A DNA stretch of 64,000 bases from Lactobacillus johnsonii ATCC 33200 (GTDB lineage Bacteria > Bacillota > Bacilli > Lactobacillales > Lactobacillaceae), in assembly GCF_000159355.1 (NCBI RefSeq), contig NZ_GG670122.1, forward strand, positions 1 through 64,000, read 5' to 3'. Below the pieces are notes generated by a model. The model was not told the DNA's origin and ran no database searches. It saw only the letters and a program-made list of their open reading frames with translations. Made by a program: the position numbers and the translations under genes. Shown in pieces: positions 1 through 64,000 of the stretch (position 1 is the first letter of the stretch; every line of letters starts with the position of its first letter).

Positions 1-39
1 TACTTTTTTAACTTTATGCAAGCATTTTCAATAAAAAAA

Positions 40-68
40 TGGTATGATATTAAAAGCAAGCGTATACA
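40..68 (+). promoter_or_regulatory. man operon promoter with overlapping cre-like site
   Basis: An extended -10 (TG-G-TATGAT, positions 40-48) lies 74 bp before the first man gene; no good -35 box is visible. At 54-68 the sequence AAGCAAGCGTATACA matches the CcpA consensus WTGNAANCGNWNNCW with one mismatch (second base). The site sits at the expected transcription start, where bound CcpA would be expected to repress. No sigma-54 type -24/-12 GG/GC element was noticed, although sigma-54 controls mannose PTS operons in some Firmicutes. Confidence 0.5.
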
Positions 69-121
69 TTTATTCTGCTATAAAGTATTCGTGGAGATAT
101 TTTGATTAAGGGGGAAATCAA

Positions 122-1117
122 ATGGTAGGAATTGTCCTAGCTAGTCATGGTGGCTTTGCTGATGGGATCTTTCAATCTGCTGAAATGATTTTTGGTAAGC
201 AAGAGAATCTGGCTCATGTGATTTTAAAGCCTGATGAAGGTCCAGATGACATTAGAGCTAAGATGGAAAAAGCTGTTGCTTCTTTTGATGATCAAGATCA
301 AGTATTGTTTTTGATTGATCTATGGGGAGGTACACCATTTAACCAAGCAAATAATCTTGTTAAAGAACATGAAGATACTTGGGCTATTGTATCGGGTATG
401 AATTTACCTATGGTTATCGAAGCTTTGGGTCAAAGAATGGCAAGCGATAATGCTCATGATATTGCCAAAGCTATTGTTAAACCGGGTCGTGATGGAATTA
501 AAACACAACCTGAATCTCTTATGCCTAAAGAGGAGACAAAGGCAGCCCCAAGCAATAATGCACAACCACAAGGTGCTATTCCTGAGGGTACTGTCATTGG
601 TGATGGTCACATTAAGTATGTTTTGGCTAGAATTGATTCACGTCTTCTTCATGGACAAGTTGCAACTGGTTGGACTAAGGCTATGAATCCAAATCGAATC
701 ATTGTTGTTTCAGATAATGTTGCTAAAGATAAAATTCGTAAAACAATGATTAAGGAAGCAGCACCAGCTGGTGTACCAGCAAATGTTGTTCCAATCAATA
801 AGATGCTTGAAGTGGTAAAAGATCCACGTTTTGGAAATACTAAGGCATTGATTTTATTTGAAAATCCAGAAGATGCACTTAAAGCTATTGAAGGTGGAAT
901 GGACATCAAAGAATTGAATGTCGGATCCATGGCATATAGTGATGGTAAAGTTAATGTCAATACTGTTTTGGCAATGGATCAAAAAGATATTGATACGTAT
1001 AAGAAATTAAAAGATTTGGGCGTTAAATTTGATGTCCGTAAAGTTCCTTCTGATGGTAAACAAAATATGGATGAACTTTTGGATAAAGCTCAAAAATTAG
1101 TTGATGAAAAGAAATAA
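122..1117 (+). CDS. manX: Mannose-family PTS EIIAB component (ManXL)
   Basis: Cytoplasmic phosphotransfer protein of the mannose/glucose PTS. Residues 1-135 form the EIIA(Man) domain with the phosphorylatable His9 in SHGGFADG. A Pro/Gln/Ala-rich linker of about 25 residues follows, then the EIIB(Man) domain from about 165, whose active His177 lies in the motif RIDSRLLHGQV. The 331-residue length is typical of fused EIIAB proteins. The start is preceded by a strong AAGGGGG ribosome site. It is the first gene of manXL-manY-manZ. It should take phosphate from HPr and pass it to sugar entering through ManY/ManZ. The family is certain; the exact sugar range is inferred. Confidence 0.96.
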   Translation: MVGIVLASHGGFADGIFQSAEMIFGKQENLAHVILKPDEGPDDIRAKMEKAVASFDDQDQVLFLIDLWGGTPFNQANNLVKEHEDTWAIVSGMNLPMVIEALGQRMASDNAHDIAKAIVKPGRDGIKTQPESLMPKEETKAAPSNNAQPQGAIPEGTVIGDGHIKYVLARIDSRLLHGQVATGWTKAMNPNRIIVVSDNVAKDKIRKTMIKEAAPAGVPANVVPINKMLEVVKDPRFGNTKALILFENPEDALKAIEGGMDIKELNVGSMAYSDGKVNVNTVLAMDQKDIDTYKKLKDLGVKFDVRKVPSDGKQNMDELLDKAQKLVDEKK

Positions 1118-1137
1118 TTTATAGGGGGATTTGTTAA

Positions 1138-1941
1138 ATGAATGCTATTCAGATGATTCTGGTAGTGATCGTTGCCTTCTTTGCAGGTATGGGAGGAATT
1201 CTTGATGAATTTCAATTCCATCAACCTCTAGTGGCATGTACTTTAATTGGTTTGGTTACTGGAAACTTAACTATCGGTATTATGCTTGGCGGTTCACTAC
1301 AAATGATTGCTTTAGGTTGGGCTAATATTGGTGCTGCTGTTGCTCCAGATGCAGCTTTGGCATCAGTTGCCTCAACTATTATTTTGGTTCAAGGTGGACA
1401 AGGACAAAAGGGAATTGGTACCGCTATTGGTATTGCCATTCCTTTGGCCGTTGCTGGTTTGTTCTTAACTATGTTAGTTCGTACTATTTCTGTTGCTATT
1501 GTTCATATTATGGATAGAAAAGCTGAAGAAGCTAACTGGAGAGCTATTGACCGCTGGCAAATGATTGCTGTTGCTTTACAAGGTTTGAGAATTGCTATTC
1601 CAGCCGCATTATTACTTGCTATTCCAGCTTCTGTTGTTCGTGCTGGCTTAAATGCAATGCCTTCTTGGTTAAATGAAGGCATGACCATCGGTGGTGGTAT
1701 GGTTGTTGCTGTTGGTTACGCTATGGTTATTAATATGATGGCTAGCCGTGAAGTATGGCCATTCTTCATCATTGGTTTCTGTTTGGCAGCCGTTAAGGAA
1801 TTAACTTTGATCGCTCTTGGTGGTATTGGTATTTCACTTGCTATTATGTACCTTGCTCTTGAAGGTTCTAAAGGTGGAAACAACAATAACTCTAATTCTG
1901 GTTCAGGTGATCCATTAGGCGATATCCTGGATGACTATTAA
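1138..1941 (+). CDS. manY: Mannose-family PTS EIIC permease (ManY)
   Basis: Integral membrane EIIC subunit of the mannose-class PTS, 267 residues. It starts directly with a hydrophobic helix followed by the family signature GMGGILDEFQFHQPLV near residues 18-33, and continues with Gly/Ala-rich membrane helices. The C-terminal tail is polar, rich in Asn, Ser, Gly and Asp, and probably cytoplasmic. It lies 20 bp after manX and 29 bp before manZ, so the three are co-transcribed. With ManZ it forms the sugar channel. Man-PTS membrane subunits of related bacteria serve as receptors for class IIa bacteriocins; whether this one does cannot be seen. Confidence 0.95.
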   Translation: MNAIQMILVVIVAFFAGMGGILDEFQFHQPLVACTLIGLVTGNLTIGIMLGGSLQMIALGWANIGAAVAPDAALASVASTIILVQGGQGQKGIGTAIGIAIPLAVAGLFLTMLVRTISVAIVHIMDRKAEEANWRAIDRWQMIAVALQGLRIAIPAALLLAIPASVVRAGLNAMPSWLNEGMTIGGGMVVAVGYAMVINMMASREVWPFFIIGFCLAAVKELTLIALGGIGISLAIMYLALEGSKGGNNNNSNSGSGDPLGDILDDY

Positions 1942-1970
1942 AATTTGAGCGAAAGGAGGCTAATTATACA

Positions 1971-2900
1971 ATGACTGAAACTGCACAAAAGAAATTAACT
2001 TTAAGTAAATCAGATCGTATTAAGGTTTGGTGGCGTTCTACTTTTCTTCAAGGTTCATGGAACTATGAAAGAATGCAAAATGGTGGTTGGGCTTACAGTT
2101 TAATCCCAGCATTAAGAAAATTATATCCTGAAAAGAAAGACTTATCTCTTGCATTAAAGAGACATTTGGAGTTCTTTAACACACACCCTTACTTAGCATC
2201 ACCTATTATTGGTGTTACTCTTGCCTTAGAAGAAGAAAAGGCTAATGGTGCTCAAGTTGAAAACACTGCTATTCAAGGTGTTAAAATTGGTATGATGGGA
2301 CCTTTAGCCGGTGTTGGTGACCCTGTGTTCTGGTATACAATTCGTCCTATTATTGGATCATTGGGTGCGTCACTTGCTTTGAGTGGTAATATCTTAGGAC
2401 CTATCTTGTTCTTTGTATTATGGAATGTAATTCGTATGGCATTCTTATGGTACACTCAAGAAATGGGTTACAAAGCTGGTACTAAAATTACAGAAGATGC
2501 TTCAGGTGGTTTATTACAAAAAATTACCCGTGGAGCTTCTATGATGGGTATGTTTGTTATCGGTGCTTTAATTGAGCGTTGGGTAACAATTAACTTCAAA
2601 CCAGTTGTTTCAAGTGTTCCACTTCAAAAGGGTGCTTATATTGATTGGAACACCCTTCCAAAGGGAGCAGAAGGTATTCATAAGGCTTTGAGTGAATACA
2701 ACTTAGGTAATGGTATGGCCTTAGATAGAATTAAGGAAACAACCTTACAACAAAACTTAGATAGTTTGATTCCTGGTCTTACTGCACTTCTATTAACTTT
2801 CTTATGTATGTGGTTATTAAAGAAGAAAGTTTCACCAATCGTTATCATCATTGGTATCTTTGTTGTTGGTATTGTAGGTCACGTAATTGGCTTACTATAA
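1971..2900 (+). CDS. manZ: Mannose-family PTS EIID subunit (ManZ)
   Basis: EIID subunit of the mannose PTS, 309 residues. It has a cytoplasmic N-terminal half with the family motif GSWNYERMQNGGWAYSLIP at about 22-40 and GPLAGVGDPVFWYTIRPI near 106-123. Membrane helices follow, and the protein ends in two hydrophobic helices. It partners ManY in translocation. An AAAGGAGG ribosome site precedes the ATG. A stretch between about residues 205 and 260 carries extra polar sequence before the last helices; this is the region where bacteriocin-sensitive Man-PTS families differ, so it is worth comparing. The gene ends just before an intrinsic terminator. Confidence 0.95.
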   Translation: MTETAQKKLTLSKSDRIKVWWRSTFLQGSWNYERMQNGGWAYSLIPALRKLYPEKKDLSLALKRHLEFFNTHPYLASPIIGVTLALEEEKANGAQVENTAIQGVKIGMMGPLAGVGDPVFWYTIRPIIGSLGASLALSGNILGPILFFVLWNVIRMAFLWYTQEMGYKAGTKITEDASGGLLQKITRGASMMGMFVIGALIERWVTINFKPVVSSVPLQKGAYIDWNTLPKGAEGIHKALSEYNLGNGMALDRIKETTLQQNLDSLIPGLTALLLTFLCMWLLKKKVSPIVIIIGIFVVGIVGHVIGLL

Positions 2901-2912
2901 CAATTAATCAGA

Positions 2913-2948
2913 TAAGAAACGGTCTTAGTTAGACCGTTTTTCTTATAT
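2913..2948 (+). terminator. Intrinsic terminator between manZ and manO
   Basis: The stem AAACGGTC / GACCGTTT with loop TTAGTTA is followed by a T-rich tail. It lies inside the 65-bp gap between manZ and manO, so it probably sets manO expression below that of the transporter genes by partial read-through. Confidence 0.85.
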
Positions 2949-2965
2949 ATGAAAAGGTTTTTTAT

Positions 2966-3328
2966 ATGGTTCAATCATTAAATACAAAATCAGAGTATGT
3001 AGATGCTGCGACTTGGTTTAGAGGAATTCCTACATATGGAAAAGTTTTAGTCGGAGATAAAGGGTTTGAGTTTTATAGTGATAATAATCCAAATGACTAT
3101 GTCCAGATTCCGTGGGATGAAGTAACTGTTGTAGTAGCCGATGTATATTTTGGTGGAAAATATATTCCTCGTTTTAAGATTTGTACTAGAAAAAATGGGA
3201 GCTTTATTTTTGCTGCAAGACATGTAAAGCCGACTTTGCGTGCTATTCGAAAGCATGTATCAGCAGATAACATGAGAAAAGCTCTTACCATTTGGCAAAA
3301 AATCAAACGGAATTTTAAGCACAAATAA
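2966..3328 (+). CDS. manO: ManO-like DUF956 protein of the mannose PTS locus
   Basis: Small cytoplasmic protein of 120 residues, DUF956 family, which is commonly encoded directly after manXYZ in lactic acid bacteria and called ManO. It has no membrane segment. The centre contains alternating hydrophobic strands (IPWDEVTVVVADVYF) and the C-terminus is very basic (KIKRNFKHK), which could suit RNA or membrane binding. Its molecular function is not established; a regulatory or accessory role in mannose uptake is inferred from gene neighbourhood. It is separated from manZ by a terminator, so its expression may be lower. Confidence 0.85.
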   Translation: MVQSLNTKSEYVDAATWFRGIPTYGKVLVGDKGFEFYSDNNPNDYVQIPWDEVTVVVADVYFGGKYIPRFKICTRKNGSFIFAARHVKPTLRAIRKHVSADNMRKALTIWQKIKRNFKHK

Positions 3329-3332
3329 TAAG

Positions 3333-3367
3333 GAGAGTTAGCTCTAGGGCTAAGCTCTTTATTTTTT
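3333..3367 (+). terminator. Terminator after manO
   Basis: The hairpin GAGAGTTAGC / GCTAAGCTCT (one mismatch) with a short loop is followed by a run of T. It closes the mannose PTS unit. Confidence 0.75.
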
Positions 3368-3380
3368 TATTAAAAAGGCC

Positions 3381-3468
3381 TTGGCATTAATGCTTACCTG
3401 TATTAAAATAACATTAATCAATTTTTTGATATCTAAAACTAGCTCTCAACTGACTGCTAGTTTTTTTT
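3381..3468 (+). promoter_or_regulatory. Promoter and hairpin leader before tandem APC permeases
   Basis: TTGGCA (3381-3386) and TAAAAT (3404-3409) are separated by exactly 17 bp and make a good sigma-A promoter. The predicted transcript start is near 3416. Within 20 nt begins a perfect 9-bp stem (AAAACTAGC 3435-3443 with GCTAGTTTT 3456-3464, 12-nt loop) followed by eight T residues, that is, an intrinsic terminator placed before the permease ribosome site (AGGAG, 3471-3475). This arrangement suggests attenuation of the permease operon. No competing antiterminator or leader peptide was identified. Confidence 0.55.
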
Positions 3469-3487
3469 ATAGGAGTGGCATTAAGTA

Positions 3488-4882
3488 ATGGAAAATAAAA
3501 AGTCAATGCCTAAATTGAAACGTTCCATGACTGCTGGTCAAATGGAAATGATATCTTTAGGTGGGGCAATTGGGGTTGGATTGTTCATGGGATCCACTTC
3601 CACTATAAAGTGGACAGGCCCGTCTGTTTTACTGGCATATATGTTCGTTGGCTTAATTTTATACATCGTAATGCGGGCATTGGGAGAAATGTTATATGTT
3701 AATCCAGGAACAGGATCGTTTGCAGATTATGCAACTGAATATGTCCATCCATTAGCGGGATATTTAGCTGAGTGGGCTAATGTATTTGAATATATAGTTG
3801 TTGGAATGTCTGAAGTAGTTGCAGCAACTGAATATTTAAAATTTTGGTGGCCAAAAGTTAATGTGTTTTGGTCAGGAATTATTATTATTTTGTTTTTAGT
3901 CTTAGCAAATTTGGCTAGTGCTAAAGCATATGCTTCTCTTGAATTCTGGTTTGCAATGATTAAAGTTGTAACTATTATCTTAATGATTATTTTAGGATTC
4001 ATTGTAATTTTCTTTGGAGTGGGGAACGGTGGAAAACCAACTGGCTTTAGTAATCTATGGTCACATGGCGGATTTTTCACAGGCGGAGTAAAAGGTTTCT
4101 TTTTCTCAATGTCAATTATTGTGGGTTCATATGAAGGAATTGAGTTGCTTGGAATCTCTGCTGGAGAGGTAGCCAATCCTAAAAAAGCAATTGTTAAAAG
4201 TGTTAAATCGGTTTTGTGGCGTATTTTGATTTTCTATGTCGGAGCAATTTTTGTTATTGTTACAATCTATCCATGGAACGAATTAAGTAATATTGGCTCT
4301 CCATTTGTAACTACATTTGCAAAGGTAGGAATCACCGCAGCAGCAAGTATTATTAACTTTGTGGTTTTAACGGCAGCGTTGTCAGGAGCAAACTCTGGAA
4401 TTTATTCATCTAGTAGAATGCTTTTTAAATTAGCTCATGATGGGGATGCTCCTAAGACCTTTGGACATATTTCTAAGCGCATTGTTCCTAATCATGCAAT
4501 TTTAGGTATTTCCGGGGGAATACTCATTGGATTTATTATTAATATGATTGCGGCTACAATTAATAAGTCTACTCAAGACTTATTCGTTGTCGTCTTCTCA
4601 TCTTCAGTCTTGCCAGGTATGATTCCATGGTTTGTTATCTTGCTTGCCGAACTAAAATTTAGACGCAATAATCAAGATTTATTAGTAGACCATCCCTTTA
4701 AATTACCGCTATACCCTGTTTCCAATTACTTCGCATTTTTGATGCTGATTGTTATTGTTGTCTTTATGCTTATTAACCCTGAAACTAGAGTTTCTGTATT
4801 AGTGGGAGCTGCGGTCTTACTTATAGCTACAATTGTTTATCTATTTCGACATAAAAAGGATGGTGTAAATGATGGAGAATAA
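3488..4882 (+). CDS. Amino acid permease, APC superfamily (upstream tandem copy)
   Basis: Twelve-helix amino acid/H+ symporter of 464 residues, AAT-type branch of the APC superfamily. The N-terminal first-helix signature SLGGAIGVGLFMGS (residues 20-33) and the motif GSYEGIELLGISAGE in the helix 6 region mark the substrate site. The second permease, 4869-6254, is a close paralogue along the whole length and overlaps this gene by 14 bp, showing tandem duplication and co-translation. The substrate cannot be read from sequence; neutral amino acids are plausible from the family. Expression probably passes through the hairpin leader upstream. Confidence 0.9.
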   Translation: MENKKSMPKLKRSMTAGQMEMISLGGAIGVGLFMGSTSTIKWTGPSVLLAYMFVGLILYIVMRALGEMLYVNPGTGSFADYATEYVHPLAGYLAEWANVFEYIVVGMSEVVAATEYLKFWWPKVNVFWSGIIIILFLVLANLASAKAYASLEFWFAMIKVVTIILMIILGFIVIFFGVGNGGKPTGFSNLWSHGGFFTGGVKGFFFSMSIIVGSYEGIELLGISAGEVANPKKAIVKSVKSVLWRILIFYVGAIFVIVTIYPWNELSNIGSPFVTTFAKVGITAAASIINFVVLTAALSGANSGIYSSSRMLFKLAHDGDAPKTFGHISKRIVPNHAILGISGGILIGFIINMIAATINKSTQDLFVVVFSSSVLPGMIPWFVILLAELKFRRNNQDLLVDHPFKLPLYPVSNYFAFLMLIVIVVFMLINPETRVSVLVGAAVLLIATIVYLFRHKKDGVNDGE

Positions 4883-6254
4883 ACAGAATCATCCCCCTAA
4901 ACTAAAACGATCGATGACTGCTGGACAAATGGAGATGATCTCTCTAGGTGGAGCCATTGGTGTTGGATTATTCATGGGATCTACATCAACTATTAAATGG
5001 ACAGGTCCATCGGTTTTATTAGCATATATGTTTGTAGGACTAATTCTATATATCGTAATGCGAGCACTGGGAGAGATGCTATATGTTAGTCCTGGAACAG
5101 GGTCATTTGCGGATTATGCAACAGAGTACATTTCACCATTAGCGGGATATTTAGCTGAGTGGGCTAATGTCTTTCAATATATTGTTGTTGGTATTTCAGA
5201 AGTTGTGGCCGCAACAGAGTACTTAAAGTTTTGGTGGCCTGAAGTTAGTGTTTTTTGGTCTGGAATAATAATTATTGCGTTCTTATTACTGGCAAACTTA
5301 GCTAGTGCTAAAGCTTATGGAACACTAGAGTTTTGGTTTGCGATGATTAAGGTAGTAACAATTGTGATAATGATTATTTTAGGCTTGCTGGTGATTTTAC
5401 TCGGCGTAGGAAATCACGGAAAACCAATCGGCTTTAGTAATCTATGGTCACATGGTGGCTTTTTCACTGGTGGAGTAAAAGGATTCTTTTTCTCAATGGC
5501 AATTATTGCTGGTTCATATGAGGGAATAGAATTAATTGGTATTTCTGCTGGAGAGGTAGCCAACCCACAAGAGGCAATTGTAAAAAGCGTAAAATCAGTT
5601 TTATGGCGTATCTTGATTTTCTACGTTGGGGCAATCTTTGTGATCGTTACAATTTATCCTTGGAATCAATTAAGTAATATTGGCTCTCCATTTGTAGAGA
5701 CCTTTACTAAGGTAGGGATCACAGCAGCTGCTGGGATTATTAACTTCGTAGTTTTAACCGCAGCCTTGTCAGGTGCGAATTCCGGTATTTATTCATCTAG
5801 TAGAATGCTATTTAAATTGGCACATGAGGGAGAAGCGCCAAAGGCTTTTGGAAAACTATCTAAGCGTATTGTTCCTGACAGAGCTATCGTTGGAATTACG
5901 TCAGGTATTTTAATCGGCTTTATTTTGAATTTGATAATGTCAACTATGAATAAGTCAATGGGAGAATTATTTGTGGTTGTCTACAGTTCCTCTGTTTTAC
6001 CAGGAATGGTAGCATGGTTTGTAATTTTGATTGCTGAATTGAAATTCAGAAAAAATAATTCACATTTAATGGCTGAACATCCATTTAAGTTACCCCTCTA
6101 CCCATACTCAAATTATTTTGCATTTGCAATGTTATTAGTGATTGCTGTATTTATGTTTATCAATCCAGAGACAAGAATTTCTGTAGGTGTGGGTGCTGGA
6201 GTTTTAGTGTTAGCAAGCCTTGTGTATATGCTTAAACATCGTAATAAAAAATAA
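4869..6254 (+). CDS. Amino acid permease, APC superfamily (downstream tandem copy)
   Basis: Second member of the tandem pair, 461 residues, with the same APC architecture: conserved N-terminus (KLKRSMTAGQMEMISLGG), helix 1 unwinding motif GAIGVGLFMGS, and GSYEGIELIGISAGE in the helix 6 region. Differences from the first copy are concentrated in the loop after helix 3, around the GVGNHGKP segment and in the last third, suggesting divergence in substrate preference rather than a very recent copy. The start codon lies inside the end of the previous gene; an AAAAAGGA ribosome site is present. A second ATG three bases later is an equally possible start. Confidence 0.9.
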   Translation: MMENKQNHPPKLKRSMTAGQMEMISLGGAIGVGLFMGSTSTIKWTGPSVLLAYMFVGLILYIVMRALGEMLYVSPGTGSFADYATEYISPLAGYLAEWANVFQYIVVGISEVVAATEYLKFWWPEVSVFWSGIIIIAFLLLANLASAKAYGTLEFWFAMIKVVTIVIMIILGLLVILLGVGNHGKPIGFSNLWSHGGFFTGGVKGFFFSMAIIAGSYEGIELIGISAGEVANPQEAIVKSVKSVLWRILIFYVGAIFVIVTIYPWNQLSNIGSPFVETFTKVGITAAAGIINFVVLTAALSGANSGIYSSSRMLFKLAHEGEAPKAFGKLSKRIVPDRAIVGITSGILIGFILNLIMSTMNKSMGELFVVVYSSSVLPGMVAWFVILIAELKFRKNNSHLMAEHPFKLPLYPYSNYFAFAMLLVIAVFMFINPETRISVGVGAGVLVLASLVYMLKHRNKK

Positions 6255-6261
6255 TTAATTA

Positions 6262-6291
6262 GACCATTTCTTTAGGGATGGTCTTTTTTTA
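6262..6291 (+). terminator. Terminator after the tandem permeases
   Basis: The stem GACCAT / ATGGTC encloses a 10-nt loop and is followed by seven T residues, eight bases after the permease stop codon. Confidence 0.85.
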
Positions 6292-6418
6292 TTAGGACAT
6301 AATATTAGCTTATAATGAGAAAAAGGTGTTAATTTTAAGTTATAGTGTTTACGCATTAAACTATATAATTTATAATTAAGTCTAACTGGTAAAAAGTAAG
6401 TTAAAGGAGCGAGTAAAT

Positions 6419-7144
6419 ATGAAACCAATTATTGGGATTTCTGGTTCTATAATTATTGATGATGGCGGTATTTTTCCAGGCTATCGTCGGAGTTATGTTA
6501 ATGATGATTATATTGATTCTGTAATCCAAAATGGTGGAATTCCTTATATCATTCCTTTCAATGAAGATGAAGAGGTTGTGAAAGAGCAACTTTTAAATGT
6601 TCAAGGATTAATTTTATCTGGTGGTCATGATGTAGATCCTCATAACTATGGTGAAGAGCCTAAACAAAAATTGGGAGATATTTGGCCTGAAAGAGATAAA
6701 TTTGATATGCGGCTCTTAAAACTAGCTGAAGAAAATGGAATTCCTGTTTTAGGAATTTGTCGTGGTGCACAAATTATTAATGTGTATCATGGTGGAACCT
6801 TATATCAAGATCTTAGTTATAGAAAAGAAAAAACATTAAAGCATAGTCAAGGTCAAACTCCAACCTTGCTTACTCATACTGTAAAAACAGTAGTAGGTAC
6901 TAAGATTGCAGAATTGTTAGGCAAGAAAGAGATGCAAACAAATTCTTTCCACCATCAATTAATTAAGGATGTAGCAGATGATTTTAAGGTTTCAGCTCGT
7001 TGTGTAGATGGGGTAGTAGAGGCAATTGAAAACAAAGATGCATCAGTTATTGCGGTTCAATGGCATCCCGAAATGCTTCATCGTGTAGTTCCTTATCAAA
7101 ATAATCTGTTTAAATATATTATTGATAATGCAAAGAAAAAATAG
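6419..7144 (+). CDS. Class I glutamine amidotransferase-type hydrolase (gamma-glutamyl-GABA hydrolase family)
   Basis: Cytoplasmic hydrolase of 241 residues in peptidase family C26, the PuuD-like branch. The catalytic Cys114 sits in the nucleophile elbow LGICRGAQ, and His216 and Glu218 in QWHPE complete the triad, so the enzyme should be active. The oxyanion motif LSGGHDVDP (about 62-70) is also present. Members release glutamate from gamma-glutamyl compounds. It is followed after 17 bp by an APC permease, suggesting that the transporter brings in the substrate or removes the product. An AAAGGAG ribosome site supports the start. The exact gamma-glutamyl substrate is not determinable. A dead paralogue lies at 21870-22553. 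Confidence 0.85.
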   Translation: MKPIIGISGSIIIDDGGIFPGYRRSYVNDDYIDSVIQNGGIPYIIPFNEDEEVVKEQLLNVQGLILSGGHDVDPHNYGEEPKQKLGDIWPERDKFDMRLLKLAEENGIPVLGICRGAQIINVYHGGTLYQDLSYRKEKTLKHSQGQTPTLLTHTVKTVVGTKIAELLGKKEMQTNSFHHQLIKDVADDFKVSARCVDGVVEAIENKDASVIAVQWHPEMLHRVVPYQNNLFKYIIDNAKKK

Positions 7145-7161
7145 AAAGAAGTTATTAATAG

Positions 7162-8562
7162 ATGAACGAAAATGAAACAAGTAAATTAGGCTTTTGGTCT
7201 ATTGTTTTGTTGGCCATTAATTCGATTATTGGCTCAGGAATATTTTTAACGCCAGGGAACGTAGTTCAACAGGCTGGATCTAAAGCTTTAATCGTATATT
7301 TTATAGCTGCAATTTTTGCATCTATTTTAGCTATTTCTTTTGCAGCAGCAGCAAAATATGTAACTAAATCTGGAGCAGCTTATGCATACTCAAAGGCAGC
7401 TTTTGGAAATAATGTTGGTTTCTATATGGGAATTTTACGTTATTTTTCAGCTAGTGTTGCCTGGGGTGTAATGGCAGTTGGGGTTATTAAATCTACTATT
7501 TCTATTTTTGGTGGTAACCCTAATGAAACTACGAGCGTAACTATTGGTTTTTTGATATTAATGGCTGTCATTACGATAATTAATTTATTTGGTCAAAAAG
7601 TTGTTAAGTATGTTATGAACTTAGCAACTATTGGTAAATTAGCCGCTCTAGTATTGATTATTGTAGCAGGAGTAGTTTTATTAATTGTAAGTGGTGCTTC
7701 AAGTAATTTAAGTCAGGTAGATCAAATTACTCAAAATGGTCAAAAGATTGTTCCTACTTTAACTACTACAGGTTTTGTAATGGCAATCGTATCTGCCTTT
7801 TATGCCTTTACTGGATTTGAATCAGTTGCTTCTGGTTCAGACGATATGAAGAATCCTGCTAAAAACTTACCACGCGCTATTCCTTTAGCTATTATTGTTA
7901 TCGCGGTAATTTATATTGGAGTTGTTGCTGTAGCGATGATGCTTGATCCTAAGGCGTTAATGACAACTAAGCAAGTTGTCGCAATTGCTGCTATCTTTAA
8001 GAATGAAATTTTAAGGGATGTTATCTTAGTTGGTGCTTTAGTTTCAATGTTTGGTATTAATGTTGCTTCTAGTTTCAATGCTCCACGAATTTTAGAGGCT
8101 ATGGCACGTGAAAACCAATTTTCAAAAGCTTTAACTAAAAGAACCAAGAATAATTTTCCAATTAGAACTTTCTTTATTTCTGTATTACTTGCAATTTTAA
8201 TTCCAATGGCATTTGAATATAATATGGTTAACTTGATTACTTTAAGTGCTATGGTACGTTTCTTAGGCTTTATTGTAGTTCCATTGGCAGTTATTCAATT
8301 CTATCGTGGAAAAACTGCAGAACCAGTTTTAAATGCGCAAAAGAATGTGTGGACTGATATTGTAGTTCCAATTCTTTCCATTGCTTTAGTAATTTTCTTA
8401 CTAGTAGAATATAATTGGAAGGCTCAGTTTGGGGTGGTCAATGCACAAGGACAAGTAACTGGAATTAATTGGTATGCAATTGCTATGATGATTTTTGGAT
8501 TTATCCTTTTACCTCTAATTATGTTTATTATCTCTAGAAAAGATCGTAAAGCTAGTAAATAA
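7162..8562 (+). CDS. APC family amino acid permease paired with the amidotransferase hydrolase
   Basis: Membrane transporter of 466 residues with about 12 helices. The first helix carries AINSIIGSGIFLTPG, the usual APC unwound helix 1, and the helix 6 region has AFYAFTGFESVASGSDDMKNP. It belongs to the amino acid/antiporter-like branch rather than to the AAT-type pair upstream. The 17-bp gap from the hydrolase gene and the shared terminator downstream indicate one operon. Uptake of a gamma-glutamyl or amine-type compound is an inference from the partner only. Confidence 0.87.
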   Translation: MNENETSKLGFWSIVLLAINSIIGSGIFLTPGNVVQQAGSKALIVYFIAAIFASILAISFAAAAKYVTKSGAAYAYSKAAFGNNVGFYMGILRYFSASVAWGVMAVGVIKSTISIFGGNPNETTSVTIGFLILMAVITIINLFGQKVVKYVMNLATIGKLAALVLIIVAGVVLLIVSGASSNLSQVDQITQNGQKIVPTLTTTGFVMAIVSAFYAFTGFESVASGSDDMKNPAKNLPRAIPLAIIVIAVIYIGVVAVAMMLDPKALMTTKQVVAIAAIFKNEILRDVILVGALVSMFGINVASSFNAPRILEAMARENQFSKALTKRTKNNFPIRTFFISVLLAILIPMAFEYNMVNLITLSAMVRFLGFIVVPLAVIQFYRGKTAEPVLNAQKNVWTDIVVPILSIALVIFLLVEYNWKAQFGVVNAQGQVTGINWYAIAMMIFGFILLPLIMFIISRKDRKASK

Positions 8563-8569
8563 CGAAAAA

Positions 8570-8604
8570 GACTGCTAAGCCGATTGGCTTAGCAGTCTTT
8601 TTTG
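8570..8604. terminator. Bidirectional terminator between permease and asnA
   Basis: A perfect 12-bp stem (GACTGCTAAGCC / GGCTTAGCAGTC) with loop GATT has A-run and T-run flanks, so it can end both the rightward permease transcript and the leftward asnA transcript. Confidence 0.92.
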
Positions 8605-8606
8605 TG

Positions 8607-9617
8607 CTATAGAATTTTTATGTCGGCAGCTTCACATGATTCAATCATTTCGGGAGGCCAAATACTTGCTTGAACTTCGCCAATATGAGCTTTTCCAAGT
8701 AAAAGCATACATAAACGAGATTGGCCAATACCACCACCAATTGTATAAGGAAGTTTACCTTCTAAAAGCATTTTGTGGAAAGGTAATTCAGATCTTTCTT
8801 CAGTATGAGCTTTTTTGAGTTGCTCTTTCAGCGATTCTTCGCTAACTCGAATTCCCATTGAAGAAATTTCTATTTTACGTTGTAAAGGTTCATACCAAAA
8901 TAGTAAGTCACCATTTAATTGCCAGTCATCGTAATCTGGTGCACGACCATCATGTGGCTTACCACTACGCTTTAATCTATCACCAATTTTCATTAAGAAT
9001 ACTGCTTTTTTCTCTTTAGCTATTTTATCTTCACGTTCTTCTGGTCCTAAATCTGGCCAGCGGTCTTCCAGTTCTTGTGTAGTAATAAAAGTAATGTCGC
9101 TAGGTAAGCAGTAAGTAGAACCAGGATAGCGTGCGCTGAGCTCTTTTTCAGTTTCTTTAATTGCTTTAAAAATTTGTTTGACAGTAGTTTTAAGAGTCTC
9201 AATATTTCTTTCTTCTTTAGCAATAATCTTTTCCCAGTCCCATTGATCTACGTAGATTGAGTGAAAATTATCTAAATCTTCATCACGCCGAATTGCGTTC
9301 ATGTTAGTATAAAGACCTTCATGCATTCCAAAACCATAACGCTTAAGTGCTAGACGTTTCCATTTTGCTAATGAGTGTACAACTTCGACTGTATCATCTG
9401 GCATAGCCTTTATATCAAAAGCAACCGGACGTTCAATCCCATTTAAGTTATCATTTAATCCAGTAGATTTTTCAACAAACATTGGTGCTGACATTCTTTG
9501 AAGGTTTAATTTGTCAGCAATTTTATCTTGAAAAGTTTCTCTAATGAAAACAATTGCGGCTTCAGTATCACGAATGGTTAAACTTGGATGGTAGTCCTTA
9601 GGTAATATTAATGTCAT
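8607..9617 (-). CDS. asnA: Aspartate--ammonia ligase (asparagine synthetase A)
   Basis: AsnA makes asparagine from aspartate, ammonia and ATP in the cytoplasm. The 336-residue length is standard. Recognisable blocks are [14 protein letters not shown] near 48-61, the class II synthetase-like [23 protein letters not shown] region, and the C-terminal nucleotide-binding segment [25 protein letters not shown]. AsnA resembles class II aspartyl-tRNA synthetase cores. AAGGAG precedes the start. Transcription comes from a leftward promoter near 9935 through a T-box leader, so the enzyme should be made when charged tRNA-Asn is scarce. Confidence 0.96.
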
Positions 9618-9926
9618 AATTATCTGTACTCCTTAGAAAAATTTTAAGAGTAAAGAAAAAGCCCTTCACTCCTGAGTTTCTCAGGACGAAAGGCTTTTTT
9701 CCGCGGTACCACCTAAATTGTCTAAAAATAGACCAGCTTAATAGAACACAATCATGCTCTTCGGCTTGATAACGTACCGATGACGGCGTAGCTTACTTTA
9801 ATTTGGGCTAGCAGCACAGCGGAAAAGTGTTATTCGATAATTCAGGGTCTACTAGCTTCTCACTAACGCTAATTCACTGAAAGAATAAAATTATCTACTC
9901 GTCTCTTCATTGCTTTTTAATTTTTA
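9618..9926 (-). ncRNA. T-box riboswitch leader of asnA
   Basis: Reading leftward, the leader contains the conserved T-box core AGGTGGTACCGCGG (9701-9714) followed by a terminator stem (GCCTTTCGTCCTGAG with the complementary arm ending GGGC, about 9658-9696) and a T-run. Near the 5' end are the typical stem I elements, GAAGAGACGAGTAGATAA and AGTGAGAAGCTAG. A possible specifier codon AAC (Asn) lies at 9829-9831 in the reading ATAACAC, consistent with control by uncharged tRNA-Asn. The specifier assignment is by eye only; the riboswitch class is secure. Confidence 0.93.
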
Positions 9927-9931
9927 TATTA

Positions 9932-9960
9932 ATTATATTTAACTCGATTTGCGTTGAAAA
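9932..9960 (-). promoter_or_regulatory. Promoter of the asnA T-box transcript
   Basis: On the minus strand TTTTCA (9955-9960) and TATAAT (9932-9937) are spaced by 17 bp, and the transcript would begin just before the T-box stem I. The -35 box has two mismatches to TTGACA. Confidence 0.65.
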
Positions 9961-10036
9961 AGCAAGAGGTAAAAAGATAATTTTTTTCTAGTATGTTATG
10001 ATGAATCTTGCATAAGACTAGGAAAGTTGGAAAAAT

Positions 10037-10930
10037 ATGACAAAAAAGAGATTGTGGACGTGTTTGGCAGCATTAGCCTGTGTCTTTTGGGGCATTTCAG
10101 GGTTATTTGCGAAGGGATTATTTAATATCAGCTCAAGTATAACGCCGATTTGGATTTCACAAGTTCGAATGGTAGTAAGTGGAGTATTATTATTGATTTT
10201 TGCTCAAATTACTGGCAAAAGACCACTTAAAACGATGACTGATAAAAAAGATGCAATTACTGTCATTGCGTACGGCTTGTTAGGATTATTACCGGTGCAA
10301 TATTGTTACTTCATTGTTGTTCAACAAGCAAATGCCTCTATTGCTACTGTATTACAGTTTATTGGACCATTTTTTGTATTATTTTATATGGTAGTATTTG
10401 AGCATCAGGTATTACGTGCAGTAGATGTAATTGCTGCTATTGTTGCTTTTATAGGAGTTTTCTTTTTAGCTACACATGGGCACTTTAATCAATTGTCCTT
10501 AACTCCTTCAGTTTTATTTTGGGGCCTAATTTCAGCAGTAGGTGTAGCTACTAATACTCTTATTCCACGTAGATTACTTGATCATACTTCTAGTCTAGTA
10601 GTAACCGGATGGGGCTTGCTTTTTTCAGGTATTGCTTTGGTAATAGCACATCCGGTATGGCCAAAGATTCCGAATAATATTAACGTTTTTTGGCTAATGG
10701 CTGGTATAATCGTGATTGGAACTCTAATTCCATTTCAATGGATGATGGGATCACTTCGTTATATCAAACCATCAACTGCTAGTTTGTTAGATGCTTTTGA
10801 GCCGGTTTCCGCAACAATTGGGTCAGTAATTATTTTTGGATTAGTGATGGCTCCAGTTGATTGGGTTGGTTCAATAATGATCATTTGTGCAGTATTAGCA
10901 CTTAATTGGGAACCAAAGCACCATAAATAA
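10037..10930 (+). CDS. EamA/DMT family transporter
   Basis: Membrane protein of 297 residues with ten predicted helices arranged as two EamA repeats (about 8-140 and 155-290). The N-terminal helix signature CVFWGISGLFAKGLF and the second-repeat LLDAFEPVSATIGSVIIFG are typical of the drug/metabolite transporter superfamily. Such proteins usually export amino acids or metabolites, but the substrate here is unknown. It is a single gene between the divergent asnA leader and a bidirectional terminator, so it is probably transcribed alone. Confidence 0.88.
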   Translation: MTKKRLWTCLAALACVFWGISGLFAKGLFNISSSITPIWISQVRMVVSGVLLLIFAQITGKRPLKTMTDKKDAITVIAYGLLGLLPVQYCYFIVVQQANASIATVLQFIGPFFVLFYMVVFEHQVLRAVDVIAAIVAFIGVFFLATHGHFNQLSLTPSVLFWGLISAVGVATNTLIPRRLLDHTSSLVVTGWGLLFSGIALVIAHPVWPKIPNNINVFWLMAGIIVIGTLIPFQWMMGSLRYIKPSTASLLDAFEPVSATIGSVIIFGLVMAPVDWVGSIMIICAVLALNWEPKHHK

Positions 10931-10968
10931 AAAAGTAGTTACTCATGATTTTTGAGTAACTACTTTTT
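10931..10968. terminator. Bidirectional terminator
   Basis: A 15-bp stem (AAAAGTAGTTACTCA with TGAGTAACTACTTTT, 7-nt loop) separates the converging DMT transporter and APC permease genes. Confidence 0.92.
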
Positions 10969-10974
10969 TGGTAA

Positions 10975-12363
10975 TTAGTTATTTCTTTTGCTGATTTTAC
11001 TATGTTCATATCCATAGACACAATAGATAAATAGTCCAAATAAGAACCAAATGCTAGCAAAAATATAAGTTTTAACAGATAAAAAGCACATCATTCCAAT
11101 GCAGGCAAGTCCGGAAAGAATAGGAATTACTGGATAGAATGGAACCTTGAAATCTCCTTCAGGAATATCTTTTCTTCTACGTAATAAGATGACCCCAAAT
11201 GAAACAAAAGTGAAGGCAAGTAGTGTTCCAATTGAAACTAAGCTAGTAAGTTCTTTAAGAGAAAAGAGACCACCCATAATTGCAATCACAATAGTTACAA
11301 TCCATAAGGCATTTTCTGGAAGACCATGCTTATCAATTTTTCCTAAAAAGCTAGGTAGGAGTCCATCGCGTCCAATAGAATAAATTAGACGTGAGCTTGA
11401 GTAAATCATAGTTAACATCATTGTACTCATTCCGACAATGGCACCAATCGATAATAAGTCTGCTACCCAACCTTGGTTAACGACCTTTAGAGCGTAGGCA
11501 ACCGGATTGGCTACATCGAGTTGTTTATAATTTACCATCCCAGTTAAAACTACTGAAACTCCCATATAGAGAAGAGCTGCTACGATTAGAGTACCGATGA
11601 TTCCAATAGGCATATTTTTTTTAGGATTTTTAACTTCAGCTGCTGAAGATGAAACAACGTCAAAACCTAAAAACGCAAAAAAGACTGTTGTAGCTCCACG
11701 TAAAACGCCTGTAGTTCCATATGGCGTGAAAGGTTGATAGTTTTTAGGCTTAATAAAAAATAAACCAACACCAATAAAAATAAATATGATTGCTATCTTA
11801 ATTAAAACAGCAGCATTATTAAATTTCATGGATGCTTTCATTCCACGAGAAAGTAAGATTCCAATTAATAAAACGCTAATGACTGCCCATAAATTTAGGT
11901 ACGTACCATTTAACGGATCGAATGGCCCCTCAAAATGATGCGGGATGTGTAAACCAAAGCTGTGTAGTAAGGAGTTGAAATAAGAAGCCCATCCAGCTGA
12001 TACTGCAGCAACTGAGAGCATATATTCTAAGATTAATGCCCAACCTAAAATCCAGCCAATAACTTCTCCGTAAAGGATATTTCCGTAGGAATAAGCCGAG
12101 CCAGCAACAGGGATGCTAGAAGAGAGTTCAGCGTAACACATACTTGCTAGAGTACAAACTAAAGCAGCAATAAGAAATGAAAGTGTTACACCAGGACCAG
12201 CTTCTTTAGCAGCAACCGTACCTGGTAAAATAAAAATTCCTGTCCCAATAACTGCTCCGATACCAATGGTTAATAAGTCAAAAGCCCCGAGCGTTTTGAC
12301 AAAGTGCTTATCAGTACCGAGATAACGCTTGAGGCTTTCTTTTCTAAACGGATTCAACTTCAT
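10975..12363 (-). CDS. APC family (cationic-type) amino acid permease
   Basis: Amino acid permease of 462 residues with 12 or more helices, of the CAT/YfnA type. The first helix contains IGIGAVIGTGIFILPG (about 33-48), the helix 3 region has AYSYGNILYGEVIGWILGWALILEY, and helix 6 has TTVFFAFLGFDVVSSSAAEVKNP. Its start codon lies 20 bp inside the end of the upstream amidotransferase gene, so the two are translationally coupled although functionally different. Substrate is unknown; cationic or branched amino acids are usual for this branch. Confidence 0.88.
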   Translation of the reverse strand: MKLNPFRKESLKRYLGTDKHFVKTLGAFDLLTIGIGAVIGTGIFILPGTVAAKEAGPGVTLSFLIAALVCTLASMCYAELSSSIPVAGSAYSYGNILYGEVIGWILGWALILEYMLSVAAVSAGWASYFNSLLHSFGLHIPHHFEGPFDPLNGTYLNLWAVISVLLIGILLSRGMKASMKFNNAAVLIKIAIIFIFIGVGLFFIKPKNYQPFTPYGTTGVLRGATTVFFAFLGFDVVSSSAAEVKNPKKNMPIGIIGTLIVAALLYMGVSVVLTGMVNYKQLDVANPVAYALKVVNQGWVADLLSIGAIVGMSTMMLTMIYSSSRLIYSIGRDGLLPSFLGKIDKHGLPENALWIVTIVIAIMGGLFSLKELTSLVSIGTLLAFTFVSFGVILLRRRKDIPEGDFKVPFYPVIPILSGLACIGMMCFLSVKTYIFASIWFLFGLFIYCVYGYEHSKISKRNN

Positions 12364-13027
12364 TAGCAGTACGTTCCTTGTGACGTTCTAAAATCATTTT
12401 AACAATTGCGTTTGCCACATTTGTGTTTCGAAGTAGCGGTCCGTGTGAATATGATCCAATAAAGTTTTTGTATCGTAAACCTTCAACCTTATCTTGTGGA
12501 TTGTTGCCGTAGCCTTCAATCATTTCACCAAAGGGATGAAGCATATTAGTATTATCAAAGTAAGTTTGTCCTGAATGATTTTCAAAAGCTTTTACTTCGC
12601 CCCATTCAGTCATATAGCGAGTATCACCAATCATTCGCTTGTCTGCCTTGAAAATTGTATGTAAAGGTAAGATACCTAATCCTTTGATGGTAATACCAGA
12701 ATTGGTTTTGTAATAATCTCCCATCAATTGATAGCCGCCGCAGATGCAAAGCATTGGATTACCAGCTTTGATATAGTTTTCAATTGTTTCTTTATGACGT
12801 GGCAGATCTTTAGCTACAACAGTTTGTTCAAAATCTTGACCACCACCAAAGAATAAAAAGTCGTAGTCATTAGCATCAAAACTATCATCTAATGAAATGT
12901 TATCAACTTCAGTTTGATAGCCTTGCTTGCCAAATAGGTAGCGAATTACTTTAACGTCGCCAGAATCTCCGTAAGTATTCATTAAATCTTCGTATAAGTA
13001 TGCAATTTTTATTGTTTTATCTGCCAT
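12344..13027 (-). CDS. gatD: GatD-like lipid II isoglutaminyl synthase amidotransferase subunit
   Basis: Glutamine amidotransferase of the CobB/CobQ type. In S. aureus and relatives GatD supplies ammonia to MurT, which amidates D-Glu in lipid II. Features seen: LYEDLMNTYGDSGDV at the N-terminus, LFFGGGQDFEQ near 57-67, the nucleophile elbow LCICGGYQLMG near 92-102, and the late His in GSYSHGPLL. I chose the second ATG (13027) because the ribosome site AAGGA overlaps the first possible ATG at 13036. The MurT ligase gene that normally neighbours GatD is not adjacent here; instead an APC permease gene overlaps its 3' end. Confidence 0.8.
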   Translation of the reverse strand: MADKTIKIAYLYEDLMNTYGDSGDVKVIRYLFGKQGYQTEVDNISLDDSFDANDYDFLFFGGGQDFEQTVVAKDLPRHKETIENYIKAGNPMLCICGGYQLMGDYYKTNSGITIKGLGILPLHTIFKADKRMIGDTRYMTEWGEVKAFENHSGQTYFDNTNMLHPFGEMIEGYGNNPQDKVEGLRYKNFIGSYSHGPLLRNTNVANAIVKMILERHKERTANEVESV

Positions 13028-13102
13028 AATTATCATCCTTATTTAAATTGTATGTTCAAAGTATAACTTAAAATTGTCTTAAATCATAGTTAGTAAAAAA
13101 TA

Positions 13103-13918
13103 TTAGTTCATTTCTTCTTGAGCAGCTAGATGGTTAATGGGGCCATATTTAGAGCCAACATTTATTGGATGTGAAATGGCTTCATAAGTAAAATCCTTAG
13201 CAATTTTAACGGCAGTTTTGAGATCAGTCCCTTTAGCTAATTCAGCTGTAATTACTGCTGATAAAGTATCACCAGTTCCGTTAGCTCGATCTGTTTTGAA
13301 ATATGGCTTAGTTAACCATTCTTCTGAACCATCTGCTAATAAAAGGTAGTCCTTAACTTCAGTTTGATTGTTATTGTGGTGACTGCCCTTAATTAAAACA
13401 TTTTTAACGCCCATTTTTTGTAGCTTTCTTGCGCCTTGTTTAATTTCATCTTCATTCTTTAGTTCAAGTCCAGTCAATTTCTGAGCTTCAAAAAAGTTCG
13501 GTGTAATAATTGTTGCAAGGGGAACCAATTCATCAAGAAAAGCTTGATAGGCATCATCTGCCAAAAGGGTAGCTCCATGCTTAGTGATGATTACTGGATC
13601 AAGCACAATATTTTGCATTTGATAATGTTTTAAATTTTTAGCAACTACATCAATAATTTCTTTATTAGCTAGCATTCCTGTTTTAACAGCTTTTATTTTA
13701 AAGTCTTCATTTAAAACATCAAATTGCTTTTGAATAAAATCTAATGGCATTAATTGTTGTGCAAAAATACCTTGAGAATTTCCTGCGACAGCAGCAGTTA
13801 AAAGACCCATTCCATAAACGTCACGTGCATAAAAAGCATGTAAATCTGCTGGCATTCCAGCACTTCCGTCACTATCATGACCTGCAATTGTTAAAGCTTC
13901 GATGTGTTCTTTTGACAT
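13103..13918 (-). CDS. pdxK: PdxK/ThiD-family pyridoxal or hydroxymethylpyrimidine kinase
   Basis: Ribokinase-fold kinase of 271 residues that phosphorylates pyridoxine, pyridoxal or hydroxymethylpyrimidine with ATP. The N-terminus LTIAGHDSDGSAGMPADLHAF is the substrate-binding start of the ThiD/PdxK family (usual spelling AGxDxSGGAGIQAD; here DGSAGMPAD). The C-terminal anion-hole and catalytic Asp motif is RANGTGDTLSAVI. The deviation in the first motif suggests the PdxK-like Firmicute branch rather than a thiamine enzyme. No other B6 or thiamine gene is nearby. It stands alone with its own upstream region; an AGAAGGGA ribosome site is present. Confidence 0.82.
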   Translation of the reverse strand: MSKEHIEALTIAGHDSDGSAGMPADLHAFYARDVYGMGLLTAAVAGNSQGIFAQQLMPLDFIQKQFDVLNEDFKIKAVKTGMLANKEIIDVVAKNLKHYQMQNIVLDPVIITKHGATLLADDAYQAFLDELVPLATIITPNFFEAQKLTGLELKNEDEIKQGARKLQKMGVKNVLIKGSHHNNNQTEVKDYLLLADGSEEWLTKPYFKTDRANGTGDTLSAVITAELAKGTDLKTAVKIAKDFTYEAISHPINVGSKYGPINHLAAQEEMN

Positions 13919-14103
13919 ATTGTGCCGTCCCTTCTAAAATTTATTTTTAGCAAGTTATTACTATCAATTATAAAAAATAAACTAACAAAGTGAAAGTGTT
14001 CTGTACGCAAGGCAGAACTTTTCTTGAACTTAAATCTCAAATACTTAATTACTTTAGAAAATAGTCTAGAATATAGATTGAGAGATAATATGGAGAATGA
14101 AGG

Positions 14104-14889
14104 ATGAAAAGTATGGAACATAATCGTTTAGTTACCTTTGATGGTACTGTTAATTTTCGCGATATTGGTGGCTATGAAAATGATGAAGGCAAGCATGTTA
14201 AGTGGAATAAAATTTATCGTTCTGATTCCTTAAGTAGTCTAACTAAAAGCGATGAAGAAAAGTTAGAAAAAATGAAGGTTACAGTGGATTGTGATTTGCG
14301 TACAAGTAATGAACAATTAATGGCTCCTGACAAAAAATGGAGTGGAGTAGAAGTTCTCGATTGTCATGTCTACGCAGAAGATAGTAGCGGTAATTTTGTT
14401 AATGATAGCCATAAACTGTATCGTTTTTTACATCATATTCCTAAAGTTAATAGTTATTTAGGTGAAATTTATCAAAATGTGATTTTAAGTCCTGCTAGTC
14501 AAAAAGCTTTTGCTCGTGTGTTTGCCTCTCTACTTACATTGCCTGAAAATGAAGCGTTAGTGTATCACTGCAGCGCTGGTAAAGATAGGACAGGAATGAC
14601 CACAGCATTAATTTTAAAGGGCCTTGGTGTTGATGAACATACAATTGCTCGTGACTATTTATTAACAAATGAGCTGTATACTTTTGGTCTTAAAAAACAA
14701 CTCCCAAGTGATTCTGAGATGATTAAAATGGTTAATCGAATGAATGTTACTGAAGGAGAAGGTACCGCTATTGAAGGAATTACTCAGACAATTGATAGCG
14801 GGTATGGTGGTTTTGAAAATTACTTTACGAAAGAACTTGGTTTTTCAAAACAAGATCTAAAAGATTTTAGAAAATTATATTTAGAGTAA
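14104..14889 (+). CDS. Tyrosine/dual-specificity protein phosphatase family (DSP, PTPZ-like)
   Basis: Cytoplasmic phosphatase of 261 residues. The P-loop HCSAGKDRTGM has Cys156 as nucleophile and the conserved Arg six positions later. The N-terminal VNFRDIGGYENDEGKHVKW and YRSDSLSSLTKSDEEKL are characteristic of the LipA/PTPZ family of atypical bacterial tyrosine phosphatases, some of which act on phosphoinositides. It is a single gene closed by a strong bidirectional terminator. A related gene is at 45410-46213. Substrate is unknown. ATG at 14113 is an alternative start. Confidence 0.85.
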   Translation: MKSMEHNRLVTFDGTVNFRDIGGYENDEGKHVKWNKIYRSDSLSSLTKSDEEKLEKMKVTVDCDLRTSNEQLMAPDKKWSGVEVLDCHVYAEDSSGNFVNDSHKLYRFLHHIPKVNSYLGEIYQNVILSPASQKAFARVFASLLTLPENEALVYHCSAGKDRTGMTTALILKGLGVDEHTIARDYLLTNELYTFGLKKQLPSDSEMIKMVNRMNVTEGEGTAIEGITQTIDSGYGGFENYFTKELGFSKQDLKDFRKLYLE

Positions 14890-14890
14890 C

Positions 14891-14931
14891 AAAAAACATT
14901 AGACACATCTAAAAGTGTCTAATGTTTTTTA
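14891..14931. terminator. Bidirectional terminator
   Basis: A 16-bp stem (AAAAAACATTAGACAC / GTGTCTAATGTTTTTT) with an 8-nt loop separates the phosphatase gene from the converging scrR. Confidence 0.93.
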
Positions 14932-15915
14932 GTTTCCACTAGATTCACGTTTAAGTAGTTCTACCGGTAAATAGTAGGTATAGTTATCCAGTTCTTCAGT
15001 TGGATTATCAATTCTTTTTTCTAAAAGTTTAACAAGTAATTGTGCAATTGAGCGAATAGGTTGAACAATTGTAGATAAACGTGGTTCAAAATCACGGACA
15101 ACTTTACTACCATCAAAGCCAATAATTTTTAAATCTTTAGGAATATGAATACCTAAATCATGACTGATATTTAAAATAAGAAGGGCAGTGAGGTCATCAG
15201 AAGCGACTATTCCATCTACTTTATGATTTTCTAGTAAGTCTCTAATTGCCATTTCTTTTAAGGCAAGGGTTTCATTAAAGATCACTGGATGAATATGTTC
15301 TGTTAACTTGAGTTCCTTAATTGTTTCTTTATAGCCCAGGAGCCGCTTTTGAGTAGGATGACCATCTAAAGTGGGATTTCCTACAAAGTAAATGTGACGT
15401 GCACCATGATTATAAAGCTCTTGCGTAGCTAAACTACCGCCTTTAAAGTTATCGGCACTAACGATTGGAATATTATCCGATAGTTTTCGATCAAAAGATA
15501 CAATTGGTAAGCCAGTTCTTTGATACTCTTCAATTCCTAAGTTATGTGCACCGGCAATAATGCCATCGACTTGATTAGCCATTAACATTTGCAGGTAAGT
15601 ACGCTCTTTTTCTTTGTCATTGCCCGCGTTACAAAGAATTGTTTTATAGCCGTGTTTAAAAAGTTGATCTTCTATTTTAGAAACTAATTCTCCAAAAAAA
15701 GGATTAGAAACATCAGGAAAAATTAAACCAATTAATTTGGTTTTCTTGCCTTGTAGAGATCGAGCAACTGAATTAGGTTGATAATTTAACTCTTTCATTG
15801 CTTCATGAACTTTTTTACGTGTTTTTTGACTAATATAGCCGTAATTATTAATTACGCGTGAAACTGTAGTAACAGAGCAGCCTGCTTTGGCAGCTACATC
15901 GGTTAATTTGACCAT
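14929..15915 (-). CDS. scrR: LacI-family sucrose operon repressor
   Basis: LacI/GalR regulator of 328 residues. The N-terminal helix-turn-helix is KLTDVAAKAGCSVTTVSRVINN with the hinge helix NSVARSLQGKKT at 48-59. A periplasmic-binding-type sugar domain follows (IGLIFPDVSNPFFGELV and so on), ending in ILKRESS-type sequence (here LLKRESSGN). It is 10 bp downstream of scrB and divergent from scrA, so it should repress both by binding the intergenic region and respond to sucrose or fructose. An AGGAAG ribosome site supports the start. Confidence 0.9.
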   Translation of the reverse strand: MVKLTDVAAKAGCSVTTVSRVINNYGYISQKTRKKVHEAMKELNYQPNSVARSLQGKKTKLIGLIFPDVSNPFFGELVSKIEDQLFKHGYKTILCNAGNDKEKERTYLQMLMANQVDGIIAGAHNLGIEEYQRTGLPIVSFDRKLSDNIPIVSADNFKGGSLATQELYNHGARHIYFVGNPTLDGHPTQKRLLGYKETIKELKLTEHIHPVIFNETLALKEMAIRDLLENHKVDGIVASDDLTALLILNISHDLGIHIPKDLKIIGFDGSKVVRDFEPRLSTIVQPIRSIAQLLVKLLEKRIDNPTEELDNYTYYLPVELLKRESSGN

Positions 15916-15925
15916 TGTTATCTTC

Positions 15926-17395
15926 CTATAGTATAGAATTCATGCTCCATAGTCGTCCCGTGTACTTAGTATCTTTGTCAAAAGCAATTTTTTGGTTTGG
16001 AGTTGGTGCAAAGAATCTTAAAGTTGCAACATGACGACCATTATTGATGAAAATTTCGCATAATGAGCCATCGATGAAAATATCTAAATCTAGATCTTGA
16101 TCATCTTTCAGGTCAATTGTTCTAGTTGCTCCATAATCCGGGTTAACAGCTGGACCACTTGAAGTACGATCAATTGTTAATTTTGCGTTTTTATCTGTAT
16201 TAAAATCAAGTACTAGACTTGATGATAGATCTTCATTAGAAGCTAAGTGTAATTTTCCACTTTGACCAGCTAGTAAGTGAAGTTTTAGTTCATATTGCTT
16301 ACCAGCTGCTTGACTAATTATCTTTTCATTATTGAGCTGTTTCTCATTATGACGTAATTTCTTAATTGCGTCTACTGGATGTTGATATAACGCCCCATCT
16401 TTAATTTCTAATCGCTTAACTTGACTGTAGCAATTAGCCCAGTTTTCTTTATCAGTTGGATAAGTACAATCTGGAAGACCAACCCAAGAAATGGCATAAG
16501 AATTTCCATCCGGTGCATTAAATGCTTGAGTGGCATAGACATCAAAGCCATCATCTAAATTAGCTGGATGGTCTTGAAGAGGAGTAAATTTTGCTTCACT
16601 TAAGTTAATATCTTTTCCGATCCAGTACATATTTGGATAAATATTTTTGTAGTCAGCAACTGACTTATCTAATCCTTGAGGACAGAAAATTAAAACAGGA
16701 TAATTATTAACAAAAACTAGGTTAGGACATTCAATCATATAGCCCATTTCGTCTTTGCCTAAGTCTAAGTATCCATTTTCATGCCAATTTTTGAGATCAG
16801 TTGATTCATAGATATCAATGTGACCCTTCTTAGTCTTAGCATCTTGGGCCCCAAGTAAAACATAATATTTTCCATCATGTTCAAATAATTGTGGATCACG
16901 GAAGTGTTCACTAACATGGTCTGGAGGTAGGATTGCGGCATCCTTAGGTTTAGTAATATGATTATCTTTATCCATTTCCGCAATTACTTGATAAGGAATT
17001 CTAGTCCAGTCTTTGTCGCGGTGATTCCCTGTATACATTAATAGAAGTTTTCCATCATGTTCCATTGCTGAACCTGAGTAGGCACCTGCATTATCTAAAT
17101 CACTATCTGGATCAATTACTGAACCAAGATAATGCCAATGCACTAAGTCCGGTGAAGCATAGTGAATCCAAGATTTAACTCCATGAACTGGTCCAAATGG
17201 ATAAGACTGACAAAATAGATGGTACTCACCATTATAATAGGAAAATCCATTAGGATCATTGATTAATCCAGAAAGTGGGTGGATATGATAGTGCATTTGA
17301 TAGGGAGACGTTGCAGCTTGAGCTTGAAGATTTAATAAAGTCTGTGCATCCCAATCTTTATATTTGCGATAACGTCGTTCTCTTGTCCATTCCAT
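15926..17395 (-). CDS. scrB: Sucrose-6-phosphate hydrolase (GH32)
   Basis: Cytoplasmic invertase of 489 residues which splits sucrose-6-phosphate, delivered by ScrA, into glucose-6-phosphate and fructose. GH32 blocks: LINDPNGF with nucleophile Asp47, the FRDPQLF motif, and MIECPNL carrying the acid/base Glu. The C-terminal beta-sandwich begins at about residue 350 and includes the typical LEIFINNGRHV-like segment (here CEIFINNGRHV). GAGGTG precedes the ATG at ideal distance. It is co-transcribed with scrR and divergent from scrA. A perfect cre site lies just upstream at 17417-17431. Confidence 0.95.
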   Translation of the reverse strand: MEWTRERRYRKYKDWDAQTLLNLQAQAATSPYQMHYHIHPLSGLINDPNGFSYYNGEYHLFCQSYPFGPVHGVKSWIHYASPDLVHWHYLGSVIDPDSDLDNAGAYSGSAMEHDGKLLLMYTGNHRDKDWTRIPYQVIAEMDKDNHITKPKDAAILPPDHVSEHFRDPQLFEHDGKYYVLLGAQDAKTKKGHIDIYESTDLKNWHENGYLDLGKDEMGYMIECPNLVFVNNYPVLIFCPQGLDKSVADYKNIYPNMYWIGKDINLSEAKFTPLQDHPANLDDGFDVYATQAFNAPDGNSYAISWVGLPDCTYPTDKENWANCYSQVKRLEIKDGALYQHPVDAIKKLRHNEKQLNNEKIISQAAGKQYELKLHLLAGQSGKLHLASNEDLSSSLVLDFNTDKNAKLTIDRTSSGPAVNPDYGATRTIDLKDDQDLDLDIFIDGSLCEIFINNGRHVATLRFFAPTPNQKIAFDKDTKYTGRLWSMNSIL

Positions 17396-17416
17396 AATTT
17401 ATTCACCTCATTGAAT

Positions 17417-17431
17417 ATGTAAACGCATTCT
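17417..17431 (+). promoter_or_regulatory. Perfect cre (CcpA) site upstream of scrB
   Basis: ATGTAAACGCATTCT agrees at every position with WTGNAANCGNWNNCW. It lies 22 bp before the scrB start, so it could act in carbon catabolite repression of scrBR. As ScrR is also LacI-type, the same element may be its operator. Confidence 0.7.
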
Positions 17432-17543
17432 TATATAAGAATGTTAACTTAAAGCTGGTCTATATGTCAAACGAATAACAGTATTAAACTAGTATTTTAA
17501 AAAATTAGAAATTAAAATGTTTCAAAATAATAACATTTTTTAT

Positions 17544-17609
17544 GATAAGCGCTTGACATAATCTTGAAATGCGCTATCATAATACATGTAAATATTTAAA
17601 ACGCTTACA
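17544..17609 (+). promoter_or_regulatory. scrA promoter and LacI-type operators
   Basis: TTGACA (17553-17558) with TATCAT (17575-17580, 16-bp spacer) or CATAAT (17578-17583, 19 bp) forms the scrA promoter. The palindrome AAGCGCTT (17547-17554) overlaps the -35 box. A further element, AAAACGCTTACAC, lies at about 17598-17610 between the start point and the gene. These repeated CGC-centred half palindromes are expected binding sites for ScrR and/or CcpA. Exact footprint assignments are inferred. Confidence 0.6.
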
Positions 17610-17631
17610 CATTTTCAAGGAGGAGACAGAC

Positions 17632-19575
17632 ATGGATCACAAAAAAGTTGCTGAAACAGTTATTGAAGCTGTTGGTCGCGACAACTTAGTAGCCGCTGCT
17701 CACTGTGCTACGCGTCTACGTTTAGTCTTAAAAGACGATAGTAAAGTAAATATGAAAATGCTTGATAGCGATCCAGATATCAAGGGTACTTTTAAAACTA
17801 ACGGTCAGTTTCAAATTATTATTGGACCTGGGGATGTTAATAACGTCTACGATGAATTAATTAAAATGACAGGTCTATCAGAGCTTTCAACTGATGATTT
17901 GAAGAAGGTTGCTCAAAAGGATCAAAAGTTCAATCCAGTAATGGCCTTTATTAAGCTTTTATCTGATATCTTTGTTCCTATTATTCCAGCATTAGTAGCC
18001 GGTGGTTTATTAATGGCCTTGAACAACTTCTTAACTTCTCCAGGTTTATTTGGAGCTAAGTCAGTTGTTCAAATGGCACCTAGCGTTAAAGGATTATCTG
18101 AAATTATCCAGGTAATGTCCGCTGCTCCATTTATTTTCATGCCTATCTTAGTTGGTATGTCTGCTGCTAAACGTTTTGGAGCTAACCAATTCTTGGGTGC
18201 AACTATTGGTATGATCATGACCACTCCAGCTTTAGGTGGAGCGGGTAAATATTGGGATATCTTTGGTTTACACGTTTCTCAAACTAATTACCAATACCAA
18301 GTTATTCCAGTCCTAGTAGCAGTTTGGCTTTTAGCTTTCTTAGAAAAGAGATTCCACAAGTGGCTACCATCTGCAGTTGACTTTACTTTCACACCACTTC
18401 TTTCAATTATGATCACTGGTTTCTTAACTTTTACAATTATTGGACCAGTCTTTAAAGGTGTGTCAGATGCAATAACTACTGCGATTGTTTGGCTTTACAA
18501 TACTACTGGTGCCTTTGGTATGGGTATCTTTGGTTTATCTTACTCAGCTATTGTTACTACTGGTCTTCACCAAAGTTTCCCAGCAGTTGAAACTCAACTT
18601 TTAGCTGAATATGCACGTGGTCGTGGATCCGGTGACTTTATCTTTGTTACCGCATGTATGGCTAACGTTGCGCAAGGTGCTGCTACATTTGCTATTTACT
18701 TCTTAACTAAGAATGAAAAGGTTAAGGGCTTAGCAAGTTCATCTGGTGTTTCTGCATTACTTGGTATTACCGAGCCAGCTTTGTTTGGTGTTAACTTGAA
18801 GTACAAGTTTCCATTCTTCTGTGCTTTAATTGGTGCAGGTGTTGGTGCTGCTTTTGCCGGCTTAATGCATGTTACTGCCGCTGCTCTTGGCTCAGCTGGT
18901 TTTCTTGGATTCTTATCAATGGTTCCAAAGAGCATCCCAATGTGGGCACTTTCTGTAGCAATTAGTTTCATTGTTGCCTTTGGTTTAACCTTTGTATATG
19001 GTAAACGTCACTTTAAGGAAGACGTAGTAGAAGAATCCGGTACTGTTGAATCTGCTGGTGATCAAGTAGCACAACAAGAAAAAGCTGAACAAATTATCAA
19101 AGAAGATAAAGAATTACATGATGAAGTAATTGCCGCTCCTGTTTCAGGTAAGGCAGAAAGCTTGAAAGATGTAAATGACCCAGTCTTCTCTACTGAAGCA
19201 ATGGGTAAGGGTGCTGCAATGGTACCAAGTGAAGGTACTATCTACTCCCCAGTAACTGGTGAAATTACAGTTGCTTATGAAACTAAGCATGCTTATGGAA
19301 TTAAATCAGACGAAGGTGCAGAAGTTCTAATTCATATTGGTATTGATACTGTTAACATGAAGGGTGAAGGATTTACTACTGATGTAAAACAAGGCCAACA
19401 TGTTGAAAAAGGTGAAAAGCTTGGAACAGTTGATTTAGATGCTGTGAAGAAAGCAGGATACGATACAACTGTCATGACTGTAATTACTAACACTACTAGC
19501 TATGCAAATGTTCAACGTATTGATGGCGTAGAAAAGAAGCATGGTGACGACTTAATCGCAGTTACTAAGAGATAA
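17632..19575 (+). CDS. scrA: Sucrose-specific PTS EIIBCA
   Basis: Membrane sucrose PTS permease of 647 residues in order EIIB-EIIC-EIIA. EIIB contains the phosphorylated Cys25 in [15 protein letters not shown] helices span about 100-470, with the conserved [18 protein letters not shown] segment. The EIIA domain begins at about 515, with the active His568 in [17 protein letters not shown] placed the start at 17632, directly after AAGGAGGAG; an in-frame ATG 63 bp upstream lies before the ribosome site and inside the promoter. It imports sucrose as sucrose-6-phosphate for ScrB. It is transcribed divergently from scrBR. Confidence 0.95.
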
Positions 19576-19593
19576 ATTTTATTAATAAAATGA

Positions 19594-19634
19594 AATAAGC
19601 TCATTTCCGTTTTAGGGGATGAGCTTATTTTTGT
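19594..19634 (+). terminator. Terminator after scrA
   Basis: The 11-bp stem AATAAGCTCAT / ATGAGCTTATT with a 14-nt loop is followed by a T-run. Confidence 0.9.
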
Positions 19635-19691
19635 GAGTAAGATAGAATATAGATATAAGATTAATTAAATTAACAGAAAGGTTCAAAAATT

Positions 19692-20198
19692 GTGACTAAT
19701 CTTCACGTAATTCAAGCAGATATCACCAAATTAAAAGTCGACGCAATTGTTAACGCCGCTAATCGTACCCTTTTAGGCGGCGGAGGGGTAGACGGTGCTA
19801 TTCACCGGGCTGCTGGCCCAGAATTACTAGCAGAGTGTCGAACGCTCAAGGGATGCGACACTGGGGAAGCCAAGATAACTAAAGGCTACAATGTACCAGC
19901 TAAATATGTTATTCACACTGTAGGACCAGTTTATAATCCTAATTTTGCTCAAAAAGATGCAGAACTTTTAGCAAATTGTTACCGCAATAGTCTCAATCTG
20001 GCTAAAAAGTATAATTTACATTCAATTGCTTTTTCTTGTATTTCAACTGGTGTATATGGCTATCCAAAAGAAGAAGCTGCCAAAATAGCTGTTGAAACTA
20101 CAAGAAGCTGGCTTAAACAACAAAAATTTAATATTAAGGTCTACTTTTGTGTATTTGATTCAGAAAATAAAGCCATATATAATAAATTAACGTCTTAA
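19692..20198 (+). CDS. Macrodomain (ADP-ribose/O-acetyl-ADP-ribose deacetylase-type) protein
   Basis: Stand-alone macrodomain of 168 residues in the YmdB/MacroD-like group. The ligand loops are visible: [26 protein letters not shown] (catalytic loop, about 17-42) and [11 protein letters not shown] (phosphate-binding loop, about 116-126). Such enzymes hydrolyse O-acetyl-ADP-ribose or remove ADP-ribose from targets. Translation begins with GTG after AGAAAGG. It lies 19 bp upstream of an ABC exporter gene, with which it probably forms an operon; no functional link between the two is known to me. Confidence 0.9.
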
Positions 20199-20217
20199 CT
20201 AAAGTGAGGAGTTTTAG

Positions 20218-21828
20218 ATGAGTTTAAAATATGCAAAACGAAGTCAGGTGATTTGGTTTGCTATCTTAGCTGCAATTAAGGCTTGTAATATCTTATTTGT
20301 GGCTTATATGATCAAGATTATGCTGAATGTGGCATCATCGCATTCAAAGGATGTAATGCACTTGGTGCGTTTAGCAGCTTTAACGGCTTTAGGGCAGCTA
20401 TGCTTCATGATGAGTAATTTCATCTATGAGCGTGTAAAAATGGGGATCATTCGTGATGTTAATATGGTTTTCAAGCAGGCTAATTTACAATATTTGGTTG
20501 ACCAAGGTGAACCAGATATAAAAAATGGTTTGTCACTTATGACTAATGATTTGAAACAAATTGAAACAAATCGAATTACAGCTCAACTTGATATGATTTA
20601 TCAAGGTCTAACTTTTATTGGATCATTAGCTTTTGCCTTATATAATTCCTGGCAAATGACTATTATTTTTGTAGTTGCGATGGCGGCTCCAGCTGTTGTA
20701 CAAATCTTTACTAGTAGAATTATTACCAAAAAATCTAAAATTTGGGCTAAAACAAATGCTAATTATACTCAGAATGTTTCTGATTCATTAAATGGGGCTC
20801 AATCAGCTAAACTCTATAATGTTAGAGATAATATTGTCGTAAGAGCAACAAAATCAGCTCAAAATATGGAAAATGCTCTGCGAAATATGAACTTAACTCA
20901 AGCTTGGGCCTTAGAATTAATTTATTCTGCTGCTGAATTATTCTGTTTCATTATTCCATGTACGATTGGTGGCATAATGATGATGCAGGGAAGCTTAAGT
21001 GTTGGTACCTTATTTATGATGGTAGATTTGGCAATGAACTTTATTACGCCAGTCGTAACCTTGTTTAATGAATTTAATCAAGTTAAATCAACTGTTCCAA
21101 TGTGGAAGAAAACACAAAAAGCCCTTAATTATGAAATAAAAGAAAATTCAGAGAAAGCCAAGAAGTTTGAAGGACTATATGTAAAAAATCTTTCGTATCA
21201 AACTAAGTCAGATAAGCATACAATTTTTACAGATGTTAATTTACAAGTTAAACCTGGAAAAAAGATTCTGCTCATGGCCCCAAGTGGTTGGGGCAAAACC
21301 ACTTTGTTGCGCCTAATGCTTGGTTTAAAGAAGCCAGTAAAGGGTAAAATTTTGATTAACGGAAAGAATGTAACTGGGGACTGGGCAAAAGCTCATAATT
21401 ATTTCTCTTATGTTAATCAAAAACCTTTTATGTTCGATGATACGTTGCGGTTCAATATTACCTTAGGTAGAAAGGTTAGCGACGAAAAATTAAAGGAAGT
21501 TATTCATCTAGCTGGTTTAGATGAATTAGTCAAAAAAGAGGGACTTGATCATAAAGTTGGCGAAGCTGGCAATGGGTTATCAGGTGGACAAATCCAACGA
21601 ATTGAAATTGCTCGTGCCTTATTGTCAGGACGACCAATTTTATTAGCTGATGAAGCTACGAGTGCTCTAGATCCGAACTTGTCTCTAGCAATCCATGAAA
21701 CTCTTTTGAAAAATCCTGATGTTGCAGTAATTGAAGTTGCTCACAAAATTTCACCAAAAGAAAAAGCGATGTTTAATAAAATTGTTCACTTAGACATGAG
21801 TGAAGGAAGTAAAAACAAAAATAATTAA
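20218..21828 (+). CDS. ABC transporter, fused permease and ATPase
   Basis: Half-size ABC exporter of 536 residues. The N-terminal membrane domain (to about 320) has six helices, although the first is preceded by only a short tail. The ATPase domain has Walker A LLMAPSGWGKTTLLRL (the first Gly of the P-loop is replaced by Ala), signature LSGGQIQRIEIARALL, Walker B ILLADEATSALD with the catalytic Glu, and the switch His in VAHKI. It would act as a homodimer or with an unseen partner. It follows the macrodomain gene by 19 bp. The substrate is unknown; it resembles peptide or lantibiotic-type exporters without a C39 domain. Confidence 0.83.
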   Translation: MSLKYAKRSQVIWFAILAAIKACNILFVAYMIKIMLNVASSHSKDVMHLVRLAALTALGQLCFMMSNFIYERVKMGIIRDVNMVFKQANLQYLVDQGEPDIKNGLSLMTNDLKQIETNRITAQLDMIYQGLTFIGSLAFALYNSWQMTIIFVVAMAAPAVVQIFTSRIITKKSKIWAKTNANYTQNVSDSLNGAQSAKLYNVRDNIVVRATKSAQNMENALRNMNLTQAWALELIYSAAELFCFIIPCTIGGIMMMQGSLSVGTLFMMVDLAMNFITPVVTLFNEFNQVKSTVPMWKKTQKALNYEIKENSEKAKKFEGLYVKNLSYQTKSDKHTIFTDVNLQVKPGKKILLMAPSGWGKTTLLRLMLGLKKPVKGKILINGKNVTGDWAKAHNYFSYVNQKPFMFDDTLRFNITLGRKVSDEKLKEVIHLAGLDELVKKEGLDHKVGEAGNGLSGGQIQRIEIARALLSGRPILLADEATSALDPNLSLAIHETLLKNPDVAVIEVAHKISPKEKAMFNKIVHLDMSEGSKNKNN

Positions 21829-21870
21829 AAATAAGCTTGAGAAGTTTTATACCTCTCAAGCTTATTTCTT
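21828..21870. terminator. Bidirectional terminator
   Basis: A 13-bp stem (AATAAGCTTGAGA / TCTCAAGCTTATT) lies between the converging ABC transporter and amidotransferase-like genes. Confidence 0.9.
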
Positions 21871-22553
21871 TAGTTTAATTTTGCAAAAAAGTTAGTGAAG
21901 ATTTTTTCTTGCTTCGGATCGTTTAATAGCTTATCTGGTCGCCATTGAATACCTAACATTGTTTGATCAGTTGATTCGATAGCTTCAATAATACCATCAG
22001 GAGCAGTAGCAACAATATTAAAGTTGTTGGCAATCGTCTTAATAGCTTGATGATGATGGCTATTAACGTAGGGATGAGTTCCTACAGCTTTAGCAAGTTC
22101 ACTTTCATCAGTTACATTAACGTGGTGACTTTCTAAAGAGAGATCATTTGGTTGAATATGTTGAACACCTGCACCAGAATTTTGAGCATAAATATCTTGG
22201 AAAAGTGTACCGTTAAAAGCAACATTTAACATTTGCATTCCGCGGCCAATTCCTAAAATTGGTAAATTGGAATCATGGGCATTTTTGATTAAGTTTAGCT
22301 CAAATTGGTCTCGATGTGGATCAGTTTCTCTAAGCTCAGGAAGTGGCTCTTCATTATAAAAAATTGGTGTGATGTCAGGACCGTCGCTAAGAATCAGAGC
22401 ATCGAAGTTGATACTAGGCACTGGCATCGTCTTTAAGCTTACTGGAGCAAAGACAAGAGGAAGAAATCCTAGTTTTACAACAGTGTCAACAACACTTCGA
22501 TCAATAATTACCTCATTATTTTTAATACCTGCAGTAATACCGATAGTTTTCAT
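21870..22553 (-). CDS. Glutamine amidotransferase-like protein lacking catalytic residues
   Basis: Homologue of the C26 hydrolase at 6419-7144, 227 residues, with the same fold order (LILSDGPDITPIFYNEEP near 53-70, LGIGRGMQMLNVAFNGTLFQD near 100-120, SHHHQAI). The nucleophile Cys is Gly103 (GIGRG instead of GICRG) and the His-Glu pair is replaced by Arg205 and Asp207 (QWRPD instead of QWHPE). Both changes are plain in the DNA. It therefore cannot perform the usual thiol catalysis and may be a binding or regulatory pseudoenzyme. The start at 22553 follows AAAGGAGTG. It lies 22 bp after an MFS pump gene on the same strand. Confidence 0.85.
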   Translation of the reverse strand: MKTIGITAGIKNNEVIIDRSVVDTVVKLGFLPLVFAPVSLKTMPVPSINFDALILSDGPDITPIFYNEEPLPELRETDPHRDQFELNLIKNAHDSNLPILGIGRGMQMLNVAFNGTLFQDIYAQNSGAGVQHIQPNDLSLESHHVNVTDESELAKAVGTHPYVNSHHHQAIKTIANNFNIVATAPDGIIEAIESTDQTMLGIQWRPDKLLNDPKQEKIFTNFFAKLN

Positions 22554-22575
22554 AAAGAAACACTCCTTTAACAAG

Positions 22576-23790
22576 TTAGGCATTGCGAGATTGGGAAGAA
22601 AATTGCATGATTAAATAATTAATCAGTAAGGTAATCCCAGTTGCTGCAAATACCCATTCATAAGTAAACATACCAGAAATAGTTGAACCTAGTAAAGACC
22701 CCAATACTGCCCCAACTGCTTGGAAGGATTGATTGTAAGAAAAGACCCTACCAAATGCTTCTGGTGGAACATTCAAAGTAAGAATTGTTTGAGCAGCTGG
22801 AAGTAAGCCAGCACTGATAATTCCTAATAAGAAACGCCAGAAACCTAATGACCAGGCATTAGGAATAAAAGTCATTGGAATAAATAAAATAGTAGCAATT
22901 AATAATCCCCATCGCAAAACTTTTTCAGCACCAACACGATCCATTAAGTGACCAATATGTGATGCAGAGAGCATTGTACCAAGACCGGGTGTAGCCGCAA
23001 CAATCCCGGCGATTAGGGCAATATTATTACTGTGTGGCATTAAAGATTTAACATAAAGAGAGACAATGGGATCGATAGACATAGTTGAAGATTGAACAAT
23101 CATTGTAGTTACAAACATAATGATAATTAACTTAACATTAGGTAAGTCTTGCAGTATTTGTCCCATTGGTTTCATCTTTTCTCGGGAAACTGGTGTGAAG
23201 TCCTCTTTTACTAATAACCATGTTCCTAAGAAAGTTAGAAACATTAGTCCGCCAGTAATAAAGAAGGGAATGCGATAACCGAATGCGCTTGATAAAGCAC
23301 CACCAATTAGAGGCCCCACTAAGTTACCCGCAGTTCCTGCAGTCATCATTTGACTCATTACCCAGCCACTACGCTGATGCGGTGTCTCACCTGCCATGAG
23401 CGCCGTTGCGTTATTGATATAACCTGAAAATAAGCCTTGTAAGAAGCGCATACAGATAATGAAAAGAGCACTTTGAGCTAAGCCGGTAATAAAGATGGTT
23501 AAACTCATAACGCCAGCAGCACGCATGCACATTAATTTTCTACCTTTACGATCGGCTAAATTACCCCAGTAAGGGGAAATAATGGCCTGGGCAATAAAAG
23601 TCATGGCAAATGCTAACCCTGAGTAAAGGTTTAATTGTAGTTTATTATAATGACCTAGTTCAGCCATAAATAAAGAAATAAATGGCATTGTCATTGAATA
23701 ACCTAATCCTGTAATAAAACAGCCAAGCCACAGAGTATAAAAAGTTTTATGCCAACCATTTGGTAAAATGCTGGCTTGTGATTTATTCAC
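22576..23790 (-). CDS. MFS transporter (multidrug efflux type)
   Basis: Major facilitator protein of 404 residues with 12 helices. The loop 2-3 motif A is YWGNLADRKGRKLM (near residues 73-86), and motif C-like GNLVGPLIGGALSSAFGYRIPF occurs in helix 5, which marks drug:H+ antiporters. Helices 7-12 follow a central cytoplasmic loop with EKMKPM. It is the first gene of a two-gene leftward unit with the amidotransferase-like pseudoenzyme. Drug or metabolite specificity is not determinable. Confidence 0.87.
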   Translation of the reverse strand: MNKSQASILPNGWHKTFYTLWLGCFITGLGYSMTMPFISLFMAELGHYNKLQLNLYSGLAFAMTFIAQAIISPYWGNLADRKGRKLMCMRAAGVMSLTIFITGLAQSALFIICMRFLQGLFSGYINNATALMAGETPHQRSGWVMSQMMTAGTAGNLVGPLIGGALSSAFGYRIPFFITGGLMFLTFLGTWLLVKEDFTPVSREKMKPMGQILQDLPNVKLIIIMFVTTMIVQSSTMSIDPIVSLYVKSLMPHSNNIALIAGIVAATPGLGTMLSASHIGHLMDRVGAEKVLRWGLLIATILFIPMTFIPNAWSLGFWRFLLGIISAGLLPAAQTILTLNVPPEAFGRVFSYNQSFQAVGAVLGSLLGSTISGMFTYEWVFAATGITLLINYLIMQFSSQSRNA

Positions 23791-23957
23791 CTAGTCATCT
23801 CAATTCTAAATTACTTTTTAATTTATAATAGGATTATTTTAGCACAGTGTTTTAAAAGTAATTATTTTTAACTTGTTTAATTTTCTTAAAAAAGTAATGC
23901 GGATAGTCTTCTAACATGCTAATATTGATTAGCACAATAAGGTAAAGGTAGAGAATA

Positions 23958-24824
23958 GTGAATAAGATGGAAGATTCTAAAGATAAGAAAAAAGTTTTAA
24001 CTAGAGAAGAGTATCGAAAGCGACTAGCAAGCCATGGTAAAGTGAACGTTTGGGACTTGTTCTTAAACCGGCCATACATTTCAGTAGCTTTAATTGTGCT
24101 AGCAATTCTATTTATTATGACCAAGTGGTGGCTTGGTCTAGTAATTTTAATAATTGCTGCAATTGCTGGAGCATTTATCATTGTAAAAAGTAAAAACCCT
24201 GACAGAACTCTTAGTTTGGAATTTAAATTAGGTGGGAATAAGACACTTCATTTACTTAAAGCATTGCAGTTAGGAGCTTCAATGATCATGTTTTTGTCCA
24301 CTTATATGCGACAAGTTGTTACTATTAATTTTCAAACTACTGGCTCACAAGATATGTTAAAAATGCTCCAAGGTGCGGCTGCTAGCACCAATAATGTTTA
24401 TGCGGTTCAAGGAGCAAATGTAGTTGGATTACTTGATAGCTTATTAGGGGGGAGTTTATGGGGCACCTACCGCTATGCGACAAATAGTGGTCAATTTATG
24501 AATGATCCGACAGGTAGATGGATTATGATTTGGACTTTCCTTTTAATGGTAGCCCCTGCTATTTGTGTTTTGGCACAATTCTTTAGAGAACCGTATTCAC
24601 GTCGTGCTATGTTGGTGGGATCTGGTATTTCAACAGTGTTATTTGTTCTAACACCAACCTTAATTCATCAATGGGCATATCAATTTGCCATTAACCATCA
24701 AATTAATCCAGCACAGATCGGTCAAATGTTTAGTGTTGGCTATATGGCCTATTTTGGCATGGGATGTAGTATTCTAGTATTTGTAATTGCTATTATTCGC
24801 AGCATTAAACGAGATAAATTTTAA
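23958..24824 (+). CDS. Uncharacterised five-helix membrane protein
   Basis: I do not recognise a characterised family. The 288-residue product starts with a charged cytoplasmic tail (KDKKKVLTREEYRKRLASHGK) followed by two adjacent helices, a loop, a helix with an extracytoplasmic Asn/Gly/Ser-rich segment (about 115-175, including GLLDSLLGGSLWG), and three more helices. It ends in basic residues RSIKRDKF. A GTG start follows AAAGG; ATG at 23967 is an alternative. Similar Lactobacillus-restricted membrane proteins are annotated only as hypothetical. It is followed by its own terminator. Confidence 0.7.
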   Translation: MNKMEDSKDKKKVLTREEYRKRLASHGKVNVWDLFLNRPYISVALIVLAILFIMTKWWLGLVILIIAAIAGAFIIVKSKNPDRTLSLEFKLGGNKTLHLLKALQLGASMIMFLSTYMRQVVTINFQTTGSQDMLKMLQGAAASTNNVYAVQGANVVGLLDSLLGGSLWGTYRYATNSGQFMNDPTGRWIMIWTFLLMVAPAICVLAQFFREPYSRRAMLVGSGISTVLFVLTPTLIHQWAYQFAINHQINPAQIGQMFSVGYMAYFGMGCSILVFVIAIIRSIKRDKF

Positions 24825-24836
24825 TGAATGAAGATA

Positions 24837-24870
24837 AAATTGCTACTATAATTTAGGTAGCAATTTTTTA
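24837..24870 (+). terminator. Terminator after the membrane protein gene
   Basis: The stem AAATTGCTAC / GTAGCAATTT with an 8-10 nt loop is followed by a T-run, 13 bp after the stop codon and 15 bp before the aroD remnant. Confidence 0.85.
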
Positions 24871-24884
24871 TTTGGAGAAAAAAG

Positions 24885-25307
24885 ATGAGTTTTGATCGAA
24901 GAAAAGTAGAAATTAACAAGCAAATGATTTTAATGCCCATTAATACTGGTGTAAGTGAAAAAGATATTTTAAAGCAAGCAGAGGAAATAAAAAAACTACA
25001 GCCTGAGATGATGGAGTGGAGAATTGATTATTTTAAAGACGTAGTTTTGATGAATAGGTTACTTGAAGTTGCAGGAAAAGTGAAAAATGTGATGGGGACT
25101 ATTCCTATTTTAATTACATTTCGTAGCCAAAAATTCGGCGGCAAAACTGAATTAGATAGTGAAGATGCATATTTAAACCTAGTAAAAATTATAATTGATT
25201 TTAAATTGGGATATGCCGTTGATATCGAGCAAGGACATGTGTCGGATAGAGTAAAAGGGTTAATTAAAGATGCGAAATCTAAGGAAGTACAAGTGGTACT
25301 TTTTTAG
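24885..25307 (+). pseudogene. aroD: 3'-truncated type I 3-dehydroquinate dehydratase (aroD remnant)
   Basis: Only about 140 residues of a protein that is normally about 250 long. The first half of a type I dehydroquinase is clear: MILMPINTGVSEKDILKQA, then MEWRIDYF (the conserved EWRxD substrate contact), IPILITFRS (usual PLLFTFRT) and YAVDIE (usual VDIE). The protein stops after VQVVLF, exactly where the family continues to the catalytic His-Lys part. The active Schiff-base Lys and His are absent, so it cannot be active. Sequence after the stop shows no recognisable remainder, which points to a deletion. No other shikimate gene is in the window. Confidence 0.85.
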
Positions 25308-25316
25308 ATAAAAAAA

Positions 25317-25344
25317 ACTCTTTCGGAAAAGTGACCGAAAGAGT
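25317..25344 (-). terminator. Leftward-oriented terminator with no leftward gene
   Basis: The 10-bp stem ACTCTTTCGG / CCGAAAGAGT with an 8-nt loop has a run of seven A on its left, so the T-run exists only on the minus strand. No leftward gene lies to its right. It may be the leftover of a deleted gene next to the aroD break. Confidence 0.55.
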
Positions 25345-25372
25345 AAAGTTAAGGAAAGCTACAAAATGTTAT

Positions 25373-25387
25373 ATGAAAGCGCTTCAA
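25373..25387 (+). promoter_or_regulatory. cre-like site upstream of the HIT/GalT-like gene
   Basis: ATGAAAGCGCTTCAA matches WTGNAANCGNWNNCW with one mismatch. It lies 72 bp before the next gene (25459-26235), so CcpA control of that gene and the following regulator is possible. Confidence 0.5.
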
Positions 25388-25458
25388 TCGCCTTCATAGA
25401 TTATTATAGTAGAGTGTGAGCTGAAGTGCAAATATTTTTTCAGAGATGAGGAATAGAT

Positions 25459-26235
25459 TTGAATAACGATCCACTTATATTTGAATTTGCGATAGCTAAA
25501 GATAAACCATCTAGTTTTAATGGTAGTAAGGATATTACCTGTCCTTTTTGTGATGTGGAAAATTTAAGGGATATTTATCAAACCAATGGTCCAATGATCT
25601 GGCTGGCTAATCGTTTTCCAACTTTAAAAGATACAAAACAAACGGTATTAATTGAATCAGATGAACATCATGGGGATGTTGCTACATATTCACAAGAATA
25701 TAATCGCCGCTTAATGAAGTTTGCTCTTGAATGTTTCGACAAGATTAGGCAAAACAGAGAATTTAGATCAGTCCTTTGGTATAAAAATTTTGGACCTAAG
25801 TCTAATGGATCACTGTCTCATTCGCATATGCAAATTGTTGGTTTGTATAAAGAAGATGGCTATAAATATATTCATGAAAATAATTTTACTGGAATTACTG
25901 TTTTTAAGACAAATAATATGGAAGTTAATTTCGCGACACATCCAGTTCAAGGCTTTCAGGAATTAAATGTTAATTTAATAGATAAAAACGGCTTAAATCT
26001 TTGGGCGGATTGGATTCAATACGCTATCCGTTATACTTTAGAAGAGATGTATGGGGGAAAATGTGATTCATATAACCTGTTTTTCTATCCCAATAAAGGC
26101 GGAATTTGTTGTAAAATTATCCCACGTTTTTATGCGCCGCCTTATTTTGTAGGATATAAATTATCTGAGTGTAATGATAATAATACCTTGAGAAAAGAAG
26201 CGAAGAGATTATTAAATTTTGTACAAAAATCTTGA
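25459..26235 (+). CDS. HIT/GalT-superfamily protein (DUF4931-like)
   Basis: Soluble protein of 258 residues. The N-terminal CPFCDVENL (about 27-35) is a CxxC metal-binding element like that of galactose-1-phosphate uridylyltransferases. SHSHMQ in the middle (about 120-125) has the HxHxQ nucleotide-transfer motif in place of the GalT HPHxQ, preceded by an NFGPKSNGS loop typical of this superfamily. It thus may be a nucleotidyl transferase or hydrolase, but the substrate is unknown. The start is TTG, preceded by GAGG at 7 bp. It is 48 bp upstream of an RpiR-family regulator. Confidence 0.75.
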   Translation: MNNDPLIFEFAIAKDKPSSFNGSKDITCPFCDVENLRDIYQTNGPMIWLANRFPTLKDTKQTVLIESDEHHGDVATYSQEYNRRLMKFALECFDKIRQNREFRSVLWYKNFGPKSNGSLSHSHMQIVGLYKEDGYKYIHENNFTGITVFKTNNMEVNFATHPVQGFQELNVNLIDKNGLNLWADWIQYAIRYTLEEMYGGKCDSYNLFFYPNKGGICCKIIPRFYAPPYFVGYKLSECNDNNTLRKEAKRLLNFVQKS

Positions 26236-26283
26236 AATAATATTTCAGTACCTTAAAATGTTGAATAGAAATAGAGGTACGTT

Positions 26284-27135
26284 ATGGATTTATCTACTAA
26301 AGTTTTAAACAATTATCCTAATTTTAAGGGAGCATCTAAAAAGATTGCCGATTATTTATTGGCTCATCCAAAGACTTTTTTACAAGAAGATGCACAAGGC
26401 TTGGGGAAAATTACTAAAACTAGTGCTGCTTCGATGATTCGTTTTTGTCAACAATTGGGGTTTAAGGGTCTAAAGGATTTTCAAATTCAACTTGCTCAAG
26501 ATACACCACAAGAAAATGAGAATACAATTGAACCGATTGTGGATAATCATGATAATCCACATATCGTTTTACAAAAACTTCTGTCAAGTATTGAACATAA
26601 TACTGAAAAGACAGCTCATTTGATTGACGGAATGGCCTTAAATCAAGCTATCAATTTTTTGAAAAATGCTGATCGAATCTATTTAGCTGGTGTTGGTGCA
26701 TCCAGTTTACCAGCTCAAGATCTTTACTATAAATTTATTCGTAGTGATAAAAATGTCATTTTTAATCAAGATATTCATATTGCATTAGAGCGGATTTGTT
26801 ATTCACATTCGACAGATGTTTTGGTCATTTTCTCTTATAGTGGACTGACTCAAGAAATACTATTACTGGCTGAACAAGCACGTAAGAACCATACTCCGAT
26901 TATTGCTATCACTCGTTCTCATCAGTCTCCCTTGGTTGAAATCAGTGATGTGGTTTTAGGTGTATCAACCGATGAAAAGCTGCTTAGAGTAGGTGCGATA
27001 AATTCACTTTTTTCTGAAGTGTTTGTCTCAAGTGTTTTATTTTTAGCAACGATTAATCAAGATTTGCCTCGATTGGAAGAAAAATTTAAAGAAACAGAAC
27101 TAGTAACTAATCAATTAAAACAATTAGATGAGTAG
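26284..27135 (+). CDS. MurR/RpiR family transcriptional regulator
   Basis: Regulator of 283 residues. The N-terminal HTH_6 domain (about 1-77) includes KKIADYLLAHPKTFLQEDAQGLGKITKTS and SMIRFCQQLGFKGLKDFQ. A SIS sugar-phosphate-binding domain follows (about 120-255), with YLAGVGASSLPAQDLYYKF and FSYSGLTQEILLLAEQA, the phosphosugar-binding serine loops. Members sense sugar phosphates such as MurNAc-6P or ribose-5P. Its target may be the preceding HIT-like gene or distant genes; the MupG-like gene at 44362 would be a candidate target by function only. Confidence 0.88.
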   Translation: MDLSTKVLNNYPNFKGASKKIADYLLAHPKTFLQEDAQGLGKITKTSAASMIRFCQQLGFKGLKDFQIQLAQDTPQENENTIEPIVDNHDNPHIVLQKLLSSIEHNTEKTAHLIDGMALNQAINFLKNADRIYLAGVGASSLPAQDLYYKFIRSDKNVIFNQDIHIALERICYSHSTDVLVIFSYSGLTQEILLLAEQARKNHTPIIAITRSHQSPLVEISDVVLGVSTDEKLLRVGAINSLFSEVFVSSVLFLATINQDLPRLEEKFKETELVTNQLKQLDE

Positions 27136-27174
27136 TATTCTAATAACGAATTAAATAAAGGCTGTAATCTACCA

Positions 27175-27205
27175 GAAAAGATGCACTTAAGCATCTTTTT
27201 CTTTT
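27175..27205 (+). terminator. Terminator after the RpiR regulator
   Basis: The stem AAAAGATGC / GCATCTTTT with loop ACTTAA is followed by T-rich sequence. Confidence 0.85.
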
Positions 27206-27337
27206 GAAATTAAAAGCTATCTTGATATAGGATAACAAAAAGTTTTAAAATAACTTTATAATAAAAGATACTGACATAATATATAAGATAACATAAGTTA
27301 AGTTTTGTCTAATTCTAATAAGAAAGGCGATTGCTTT

Positions 27338-28094
27338 ATGTTAAAGGATGGAATTACTGAAATTATCCAAAGGTATGATATTGATGCAGGTGTAATTGTT
27401 AAATATGGCGATCAAATTATGTATCAACATCAAGCTGAAAAAATTTTTCCAGCATTTGATTGACTTAGCTATTGCTGCATATATTGAAGATCAGTGGAAA
27501 AAGACCCCTGAAGTTGTGGATGAAAAAATGGAAGTTACTAATCTTTCTCGTGTGCGTGGCGCTGGTATTATTGGTGATTTACGTCGTACTAATTGGAGCG
27601 TTCGAGACATAGTTTATTTAACTAGTGCACTATCGTATAATGTAGCTACTAATCTATTAATTGAAGAATTTGATATTTATGAAATTGATGAGTGGTTAAA
27701 ACAGAATTATCCCAGCATCCGATTGGGAAAAGAGTTAATGCGCTATTCGACTAACGGTCAAGATAACGAATGTACAGCTATTAGTATTGATAAGTTAATT
27801 ACATATTTAATGACTACTCAAAATCTTTTTTGTGCTTTAGTGCGTAAAGGGTTAAGCAATCATACTATTCCAACAGATTTAACTTTTTATGGGGACAATC
27901 TTCTTACCTACAATAAACTGGGACGAGATCGTCAGGCACGCCATGAGGTTTGTGCTTTTATGACGAAAAAAGCGCCAGTATTTTGCACGGTTTTGAGCAG
28001 TTATGAGGGAAGAAATATAGAGGATATATTATTCTTTCAAGAATTAAGTAAGTTGATTTTCTCACATGTGAAGAGTGCTGACTTTGAAAAATAG
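27338..28094 (+). pseudogene. Frameshifted class A beta-lactamase-fold serine hydrolase relative
   Basis: The first frame runs from ATG 27338 (after GAAAGG) for 41 codons to TGA at 27461; the second frame carries on without a gap to 28094, giving about 250 residues in all. The frameshift falls at about 27455, just where the SxxK active site would lie (FPA then LIDLAIAAYI). ALSYNVATNLLIEEF closely resembles the beta-lactamase SDN-ATNLLI element, but with Tyr in place of Asp, and the KTG region reads KLG. Thus even the un-shifted ancestor probably had an altered catalytic set. The frameshift could also be a sequencing error. Confidence 0.7.
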
Positions 28095-28129
28095 GAATCC
28101 GAAGAATAGATAAGGATTCCTATTTTTTA
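28093..28129 (+). terminator. Terminator after the serine hydrolase pseudogene
   Basis: The stem AGGAATCC / GGATTCCT with a 13-nt loop is followed by T-rich sequence. Confidence 0.85.
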
Positions 28130-28175
28130 TAAAATAAATTGCAATGGTAGAAAATAGGGAGTGGAGGAATAATTT

Positions 28176-29954
28176 TTGAAAAATATTTTTCGAAAAATAG
28201 ATATGTATTCTAAAAATTTTAGAATACATTGGCTAGAGTATGTCGCTTTGTTTATCGGAATAGATATTTTTACGCAGATGCTAATCATTCCGTTATTCAG
28301 ATATGTAACGACTGGAATTTTAAAAGCTAGTGTAATTCCGTTTGTTTCATACCAAAACATTGTTATCATTATTACCACGCATACTGGAGTTGCCCTCCTA
28401 CTAATCTTGGAATTAGTTATCCTGCTTTTAGTAATTTATGGTGTATTTGCCTTAATATTATTGGGAATTAGAGAAATTTCTCAGAATCAATTTTCACTTA
28501 AATTACTATTTAAAGAATTATGGCAGACATATCGTTCTGTTCGAGTAGGTTCCATCTTATTACTAGGCTTATATTTTTTATTAATTGTACCTTTTGCAGA
28601 TATGGTTTATCGAACGCCGTTATTAGCCAAAGTTCAAATTCCAGAATTTATTTTGGATTTTATGACTAGAAACATTTGGCTGATTAGTGGATTGATAATT
28701 TTTTATTTGCTAGCTTTTATTTTTGGTATCAGATTGATTCTGACGCTTCCCTTGATGATTTATCAAGAAAAAAAGACATGGATTGCGATGAAAGAAAGCT
28801 GGAAATTAACTAGCCACAAAAATTGGTGGACCCTCTTAAGTAGCTTATTAGTTGCAGGAATTTGTGTTAGCGTAATTTTAGTTAGCTGCAATTTAATAAT
28901 TTATTTCTGTCAATTGGGATTAGATCATTTGCCAGAAAAGCTTAGCTTTAGTTTTGCTATTTTTAATCTGTTACTGGTTCAGATATTCAGTGAGTTAATT
29001 GCAATTTGGATTAGTGTTATTTCTATCTTAATTGTCGTCACACCGTTAAATAGTTTTAAGTGGGAAGATCAGAAAAAAGTAAAAAGTAAAAAGACAGTTA
29101 AAATAGTAGATTCCTGCTTAATAATCATTTTTGTATTGGCTGCAGGAATCAATAGTGCCTTGTATTTAAAGGGAGCGGATATGCAGCGCCCAGTCACTAT
29201 TTCACACAGAGGTGTAAGTGATAAAAATGGAGTTCAAAATACTATCCCAGCTCTAGAAAAGACAGCAAAACTTCATCCAGATTATGTGGAAATAGATTTG
29301 CATGAAACAAAAGATAATCAGTTTGTAGTTATGCATGACGAAAATTTGAAAGAGTTAGCTGGCATTAATAAAACTCCAAAAGATTTAACTTTAAAGCAGT
29401 TGACCAGAATTACACTTCATGAAGATGGGCACCAAGCTAAAATCGCCAGTTTTGATCAATACCTGAAAGCTGCTAAGAAATTAAATCAAAAATTATTAAT
29501 CGAAGTTAAGACAACGCCCAATGATTCTCCAAAAATGCTCCAGAATTTTAATCAAAAATATGGCAAGCTAATTGTTAAGCGTAAATATCAAGTTCAGTCA
29601 TTAGATTATCGTGTTATTGAGGGATTACATCAAATTAACCCTAAGTTATTTGTCTTGTATATCCAGCCCTATAATTTTACTTATCCTCAAAGTGTTGCAG
29701 ATGGGTATTCAATGGAATATTCTACGCTAAACAATGATTTTATATGGCAGGCTCAACTCCAGAATAAGCTGGTATATGCTTGGACAGTTAATAGTCCACA
29801 AATGATGATGAAGATGATGTATGACAATGCCAATGGAATTATCACCGATCGACTAGCTGAATTAAATGAGACAGTTAAAGATTTTGAAGATAGTCGTAGT
29901 TATGCTAATAAGCTATTAAACTTTATTTTAATATTGCCTGATGATAATAAATAA
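28176..29954 (+). CDS. Membrane-anchored glycerophosphodiester phosphodiesterase
   Basis: Protein of 592 residues. The N-terminal 340 residues hold about seven or eight helices (the glycerophosphoryl diester phosphodiesterase membrane domain). The C-terminal GDPD TIM barrel begins at about 345 with ISHRGVSDKNGVQNT (catalytic His and Arg), YVEIDLHETKDNQFVVMHD (metal-binding Glu/Asp and second His), and ends with YAWTVNSPQ. It hydrolyses glycerophosphodiesters, such as deacylated lipids or teichoic acid units, to glycerol-3-phosphate and an alcohol, probably at the outer face. The start is TTG with GGAGG at 8 bp. It is a single-gene unit. Confidence 0.92.
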   Translation: MKNIFRKIDMYSKNFRIHWLEYVALFIGIDIFTQMLIIPLFRYVTTGILKASVIPFVSYQNIVIIITTHTGVALLLILELVILLLVIYGVFALILLGIREISQNQFSLKLLFKELWQTYRSVRVGSILLLGLYFLLIVPFADMVYRTPLLAKVQIPEFILDFMTRNIWLISGLIIFYLLAFIFGIRLILTLPLMIYQEKKTWIAMKESWKLTSHKNWWTLLSSLLVAGICVSVILVSCNLIIYFCQLGLDHLPEKLSFSFAIFNLLLVQIFSELIAIWISVISILIVVTPLNSFKWEDQKKVKSKKTVKIVDSCLIIIFVLAAGINSALYLKGADMQRPVTISHRGVSDKNGVQNTIPALEKTAKLHPDYVEIDLHETKDNQFVVMHDENLKELAGINKTPKDLTLKQLTRITLHEDGHQAKIASFDQYLKAAKKLNQKLLIEVKTTPNDSPKMLQNFNQKYGKLIVKRKYQVQSLDYRVIEGLHQINPKLFVLYIQPYNFTYPQSVADGYSMEYSTLNNDFIWQAQLQNKLVYAWTVNSPQMMMKMMYDNANGIITDRLAELNETVKDFEDSRSYANKLLNFILILPDDNK

Positions 29955-29962
29955 TTAGGAGT

Positions 29963-29993
29963 AAAGCATCCCTTAGAAGGGATGCTTTTTTAT
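29963..29993 (+). terminator. Terminator after the phosphodiesterase gene
   Basis: The stem AAAGCATCCCTT / AAGGGATGCTTT with a three-base loop is followed by T residues. Confidence 0.9.
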
Positions 29994-30106
29994 GTAGAAG
30001 AAAGTATTTTATGCTACTATAGGTATATACCAATTTCAAAAATTTTTATTTTCAGCTGCTCTAAATAAACAGCAAATTGTTGAAGAAAGTAGAAAGGGTT
30101 AAAAAT

Positions 30107-31006
30107 ATGGTTACGAGAATAATTAGTGCAAATGCTAGCGAAATTTTAAAAATGAATGGTACTCAATTGAAACAAAGTATCAAGGCTAGTGAAGGTAGAA
30201 CTGTTTTAAGTGAAAACGTGGTTACCGAGCCAGCAATTGATAATCTAACTACTTCAGAAATTGCGGCCGCTTTTGGAGCAGATTTAATTTTATTGAATTT
30301 ATTTGATACCTTAAATCCTAAAGTAAGTGGCTTGGAAGTGGATAAACCAGAAAATACAGTTAAAAAACTTCAAAAATTAACTGGACGCCCAATTGGAGTA
30401 AATTTGGAGCCAGTTGATGAGAAAGCAGAGATGGAATCAACTAAATTGCAGATTTCTTCTGGTAGAACTGCAAGCGTTAAATCAATGAAAGCTGCTGAAA
30501 AATTAGGTTTTAATTTCGTTTGTTTTACTGGAAATCCTGGGACTGGTGTAACTAATAGAATGATCGCTAAAGCTGTAAAAACAGCTAAGAAAAATTTTTC
30601 AGGTTTAATTATTGCTGGAAAAATGCATGGAGCTGGTGTGGATGAACCAGTAGCTAGTGAAGAATCAGTTAAAGATTTTTTAGATGCAGGTGCAGACGTT
30701 ATTTTGGTTCCTGCTGTTGGAACAGTTCCAGGTTTTACTAGTGAAGAATTAATTAAGATAGTAAAAATTGTTCATAAACATGGTGGACTAGTAATGAGCA
30801 CGATTGGAACTAGTCAAGAAAGTTCTGGAGCTCAAACAGTTCATGATATTGCCTTACAAAATAAAATTTGCGGTGTTGATATCCAACATATTGGAGATGC
30901 AGGTTGGGGAGTAGTGCCACCAACGGATACTATTTTCGAATTAAGTAAGACAATTCGTGGGATGAATCATACGATTTCTCGGATGGCACGTTCAATTAAT
31001 CGGTAA
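30107..31006 (+). CDS. Uncharacterised TIM-barrel protein (PEP-phosphonomutase/DUF7916-like)
   Basis: Cytoplasmic protein of 299 residues with alternating strands and helices of a (beta/alpha)8 barrel: DLILLNLFDTLNP, RPIGVNLEPV, FNFVCFTGNPGTGV, LIIAGKMHGAG, ADVILVPAVGTVPGF, GLVMSTIGTSQESSGA and ICGVDIQHIGDAGWG. I recall similar lactobacillus proteins being named PEP phosphonomutase or DUF7916; no function is proven. The Gly-rich phosphate-loop-like segments near the C-terminus suggest a phosphorylated ligand. I chose ATG 30107 since AGAAAGG lies 9 bp ahead of it. It is a single gene with its own terminator. Confidence 0.7.
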   Translation: MVTRIISANASEILKMNGTQLKQSIKASEGRTVLSENVVTEPAIDNLTTSEIAAAFGADLILLNLFDTLNPKVSGLEVDKPENTVKKLQKLTGRPIGVNLEPVDEKAEMESTKLQISSGRTASVKSMKAAEKLGFNFVCFTGNPGTGVTNRMIAKAVKTAKKNFSGLIIAGKMHGAGVDEPVASEESVKDFLDAGADVILVPAVGTVPGFTSEELIKIVKIVHKHGGLVMSTIGTSQESSGAQTVHDIALQNKICGVDIQHIGDAGWGVVPPTDTIFELSKTIRGMNHTISRMARSINR

Positions 31007-31027
31007 AAAGATAATAAATAATATATA

Positions 31028-31073
31028 AAAAGAAGATATCTTAGCAAAAGTTACTTTGATATCTTCTTTGTTT
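31028..31073. terminator. Bidirectional terminator
   Basis: The stem AAGAAGATATC / GATATCTTCTT with a 17-nt loop lies between two converging genes and has A/T flanks. Confidence 0.85.
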
Positions 31074-31763
31074 TTAATATTCAGTTTTACCTAAATCATC
31101 TTCTAGGCGGTGGAGCTGTAGACGTAGACCGTAGACAGAAAATTCTTCACCGTCTTCTTGGCGGTTAAGTTTAATACGTAAATGGTCTCCATCTTGTTCG
31201 AACTCCACTTCATTTCTAGTGTCAATCCAAGCTGCCTCTTCAACGTGAGGAACATGCTTTAATTCGATACTTTCTTCAAGTGGAATATGGATGAAAACGT
31301 AGCGTTGATATTTAGCAATGGCATTATAAAAGACATGAACATTGTCTTCATCTGCCTTTATTTCATGGTCAGCCCGACTTTCGTAGTAAGCATGTCCAAA
31401 GCGACTAATCCAATTACGCAAAGTTTCCATTGCAGGATCTGATTCGGCTTTAATTGATCCATCTGCGTTTAATTCAACTTCAAAATAGATATTCATATTG
31501 TCTAATCGAGCAGCGATTAATTTTGCTAGAACATCAGGAGAAATTAGTTTTTCTGCAGGTCTTTTTTGACAAAATTTAATTGCATATTTTTGACAAGCTG
31601 CTTGTATGTCTGCCATTTGTGCATCATTAGTATCTTTGATACTTACGCCTCTAAAGCCGCAGTCTCGTGCATGACGTACAAGAGCATCGGCATCAATTAC
31701 ACCTTTTGGAGCAACTTGATACTGCAATACAAGTCCAATATTTAAATCTTCTTTTTCACTCAT
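31074..31763 (-). CDS. Uncharacterised protein
   Basis: I do not recognise this 229-residue soluble protein with certainty. The N-terminal part (ADALVRHARDCGFRGVSIK, then LIAARLDNMNIYFEVELNADGS) resembles one end of a TIM-barrel glycosidase, and the C-terminal half is rich in acidic beta strands (VEFEQDGDHLRIKLNRQEDGEEFSVYGLRLQLHRLEDD), like a small beta domain. Some databases attach glycosidase names to similar lactobacillus proteins, but I see no catalytic motif that would justify this. It is a single leftward gene, divergent from a small membrane protein gene. Confidence 0.6.
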   Translation of the reverse strand: MSEKEDLNIGLVLQYQVAPKGVIDADALVRHARDCGFRGVSIKDTNDAQMADIQAACQKYAIKFCQKRPAEKLISPDVLAKLIAARLDNMNIYFEVELNADGSIKAESDPAMETLRNWISRFGHAYYESRADHEIKADEDNVHVFYNAIAKYQRYVFIHIPLEESIELKHVPHVEEAAWIDTRNEVEFEQDGDHLRIKLNRQEDGEEFSVYGLRLQLHRLEDDLGKTEY

Positions 31764-31878
31764 TTTACTATTCGCTTTCTATGTCATATTCAAGATTGAT
31801 TATAAGTGGAAAAGAAATTTTAAGCAAAGCAAAATGGTTTCACGTATAATTAGGGAGGACTATAGAAGGGACAAAGAA

Positions 31879-32238
31879 ATGATTATTTTTAATATTATTT
31901 TATATATTACCATTGGTTTCATTGTTTATTTTGGTTACCAAACTGTACTTCATTATCATAAACATGAAAATGTTAATTTTCTCCGTGGCTTAATTATCAG
32001 TACACTTGTCTTAGCAGTGCTAGTTTCTTTACAAATTTACTGGGCACTCCCTAATATTATTGGCCTATTTTTATGGCTATTTATTATGTTCTTGTTTATT
32101 AGTGTGGCTGCTAGTGCTAGATATATTACCGCTAACTTGCAGGATAAGAAAAAAAGAAAGATAGAGCTAATTGCTTCTGCTGTTTTGGCAGTTATTAGCT
32201 TGATTGCTTTATTTATCGTGGTTGCCAATGTCAGATAA
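31879..32238 (+). CDS. Small four-helix membrane protein (DUF3397-like)
   Basis: Membrane protein of 119 residues with four predicted helices (about 2-20, 30-48, 52-72 and 98-117) separated by short charged loops such as NLQDKKKRK. Size and topology resemble the DUF3397 group, but this is not certain. I start it at ATG 31879, 8 bp after GAAGGG, rather than at the in-frame ATG 31834, whose encoded extension is strongly charged and covers a ribosome site. The 3' end overlaps the yaaA start by up to 11 bp, so the two are translationally coupled. Confidence 0.65.
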   Translation: MIIFNIILYITIGFIVYFGYQTVLHYHKHENVNFLRGLIISTLVLAVLVSLQIYWALPNIIGLFLWLFIMFLFISVAASARYITANLQDKKKRKIELIASAVLAVISLIALFIVVANVR

Positions 32239-32986
32239 TAATATGAAGATAATTATTGCTCCAGCTAAAAAGATGAGAGTTGATCAAGATGCTTTTTTGG
32301 TTAAATCAGAGCCTGCTTTTTTAGATAAGACTCAGGAGCTATTAGACTTTTTAAAAACAAGAAGTTTTAACCAGTTACAGGAGCTATGGAAGGCGAATGA
32401 TAATATTGTTCGTACAAATCAAAATAATCTTGTAACAAGTGAACTTGATTCTAACTTAACTCCAGCACTTTTAGCTTTTTCAGGAATTCAATATCAGTAT
32501 TTAGCTGGGGATGTTTTACCGCAAGAAGGATTAGACTATCTTCAAGATCATTTGCGTATTTTGTCAGGCTTTTACGGTATTTTGAGACCTTTTGATGGTA
32601 TAATTCCCTATCGTTTGGAATTAAAAACTAAAATGACTGGCTTTAAATACTACAGTCTCTATAACTTTTGGAAAGATCTTCCGTATCAAGAGCTTTTTGC
32701 CGATACAGATACAGTTATTAACTTAGCGTCTTTAGAATATTCTCGTTTGATTTCTCCATATTTAAAGGATAGTCAAAAAATGATTACAATTAAGTTTTTG
32801 GAAAATAAAAACGGAAAGTGGAGACAAAGTGCTACACATGCTAAGATGACGCGAGGAGAGATGGTTCGCTTTGCGGCCAAAGAAGGAATTAATAGACCGG
32901 AAGATTTAAAAGAATTTTCTGATTTTGGTTATGTTTTTTCAGCAGCAGATTCCTCAAAGGAAAATTATATATTTAAAAAATTATAG
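32228..32986 (+). CDS. yaaA: YaaA family peroxide-stress protein
   Basis: Soluble DUF328/YaaA protein of about 252 residues (the internal Met at 32243, MKIIIAPAKKM, is the usual family start). Conserved blocks seen: FSGIQYQYLAGDVL, LRILSGFYGILRPFDGIIPYRLELKTKM, VINLASLEYS, and the late MTRGEMVRFAAKEGI. In E. coli YaaA limits iron-driven damage during hydrogen peroxide stress. That role would suit an organism which makes peroxide through the flavin reductases at 43128-44231. No strong ribosome site is visible, so translation probably depends on coupling to the upstream small membrane protein gene. Confidence 0.88.
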   Translation: MSDNNMKIIIAPAKKMRVDQDAFLVKSEPAFLDKTQELLDFLKTRSFNQLQELWKANDNIVRTNQNNLVTSELDSNLTPALLAFSGIQYQYLAGDVLPQEGLDYLQDHLRILSGFYGILRPFDGIIPYRLELKTKMTGFKYYSLYNFWKDLPYQELFADTDTVINLASLEYSRLISPYLKDSQKMITIKFLENKNGKWRQSATHAKMTRGEMVRFAAKEGINRPEDLKEFSDFGYVFSAADSSKENYIFKKL

Positions 32987-33020
32987 AAAAAAAGAGAAAT
33001 CAGATGATTTCTCTTTTTCT
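32987..33020. terminator. Bidirectional terminator
   Basis: The stem AAAAAGAGAAATC / GATTTCTCTTTTT with a four-base loop lies between the converging yaaA and esterase genes. Confidence 0.9.
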
Positions 33021-33027
33021 ATATAAA

Positions 33028-33777
33028 TTAAAACGCATTATTATTCTGTAAAAAATCCGCTGTTAAATTAACAGCATTTTTTTGATAGTTATCACTAAAA
33101 CAATGGTCTGCACCTTCGATTAAGTGTAAAGTGCTGTTTTGATAAATTTGATCGTATTTCTTTGAGGCATTAGGGGAAACAACGGTATCATCTGTACCGT
33201 GGATTAAGCAGACAGGTTTAGTAAATTGAGCAGATACTTCATAAATAGGCAATTGTTGAGCAATGCGTAAGTAAAATCCACCTAGGGTTAAATCTTTAAA
33301 AGGGAGGCGGTCTGGGATATGGTCTGGATTATAGGTAACTCCTTGTGTATTACCTTCAAGAGCATCACTTTTTAAAGTGGCAGCTGGTGCTAGCAATACT
33401 ACCTTTTTTATCAGATCAGGATAAAGCCCGGCTAACATTGAAGCAACAACACCACCTTGAGAATGACCGACTAGATAAATATTACGTACATGCGGATCTG
33501 TTTTAACGTAATTTAAAATGGCATTTGCGTCTTCAATTTCATTTAAAACAGTCATATTTTCAAACTTACCATCTGAATCACCATGGCCATTAAAATCAAA
33601 GCGAACACTAGCAATATTTTCATCCCGAAGACTGTTAGTAATTTCTTTTAGCAAAGAAGTATTACGGTTAGCGGTAAAACCATGAAAAATAATTGCCATA
33701 TCATATATTTCTCCGAAAGGTTCTTCCCGAGTTCCAACTAAGTGTAATCCATCACGCTCAAGTGTAATTGTTGCCAT
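33028..33777 (-). CDS. Cinnamoyl (feruloyl) esterase, alpha/beta hydrolase
   Basis: Alpha/beta hydrolase of 249 residues which I recall as essentially the structurally solved L. johnsonii cinnamoyl esterase LJ0536, able to cleave chlorogenic and ferulic acid esters. The nucleophile Ser106 is in VGHSQGG, the acid Asp197 in HGTDDTVV and the base His225 in GADHCFS. The lid segment between about 130 and 170 includes NPDHIPDRLPFKDLTLGG. The protein is cytoplasmic with no signal peptide. It probably releases hydroxycinnamates from dietary esters after uptake. It is a single-gene unit, divergent from a phosphoglycerate mutase-family gene. Confidence 0.93.
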   Translation of the reverse strand: MATITLERDGLHLVGTREEPFGEIYDMAIIFHGFTANRNTSLLKEITNSLRDENIASVRFDFNGHGDSDGKFENMTVLNEIEDANAILNYVKTDPHVRNIYLVGHSQGGVVASMLAGLYPDLIKKVVLLAPAATLKSDALEGNTQGVTYNPDHIPDRLPFKDLTLGGFYLRIAQQLPIYEVSAQFTKPVCLIHGTDDTVVSPNASKKYDQIYQNSTLHLIEGADHCFSDNYQKNAVNLTADFLQNNNAF

Positions 33778-33897
33778 ATTAATGCCTACTTTCTTTTTGT
33801 CTAACTTTATTATAGTCTGACATGTGAGATAATTTAGTAGCTTAATAAATTTTTAGTATAATATTTTCTTGGATAAAATATAAAGGATTGTGATGAA

Positions 33898-34524
33898 ATG
33901 GATCTGTTATTAGTAAGACATGGGGTTAGTGAACATAATACTTCAGATGTGATCTCCGGCGGTACTAGTAACCCTAACTTAAGCCAAGCAGGTGTTAAAC
34001 AAGTAGAAGAAGTAAGTAAGTTAATTGACAATAGTAAACTTGATCGAGTATATGCAAGCCCATTAATTAGAGCTAAAAGAACAGCACAAATTTTAACTGA
34101 TTTTCAAAAAGAGATTATTACTGATGACCGACTTAGAGAAATGAATTTTGGCTCTTGGGACGGCCAACATGCCGAAGAGCTGAAGATAAAATATCCTGAT
34201 GCCTTCGATGATTTAGGAACTATTAATAGTAAATATGCAGAATACGCTGAAAATGGTGAAACTTTTAGTCAAGTAGCAGATCGAGTTGAAGAATTTTTAT
34301 CTGAGATTCAACCCCATGCTAATGACAAGACAATTATGATTGTTTGTCACGGATTTGTGATTAGGAGTTTAATAGCTCGGTGGTTTAAACTAAAAATTGA
34401 AGATGTAATGACAGTAAGAAATGTTAGTTTTACTGAGCTTCATTTTGAAAAAAATGATATTGAGCGACCAAGATTAATGACCTTTAATCGGACGGAACCC
34501 TTGTATTACGGAATTAAGAGGTAA
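33898..34524 (+). CDS. Histidine phosphatase (phosphoglycerate mutase) family protein, copy 1
   Basis: Cytoplasmic protein of 208 residues with the phosphohistidine motif LLVRHGVSEHN at the N-terminus (His8) and the second catalytic His in IVCHGFVIRSL near 150. The size and the RAKRTAQIL block fit cofactor-dependent phosphatases (PhoE or GpmB-like) rather than the glycolytic mutase, which is about 230 residues and has other loops. It lies 6 bp upstream of a second family member with which it shares an operon. Substrate unknown. Confidence 0.87.
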   Translation: MDLLLVRHGVSEHNTSDVISGGTSNPNLSQAGVKQVEEVSKLIDNSKLDRVYASPLIRAKRTAQILTDFQKEIITDDRLREMNFGSWDGQHAEELKIKYPDAFDDLGTINSKYAEYAENGETFSQVADRVEEFLSEIQPHANDKTIMIVCHGFVIRSLIARWFKLKIEDVMTVRNVSFTELHFEKNDIERPRLMTFNRTEPLYYGIKR

Positions 34525-34530
34525 TATGTT

Positions 34531-35130
34531 ATGCGAGTAGTAATTTTACGTCATGGAACTACTGAATTAAATAAGCAAGGAATGATTCAAGGATCAAATG
34601 TTGATTCTGATTTAAGCAAAGAAGGGCGCGCTTATGCAGAAAAAGCTGCTAAGAATTTTGATCCTAGTCAATTTGATGCAGTATATGCAAGCCCGTTAAA
34701 GAGAGCGCAACAAACTGCAAGGATTTTTGTGGGAGATAAGACCCCAATAACAACCGATAAGCGAATTGAAGAACTAAATTATGGTTCTTGGGATGGAAAA
34801 TCTTCTTTGGAATATCGTAAAAAGCATCCAGATGCTTTTAATAGCAACGGACTAATTAACGATAATATTTATAAGTATGCTTCAGATGTAGAAAAGCGTG
34901 AAGATTTTAGAAAAAGAATTGCTGCATTTTTTGACGATTTATATAAAGAACATGCTAATGATACAGTTTTGGTAGTTTGTCATGGTGTAGTAAGTCGAAT
35001 GATTTGTGCTCATTTTTTAACTAATGGCGATATTAAGTATTTTGACCAAATGCAGAATTGCGGTCTAGCTGAATTAGACATTAATAAAGAATATGGAACT
35101 TTGGTTTACTATAACCGCGTCTTAGCATAA
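34531..35130 (+). CDS. Histidine phosphatase (phosphoglycerate mutase) family protein, copy 2
   Basis: Second member of the pair, 199 residues. VILRHGTTELN provides the catalytic His (residue 7), RAQQTARIF the phosphate-binding Arg, and VVCHGVVSRM the second His. It is related to the copy just upstream but diverged, including a shorter C-terminal part. The pair is transcribed together and ends at a long hairpin. Whether the two act on different phosphorylated metabolites is unknown. Confidence 0.87.
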   Translation: MRVVILRHGTTELNKQGMIQGSNVDSDLSKEGRAYAEKAAKNFDPSQFDAVYASPLKRAQQTARIFVGDKTPITTDKRIEELNYGSWDGKSSLEYRKKHPDAFNSNGLINDNIYKYASDVEKREDFRKRIAAFFDDLYKEHANDTVLVVCHGVVSRMICAHFLTNGDIKYFDQMQNCGLAELDINKEYGTLVYYNRVLA

Positions 35131-35136
35131 TAATTT

Positions 35137-35180
35137 TAAGGCTTGTTTTTGATATCTTATCGAAATTAAGCTTTTTTTAT
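35137..35180 (+). terminator. Terminator after the phosphatase pair
   Basis: The stem AAGGCTT / AAGCTTT (one G-U pair) extended by TTTTGAT / ATCGAAA is followed by a T-run. Confidence 0.7.
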
Positions 35181-35189
35181 TTCTAAGTA

Positions 35190-35247
35190 TTGACACAATG
35201 TCACTTTAGGAATAGACTTAAGGCATATCAAAAGTGACATGGTGTCA
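35190..35247 (+). promoter_or_regulatory. Promoter with two TetR-type palindromic operators
   Basis: TTGACA (35190-35195) and TAGACT (35213-35218) are spaced by 17 bp. Two matching 13-bp palindromes, TGACACAATGTCA (35191-35203) and TGACATGGTGTCA (35235-35247), share TGACA/TGTCA arms. The first covers the -35 box, the second lies after the predicted start and just ahead of the ribosome site. They are 44 bp apart centre to centre, about four helical turns, on the same DNA face. These are very probably operators of the TetR gene that follows. Confidence 0.85.
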
Positions 35248-35259
35248 CAGGAGGAAGAT

Positions 35260-35781
35260 ATGGTTAGTGAAACTTTTATAAATCTTTCAGATGAAAAGAA
35301 GCAAAAGATTGTAGGAGCGCTTTTAAAAGAATTTAGTACTTATCCCTTAGCTAAAGCGCAAGTAGCACGCATTGTAAAGGATGCAGGGATTGCTAGAGGA
35401 GCATTTTATAAGTATTTTGGTGACTTGAAAGATTCATATACTTATCTCTATGGTCTTGCAATGAAAGATGTCCATATGGGACTTCCAACAAGGTTGAGAG
35501 ATTTTGACCCTGAAGCTTTTTATAAGATGACAGTTGATTTTATTAATCAGACTGAGAATAGTATCTATTTTGATCTAATCAAACTACATCTTAGTCAGAA
35601 TCAAGCTTTTATTGGAGATGATAAAAGGCAGAAGGAAGCTTTTCTTAATCTAAATTCTCAAGTTTGGGCTGCTATGGTTTTAACTCATGAAGCAATAGAT
35701 TTAGCCCTATTTGATAAAAAGAATAAAGAAAAAATTCTAAAAAGATACCATGAAAGTTTATGTTTATTACAAAGGAAGTAG
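35260..35781 (+). CDS. TetR family repressor of the adjacent ABC transporter
   Basis: Regulator of 173 residues. The N-terminal helix-turn-helix includes LAKAQVARIVKDAGIARGAFYKYFGDLKDSYTYLYG, where the recognition helix is GIARGAFYKYFG. The C-terminal part is a ligand domain with aromatic residues (YFDLIKLHLSQNQAF). I start at ATG 35260 because GGAGGA lies just before it; the in-frame ATG upstream lies within the operator. It is the first gene of an operon with an ABC permease (6 bp later) and its ATPase, so it should autoregulate and repress the transporter until an inducer binds. Confidence 0.88.
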   Translation: MVSETFINLSDEKKQKIVGALLKEFSTYPLAKAQVARIVKDAGIARGAFYKYFGDLKDSYTYLYGLAMKDVHMGLPTRLRDFDPEAFYKMTVDFINQTENSIYFDLIKLHLSQNQAFIGDDKRQKEAFLNLNSQVWAAMVLTHEAIDLALFDKKNKEKILKRYHESLCLLQRK

Positions 35782-35787
35782 ACAAAA

Positions 35788-36840
35788 ATGTTTTTAGCTC
35801 TAAAAGAAATAAAATACGAGAAGCTGCGTTACGGATTAATTACATTGATGATTTTTTTAATTGCATATTTAATTTTTATGCTGTCATCATTGGCAGTAGG
35901 TCTAGCTTCAGAAAATACACAAGCAGTTAATAGCTGGCAAACTCAATCGGTTGTTTTGAATGATAATTCGAATGTAAGTTTGAGTCAATCTCTGTTAACG
36001 AAGGAAAATCTAAAAGATTTTAAAAAGACAAAGAATGATAGCTACATCGGGATAGTTCCGATTGTAATGAAAGAAAAGAAACATCAAACAGTTTCAGCTC
36101 AATTTATTGGGTTAAATAAAGATGAATATATCTATAAAGATCTGGAAGTAGTTTCTGGTCGTAAAGCAAAGCATAATGATGAAATAGCTGTTGATCAAAT
36201 TCTTTGGAATAGAGGTTACCGCTTAGGAGATAAAGTAACCCTAAATGGTAGCGATCAAAAGTATAAAATTGTTGGTTTCTTAAAAAATGCCAAGATTAAT
36301 ATTGCGCCAATTGCTTATGGTACGATGGCAACGTGGAAGAAGTTAAGACCAATGGCTCCGAATGTTGAAGCTTCTGGAATTATCTCTAAGAATAACTTAG
36401 ATTTTAAAGCTAAGAATGTTAAATCTTATGATAAGCAGACTTTCATTAATAAATTACCAGGTTATACAGCTCAAAATTCAACTTTTGAATTAATGATTGG
36501 TTTTCTATTTGTAATTTCGTTAATTGTGATTGCAGTATTTTTATACATTTTAACTATCCAAAAAATGCCAAATTATGCTGTTTTAAGAGCACAAGGTATC
36601 CCAAGCAAGACTTTAATTGGTGCTACTATTAGTCAATCATTAATTTTAGTAATTTTAGGTACGGTCTTAGCATATCTTTTGATGTTGCTTACTGTTAGCG
36701 TAATGCCAGCTACTGTACCGATTGATTTTGCCCCATGGATCATGATTTCAACATTTATAGGGATGATTTTAATGGGAGCAATCGGTGGATTAATTCCAAT
36801 TCGTTCAATTCTTAAAGTTGACCCTTCAAAGGCTGTGTAA
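35788..36840 (+). CDS. ABC transporter permease, MacB/FtsX type
   Basis: Membrane protein of 350 residues with one N-terminal helix (about 14-36), a long extracytoplasmic domain (about 40-225; typical segments VVSGRKAKHNDEIAVDQILWNRGYRLGDKV), and three C-terminal helices with the FtsX signature at the end. ALKEIKYEKLRYGLI at the N-terminus is usual for the DevC/FtsX-like permeases. It is encoded between the TetR repressor and the ATPase, and probably dimerises. Likely export of a lipid, peptide or antimicrobial agent; the true substrate is unknown. Confidence 0.88.
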   Translation: MFLALKEIKYEKLRYGLITLMIFLIAYLIFMLSSLAVGLASENTQAVNSWQTQSVVLNDNSNVSLSQSLLTKENLKDFKKTKNDSYIGIVPIVMKEKKHQTVSAQFIGLNKDEYIYKDLEVVSGRKAKHNDEIAVDQILWNRGYRLGDKVTLNGSDQKYKIVGFLKNAKINIAPIAYGTMATWKKLRPMAPNVEASGIISKNNLDFKAKNVKSYDKQTFINKLPGYTAQNSTFELMIGFLFVISLIVIAVFLYILTIQKMPNYAVLRAQGIPSKTLIGATISQSLILVILGTVLAYLLMLLTVSVMPATVPIDFAPWIMISTFIGMILMGAIGGLIPIRSILKVDPSKAV

Positions 36841-36854
36841 GGGAGGAAATTTAT

Positions 36855-37535
36855 ATGTCAGTAATTGAATTAAAAGATGTAAGCAAATCCTATGGTCAAG
36901 GAGATGCCAAGGTTAATGCTCTAAAAAATATAAACTTTGAAGCTCAAAAAGGTGAAGTTGTCTTAATTGAAGGACCTTCTGGCGCGGGCAAGAGTACTTT
37001 CCTAACAATTGCAGGAGCACTGCAAAAGCCTACTTCTGGTGAAGTATTTATTGGAGGAGATAACGTAACTAACTATTCTCCTAAACAAGCTGATGCACTA
37101 CGTCTAGATAAAATCGGCTTTGTCTTACAGGCTTATAATTTAGTTCCTTATTTGACTGTTAGGGAACAGTTCATCTTAGTAGATAAGGTTAAAAAGAGCG
37201 GCAATCTAAGTAAAGAAGCGCTTGATGGATTGCTAGATGAATTAGGAATTTCTCAACTGGTAAATAAATATCCTAAGGAATTGTCAGGTGGTCAGCAGCA
37301 AAGAGTGGCAATTGCAAGAGCATTATATGCGGATCCAGCCATTATTTTAGCTGATGAACCTACTGCTTCATTAGATAGTGAAAAGGTTGAAGAAGTAGGA
37401 AAACTATTTAAGACTTTAGCTAAACAAAAAGAAAAAGCTATTATTCTAGTTACCCATGATTTAAGACTGAATAAGTATTCGGATAAGATTTATGAAATGT
37501 TAGATGGACGTTTGAACTTGAAAAAAGGTAATTAA
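36855..37535 (+). CDS. ABC transporter ATP-binding protein, MacB/LolD type
   Basis: ATPase of 226 residues. Walker A IEGPSGAGKSTFL, Q-loop GFVLQAYNLVPYLTV, signature LSGGQQQRVAIARAL, Walker B AIILADEPTASLD and the switch His in LVTHDLR are all complete. It energises the permease 14 bp upstream. GGGAGG gives its ribosome site. This is the last gene of the TetR-permease-ATPase unit. Confidence 0.93.
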   Translation: MSVIELKDVSKSYGQGDAKVNALKNINFEAQKGEVVLIEGPSGAGKSTFLTIAGALQKPTSGEVFIGGDNVTNYSPKQADALRLDKIGFVLQAYNLVPYLTVREQFILVDKVKKSGNLSKEALDGLLDELGISQLVNKYPKELSGGQQQRVAIARALYADPAIILADEPTASLDSEKVEEVGKLFKTLAKQKEKAIILVTHDLRLNKYSDKIYEMLDGRLNLKKGN

Positions 37536-37584
37536 GTATTGAATAATAAAGAAAGCGATATCATATATTTAAAAAGTGAATAAA

Positions 37585-37660
37585 GTGAGATTGTAACAAT
37601 ATTTTGCACAAAACCCACTTGTCTCTAGTTTAAGAAGGGACAAGTGGGCTTTTTTGTATG
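37585..37660 (+). promoter_or_regulatory. RAT antiterminator-like element with terminator ahead of licT
   Basis: GTGAGATTGTAACAATATTT followed by TGCACAAAACCC (37585-37615) resembles the ribonucleic antiterminator bound by BglG/LicT proteins (GGATTGTAAC...GCAAAACC). Its 3' end runs into a terminator with a 10-bp stem, CCCACTTGTC / GACAAGTGGG (37614-37650), and T-run. The overlap of the two is the standard layout for antitermination of beta-glucoside operons. Its partner protein gene is now interrupted. Confidence 0.75.
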
Positions 37661-37673
37661 TTAAGGAGGTACG

Positions 37674-38518
37674 ATGAAAATAATAAGAGTTTTAAATAAT
37701 AGTGCTGTTATTAGTGAAAACCAGGAGCATGAGTAGATAATTGCACTTGGTAAAGGAATTGCTTATGGAAAAAAAGCGGGGGATGAGTTTGATAAACAAA
37801 AAATGTATAAAATTTTCACACCCTTGTCTGACAATCAAAGAAAACTGCTATTAGAAATAATCCATGAAACAGATCCTATTTTCTTTCAAATTGCACAAAA
37901 AATTGTTGATAGATTGAAATTTGAAGAAAATATTGAACTGGCTGATAGCGTATATATAACTTTGACAGATCACTTAGCTACAAGTGTAGAAAGAGCAAAG
38001 AAGGGATTGTATTTAAACAATAAATTTATTTGGGAAGTAAAAAATTATTATCCAAAAGAATATCAATATGGTTTATGGGCTTTAAAGTTGTTAGACGCAC
38101 AATTTGATTTGAGTTTTCCAGAAGACGAAGCTGGATTTATTGCAGTACATATCATTAGTGGGGAGTTAGAAAATGATATTAGTGATTTTAGTAAATCAGT
38201 AGATTTTATCAAATCAATTACTAAAATTGTTAGATATTATTTTCACATTAATATTGATTACCAATCTTTGAACTATAACCGCTTTGCGGTCCACTTGAAA
38301 TTCTTTTGGAAAGCTATGATGTATAAAAAGGATCAATCTAGTTTTGGAGATTTGAGCCAAGAAATTTTAAATGTAATAAAAAATAGCGATATTGAAGCAT
38401 ATAAATGTGCTTTGAAGATTAAGGAATATATTTTAGAAAAATATAATTATGAACTAAACAATGAAGAGATTATGTATTTAGCAATACACATTAATAAAAT
38501 TGTGAGTGGAGAAGAAAA

Positions 38519-38534
<16 letters not shown>
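37674..38534 (+). pseudogene. licT: BglG/LicT antiterminator with an in-frame stop
   Basis: The gene begins at ATG 37674 after AAGGAGGTACG. It reads KIIRVLNNSAVISENQEHE and then TAG at 37734-37736, within the RNA-binding domain, before continuing in the same frame (IIALGKGIAYGKKAGDEFDKQ) into two PTS regulation domains up to 38534. Conserved PRD histidines remain, for example in HETDPIF, VYITLTDHLATSV and FIAVHIISGE. The protein of 286 codons would be full length if the stop were a sense codon (CAG would fit). A shorter protein from 37803 would lack RNA binding. It overlaps the PTS gene. Confidence 0.87.
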
Positions 38535-40432
<1,898 letters not shown>

Positions 40433-40433
40433 A

Positions 40434-40475
40434 AAAGAATTCAGGTGCCTGTAGCAGGTACTTGAATTCTTTTCA
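40434..40475. terminator. Bidirectional terminator after the decayed bgl operon
   Basis: A stem of about 19 bp (AAAAGAATTCAGGTGCCTG / CAGGTACTTGAATTCTTTT with G-U pairs) separates the bgl remnant from the converging pepD. Confidence 0.9.
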
Positions 40476-40493
40476 TTTAGTAATGCTTCAATT

Positions 40494-41906
40494 CTACAAA
40501 TTAGGATCAATCTTAAACTGAAGTGGTGAATCTGCGGTCTGAGCAGTAATCAATTTGGCATTCAATTTTTGATAATTCTTAATAGCAACATCAGCTAATT
40601 TCTTATTAGCTTCGTTTACGAGCTCTACTTTTTTATACTTATCTTTTTCTTGAGTCAATTTCTTATCATATTCAGCTCGTAGTTTATTCAAAGATAGATT
40701 CGTTGCTTTCTGTGTATTAACTAAATTAGTTGCATATTTATTCCAATTTCGGTCTACTAAAACGCTAGCCATTTTAAATACCCAGTAAGCAGAATTAGTT
40801 GAAAATTCTTCTTTACCATATTTGAACATAGTTGGTACTTTAGTTCCTTGTGGATAAAAAGGAATGTAAACACTTTGTGCGGCAATTCCCATTGCTAGCC
40901 AATGAGTCATATCTTCTTCTCTAAGTTGCAGGAGGTGAGATTCTTGAGTAGTAGCTACAGCAATTGGACGATAGGCAGGTTGACCTTCGTTTTTAGAATT
41001 AGTTAGATCATACTGTGTCCCATTAAAGTGATCGCTTAAAACGCGTTGAGCGTCTTGAATAGATACAGGATGATCAGGCTTTCTAATAAATGGTAAATCA
41101 AAACTTTCTGGATCTTGATTTACGGAAGGCGTTAGAAGCTTTTGGCCACTCCAAACACGTGGAGTATTATAAGTTAAATCCGAATCATCATGTGTACCAA
41201 AAATTAATCTGAAATTAAATGGTTTATTTTTTGGCCAAAGATTATTTTGGTAAACAAATTCTTGAATTCCAGGAGAAGTTATAAAATTGTCTTTATCATT
41301 AAAATCAATGATTTGAATAGCTAGTTGATTAGCAACTACTGCGTATGAATCGTCAGGGATGCGTTGAGCAACATAATGATGGCCCGAACCAATTTCCATA
41401 TACCAAGCTTCATCTCTATCTGCGAATAAAATCCCATCCGCTTCTGCTGCACCGTACTTTTGAACGATCTTACCTAAACGTTCTACACCTTCTCGAGCAG
41501 ATTTAATATATGGTAAAACAATTGTTATCATTGCTTCTTCTAAGATACCTTTTTCTTCGTCAAAAGGATCCATAGCCATTACACGATCATTAGCATAGGC
41601 ACTTTCAGTAGCGCTCATTGCAACGTGATATTCATTGATTCCATCTTCTTCAAATACTCCATATTTATCTGTCCATTCAGGAGTAGAAGAGTAAGAAAAA
41701 CGTTCGTTAGGTAATTCCATCTGAAACTTATTGTCTTTTGACTTAAAAATGTTATTTTTAATTGTTTTATGTGAATTAAAAGCAAGATGCTTAGGCCAAG
41801 CAGTCTTAGCATCTTCATTTCGGCCGATAATAACACTACCATCTACAGTAGCGTTTTTACCGATTAAAATAGATGTACAAGATGAACGTCCAACGGGAGA
41901 AGTCAT
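40494..41906 (-). CDS. pepD: C69 family dipeptidase (PepD)
   Basis: N-terminal nucleophile dipeptidase of 470 residues. The active Cys10 in RSSCTSILIGKNATVDGSVIIGRNED would be freed by removing the short propeptide. Other family blocks: ATESAYANDRV, YGAAEADGILFADRDEAWYMEIGSGHHYVAQR and AIATTQESHLLQLR-like (here AVATTQESHLLQL). It hydrolyses a broad range of dipeptides in the cytoplasm and thus serves peptide nutrition. I start at ATG 41906, 10 bp after AGAAAG; a GTG three codons upstream is nearly on top of that site. It is a single gene. Confidence 0.92.
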   Translation of the reverse strand: MTSPVGRSSCTSILIGKNATVDGSVIIGRNEDAKTAWPKHLAFNSHKTIKNNIFKSKDNKFQMELPNERFSYSSTPEWTDKYGVFEEDGINEYHVAMSATESAYANDRVMAMDPFDEEKGILEEAMITIVLPYIKSAREGVERLGKIVQKYGAAEADGILFADRDEAWYMEIGSGHHYVAQRIPDDSYAVVANQLAIQIIDFNDKDNFITSPGIQEFVYQNNLWPKNKPFNFRLIFGTHDDSDLTYNTPRVWSGQKLLTPSVNQDPESFDLPFIRKPDHPVSIQDAQRVLSDHFNGTQYDLTNSKNEGQPAYRPIAVATTQESHLLQLREEDMTHWLAMGIAAQSVYIPFYPQGTKVPTMFKYGKEEFSTNSAYWVFKMASVLVDRNWNKYATNLVNTQKATNLSLNKLRAEYDKKLTQEKDKYKKVELVNEANKKLADVAIKNYQKLNAKLITAQTADSPLQFKIDPNL

Positions 41907-41983
41907 AGGTTTCACACTTTCTATTGATATAATATAATCTATATTGTAACGTATAAAACTTAAAAATAAGTGAGGGCATTGAA

Positions 41984-42226
41984 ATGGCAGACTTACCAGA
42001 AGATAAAAAAATTATTCTTACAACTGATTACAAAGATAATACCATTAATATGGAATTTTCTGATAATTTAGTTGATAATCGTGAAAAAGGATACATTCTT
42101 TCAGCTGCATTTTTAGCATTTGCTGCAAATGAAGGACTAGATAAACAACAAGTTATTGAAATGATTAATTCCCATTATGATCAATTTACTGGGGATAATG
42201 ATTCAAGTTTGTTTAAAAGATTATAG
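41984..42226 (+). CDS. Small uncharacterised acidic protein
   Basis: I do not recognise this 80-residue soluble protein. It has a polar N-terminal half (KKIILTTDYKDNTINMEF) and a helical part (YILSAAFLAFAANEGLDKQQVIEMINSHYDQF). No catalytic motif is seen. The GTGAGG upstream provides a ribosome site. It lies between divergent pepD and a TetR gene and is probably a real gene, as its codon use fits neighbouring genes. Confidence 0.65.
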   Translation: MADLPEDKKIILTTDYKDNTINMEFSDNLVDNREKGYILSAAFLAFAANEGLDKQQVIEMINSHYDQFTGDNDSSLFKRL

Positions 42227-42370
42227 AATTTGATATAAAATTCTCCACATTTTCATATTTTTGTTATAATATAATCACGGAGAAAATAACATACGTTAGG
42301 AAATTCTGTTATTTTTAGATGATCTCGATGTGTTGATGTTGATGAATATGAATTAAGTGAGGTAATTAAA

Positions 42371-42994
42371 GTGGCTAGAAAGAAAGAAATAGATAAGCAA
42401 AGAATCCTGGATGCTGCTTATAAATTAGCAGTTCGTGGTGGAATTGAAAGTTTAACTGCAAGAAATATTGCTAAAGCAGTTAACTGCTCAACTCAACCAA
42501 TTTATCTTGAATTTGAAAACATGCAAGATTTACGTAATCAAGTTTTAGCAAAAATTTCTGATGAATTGAAGTCTAACACTCTTCAACAGAACTTTACAGG
42601 TGAACCTTTGATCGATTTAGATCTTTCATACTTGTACTTTGCTAAAGAACATGTTGATTTGTTTAGAGCAATGTTTGTAGACGGTAAATTTGGAAATCAA
42701 ATGATTGTTGATACTTTAATGGGACTTGGACTTGAAAAATTCAAGCAACAATTTGACGCAGAACAATTTTCTGAAGAAAGACTCAATCATATTGTGATTT
42801 CTAACTGGATTGCTGCTACAGGTTTAGCAACTCTTCTCATTAACAAGATGGCAAACTTTACACAAGCTCAAATGATTAGTGTTTTAAAAGCACAAATTCA
42901 TGAAGCAATGTTAAATGACCGTCTTACTAATGTTGAAGAAAATTCACTATTTGCTGCCGACAGTGACGCTTCTCTTGAAGAACGTCTAGGTTAG
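42371..42994 (+). CDS. TetR/AcrR family regulator
   Basis: Regulator of 207 residues. The HTH at the N-terminus (KQRILDAAYKLAVRGGIESLTARNIAKAVNCSTQPIYLEFENMQDLRNQ) has the recognition helix at about 34-46, with CSTQPIYLEF in place of the more usual xxxTxYxHF. The C-terminal part is a mainly helical ligand domain. The start is GTG, after GAGG at 8 bp. It is 133 bp upstream of the flavin reductase pair, separated by a terminator, and so may or may not control them. Confidence 0.85.
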   Translation: MARKKEIDKQRILDAAYKLAVRGGIESLTARNIAKAVNCSTQPIYLEFENMQDLRNQVLAKISDELKSNTLQQNFTGEPLIDLDLSYLYFAKEHVDLFRAMFVDGKFGNQMIVDTLMGLGLEKFKQQFDAEQFSEERLNHIVISNWIAATGLATLLINKMANFTQAQMISVLKAQIHEAMLNDRLTNVEENSLFAADSDASLEERLG

Positions 42995-43007
42995 TTTTAA
43001 AAATGAT

Positions 43008-43042
43008 CAAGCATCACATTCACTGAAAGTGGTGCTTTTTTA
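43008..43042 (+). terminator. Terminator after the TetR gene
   Basis: The stem AAGCATCAC / GTGGTGCTT plus an inner CACT / AGTG pair is followed by T residues. Confidence 0.85.
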
Positions 43043-43127
43043 TTAAAATTAAAATATGTCTTTTAAAATAGTGAGATTAAAAAGTATAATTTAATAGAAA
43101 GATAATTAAAAGAAAGGTGACATAGAA

Positions 43128-43664
43128 ATGAAACTCTTTGCCATTGTAGGTAGCAACGCCGATCATTCTTATAATCGCGATCTACTAAATTTTATTAAAA
43201 AGCATTTTACTGATAGATATGATATTGAATTGGGAGAGGTTAAAGATCTTCCAATGTTTAAAGAAGGAGTTGAAGAACCTGCTGCAGTAGCTAGCTTTGC
43301 TAAAAAGGTAGCTGATGCAGATGCAGTGTTAATCTCTACGCCAGAACAACAACACTCAGTTCCTTCATCCTTAAAGAGTGCACTAGAATGGCTTTCATCA
43401 GCTGAACATCCTTTTAAAGATAAGCCGGTAGTTATTGTGGGTACTTCAGTTTTACCACAAGGATCAGCTCGTGGCCAAAGTCATTTAAAGCTGGTGCTTT
43501 CCACTCCTGGCTTTGGTGCCAAAGTCTTTAATGGTGATGAATTTATGATGGGAACAGCTCCAGAACAATTTGACGAAAACGGAAACTTACCAGCTAGAAC
43601 TGTTAAGTTTTTAGATTATTTCTTTGATGAATTTGATAGTTTTTATGCTGAAGTAAGTAAGTAG
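43128..43664 (+). CDS. NADH-dependent flavin reductase subunit (H2O2-forming), first of pair
   Basis: Flavodoxin-fold NAD(P)H:FMN reductase of 178 residues. The N-terminal [20 protein letters not shown] is the FMN phosphate-binding loop. [24 protein letters not shown] is the family's E-Y-N-x-S-x-P-x-x-LK loop (here [11 protein letters not shown]). By gene order I believe it is the L. johnsonii gene LJ_0548; together with LJ_0549 it makes the NADH flavin reductase responsible for oxygen-dependent peroxide release in this group. It is 12 bp ahead of its paralogue, implying a heteromer. AGAAAGGTG gives the ribosome site. Confidence 0.88.
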
Positions 43665-43676
43665 GAGGAACGACCC

Positions 43677-44231
43677 ATGAAATTACTAGCAATTGTTGGT
43701 ACGAATGCAGATTTTTCATATAATCGTTTTTTAGATCAATTTATGGCTAAACGGTATAAAGATCAGGCTGAAATTGAAGTATATGAAATTGCTGATTTAC
43801 CTCGTTTTAAAAAAGAAGCACAACCAGATAGTAAAGTTGAAGAATTTAAAAATAAGATCCGTGAAGCAGATGGTGTGATTTTTGCTACTCCAGAATATGA
43901 TCATGGTATTCCTTCTGCATTGAAGAGTGCAATGGAGTGGACGGGAAGCCATGCTCAAGGAAATGCAGATGTAATGAAGATGAAACCAGTAATGGTTTTA
44001 GGTACATCTTACGGAATTCAGGGAGCTTCAAGAGCGCAAGAAGAAATGCGTGAAATTTTGCTTTCTCCTGATCAAAGTGCAAATGTTTTGCCAGGAAATG
44101 AAGTTTTAATTGGTCATGCTGCAGATAAGTTTGACAAGAATACTGGAGACTTATTAGACCAAGAGACTATTCATGCTATTGATTTAGCATTTAATAATTT
44201 TGTTAAATTTGTTGAACAAGCTCAAAAATAA
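43677..44231 (+). CDS. NADH-dependent flavin reductase subunit (H2O2-forming), second of pair
   Basis: Paralogue of the preceding gene, 184 residues. LAIVGTNADFSYNRFLDQFM binds FMN phosphate and FATPEYDHGIPSALKSAMEW is the more canonical substrate loop (PEYDHGIP against PEQQHSVP in the partner). The divergence of exactly this loop suggests that one subunit carries the better flavin site. Peroxide made here is considered important for competition in the gut and vagina. It shares its message with the first copy; AGGAGGA gives a strong ribosome site. Confidence 0.88.
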   Translation: MKLLAIVGTNADFSYNRFLDQFMAKRYKDQAEIEVYEIADLPRFKKEAQPDSKVEEFKNKIREADGVIFATPEYDHGIPSALKSAMEWTGSHAQGNADVMKMKPVMVLGTSYGIQGASRAQEEMREILLSPDQSANVLPGNEVLIGHAADKFDKNTGDLLDQETIHAIDLAFNNFVKFVEQAQK

Positions 44232-44263
44232 GTTAAAACCTTATTTTCCTATAGTACAAAAGA

Positions 44264-44297
44264 AACTAGGTAGAATTTTCTATCTAGCTTTTTTTGT
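44264..44297 (+). terminator. Terminator after the flavin reductase pair
   Basis: The stem CTAGGTAGA / TCTATCTAG (one G-U pair) with loop ATTT is followed by CTTTTTTT. Confidence 0.85.
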
Positions 44298-44361
44298 CAT
44301 TAAAGTTTATTATTTTAATGAAAGAAAGCATTTTCACAAAGCTTAGAAAAGAGAGATTTAT

Positions 44362-45399
44362 ATGCTCGGTTTTTCAGTTTACTTAGATAAAGATTTGACT
44401 GCAGATGATCATAATTATTTGCTTGGAATGAGGAATGCTGGTTTTAAGGAAGTCTTTACTTCATTAACCGGCTTAAAAGATGAAGCAGACGTAGTACTAA
44501 AAAGATTAGATCAGTTAACTAGCTGGTGTAAGGATTTAGAATTAAAGGTCATGGCAGATGTTTCACAAGATGATTTACATTATTTAGGCTATGATTTAGC
44601 GGATGCAGAAGAAATAAAGAAGCTTAATGTTACTGGGTTAAGAATTAACGATCAAGTATTAATGCGCTTTGTATCAAAATTGTCTAAAACTATGTGGGTA
44701 TCTTTAAATGCAATTTACTTACAACCAGAAGATATTACTCATTTAAAAGAAGAGGCGGCTAACTTTGATCATATTAGAGCCCTATTTGATTTTTATTCCC
44801 AGCCAGAAACAGGAATGGATGAAAAGTGGTTTGAAGAAAAAAATCAATGGCTTCACAATTGTAATTTAGAAACAGCAGCTTTTATATCTGGAGATGGAGT
44901 TAAAAGAGGACCATTTTTTGCTGGAGAAACTACTCTTGAGTCACAAAGAGGCGTATATCCATTAGCAGCAGCTCTCAACTTAAAAGATTTGGCATGCAAT
45001 AACGTCATTGTTGGCGATCGTCTAACTAGTGAAACGATTAAGTCTTTTGCGCGCTATACGAAGGATCATGCAATCACGCTTCATGTAGATGAAAAAAATA
45101 CTTTTCTCAATGAAAATCAATGGCATAATTATTTGTATCTTGCTCAAGATATCGTTAGACTTCGTAGTGAAGGCGAACTTCCAAAATTTGAAGCGCAGGA
45201 TTTACCTTTGGATCGACCTGTGGGAACAATTAGTATCAATAGCAATGGCTTAAATAGTAACGAAATTCATATTGCTAAGAGAAATTTACCTGTTAATAAA
45301 GATGGAAGGATTCTTGGAAGAGTCTGCGATGAAGAGTGTAGCTTGCTTCCTCATATCGAGCCAGGACAAAAAGTTATTTTTAAAAATTTAGAAAAGTAG
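44362..45399 (+). CDS. MupG/DUF871 family TIM-barrel protein
   Basis: Protein of 345 residues. The N-terminal barrel has GFSVYLDKDLTADDHNYL and FKEVFTSLTGL typical of DUF871 (MupG N-terminal), and the C-terminal small beta domain begins at about 240, with RPVGTISINSNGLNSNEIHIAKRNLP and ending RVCDEECSLLPHIEPGQKVIF. MupG of S. aureus is a 6-phospho-N-acetylmuramidase that splits MurNAc-6P-GlcNAc in peptidoglycan recycling. No MurQ or PTS gene accompanies this copy, so the substrate may differ. It is followed after 10 bp by a phosphatase and then by apbE. Confidence 0.85.
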   Translation: MLGFSVYLDKDLTADDHNYLLGMRNAGFKEVFTSLTGLKDEADVVLKRLDQLTSWCKDLELKVMADVSQDDLHYLGYDLADAEEIKKLNVTGLRINDQVLMRFVSKLSKTMWVSLNAIYLQPEDITHLKEEAANFDHIRALFDFYSQPETGMDEKWFEEKNQWLHNCNLETAAFISGDGVKRGPFFAGETTLESQRGVYPLAAALNLKDLACNNVIVGDRLTSETIKSFARYTKDHAITLHVDEKNTFLNENQWHNYLYLAQDIVRLRSEGELPKFEAQDLPLDRPVGTISINSNGLNSNEIHIAKRNLPVNKDGRILGRVCDEECSLLPHIEPGQKVIFKNLEK

Positions 45400-45409
45400 G
45401 GATTACAAA

Positions 45410-46213
45410 ATGATTAGGCCAAACATTTTACCACTGCAACATGTGCCAAATGCACGTGATTTGGGCGGTTATGTAGGTTTTGATGGTCGAAAAATTAAGA
45501 TGCATCGACTTCTAAGAACAGGAAAGTTATGCCAAATGACTAAAGAAGATGAAACTTTTTTACTTAATTATGGCTTAACTAAAATTGTTGATTTACGCTC
45601 ACCTAAAGAAATTGAATTAGCTCCTGATGTTGTGCCAGCAGGAGTTGAAAATATTGATAATCCAATTCATGGAAATCAAAGTGCAGAAACAGATCAAAAG
45701 ATATTGCAATTAAAAAAGACCTATACTGAAGATCAATATGCTGGTTTTAAGACGATGTGTCACCAATACCATTCTTCTGTTAGTAAGGAATATTCTCAAA
45801 AAGCCTTTAATAGTTTACTTAACATCTTTGCTAATACTAAAGATGGAGCTATTATTTTTCATTGCTCTGAGGGAAAAGATCGTACAGGATTGGCTACAGT
45901 TCTGATCCTATATATTTTGGGCGTTGATATGGAAACTATCAGACAAGATTATCTATTTTCTAACTTAATGCTAGGAAATTATCAGGCTAAGATGAACCAA
46001 AAGATAATCGATGAAGGGGGAAGTGTAATTTTGCGTGCTAACGTTAGAAGTTTAGCAAGTGTCGCAAACGAATATTTGGATACAGCTCTCTTATTAATTG
46101 ATGAAAAGTATGATGGAATAGATAGTTACATTAAAAATGTTCTTAAAGTTGATGATGAGATGATTCAAAGTTTGAGAGAATTATACTTAGAACCAAAGAA
46201 GGCATCAAAATGA
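45410..46213 (+). CDS. Tyrosine/dual-specificity protein phosphatase family (PTPZ-like)
   Basis: Phosphatase of 267 residues, homologous to that at 14104-14889. The N-terminal NARDLGGYVGFDGRKIKMHRLLRTGKL is the family start, IVDLRSPKEIELAPD a conserved core strand, and the P-loop FHCSEGKDRTGL has Cys152 and the catalytic Arg. Position between MupG and ApbE genes with a 4-bp overlap with apbE makes it part of a three-gene operon. Substrate unknown; a phosphosugar or phosphoinositide rather than phosphotyrosine is possible. Confidence 0.86.
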   Translation: MIRPNILPLQHVPNARDLGGYVGFDGRKIKMHRLLRTGKLCQMTKEDETFLLNYGLTKIVDLRSPKEIELAPDVVPAGVENIDNPIHGNQSAETDQKILQLKKTYTEDQYAGFKTMCHQYHSSVSKEYSQKAFNSLLNIFANTKDGAIIFHCSEGKDRTGLATVLILYILGVDMETIRQDYLFSNLMLGNYQAKMNQKIIDEGGSVILRANVRSLASVANEYLDTALLLIDEKYDGIDSYIKNVLKVDDEMIQSLRELYLEPKKASK

Positions 46214-47136
46214 TAGAAAATTATGCTTCAACTCCAATTTCAAAAGTTGGTCGCGGATTAGGAACTGTTATTACGCTACAGGTTTATGGTGACCAGAATA
46301 AAAAGATTTTGGATCAGAGTTTTGATTTGATTGCCGGATATGAAGATCGATTAACGGTAAATCGAGACCATTCTGAGGTAATGGACGTTAATCATGCAGC
46401 TGGTATTCATCCCGTACAAGTTTCTGCAAGTACATATAATCTAATTAAGCTGGCTGTTTATGAAAGTAAACAAAATTTCGGCTTTAATGCTCTGATTGGA
46501 CCAGTTGTAAAATTATGGCATATTGGTTTTAAAGGAGCCAATGTTCCAACTGATGAACAGATTAAAGAAAAGATGGGTCTAACGAATCCAGGAGATGTTA
46601 GATTAGATGATGATAATCAGACTGTTTTTTTAACTAAAAAAGGGATGGAGCTGGATCTAGGCGGAATTGCTAAAGGATATATAGCAGATAGAATTAGAGA
46701 TTTATGGCGTGCTTATGATGTTCGTGCTGGAATTATTAATCTAGGTGGGAATGTCTTATTTGTAAACAGTTCTCCTAAAAGAGCAAGTGGGGAATGGATT
46801 CTGGGCGTGCAAGATCCGAAAAAGAAACGTGGTAATAATTTAACAACCGCTACTGTTCATGAATGTTCTGCTGTAACGAGTGGGACGTATGAGCGCTTTT
46901 TAGAAATTAATGGGAAAAAATATCACCACATTATTGATCCTAAGACTGGATATCCCGTTAAGACTCATGTGGCTGGTGTAACCTTATTTACTCGTGATTC
47001 TGTTCAAGCTGAAATTGAGTGTAAGCGACTATTTTTTGCTGGTGGTCCTATTCCGGGCTGGAAAAATGATAAAGCAGGTCGCTATGGTGCAATCTTTGTA
47101 TATGACGATGATTCAATGGAAAGAATTGGTGTATAA
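46210..47136 (+). CDS. apbE: FAD:protein FMN transferase (ApbE family)
   Basis: Enzyme of 308 residues which links FMN from FAD covalently to a Ser/Thr of target flavoproteins. LGGIAKGYIADRI (around 155-167), INLGGNVLF and HHIIDPKTGYPVKTHV are the FAD- and Mg-binding blocks. There is no signal peptide or lipobox, unlike extracellular ApbE of electron-transfer systems, so it acts inside the cell, perhaps on cytoplasmic fumarate-reductase-like proteins. No protein in the window carries an evident flavinylation (DxxSGAT) motif. The 4-bp overlap with the phosphatase gene shows coupling. Confidence 0.92.
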   Translation: MIENYASTPISKVGRGLGTVITLQVYGDQNKKILDQSFDLIAGYEDRLTVNRDHSEVMDVNHAAGIHPVQVSASTYNLIKLAVYESKQNFGFNALIGPVVKLWHIGFKGANVPTDEQIKEKMGLTNPGDVRLDDDNQTVFLTKKGMELDLGGIAKGYIADRIRDLWRAYDVRAGIINLGGNVLFVNSSPKRASGEWILGVQDPKKKRGNNLTTATVHECSAVTSGTYERFLEINGKKYHHIIDPKTGYPVKTHVAGVTLFTRDSVQAEIECKRLFFAGGPIPGWKNDKAGRYGAIFVYDDDSMERIGV

Positions 47137-47170
47137 AAAATAGGATTCGGTAATTCCGAATCCTATTTTT
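47136..47170. terminator. Bidirectional terminator
   Basis: A 13-bp stem (AAATAGGATTCGG / CCGAATCCTATTT) with loop TAATT lies between the converging apbE and cvpA genes. Confidence 0.93.
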
Positions 47171-47180
47171 GCTGAGTATT

Positions 47181-47717
47181 TTAACCAACTGTTCGACTAA
47201 TACCAAATATTGTCTTAAATACTCCATTTGACAAACCTGGTGTGTTATAAATAATTACTCGTAAAATTGGTGAATCAACTGTTTGTTGAATAAACCAAGG
47301 ATTTTGAAAAGCCTGGCACATTGATAAGGCTACATAAACTAAGAAGTAAGCAGCAATAAAAGATACTATTGCTCCTAAAACATTGTCTAATAGATTACCG
47401 ATTCCCTTTTTAGTACGATCACGTTTAGGCAGCCAACCCTTACAAATCTTTAAAATCATTTTACCGATAAACCAAATTACAAAGAAGGCTAAGAAGCGGT
47501 AACCGATTATTTCAAGACTAATATTGCCTGTTGTGGGAACAACCTTACCAGAAAATTGTTGATAGAACCAATTTCCCAAGCTATTTTGGCCTAGAATAGC
47601 TGCTGCAAATACAATTGCACCAAAAATCATATTAATAACACGTTGAGCAAATCCCAGTTGATATCCTTTATAAGTTTGATAACCGAGATAAAGAATCACA
47701 ATAAGCGTAACAATCAT
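47181..47717 (-). CDS. cvpA: CvpA family membrane protein
   Basis: Membrane protein of 178 residues with four helices, colicin V production protein family. The start LIVILYLGYQTYKGYQLGFAQRVINMIFG is characteristic (helix followed by a GxxxG-containing amphipathic part), and the fourth helix carries DNVLGAIVSFIAAYFLVYV. The exact role is unclear; family members affect envelope homeostasis. It is a single leftward gene that ends at a bidirectional terminator and is divergent from rsmG. Confidence 0.87.
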   Translation of the reverse strand: MIVTLIVILYLGYQTYKGYQLGFAQRVINMIFGAIVFAAAILGQNSLGNWFYQQFSGKVVPTTGNISLEIIGYRFLAFFVIWFIGKMILKICKGWLPKRDRTKKGIGNLLDNVLGAIVSFIAAYFLVYVALSMCQAFQNPWFIQQTVDSPILRVIIYNTPGLSNGVFKTIFGISRTVG

Positions 47718-47860
47718 GCATTTAACCCCTTTTGCTAATCATTATAGCTTATCGATTTTAATTTAAATACATATTTTTAAATACTTATTTGTTTTTTGAC
47801 GATTCTTAAAAAATACTACATAATTAAATACGTTAGTTTATGATGATAATAGTGTTGTTA

Positions 47861-47915
47861 ACCGCCTTTAATTGCGGTAAATTAGGAGTGTGAAACTAGG
47901 TTTCACAGGTGAAAA
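47861..47915 (+). promoter_or_regulatory. rsmG leader with hairpin and repeated GTGAAA/TTTCAC arms
   Basis: ACCGC-CTTTAATT-GCGGT (47861-47878) forms a small hairpin. GTGAAAC-TAG-GTTTCAC (47890-47906) is a perfect 7-bp inverted repeat, and its right arm also forms TTTCAC-AG-GTGAAA with the next bases (47901-47914). These alternatives surround the ribosome site of rsmG, so base pairing could affect translation. The arms resemble the half-sites of parS but in the wrong arrangement. Confidence 0.4.
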
Positions 47916-48635
47916 ATGAATCCAGAAATTTTTGCAAAAGAGCTCGCAAAATATGGCTTTGAACTTAATGAGAAGCAAACAAAACAATTTGCGACATATT
48001 ATGATAAATTAATTGAATTTAATAAAAAGGTTAATCTTACCAGAATTATTGATAAAAATGAGGTTTACTTAAAGCACTTCTTTGATAGCATTACTCCACT
48101 TTTAGAATTTCCAGACCTATTTAAAGGTGAGAAAACTTTATGTGATGTTGGAGCAGGAGCAGGTTTTCCTTCTTTACCGATTAAGATTTTGTGTCCTAAC
48201 TTAAGTATCACTATTGTTGATTCTTTGGGTAAAAGATTAAAGTTTTTAGATGAACTTGTAAACGACTTAGGTTTAGATAAAGTTACTTTAGTTCATAGCC
48301 GTGCGGAAGATGCCGGTCAAAATAAAGATTTACGCGAAAAATTTGATTTGGTAACTGGACGTGCAGTGGCAAGAATGAGTGTTTTAAGTGAATATTGTTT
48401 ACCACTAGCAGAGGTTGGTGGTTACTTAGTTGCTCTAAAAGGACCAAAGGCACAAGATGAATTAGCGGAAGCTAAGCATGCGATTGATGTATTGGGAGGA
48501 AAAGTAGAAGATGTGAAAGAATTAACCCTTCCTGATACAGATGATGACCGCACTTTAATTGTTGTTGAAAAAATAAAAGCGACCCCTAAGAAATATCCGC
48601 GTCAAGCTGGTACACCGAATAAAAAACCACTTTAA
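47916..48635 (+). CDS. rsmG: 16S rRNA (guanine527-N7) methyltransferase
   Basis: SAM-dependent methyltransferase of 239 residues (also called GidB) that modifies G527 in the 530 loop of 16S r[20 protein letters not shown] (about 72-88) is motif [18 protein letters not shown] motif II and [19 protein letters not shown] the catalytic part. The C-terminus has a basic extension ([15 protein letters not shown]) usual for the family. It lies 21 bp upstream of noc. Loss of this gene gives low-level streptomycin resistance in other bacteria. Confidence 0.96.
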
Positions 48636-48656
48636 ATTTAATTGGAGGAATAATTT

Positions 48657-49538
48657 ATGGCATTTTCATTATTTGGCAATCGTCAAAAAAAGATCCTTGA
48701 AAGTAAGCAAGTTCAAGAAATTGAGCTCGATAAAATTATGCCTAATCGCTATCAGCCCCGTCATACTTTTAGTGATGAATCAATTGAAGAATTAGCTACT
48801 ACACTAAAAGAACAAGGTTTACTTCAACCAATTATTTTGCGTAAGCCAGCTGATGGTCCTGAAGGTGAATATGAAATTATTGCGGGTGAACGTCGTTTTC
48901 GTGCTGCTCAATCACTTAAATGGGCAAAAATTCCAGCAATTGTTGAAGATATGGATGATGAAAAAGCAGCCTCTTTAGCCTTAGTTGAAAATTTACAACG
49001 TGAAAATCTTAACCCTATTGATGAAGCACAAGCTTACGTTCAATTGATGAAGGTTAATAATTTAACTCAAACTGAATTGGCAGAACAAATGGGGAAGACT
49101 CAATCTTATATTGCTAATAAGATTAGACTACTCAAGTTAACGCCAAAAGTGCAAGGGTTCTTAATTGATAAAAAGATTTCTCAACGTCATGGACGTGCAC
49201 TTTTAGCTTTGAATGAAGAAGATCAAGATACTGCTGTTAGCGAGATTATTAAAAGTGGCTTAACTGTAAAAGAAACTGAAGAGATGGTAAAAGATCTTGA
49301 TGGTTATTTTGCTGCTCAAGAAAAGGAAAAAGAAGAAGAGCTCGAAGAGAATAAGCCGGAACAAACTAAAAAGCCTAAGAAGAAAGTTCAGGTTCGGACA
49401 GCTAATGATTTTAAAGTACAAATAAATACAATTAAAAAAGCAATTAAGATGGCAAAAGATTCAGGAATGACCGTGAAATACAAGGAAGATAAAAAGGGTG
49501 ATTCCTACAAAATTACTATTGAATTGCTTAAAAAGTAG
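48657..49538 (+). CDS. noc: Noc-like ParB/Spo0J family nucleoid occlusion protein
   Basis: DNA-binding protein of 293 residues in the ParB superfamily: NRYQPRHTFSDESIEELATTLKEQGLLQPI and IIAGERRFRAAQSL form the CTP-binding ParB N-domain (the GERRFR motif), and LTQTELAEQMGKTQSYIANKIRLLKL is the helix-turn-helix. Acidic and Lys-rich tail follows. The N-terminus MAFSLFGNRQKK can form a short amphipathic helix like that by which Bacillus Noc attaches to membrane. Placement between rsmG and parA matches Bacillus. It probably coordinates septum position with the nucleoid. Confidence 0.88.
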   Translation: MAFSLFGNRQKKILESKQVQEIELDKIMPNRYQPRHTFSDESIEELATTLKEQGLLQPIILRKPADGPEGEYEIIAGERRFRAAQSLKWAKIPAIVEDMDDEKAASLALVENLQRENLNPIDEAQAYVQLMKVNNLTQTELAEQMGKTQSYIANKIRLLKLTPKVQGFLIDKKISQRHGRALLALNEEDQDTAVSEIIKSGLTVKETEEMVKDLDGYFAAQEKEKEEELEENKPEQTKKPKKKVQVRTANDFKVQINTIKKAIKMAKDSGMTVKYKEDKKGDSYKITIELLKK

Positions 49539-49553
49539 GCAAAGGGAGTAAAT

Positions 49554-50327
49554 ATGGTTCAAATTATTTCGGTTGCTAACCAAAAAGGTGGCGTTGGTAA
49601 AACAACGACGACGATTAATTTAGGTGCCAGCATTGCAAATCATGGTTATAAAGTTCTAATAGTTGATATTGATCCCCAGGGGAATGCAACTTCTGGTTTA
49701 GGTATTGAAAAGTCAACTGTAGATAAAGATATCTATAATGTTTTAATTGATGAAATTCCTTTATCTGAAACCATTCATCATACAGAAACTAAAAATTTAG
49801 ATGCAGTTCCTGCTACTATTCAATTAGCTGGTGCTGAGATGGAATTAACATCAATGATGGCACGTGAAACAAGATTGAAGCAGGGAATCGATGAGGTTAG
49901 CCATGAATATGACTTTATTTTTATCGATTGTCCTCCCTCTTTAGGTCAGCTTTCAATTAATGCTTTTACTGCTTCAGATTCGATTTTGATCCCAGTTCAA
50001 AGTGAATATTATGCAATGGAAGGCTTAAGCCAGTTATTGAATACAATTCGCTTAGTCCAAAAGCACTTTAATAAGAATTTGGGTGTGGAAGGTGTATTGC
50101 TAACCATGCTGGATGCTAGAACTAATCTAGGAGCAGAAGTTGTTAAAGAAGTTCAATCTTACTTTAATAAAAAGGTTTATAAGACAATTATTCCGCGAAT
50201 TACCAAGTTAGCTGAGGCTCCAAGTTATGGTAAACCAATTACAGAATACGCTCCAAAATCTCGCGGTTCCCAGGTATATGATTCTCTAGCAAAAGAGGTG
50301 TTGAAAGCTCATGGTAAAAAACTCTAA
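49554..50327 (+). CDS. parA: Chromosome partitioning ATPase ParA/Soj
   Basis: ParA-family ATPase of 257 residues. The deviant Walker A NQKGGVGKTTTTINLG (about 8-23), Walker A' LIVDIDPQGNATSG and Walker B FIFIDCPPSLGQL are complete. With ParB it helps to segregate chromosome origins and to regulate initiation. It lies 15 bp after noc and overlaps parB by 17 bp. A parS-like right half-site CACGTGAAACA occurs inside this gene at 49861-49871. Confidence 0.96.
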   Translation: MVQIISVANQKGGVGKTTTTINLGASIANHGYKVLIVDIDPQGNATSGLGIEKSTVDKDIYNVLIDEIPLSETIHHTETKNLDAVPATIQLAGAEMELTSMMARETRLKQGIDEVSHEYDFIFIDCPPSLGQLSINAFTASDSILIPVQSEYYAMEGLSQLLNTIRLVQKHFNKNLGVEGVLLTMLDARTNLGAEVVKEVQSYFNKKVYKTIIPRITKLAEAPSYGKPITEYAPKSRGSQVYDSLAKEVLKAHGKKL

Positions 50328-51192
50328 AGAACCTAAAAAACGTGGTCTTGGACGAGGCTTAGAAGCTTTATTTGATGAGAGCCCACAAGTTCAAGAAACT
50401 GAGGAGATTACTGAAATCTCTTTAGATGAAATTAGACCTAATCCATATCAACCAAGAAAAACGTTTGATAACAAAAGCTTAAAGGAACTTTCCGAATCCA
50501 TTAAAGAAAATGGTGTTTTTCAACCAATTATTATTCGTAAATCAGTTAATGGCTACGAAATTATTGCCGGTGAGCGTCGTTTTCGTGCTTCTAAGTTAGC
50601 TAAGAAGAAAACAATTCCAGCTATCATTCGAGACTTTGATGAGGCACAAATGATGGAAGTTGCAGTTTTAGAAAACTTGCAACGTGAAGACTTAACACCA
50701 TTAGAAGAAGCGCAAGCTTATGAGATGCTGCAAAAGAATTTAGGGTTAACTCAAGCAGAAGTTTCTAAAAGATTAGGGAAATCTCGCCCATACATTGCTA
50801 ATTATCTTCGTCTCCTTACTTTGCCTCAAAAAACTAAACGTCTCCTTCAAAGAGGAGAGCTGTCAATGGGACAAGCAAGAACATTGCTTGGTCTGAAAGA
50901 TAAGGACAGTATTGATGACTTGGCAAGAAAAGTAGTTAAGAACGGAATTACAGTTCGTCAACTAGAATCACTGGTAGCTAAATTAAACGAAAAAGAAAAG
51001 AAACCTAAGAAAAAGGCTATTAAAAAATCAGCTTTCATTAGGGCTAGTGAATCACAATTAACTGATAAATTTGGTACTAGTGTAAATATTACCGAGGGTA
51101 AAAAAGGAAATGGTCATTTGGCCATTGATTTTGCATCAACTGATGAATTAAATCGAATTTTAGATTTACTAGGAATTAATTTAGATAAATAA
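50311..51192 (+). CDS. parB: Chromosome partitioning protein ParB/Spo0J
   Basis: ParB of 293 residues. The N-terminal KKRGLGRGLEALFDE is the ParA-stimulating peptide; EIRPNPYQPRKTF and IIAGERRFRASKLA make the CTPase domain; LGLTQAEVSKRLGKSRPYIANYLRLL is the HTH that reads parS; the C-terminal dimer domain is about 230-293. It overlaps parA by 17 bp. Compared with the Noc-like paralogue it has the true GLGRGLEAL start, which separates the roles of the two. Confidence 0.95.
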   Translation: MVKNSKEPKKRGLGRGLEALFDESPQVQETEEITEISLDEIRPNPYQPRKTFDNKSLKELSESIKENGVFQPIIIRKSVNGYEIIAGERRFRASKLAKKKTIPAIIRDFDEAQMMEVAVLENLQREDLTPLEEAQAYEMLQKNLGLTQAEVSKRLGKSRPYIANYLRLLTLPQKTKRLLQRGELSMGQARTLLGLKDKDSIDDLARKVVKNGITVRQLESLVAKLNEKEKKPKKKAIKKSAFIRASESQLTDKFGTSVNITEGKKGNGHLAIDFASTDELNRILDLLGINLDK

Positions 51193-51211
51193 TTAATAGG
51201 AGTGATTTTTC

Positions 51212-51460
51212 ATGTATCATTTGGGCGATGTAGTACAGATGAAAAAACCACATGCATGTGGTGAAAATAAGTGGGAAATCTTGCGAATGGGTGCAGACAT
51301 TCGCATTAAGTGCTTAGGGTGTGGTCATTTAATTATGATGCCCCGAGCAGAATTTAATAAAAAATTAAAAAAAGTGCTGCACTCAGCAAATGATCCTGTT
51401 AACTTAAAAGAGGAACATTACGTTCCTAAGGAAAATATTGCTGTGCCACACTTTGAATAA
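51212..51460 (+). CDS. DUF951 family small protein
   Basis: Protein of 82 residues, homologous to Bacillus YyzM. HLGDVVQMKKPHACGENKWEI and ADIRIKCLGCGHLIMMPRAEFNKKL contain one Cys and a CLGCG knuckle, so a metal site or RNA contact is possible. The gene lies between parB (19 bp) and ychF (22 bp), the same order as near the Bacillus origin. The function is unknown. Confidence 0.9.
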   Translation: MYHLGDVVQMKKPHACGENKWEILRMGADIRIKCLGCGHLIMMPRAEFNKKLKKVLHSANDPVNLKEEHYVPKENIAVPHFE

Positions 51461-51482
51461 AACCAATTAAGAGGAGAATAAT

Positions 51483-52583
51483 ATGTCATTAACTGCAGGT
51501 ATTGTTGGATTACCAAATGTTGGTAAGTCTACTTTGTTTAACGCGATTACTAAAGCTGGTGCCGAAATGGCAAACTATCCATTTGCCACAATCGAGCCAA
51601 ATGTGGGGATGGTTGAAGTTCCAGATAGTCGTCTAGCTCGTATTCAAGAATTAATTCCAGCTAAGAAGATTGTTCATACTACATTTGAATTTACTGATAT
51701 TGCTGGTTTGGTAAAAGGCGCATCAAAAGGTGAAGGACTTGGAAATAAGTTCCTTGAAAATATCCGTCAAACTGATGCAATTGTTCACGTAGTAAGAGCT
51801 TTTGATGATGACAACATTACTTCAGTTACTGGTAAGGTTGATCCAGAAGAAGATATCAACACCATTAATCTTGAATTAGCAATTGCGGACTTAGATGCAG
51901 TTAACCGTAGAATTGGAAAAGTGCAAAAGGTTGCTCAACAAGGCGATAAAGAAGCTAAAGCTGAATTAACTGTTTTAAATAAATTAAAGCCAGTTCTTGA
52001 AGAAGGTAAAGCTGCTCGCTCAATTGACTTTAATGAAGATGAACAAAAGATCGTTAAGGGACTATTCTTACTTACTTCTAAACCAGTTATTTATGTTGCT
52101 AATATTGCTGAAAGTTCAATGGCTGATCCAGAAAGCGATAAGTACTACCAAATTGTCAAAAAGCATGCTGAAAGTGAAAATGCAGAGGCTTTAGGAATTA
52201 GTGCTGCTACTGAAGAAGAAATTGCTTCAATGGATGAAGATGAAAGAAAAGAATTTCTTGAAATGGAAGGCGTTGAAGAATCTGGGCTTGATCGTTTGAT
52301 TAAGGCTGCTTACCACATTTTAGGTCTACGTACTTTCTTTACTGCTGGTGGTCCTGAAACTCGTGCATGGACTTTCCATGAAGGCATGAAAGCACCACAA
52401 GTTGCCGGTGTTATTCACTCAGACTTTGAACGTGGATTTATTCGAGCAGAAGTTGTTTCATTTGATGATTTAAATGAACTTGAAACCATGCAAAAAGTTA
52501 AAGAGGCTGGAAAGCTTCGTCTTGAAGGAAAAGACTATGTAGTTCAAGACGGTGATATTATTGAATTTAGATTTAATGTTTAG
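51483..52583 (+). CDS. ychF: Redox-regulated ATPase YchF (Obg family)
   Basis: P-loop protein of 366 residues, YchF/OLA1 type. G1 GLPNVGKSTLFN at 8-19, switch segment NYPFATIEPNVGM, G3 DIAGLVKGASKGEGLGNKFL, G4-like NIAE in place of NKxD (explaining ATP preference in this family), and the C-terminal TGS domain with TWTFHEGMKAPQ-like sequence (here AWTFHEGMKAPQVAGVIHSDFERGFIRAEV). It binds ribosomes and affects oxidative stress responses. It is part of the rsmG-noc-parAB run and is followed after 11 bp by a DUF1129 gene. Confidence 0.97.
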   Translation: MSLTAGIVGLPNVGKSTLFNAITKAGAEMANYPFATIEPNVGMVEVPDSRLARIQELIPAKKIVHTTFEFTDIAGLVKGASKGEGLGNKFLENIRQTDAIVHVVRAFDDDNITSVTGKVDPEEDINTINLELAIADLDAVNRRIGKVQKVAQQGDKEAKAELTVLNKLKPVLEEGKAARSIDFNEDEQKIVKGLFLLTSKPVIYVANIAESSMADPESDKYYQIVKKHAESENAEALGISAATEEEIASMDEDERKEFLEMEGVEESGLDRLIKAAYHILGLRTFFTAGGPETRAWTFHEGMKAPQVAGVIHSDFERGFIRAEVVSFDDLNELETMQKVKEAGKLRLEGKDYVVQDGDIIEFRFNV

Positions 52584-52594
52584 GAGTTTTTTGA

Positions 52595-53428
52595 ATGGAT
52601 CCAAAAGATAAAAATAAAAGTGAACATACTGAAGCTGCCAAGAACTCAACAGTAGGTAATGCGCAACAAGAAAAATTAAAAAAGGCGCATGAACAAAATT
52701 CTCGTGATGAAGAGATTAAAAAGATGTCTCCAAAAGAATTGCGTAATAAGTTAAGTAATAAAAACCAAGATTACATTTTTCGTTTGGAGAAGTTTTTGAC
52801 AGAAGATCAAAACTATACTATGGATCAAGTTGAGCCAGCAATTGATCAAATTTTGCCAGAAATTATTGTTGCGCAACGTAAAGGAATTCCAGCATCTAAC
52901 TTATATCAAAAAGCTCCAAGAGAAAAAGCAATCGAAATTGCTAATCCTAAAAAAGAAGCACCTAAGACTAAGTTTTGGATGCATGCCGTAGATAATGGTT
53001 TATTGTACTTTATTATCTTTGCCGGATTCTTTGGTGTAGTTCAACTATTTAGTAACAGTTCTAAGCAACAAGATGGTATGCAACAAATGGGTATTTTAAC
53101 TGTTGCATCAGTTACAATTTTATTTGGTATTTTAATGGCATACTATAATGATTTAATTACTAGGGATAAAAGTAAACGTCCACCAATGTGGCAAATTATT
53201 TTAATAGGTGTATTTTTAGTCGGAATCATAATGGTTTGGATTACATTTACATCAATGCCATTTATGCAGATGATTAACCCTGTATTAAACCCATGGGTTT
53301 ACATTGTATTAGCGGTAATTGCTTTCTTTGTTCGTAGATGGTTCCGTCAAAAGTACCATGTTGTTGATCCATTGCAAATTAAGCGTCAAAATGAAATTGC
53401 TGCTAGAAGACAAAATCGTCGAAATTAA
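52595..53428 (+). CDS. DUF1129 family membrane protein
   Basis: Protein of 277 residues. The first 130 residues are charged and helical, with the conserved MSPKELRNKLSNKNQDYIFRLEKFL and VEPAIDQILPEIIVAQRKGIPASNLY; four membrane helices follow (about 133-155, 165-185, 200-220, 232-250), and a basic tail ends it (RQNEIAARRQNRRN). DUF1129 proteins are common after ychF in lactobacilli and have no proven function. It is the last gene of the run. Confidence 0.9.
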   Translation: MDPKDKNKSEHTEAAKNSTVGNAQQEKLKKAHEQNSRDEEIKKMSPKELRNKLSNKNQDYIFRLEKFLTEDQNYTMDQVEPAIDQILPEIIVAQRKGIPASNLYQKAPREKAIEIANPKKEAPKTKFWMHAVDNGLLYFIIFAGFFGVVQLFSNSSKQQDGMQQMGILTVASVTILFGILMAYYNDLITRDKSKRPPMWQIILIGVFLVGIIMVWITFTSMPFMQMINPVLNPWVYIVLAVIAFFVRRWFRQKYHVVDPLQIKRQNEIAARRQNRRN

Positions 53429-53484
53429 AAACGTGACTATTTATTTAAATTAGTCTACAGTATAAATAAAGATAACAAATAATT

Positions 53485-53540
53485 TATTTGTTAGGGGAGT
53501 AAATAGACGGCGCGAGGCGTCTATTTATTTTTATCTTTTT
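53485..53540 (+). terminator. Double hairpin region with terminator before the ABC pair
   Basis: AACAAATAA / TTATTTGTT (about 53475-53493) is followed by AAATAGACG-GCGCGAGG-CGTCTATTT (53503-53528), then a T-rich run. The second hairpin is an intrinsic terminator closing the ychF-DUF1129 message. Its position 30 bp before the ABC genes means that these either have a promoter between it and the gene or are controlled by read-through. Confidence 0.7.
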
Positions 53541-53563
53541 TAAGTAAAGAACGGGGGTTTTAT

Positions 53564-55294
53564 ATGGTTAATGTGTTGCGTAAGTCAATTAGACAATACA
53601 AAAAATTGTCGTTGACTTCCCCAGTCCTAGTTGCAGGTGAAGCTTTAATTGAAATGTTGATCCCGTACTTGGTTGGTATTCTAATTGATAGGGGAATTAT
53701 GAAAGGAAATATGGGCTATATCAATAAGTGGGGCCTAATTCTTTTCGTGCTAACCTTAATTTCTTTAGCTTTGGGTGCGAGTGCCAGTTATGTTTCTGCA
53801 CACGCGGCAGCAGGTTTTGCGGCTAATTTGAGAAAAGATATGTTTTACCATATCCAAGATTTTTCTTTTAGCAATATTGATAAGTTTTCCAGTGCCAGCT
53901 TGGTAACACGACTTACTACAGATGTAACCAATGTTCAAAATGCCTATCAAATGTTAATTAGAATCGCTGTTCGTGCACCGTTAATGCTGATTTTTTCAAT
54001 TATTATGTCGATTATCATTAGTCCAAGGCTATCTTTGATTTTTGTGGTAATTGCTCCTATCTTTGTTTTAATTTTGGCATTAATTATTAAAAGTGCATAT
54101 CCTTACTTTCCACGTATTTTTAGAGGATATGATGTAATGAACCAAGATGTTCGTGAAAATATTCGTGGAATTCGTGAAGTAAAGACTTACGTACAAGAAG
54201 AATCTCAAATTGAAAAGTTTGAGAAGTCTTCTGGCTTTATTTATAAATTATTCTCAACAGCGCAGAAAATTATGTCACTTAATGCGTTGGTTGTAATGGC
54301 TGTTCTTAACATTTCTACTTTAGCGATTTGCTGGTTTGGTGCTAAGGAAATCGTTGGTGGAAGTTTGCAAACTGGACAATTAGTTTCTATGTTTTCATAT
54401 TCAAACTCTGTTTTGTTTAGTTTGAATATTCTAGCTATGATCACTACTCAATTAGTTATTTCTGAGGCTAGTGGTAAACGTATTGCAGCTGTCTTAACCG
54501 AAAAGCCAGCAATCGAAAATCCACGAAAACCTCTTAAGGACGTAACTAATGGAGATATTGTTTTTGATCATGTTAACTTCAAATACTCACCAGATGAGAA
54601 GCATTATGCTTTAGAGGATATTAACTTACATATTACCCCTGGTGAAACAATCGGTATTATCGGTGAAACTGGATCATCTAAATCAACTTTAGTTTCAATG
54701 ATTCCTCGTCTTTATGATGTAACATCTGGTGCGGTTAGAGTAGCTAGACATAATGTTAAATCATACGAATTGAAGGCCCTTCGTGATAAAGTTGCAATGG
54801 TTTTACAAAAGAATGTTTTGTTTAGTGGAACTGTTGAAGAAAACTTGAAATGGGGAAACGAAAATGCAACACATGAAGAAGTTGTAGCTGCAGCTAAGGT
54901 CGCTCATGCAGATGGTTTTATCCGTGAAATGCCAGATGGTTATAATACAATGATCGAACAAGGCGGAAATAATGTTTCTGGTGGACAAAAACAACGTTTG
55001 ACTATTGCTCGTGCACTTTTGAAGAATCCGGAAATTTTAATTCTAGATGATTCAACCTCTGCTGTGGATACGACAACTGAGCGTGAAATTCGTGAATCCT
55101 TAGCAAAAGACATGCCGCACACTACTAAGATTATTATTTCTCAAAGAGTTGTTTCCATTAAGGATGCAGATCGAATTATTGTTATGGATCACGGTAAGAT
55201 TCAATCAATTGGAACTCACGAAGAATTAATGAAAACCAATGAACTTTATCGTTCAATTGCTAAGTTCCAAGAAGAAAATAATGCGGGAAAGTAG
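53564..55294 (+). CDS. ABC exporter subunit with degenerate ATPase site (heterodimer partner 1)
   Basis: Fused permease and ATPase of 576 residues, LmrC/BmrC-like. Six helices fill about 15-300. In the ATPase domain, Walker A is GETGSSKST (Ser in place of the last P-loop Gly), the signature is the canonical NVSGGQKQRL, the Walker B is LILDDSTSAVD (Asp in place of catalytic Glu), and the switch His is Gln in IISQRVVSI. Such losses define the non-hydrolysing site of heterodimeric exporters. The partner 13 bp downstream has the complementary pattern. It likely exports drugs or lipids. The following two-component system may control it. Confidence 0.92.
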   Translation: MVNVLRKSIRQYKKLSLTSPVLVAGEALIEMLIPYLVGILIDRGIMKGNMGYINKWGLILFVLTLISLALGASASYVSAHAAAGFAANLRKDMFYHIQDFSFSNIDKFSSASLVTRLTTDVTNVQNAYQMLIRIAVRAPLMLIFSIIMSIIISPRLSLIFVVIAPIFVLILALIIKSAYPYFPRIFRGYDVMNQDVRENIRGIREVKTYVQEESQIEKFEKSSGFIYKLFSTAQKIMSLNALVVMAVLNISTLAICWFGAKEIVGGSLQTGQLVSMFSYSNSVLFSLNILAMITTQLVISEASGKRIAAVLTEKPAIENPRKPLKDVTNGDIVFDHVNFKYSPDEKHYALEDINLHITPGETIGIIGETGSSKSTLVSMIPRLYDVTSGAVRVARHNVKSYELKALRDKVAMVLQKNVLFSGTVEENLKWGNENATHEEVVAAAKVAHADGFIREMPDGYNTMIEQGGNNVSGGQKQRLTIARALLKNPEILILDDSTSAVDTTTEREIRESLAKDMPHTTKIIISQRVVSIKDADRIIVMDHGKIQSIGTHEELMKTNELYRSIAKFQEENNAGK

Positions 55295-55307
55295 GTGAGA
55301 GTAAGTT

Positions 55308-57164
55308 ATGGATCAAGTAAAAGAAAAAACACAACCTAAAGGAAATCGAATAAAAGTCCTTGGTCGTTTATTAAAATTAGTTTTAACAACGAGCCCTTGG
55401 ATGTTAGTTGTTTCAATAATTACTATTATTTTAGCAGCTGCTTCTGCTGTAATTGGATCACTATTTATTGAGCGACTGATTGATACTTACGTAACACCAC
55501 TCTTACATGAAAAAGTTCCGAATTATGGACCACTTTTAAACGCCATTTTAGTAATGTTTGGAATCTATGCAATTGGATTCCTTTCTAACTACTTATTTAG
55601 TATGTTGATGGGGGTATTAGCCCAAAAAGTCCAATTCCGGGTTCGTAATGAAACATTTACCCATATGGAATCTTTACCAATTGCTTATTTTGACCAAAAT
55701 AACTATGGGGATATCATGAGTCGGTATACTAACGATATCGATACCTTGATGCAGATGATTTCCCAATCATTACCTCAATTCTTAAACTCGGCACTAAGCT
55801 TGATTTTTGTTATTGTAGCTATGTTTAGTTTAAGTTGGCAATTGACTTTGTTCTCATTTATTATTTTTGCGTTATCCTTTGGAATTGTTAGATTTTTAAC
55901 AGTTAGATCTAGTCATTACTTTAAAGTTCAACAAAATAAACTGGGTCAAATTAATGGTTACGACGAAGAAATGCTAAATGGGTTAAAGGTCATTAAAGTT
56001 TTCTCTCACGAACCTGAAGCTGAAGAAGGCTTTGATAAGTTTAATGAAGAATTGCGTGGAGCATCTGGAAAAGCTAATACCTATGCCACAATTTTATTTC
56101 CAATTATGGGTAATATGGGTAACTTATTGTATGTCTTAATTGCCTTTATTGGAGGAGCTGCTGCAATTAATGGTTGGGCTCCTTTAACTTTAGGTGCAAT
56201 TGCATCTTTCTTACAGTTATCACGTCAGTTTAGTATGCCGATTGCACAAATTTCCCAACAATTGAATTCAATTGTTTTAGCTTTAGCCGGTGCTCAAAGA
56301 ATTTTTGAACTAGAAGATGAGCCTTCTGAAGTTGATAATGGAGATGTTATCATGTCTCCTAATAAGGAAGTCAAGAATAGCTGGTATTGGGATGTTCCGG
56401 AAAAGAACGGTGACATTAAAAAGGTACCAATTAAGGGACATATTATTTTTGATCATGTTAACTTTTCATACGTTCCAGAGCATCAAATTTTGTATGATAT
56501 CAATATTGATGCAAAACCAGGGATGAAGGTGGCTCTAGTTGGTGAAACTGGTGCCGGTAAGACAACTATTTCAAATATGCTTAATCGTTTTTATGAAATT
56601 CAATCTGGAAAGATAACCTATGATGGTGTTCCAATTTCTCAAATTAGAAAAAATGATTTAAGACATTCTTTGTCGATTGTTTTACAAGAAACTCACCTCT
56701 TTACTGGAACGATTATGGATAATATTCGTTTTGGTAAACCTGATGCTAGTGATGATGAAGTATATCAAGCGGCGCGTTTAGCGCATGCAGATGAGTTTAT
56801 TCATGAACTTGATGATGGATATGAAACTGTAATTGATGGTGATGGGGGCGATTTGTCTCAAGGCCAGATGCAGCTGCTAAGTATTGCTAGAGCGATGATT
56901 GCGGATGAGCCGGTGATGATTCTTGATGAAGCAACTTCAAGTATTGATACTAGAACTGAACGTATGGTACAAGCCGGTATGGATAACTTACTTGCTGGTA
57001 GAACTAGTTTTGTTATTGCTCACCGTTTATCAACAATTGTTAACTCAGATCTTATTTTAGTTCTAGACCATGGTCATATTATTGAACGTGGTACTCATGA
57101 AGAACTTTTGAAACAAAAAGGTTACTACTACGAGTTGTACACTGGTAAAAAAGAATTAGATTAA
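55308..57164 (+). CDS. ABC exporter subunit with intact ATPase site (heterodimer partner 2)
   Basis: Fused permease and ATPase of 618 residues, LmrD/BmrD-like. Six helices lie in about 30-330; a 50-residue insertion with acidic sequence precedes the ATPase domain, as is usual for the D subunit. Walker A GETGAGKTT, Walker B VMILDEATSSID with Glu, and switch His in FVIAHRLSTI are intact, but the signature reads DLSQGQMQLL, deviating from LSGGQ. Together with partner 1, one site is catalytic and the other degenerate. GTGAGAG-type ribosome site precedes it. Confidence 0.93.
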   Translation: MDQVKEKTQPKGNRIKVLGRLLKLVLTTSPWMLVVSIITIILAAASAVIGSLFIERLIDTYVTPLLHEKVPNYGPLLNAILVMFGIYAIGFLSNYLFSMLMGVLAQKVQFRVRNETFTHMESLPIAYFDQNNYGDIMSRYTNDIDTLMQMISQSLPQFLNSALSLIFVIVAMFSLSWQLTLFSFIIFALSFGIVRFLTVRSSHYFKVQQNKLGQINGYDEEMLNGLKVIKVFSHEPEAEEGFDKFNEELRGASGKANTYATILFPIMGNMGNLLYVLIAFIGGAAAINGWAPLTLGAIASFLQLSRQFSMPIAQISQQLNSIVLALAGAQRIFELEDEPSEVDNGDVIMSPNKEVKNSWYWDVPEKNGDIKKVPIKGHIIFDHVNFSYVPEHQILYDINIDAKPGMKVALVGETGAGKTTISNMLNRFYEIQSGKITYDGVPISQIRKNDLRHSLSIVLQETHLFTGTIMDNIRFGKPDASDDEVYQAARLAHADEFIHELDDGYETVIDGDGGDLSQGQMQLLSIARAMIADEPVMILDEATSSIDTRTERMVQAGMDNLLAGRTSFVIAHRLSTIVNSDLILVLDHGHIIERGTHEELLKQKGYYYELYTGKKELD

Positions 57165-57166
57165 TT

Positions 57167-57207
57167 AAAAATGGAGTCTAGATGCTTTTCTAGGGTCCAT
57201 TTTTTAT
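57167..57207 (+). terminator. Terminator after the ABC exporter pair
   Basis: The stem AAAATGGA / TCCATTTT with inner TCTAGA / TCTAGG pairs is followed by T residues. Confidence 0.85.
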
Positions 57208-57314
57208 AATTCTTTAAAAACGTGGTTTAATTTAGGTAATTAAAAGGAAAACGGGTAAAATATTAATAATAGATTTTTAATGTGATAAATAATTATAGAT
57301 AAGGAGCAATCCTC

Positions 57315-58001
57315 ATGAAGATCTTAGTTGTTGATGATGATAAAGAAATCGTTGAATTATTAAGTATATATTTAAAAAATGAAGGTTATGAACCAATTGC
57401 GGCTTATAGCGGTAAAGAAGCTTTAACGAAACTTTCTACTAATCCGGAAATTGCCTTAATGATTCTTGATATTATGATGCCACAAATGTCGGGAATCGAA
57501 GTTATCAAGGAAGTTAGAAAAGATTCGGAGATTCCAATTTTGGTAGTTTCTGCTAAGACTAGTGATATGGATAAGATTCAGGGTTTGATTACTGGAGCAG
57601 ATGACTATGTAGTTAAGCCATTTAATCCATTAGAAGTAATGGCACGGGTAAGATCTCTCCTTCGTCGTAGCCAGAAGGAAGTAAAAGATGATAAGCCAGA
57701 TGTATTAGAAGTAGGACCTTTAGTGATCAATAAAGATTCACATGAAGTTAAAACTTTAACAGGTAAGGTTATCCAATTAACTGCCTTAGAGTTTGGAATT
57801 TTATATATGCTTGCTAGCCATCCTAATCGAGTTTTTAGTGCTGATGAAATCTTTGAAAGAGTGTGGCAACAAGAATCAGTGGTTTCTGCTAAAACTGTTA
57901 TGGTACACGTTTCTCACTTACGCGATAAGATTCAGAAAGCAACTGATGGTGAAGAAGTTATTCAAACAGTCTGGGGAGTAGGCTATAAAGTAGAGGCTTA
58001 G
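57315..58001 (+). CDS. OmpR/PhoB family response regulator
   Basis: Two-component regulator of 228 residues. The receiver domain has the acidic pocket DDD at 7-9, phosphoacceptor Asp52 in LMILDIMMPQMSG, Thr/Ser of VVSAKTS and Lys of YVVKPFNPLE. A linker leads to the C-terminal winged helix (about 128-226), with ALEFGILYMLASHPNRVFSADEIFERVW and TVMVHVSHLRDKI. It sits 6 bp upstream of its kinase gene. Family resemblance is to VanR/YclJ-type regulators; targets may include the ABC exporter before it or murE after. Confidence 0.93.
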   Translation: MKILVVDDDKEIVELLSIYLKNEGYEPIAAYSGKEALTKLSTNPEIALMILDIMMPQMSGIEVIKEVRKDSEIPILVVSAKTSDMDKIQGLITGADDYVVKPFNPLEVMARVRSLLRRSQKEVKDDKPDVLEVGPLVINKDSHEVKTLTGKVIQLTALEFGILYMLASHPNRVFSADEIFERVWQQESVVSAKTVMVHVSHLRDKIQKATDGEEVIQTVWGVGYKVEA

Positions 58002-58006
58002 TAGGG

Positions 58007-59164
58007 ATGAAAAAGCAGAAAGTAATCCTAACCACAAAAGAAAAAAGCGAACTTTTCGGTGAAGGCGTAATAACCGTTATTTTGCTTTTACTATTAAACC
58101 TTTCGATCATTATCTTGATTAACTTAGCTGTCTTAAATGATCCAAGATTAGAAAATGGAATTTTCTTTTTGAAGAAAACCATTACTTTTGCTAATGGGAT
58201 GCATTTGTGGTCTTGGCAACGGCTTTTTATTAGTTTTATGTTAGTCGGCGATGTCATTGTAGTATATTGGCGCTTAATCAGAAGATATCGACAAATGCAA
58301 TTGCGTCACGTTATTGAAGAATTACACTATATTGCAGATGGACATTTTGACCATCGAATTCCTTTTGTAGTAAAGACAGATTTGCAAAAAGTGATTGATT
58401 CAATTAATGCGTTAGTTGATAGTACTGTTGCTTCAATGGAAGAGGAGCGGCAGATAGAGCAATCAAAGGATGACTTGATTACTAATGTTTCTCATGATAT
58501 TAGAACACCACTAACTTCAATTATTGGCTATCTTGGCTTATTAAAGAGTAGTGAGCTGAATGAAGATCAAACTAAGTACATCCAAATAGCCTATGATAAA
58601 GCTCTTCAAATGAAAGCTTTAGCTGAAGATCTATTTGAATATACTACTTTACGCTCTTCAACAAATAATAAATTGGTTTTGGCACCTCTGCATGTTAATT
58701 CAATGCTTGAACAAGTAGCTGCTGGTTTTGAATTAGAAGCTGAAAAGAAAAATATCGCTTTTAATGTTGTAACTAGGCCAAGAGACCTCGTAATTGATGC
58801 GGATGCAAAGATGATTGTTCGCATGTTAAATAATTTGATTTCAAATGCTTTAAAGTATGGACGTGGAGCTACTGAAATTAACTTAATTGCAAATAAGGTA
58901 AATAACGAATTTGTAGAACTTAGAGTTGAAAACAATGGGGAACAAATCCCTAAGAAATCTTTGCAAAAGATCTTCGATCGTTTTTATCGTGTAGAAAGTT
59001 CAAGAAATTTAAAAACTGGTGGAACTGGTCTCGGTTTAGCCATAACTAAAAGTATTGTTGATTTGCATAGTGGTAATATTAAATGTCAATCAACATCAGA
59101 ATTAACTAGTTTTATTATTCAACTACCACTCAATAGCCCAAAGAAAAATGATGGTGTGCTATAA
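58007..59164 (+). CDS. Membrane sensor histidine kinase
   Basis: Kinase of 385 residues with two helices (about 19-43 and 67-90) bounding a short external loop of only about 25 residues, then a HAMP-like segment (YRQMQLRHVIEELHYIADGHFDHRIPF). The H-box NVSHDIRTPLTSIIGYL has phospho-His163; the N-box LNNLISNALKYGRG and the G-box GTGLGLAITKSIV complete the ATPase part. A small sensor loop suggests detection at the membrane (intramembrane-sensing type), as in kinases that react to envelope stress or antimicrobial peptides. It pairs with the regulator just upstream. Confidence 0.93.
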   Translation: MKKQKVILTTKEKSELFGEGVITVILLLLLNLSIIILINLAVLNDPRLENGIFFLKKTITFANGMHLWSWQRLFISFMLVGDVIVVYWRLIRRYRQMQLRHVIEELHYIADGHFDHRIPFVVKTDLQKVIDSINALVDSTVASMEEERQIEQSKDDLITNVSHDIRTPLTSIIGYLGLLKSSELNEDQTKYIQIAYDKALQMKALAEDLFEYTTLRSSTNNKLVLAPLHVNSMLEQVAAGFELEAEKKNIAFNVVTRPRDLVIDADAKMIVRMLNNLISNALKYGRGATEINLIANKVNNEFVELRVENNGEQIPKKSLQKIFDRFYRVESSRNLKTGGTGLGLAITKSIVDLHSGNIKCQSTSELTSFIIQLPLNSPKKNDGVL

Positions 59165-59200
59165 TTTAGGCTGAATTGATTTAAAAATTGGGGAGAAAAA

Positions 59201-60772
59201 ATGAGCGATTCTAGCATTTCTTTAAACACTTGCATCTTAATATTGAAGGAACACCACTTGCTTAAATCAAGTGCTGTTCAAGATGCGGTTCCAACTAAAA
59301 TGGATTATATTTCCTATGATTCACGTGATATAAAAACAAATACCTTGTTCTTCTGTAAAGGTAAAGGCTTTAGACCTACTTATTTATCAATGGCTAAAGA
59401 TAGTGGAGCTACTTGTTATGTAGCAGAACAACCATATCCAGAAGGTAAAGGAATGCATGCTTTAGTTGTTAGAGATGTAACTAAAGCCATGGCTCTTTTA
59501 TCTGCTGCCTTTTACAGATTTCCGCAAGATGATTTGTATGTGGTAGCCTTTACCGGTACCAAGGGTAAGACAACATCTGCATACTTCTTGAAGGGGATGC
59601 TTGACCAAATTAATGGTGGTCGAACAGCACTATTTTCATCAGTAGACGATATTGTGGGACCAAAGCCTGAGGATAAATTTAAGGCGAGTTTAACTACCCC
59701 TGAGAGTTTAGACTTGTTCAGAGATATGAGAACAGCTGTTGATAACGGTATGACTCACTTAGTAATGGAAGTTTCTAGTCAGGCTTATAAGAAAAATCGT
59801 GTCTTTGGTTTGACTTACGATCTCGGCTTTTTCTTAAATATTACTCCAGACCATATTGGACCAAATGAGCACCCTAACTTTGCAGATTATTTGCACTGTA
59901 AGTTGCAATTAATGGTTAACTCACGTAAGTGTATTATCAATGCAATGTCTGATCACTTCGATGAGATTTATGCGGCTGCAACTACTACTACGAATCCAGA
60001 TAGTATCTATTTATTTGCCAGAAATGATTTTGAAAATCCTAACTTAAAGCAACCAATTGATTTCCGTTTCCAATCAGTTGAAACTGATATGAAAGAAACT
60101 GAATTCAAATTATTCTGTGCATCTGATAAAGCTAAGAAATTACCAATTGCTGGTGACTACACTCTTCAAATGATTGGTGATTTCAACGAAATGAATGGCA
60201 CTGCTGCTATTATTGGTGCTGGACTTGCCGGCGAAAATTATGAAGAATGTGCTAAAGGTATTCGTCACGTTACTATTCCAGGAAGAATGGAAGCTTTGCC
60301 ATCAAAGAATCATGGTACTGTAATTGTTGATTATGCACATAATAAGGCTTCAATGATGGCTTTAATGAGCTTTATGCAGCGTGAATTTAACACTCCAAAA
60401 ATCATCGTAGTTGTTGGAGCTCCTGGTGATAAAGGAGTATCACGTCGTCCAGGATTTAGTGAAAGTTTAACTGCTTATGCAGATAAAGCATTTTTAACAA
60501 CTGATGATCCTGGTTTTGAAGATCCAATGGATATTGCACAGGAAATTGATGCAGGCATTGATCATAAAAAAGTTGATGTCACAATTGAGTTAGATCGTGA
60601 AAAGGCAATTCATGATGCAATTGCAATGTCTGATAAGGATGACATCGTTTTGATTTGTGGTAAGGGAGCCGACCCATACCAAAAGATTCGCGGAGTAGAT
60701 ACACCATATCCAACTGACATCAAAGTTGCGGAAAGTGTAATTAATGAACTAGAAAAAGATGATGAGGAATAG
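59201..60772 (+). CDS. murE: UDP-MurNAc-tripeptide synthetase, L-lysine type (MurE)
   Basis: Mur ligase of 523 residues which adds the third residue to UDP-MurNAc-L-Ala-D-Glu. ATP loop GTKGKTT is at 119-125; VMEVSSQAYKKNRV and ITPDHIGPNEHPNFADY are core motifs. The residue-selecting motif is DDPG at 435-438 rather than the DNPR of meso-DAP enzymes, so lysine is the probable substrate. This matches the Lys-type peptidoglycan of the L. johnsonii group. It lies 36 bp after the kinase gene and 2 bp ahead of the aspartate racemase. Confidence 0.93.
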   Translation: MSDSSISLNTCILILKEHHLLKSSAVQDAVPTKMDYISYDSRDIKTNTLFFCKGKGFRPTYLSMAKDSGATCYVAEQPYPEGKGMHALVVRDVTKAMALLSAAFYRFPQDDLYVVAFTGTKGKTTSAYFLKGMLDQINGGRTALFSSVDDIVGPKPEDKFKASLTTPESLDLFRDMRTAVDNGMTHLVMEVSSQAYKKNRVFGLTYDLGFFLNITPDHIGPNEHPNFADYLHCKLQLMVNSRKCIINAMSDHFDEIYAAATTTTNPDSIYLFARNDFENPNLKQPIDFRFQSVETDMKETEFKLFCASDKAKKLPIAGDYTLQMIGDFNEMNGTAAIIGAGLAGENYEECAKGIRHVTIPGRMEALPSKNHGTVIVDYAHNKASMMALMSFMQREFNTPKIIVVVGAPGDKGVSRRPGFSESLTAYADKAFLTTDDPGFEDPMDIAQEIDAGIDHKKVDVTIELDREKAIHDAIAMSDKDDIVLICGKGADPYQKIRGVDTPYPTDIKVAESVINELEKDDEE

Positions 60773-60774
60773 GA

Positions 60775-61524
60775 ATGAAACACTTTTTCTCAATTATCGG
60801 TGGAATGGGGACAATTGCGACTGAAAGTTATGTCCGTTTAATTAATCACCGAGTTAAGATTACTAAGGATCAGGACTATTTAAATTATATTTTAGTAAAT
60901 GATGCTCAAATTCCTGATCGAACTGCATACATTATGGATCATAGTCAACCTAATTTTTTCTATGATTTAAAGGATGATGTTTTAAGTCAATCAAAACTTA
61001 ATCCTGACTTTTTCGTAATGCCATGCAATACTGCTCATTACTTTTATGATGACTTGGCAGCATTAACAGACGTACCATTTTTACATATGATGCGTATTGC
61101 TGTTCATAAGTTTGTGGATGATTTTCCAAAAGAAGAGAAAATTGGTTTAATTGCAACTGAAGGTTCTATTTACGATCATTTATATGTAGATGAATTAGAA
61201 CGAGTTGGTAAAAAAGCTGAACTAGGTGGTCCTGAAATTCAACCAATGGTGAACGAGCTAATTTATCATGATATTAAAGAAAAAGGTATTGTTGATCATG
61301 ATTTATACCACAAAATTTTAAAAACAATGCACGATGAATATGGTTGTAATGTGATTTTACTTGGATGTACTGAGTTATCTCTCGCCCAGGAAAAAGCGCC
61401 AGATCACCCATATAACGTTATTGATCCGCAGTCAATTATCGCAGATGTTTCAATTGAACTTGCTTTAAAGATTCGAAATGGGATGGATCCTAAAGAAGCT
61501 ACTGCAAAATATATGTATAAATAA
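60775..61524 (+). CDS. racD: Aspartate/glutamate racemase family, probable aspartate racemase
   Basis: Cofactor-independent racemase of 249 residues. The two catalytic cysteines are Cys84 in MPCNTAHYF and Cys198 in LLGCTELS; the N-terminus SIIGGMGTIATESYVRLIN is that of aspartate racemases rather than of MurI, which is also longer. It makes D-Asp from L-Asp. The gene follows murE by 2 bp, and in lactobacilli with Lys-D-Asp peptidoglycan the D-Asp forms the cross-bridge, so the joint operon makes sense. Confidence 0.9.
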   Translation: MKHFFSIIGGMGTIATESYVRLINHRVKITKDQDYLNYILVNDAQIPDRTAYIMDHSQPNFFYDLKDDVLSQSKLNPDFFVMPCNTAHYFYDDLAALTDVPFLHMMRIAVHKFVDDFPKEEKIGLIATEGSIYDHLYVDELERVGKKAELGGPEIQPMVNELIYHDIKEKGIVDHDLYHKILKTMHDEYGCNVILLGCTELSLAQEKAPDHPYNVIDPQSIIADVSIELALKIRNGMDPKEATAKYMYK

Positions 61525-61526
61525 AG

Positions 61527-61567
61527 ATAAAAGCCTCTCAGATTTGGACAACTGAGAGGCTTTTTTG
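61527..61567 (+). terminator. Terminator after murE-racD
   Basis: The stem AAAAGCCTCTCAG / CTGAGAGGCTTTT (loop ATTTGGACAA) with T-run closes the operon. Confidence 0.93.
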
Positions 61568-61646
61568 ATCCAATAAAGTATATTTAAGAAAAAATATTGA
61601 TATAATTAAGGCTAACTTTAATAAATTTACTTAGAAAGAAAAAACT

Positions 61647-62542
61647 ATGTTACAAGTAGAGAACTTAAATAAAAGCTTTGGAAGCAAACAAGTTTTGTTT
61701 GATATTAACTTCAAAGCAGATAATGGAAAGATATTAGGCTTAATTGGTAAAAACGGTTCAGGAAAAACAACTCTTTTTCATAGCATTTTAAAGTTTGTTA
61801 AATATCAGGGAAAAATCACTATTGATGGACATTCTTTTTCAAGTCGGGATTATAACTCTGTAGGCTATTTACCTGAAGAGCGTAGCTTAATGCCTAAATT
61901 AACTGTTTTAGAGCAAGTAAGTTTTTTGGCTAGTTTAAAGGGAATGAAAAAAGATGAAGTAAAACATGATTTGTAAGATTGGATGCAAAAGTTAGAAGTT
62001 AAAGGCCAAATTACCGATAAAATAAAAAATTTATCTAAAGGTAATCAACAAAAAATTCAATTAATTGCGGCTCTTATTCATTAGCCAAACTTAATTATTT
62101 TGGATGAGCCTTTTAGTGAGCTCGATCCGGTAAACGTCGAAATAATTAAAGAGGTAATCTTACAAGAAAAGAAACGCGGAGCTACTATTCTATTTTCTGA
62201 TCATGATATGTCTAATGTTGAAGAATTGTGTGACGATGTAGTAATGATTAATAATGGACATATTGTGTTAAACGGTGCCGTAAATGATGTTCGCAATAAT
62301 TTTGGTTTAACTCGATTGTTTATTAGAACTGGCCTGAATCTTGATAATGTTAAAAATTTACCTGGGGTTGAAAATGCTATTTTACAGAATAATGGTATCT
62401 ACAAACTTTGGTTAACAACGCTAGTTACGGAAAAGAAATTTTTAATACGTTCTCCCATGGAAAATACTTGCAAACTTTTGATCAAGAGCCACCAACTTTA
62501 GATGAAATTTTCAAAATGAAAGCCGGTGAAGAGAATGAATAA
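61647..62542 (+). pseudogene. NatA-like ABC transporter ATPase with two stops and a frameshift
   Basis: Reading starts at 61647 with LQVENLNKSFGSKQVLF and the Walker A GLIGKNGSGKTTLF. The frame is broken by TAA at 61974-61976 (after MKKDEVKHDL) and TAG at 62082-62084 (between AALIH and PNLIILDEPFSELDP), both in otherwise perfect frame. Later, near 62437, a one-base slip changes frame; continuing in the other frame gives IFNTFSHGKYLQTFDQEPPT and the usual end at 62542. The complete protein would be about 298 residues. Signature LSKGNQQKIQLIAALI remains. It overlaps the permease remnant by 8 bp. Confidence 0.9.
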
Positions 62543-63750
62543 AACTTGGTTAGTTGCTAAAGAAACATATCGTAGAGAAGTAAAAATTGGTCATTTTTAT
62601 TGATGATTTTCGCACCATTTCTTGTATTATTGATTTCTTTTTTCTTTGGGATGAGTTCATCTTCAGCTTTCGACAGTGATACAAAAGTAGGAATAGTAAG
62701 TCAAAATCAGAGTATTGTTCAGCCATTAAAGAAAACAGAAGATTTTGATGGATATAAAAACAGGGCAAAAGCTGAAAAGGCCTATAAAGATGGTGATATT
62801 AGTGGTTATATTGTGGTTAAAGAGACTTCTACTCAATTAGTCGCAAATTATTATGGTACAGAAAGTCTTGATAATAATGTTAAGACTGAGTTGTTCAGAG
62901 TTTTAAACACTCAGCAGCAAGCATTTAATCTAAAAAACGCTAAGCTCAGTGAGCAACAGATGCAGTCCCTTTCTCAAAAAGTTAAATTTACCGAGAAAAC
63001 TAATGATAAAAAATTGAATGCAAGTGATGAAAAGAATTTAAAGACAGCTACTTTTTGGATTCTAATTTTTGTTTTGTACTTTTTGGTAGCACCATCATGG
63101 CACAGGATATTGCCAGTGAAAAGGGAACTAAAATTATGGAAATGATCTTTTCAAGCATGCTTGGTGGAAATTATTTTGATGGTAAAGTGTTGGGCATTTT
63201 CTTTGAAATTCTAACTCAGTTATTAATTTATGCTGTGATGTTTTCTGGCTTTTATTATATGGCTCCTCATATTGATGGAGTAAAAGATACATTTGCTCAA
63301 ATAAAGCCTGCTATCGATCAAGCTTTAGGACAAATAATTTCTTGGGGACTATTATTCGTCGTGCTTGGCTTGATCCTATATATCGTTTATGCGGCTGTTT
63401 GTGGTGCAATTGTCACTAAAGCTGAAGATGCTAACAAGGCAGTACAACCCTTAGTTTATTTAACTCTACTCGGATTATTTAGTAGTATGAGCTTATCTAA
63501 TAATCCTGATGGCATTTTTGCCATGATTATGTCTTACGTACCATTTTTATCATCTTTCTTAATGCCCCTTCGACTAATTAAAGGAAACGCGACTGGCTTA
63601 GAGGCAGCAATCTCTCTAATAATTCTATTCGTATTTTTGCTAGGATCGATTTGGTGGATTAGAAAAATTTATCCAAGCCTTATTTTGCAAACTGATGATA
63701 ACGGTATGTGGAAGAATATGAAGCGTGCATTACAAGGCATTAAGGAATAA
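62535..63750 (+). pseudogene. NatB-like ABC permease with frameshifts
   Basis: Start at ATG 62535 (NKTWLVAKETYRREVKIGHFY) runs into TGA after 22 codons; a slip near 62598 restores LLMIFAPFLVLLISFFFGMSSS. A second slip in the T-run near 63080 is needed to join TATFWILIFVLYF to GSTIMAQDIASEKGTKIMEMIFSSML. The repaired protein of about 404 residues would have a first helix, a large outer loop, and five or more helices to RALQGIKE. It belongs to the Na+-exporting NatB-like (ABC-2) permeases. Together with the broken ATPase gene the whole transporter is lost, unless the slips are sequencing errors. Confidence 0.88.
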
Positions 63751-63755
63751 AAATT

Positions 63756-63793
63756 TAACTACTCAGCTTTCAAAAGTTGAGTAGTTTTTTTGT
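63756..63793 (+). terminator. Terminator after the NatAB remnant
   Basis: The stem AACTACTCA / TGAGTAGTT with a 10-nt loop is followed by seven T residues. Confidence 0.9.
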
Positions 63794-63836
63794 GATAAAA
63801 TTGAAAGCGAATACAAAAAGATGTAGAGGCTTAATT

Positions 63837-64000
63837 ATGAATACAAATAGTTTGGAAACATATGCAATTAATAAAAACAAAATAAAGATAAATTTTGTTA
63901 ATTCTAGTATTGAATTAACAATCTTAACACCTGAAATAATCCGTGTATTTCAAAATCGCGGTGAGCATACTAATTCATATGCAATTGAAGGAAATAAGAT
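63837..64000 (+). CDS. GH31-family glycosidase, N-terminal fragment (runs off the window)
   Basis: The last 54 codons encode NTNSLETYAINKNKIKINFV and then SSIELTILTPEIIRVF, which resembles the N-terminal beta-sandwich of glycoside hydrolase family 31 (alpha-glucosidase or alpha-xylosidase), where the pattern of a strand followed by TPxIIRVR is typical. The GTAGAGG before the start is a possible ribosome site. The catalytic domain is outside the window, so the call is tentative. Confidence 0.6.
   Translation, partial: MNTNSLETYAINKNKIKINFVNSSIELTILTPEIIRVFQNRGEHTNSYAIEGNK

Follow-up and report, generated by a model that had tools for sequence, protein, structure and literature searches.

The window, by which we mean the whole stretch of 64,000 nucleotides that was analysed (G000:C30:1-64000 in genome coordinates), comes from a Lactobacillus genome and carries at 27338-28094 a gene that is split over two reading frames. 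The features of the locus are listed below, with residues numbered as in the intact orthologues of this gene.

25459-26235, + strand: gene of a DUF4931 protein, on the upstream side in 14 of 14 genomes with the orthologue clade (Pfam, synteny)
26284-27135, + strand: gene of a MurR/RpiR-type regulator with HTH_6 and SIS domains (Pfam; NCBIfam below curated cut-offs)
27338-27463, + strand: first-frame piece, ATG at 27338, 41 aa, premature stop at 27461-27463
Between 27454 and 27455, + strand: change of frame, where a gap of 5 columns falls on the Gly-Ser codons of SxxK
27453-28094, + strand: second-frame piece, open to the stop at 28094 (orthologue profile, E 3.6e-121)
27462-27464, + strand: Asp at the SxxK Lys position
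27549-27557, + strand: Arg-Val-Arg (R73, R75)
27633-27641, + strand: SYN at the SDN position
27720-27743, + strand: segment R130 to R137, omega-loop region by motif order, with the window change R133K
27915-27923, + strand: KLG at the KTG position
28176-29954, + strand: gene of a membrane-domain glycerophosphodiester phosphodiesterase (GDPD), on the downstream side in 14 of 14 (Pfam, synteny)

The initial annotation had described a beta-lactamase-fold gene here, and both the coordinates and the fold family held. PF13354 (Beta-lactamase2) matched the second-frame piece at an E-value of 1e-13 over profile positions 31-213 of 214; the piece scored 51.6 bits, three intact orthologues 75.1, 88 and 84, and the curated cut-off is 22. 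The first-frame piece corresponded to positions 1-41 of the orthologue profile (E 2.9e-16). NF033103, the NCBIfam class A beta-lactamase equivalog, reached E 0.17 and 11 bits with the second piece, short of its cut-off of 200, and no NCBIfam match came close to a cut-off for either piece. PADLOC at E 0.01 returned zero matches for two intact orthologues and two neighbouring genes. Promoter-like sites numbered 7 compared with a mean of 6.3 in shuffled sequence, and the two terminator-like sites exceeded the shuffles, but both lay within the gene.

Alignment of the DNA with five intact loci confirmed a frame change at the active site, where it had been placed before. The stretch lost in the gap is not a homopolymer and all six neighbours that were compared have open frames, so that a sequencing slip is an unlikely cause of the frame change. 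A broader version of this idea, that the window strain has an intact gene and the break comes from a sequencing or assembly error, can draw on the genome being in 32 contigs and on the gap being known from assembled sequence alone; substitutions on the window branch, given below, also bear on it.

A first search in 60 relatives found matches in 17, and the five relatives that were named all belong to Lactobacillus, including L. taiwanensis and L. rodentium. A profile search at E 1e-5 in 75 genus genomes, the window's own included, gave matches in 29, 14 of which carry a member of one orthologue clade: 13 intact genes and the broken window copy. The proteins of G033 and G089 are identical, so the 13 orthologues represent 12 distinct sequences. 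The clade was sharply separated, its weakest intact member reaching an E-value of 8.5e-131 and the best match outside it 8.3e-47. Among 395 genomes of the order searched at E 1e-20, 38 had a match; 28 of these lie outside the genus, and none of their matches was a clade member (best outside match 9.4e-36). In the tree, from which a 159-aa paralogue remnant of the window's own genome was excluded, the clade occupied one side of a branch with support of 100/100 and a stem of about 1.5 (1.54) changes per column.

The clade gene lies between the DUF4931 gene and the GDPD gene in all 14 genomes, and in nine, which form the window's own branch, the RpiR-type gene stands between it and the DUF4931 gene. 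In two other Lactobacillus genomes, G013 (L147/L183) and G079 (L151/L197), the DUF4931 gene adjoins the GDPD gene with nothing between, and this junction is an empty or lost site of the clade gene. The synteny at one locus may reflect plain vertical inheritance. A type I dehydroquinase at 24885-25307 of the window has 140 aa and covers positions 6-121 of 230 of PF01487. In 11 of 14 clade loci, window included, it has its own open frame of about this length (140-160 aa in at least 10), so the half-length form is conserved rather than freshly truncated.

The catalytic motifs set the clade apart from other relatives. The Lys of SxxK, present in 42 of 42 other relatives, is replaced in all 13 intact orthologues, by Asp in 11 and by Ser in two. 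KTG occurs in 39 of the 42 others and in none of the 13, where its position reads KLG in eight, KMS in two and KST, RMS and RMG in one each. The nucleophile is Ser in eight orthologues and Gly in five, while 40 of the 42 others have Ser. At the SDN position the orthologues carry SDN (8), TDN (2) or GDN (3), with the Asp invariant in 13/13. The other relatives, 42 rows picked by profile and not by motif, comprise four Lactobacillus paralogues and 38 others; the rows L031/L103 and L032/L104 are the same genes fetched twice, leaving 40 distinct loci, and the counts hold among the matches listed, with seven order-level matches excluded from the reading. Loss of the Lys is common to the whole clade, and loss of the Ser marks two of its three sub-branches. 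With no Lys in any orthologue and no nucleophile Ser in five, the clade is predicted to be unable to use class A acylation chemistry. As a separate observation, two order-level proteins, L033 (G037) and L107 (G178), have Asn for the nucleophile Ser, SDH for SDN, and KTE or KTD for KTG; catalysis may have been lost there independently.

Asp at the Lys position, SYN for SDN and KLG for KTG had been read correctly in the window copy, and it had been proposed from them that catalysis was dropped before the gene was broken. Inspection of the intact orthologues, the check suggested with that proposal, upheld it for the Lys and KTG and not for SDN, which became SYN by an Asp to Tyr change found in the window only. 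The nucleophile Ser, present in the eight nearest orthologues, is missing from the window solely through the gap. We therefore read the Asp and KLG of the window as old, its Ser loss as a product of the gap and its SYN as new.

Selection on the clade was estimated as dN/dS by the Nei-Gojobori method. Most species pairs of the Ser-bearing branch gave 0.05-0.09 at dS 0.8-1.1, G030-G011 gave 0.05, and G009-G005, a pair without Ser and Lys, gave 0.048. These values point to purifying selection on the intact pairs that could be measured. Ratios were higher for G036-G033 (0.27), G006-G095 (0.38, on 5 changes) and G080 (0.13 and 0.18 versus G009 and G005); between sub-branches they were about 0.14-0.31, where saturation of dS leaves the ratio with little meaning, and dS was incomputable for some pairs, e.g. 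G012-G094. The clade thus combines the sequence marks of pseudoenzymes, namely homology to an enzyme family, loss of catalytic residues and retained selection.

The window copy behaves differently. Its second piece had a dN/dS of 0.48 versus G036, and its branch carries 10 replacements and 6 silent changes, compared with 25 and 81 for the six open neighbours on the same branch (Fisher p 0.0027). The 10:6 ratio also differed from the G036-G015 pair (29 and 79, p 0.008). The sister branches of this gene carry many replacements as well, and comparison with them (8:11) gave a p of 0.31. Four of the 10 replacements, which include the Asp to Tyr change of SYN, fell on columns invariant in the 13 orthologues (67 of 212), with 3.2 expected if unconstrained. 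One of the changes unique to the window, R133K, lies in a column that is Arg in 55 of 55 aligned rows. A broken frame with relaxed selection beside intact neighbours is most likely a recent pseudogene. An assembly or sequencing error in a gene that is otherwise intact is very unlikely, because the gap spans five columns of non-homopolymer sequence, the neighbours are open, and the window branch shows both an excess of replacements over them and hits on invariant columns near the unconstrained expectation.

Two further readings of the break were weighed against these data. The downstream frame can be taken from a TTG at 27396 and is then open for 232 aa, so it might be translated and useful, or a programmed frameshift might join the two pieces. 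Each of the 13 orthologues is encoded in a single frame, however, the downstream piece is under relaxed selection, and a frameshift product would be without the Gly-Ser residues; we find this barely credible. Alternatively, the break came first, in the gene of an ordinary serine hydrolase, and the motifs then went one after another, a course that fits the relaxed selection and the decayed SDN of the window copy. But the Lys and KTG are missing in 13 of 13 intact orthologues, and the measurable pairs among these are constrained. Simple decay was consequently rejected for the Lys and KTG and holds only for the SDN change and the Ser loss of the window; as an account of the whole it is highly unlikely. 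A recent pseudogene of an already non-catalytic clade remains our reading of the window copy.

What selection has kept in the clade was examined column by column. The intact orthologues share 74 invariant columns, in 23 of which the residue is found in at most four of the 42 other relatives. R75, E134, R137 and Q143 are invariant in the 13 and occur in 0/42 others, R130 is invariant in the clade and found in 4/42, and E205 is invariant in the clade and in none of the others, all 42 of which have Asp there. The codons of R75 and R130 include both CGN and AGA across the clade, and D44 is encoded by GAC and GAT; the mixed arginine codons indicate that the residue is conserved and not the DNA. Judged by motif order, R75 belongs to the loop that precedes the SDN helix and R130-R137 to the omega-loop region, both of which line the active-site cleft in class A enzymes. 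Constraint and the charged residues that the clade keeps invariant around the cleft together argue for binding or regulation; the residues would suit a small anionic ligand or a docking partner.

An AlphaFold2 model of one intact orthologue (L018), built from an alignment of 47 sequences, had a mean pLDDT of 92 and a pTM of 0.90. Its best comparison was with 4hes_C (Z 32.9, rmsd 2.3, 250 aligned residues, TM 0.90), and it also matched 4ewf_B (Z 30.4) and PBP-A, 2j7v_B (Z 30.4), so this orthologue is predicted to have a full class A fold. The first helix of the model starts at residue 2 and leaves no space for a signal peptide, which suggests a cytoplasmic protein.

The retained fold also raises the question of whether the clade is still enzymatic, with an altered mechanism that employs other cleft residues such as the invariant His204, Glu205 and Asp102. 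In favour of this, His204, Asp102, Asn107 and Arg133 do not vary across the 13 clade members or the 42 other rows. Yet five of the 13 have Gly in place of the nucleophile Ser, constraint on the pair G009-G005, which lacks that Ser, equals that on the Ser-bearing pairs, and no Cys is invariant in the clade. Taking both sides together, an altered enzyme appears improbable, and a non-catalytic protein is preferred.

Paralogues with intact motifs offer a view of the family from which the clade may have come. In G011 and G030 such a paralogue stands beside MurQ, MupG, a BadF-type kinase and an L-Ala-D/L-Glu epimerase-like gene; the G011 cluster also contains an esterase, with a PTS EIIC and a PF00144 protein near. 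The dN/dS of this paralogue pair was 0.175. MupG acts in MurNAc-GlcNAc recycling according to passages of PMC6262408. The neighbourhood of the G011 paralogue suggests an ancestral family that acts on cytoplasmic muropeptides.

The clade itself does not follow this pathway. MurQ was not found in five of the 14 clade genomes (G005, G009, G095, G006 and G080), three of which are 99% complete, and MupG was not found in three of the 14 (G005, G009 and G080); completeness is 79% for G006 and 59% for G080. A strict dependence of the clade on muropeptide recycling was rejected on these absences, some of the genomes being incomplete, as was a fixed partnership with the motif-intact paralogue, which was found in only four of the 14 clade genomes. 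Because clade presence does not track MurQ or MupG, the pseudoenzyme is not assigned to muropeptide recycling here.

Several observations were made on the same families in the window's genome. The motif-intact paralogue is represented there by the 159-aa remnant at G000:C31:504850-505299 (L007, L037, L087), which lies beside MurQ; the kinase, MupG, esterase and epimerase genes are absent from the 14 kb stretch around it. A MupG-like gene at 44365-45036 of the window matched PF19200 at E 1.6e-55 and was the sole MupG match found in the genome, and a MupG match of similar strength was present in eight sister genomes. A second degenerate PF13354 protein is encoded outside the window at G000:C30:153137-154078 (L006, L108). 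It has a hydrophobic N-terminal stretch and is probably membrane-anchored, and it had matches in 71 of the 75 genus genomes. In the 30 loci of its family that were read, KTG occurred in 0/30 and the Ser position was N, S, K, A, D, G or T; these loci may represent a non-catalytic class A-like family that is older and spans the genus.

As a whole, we explain the locus as a broken member of a genus-restricted pseudoenzyme clade reused for binding or regulation, with a probability of about 75%. That the clade is a conserved pseudoenzyme and that its break in the window is recent we hold to be very probable. Ligand binding or regulation as its job is a tentative assignment from sequence, with odds slightly short of even, and the binding role that the initial annotation had raised is plausible; the choice of any particular ligand would be unlikely to be right. 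The clade would have descended from cytoplasmic class A-like hydrolases, some of them in MurNAc or muropeptide-recycling clusters, and would have lost acyl-transfer chemistry on its long stem branch, while its protein was remodelled for binding or regulation without catalysis. Its working part is likely the old active-site cleft with the clade-invariant charged residues R75, R130/E134/R137 and E205, the last adjoining the invariant His204. In the window copy, a short gap would then have removed the nucleophile codons and shifted the frame, and selection would have relaxed.

A more specific scenario, which we regard as doubtful, is that of a hydrolase turned receptor in gut lactobacilli. Loss of the Lys, of KTG and, in two sub-branches, of the nucleophile would have been joined by new arginines and an Asp-to-Glu change beside His204, so that the protein might hold an anionic metabolite and signal to a partner; the broken window copy would then show that some niches can do without the signal.

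A PF13354-type match by itself easily leads to such proteins being named hydrolases or resistance genes. For this clade such labels would be misleading, for instance when probiotic strains are screened for safety. Furthermore, the relatives with Ser and Lys, the members that kept Ser and lost Lys, and those that lost both form a stepwise series, in which it can be studied how the penicillin-recognising fold turns non-catalytic under selection. The fold family is known, and the new part is a conserved non-catalytic branch of it.

A literature search yielded no paper recognised as being about the clade among the matches listed. The words "lactamase", "penicillin" and "peptidoglycan" are absent from the main text of a pseudoenzyme review (PMC10211241), and a passage on transcripts of mouse forestomach lactobacilli includes PF13354 and names no gene (PMC4241727).

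Among known systems, the Lactobacillales class A-like serine hydrolases are relatives of the clade at 25-34% identity and likely represent the ancestral type, but they have the SxxK Lys in 42/42 and KTG in 39/42 and lie at another locus. The class A-like protein of Veillonella parvula (4hes) shares the fold over 250 residues and matched the profile at E 1.1e-15; its aligned stretch contains Ser-Leu-Ile-Lys, Ser-Asp-Asn and Lys-Thr-Gly, whereas the clade is without the Lys and the triad. The beta-lactamase of Sphaerobacter thermophilus (4ewf) has the same PF13354 fold. PBP-A (2j7v) is likewise class A-like in fold, and it forms an acyl-enzyme with penicillin G according to the title of 2j8y, in contrast to the clade, in which residues required for acylation are missing. 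Cpe/Orf12 of Streptomyces clavuligerus is, like the clade, related to class A beta-lactamases and has a role other than beta-lactam hydrolysis. Passages of PMC6478378 describe its Ser/Lys/Ser/Lys tetrad as kept and needed in vivo, and an extra N-terminal domain; Cpe thus differs from the clade in retaining the catalytic tetrad and in this additional domain.
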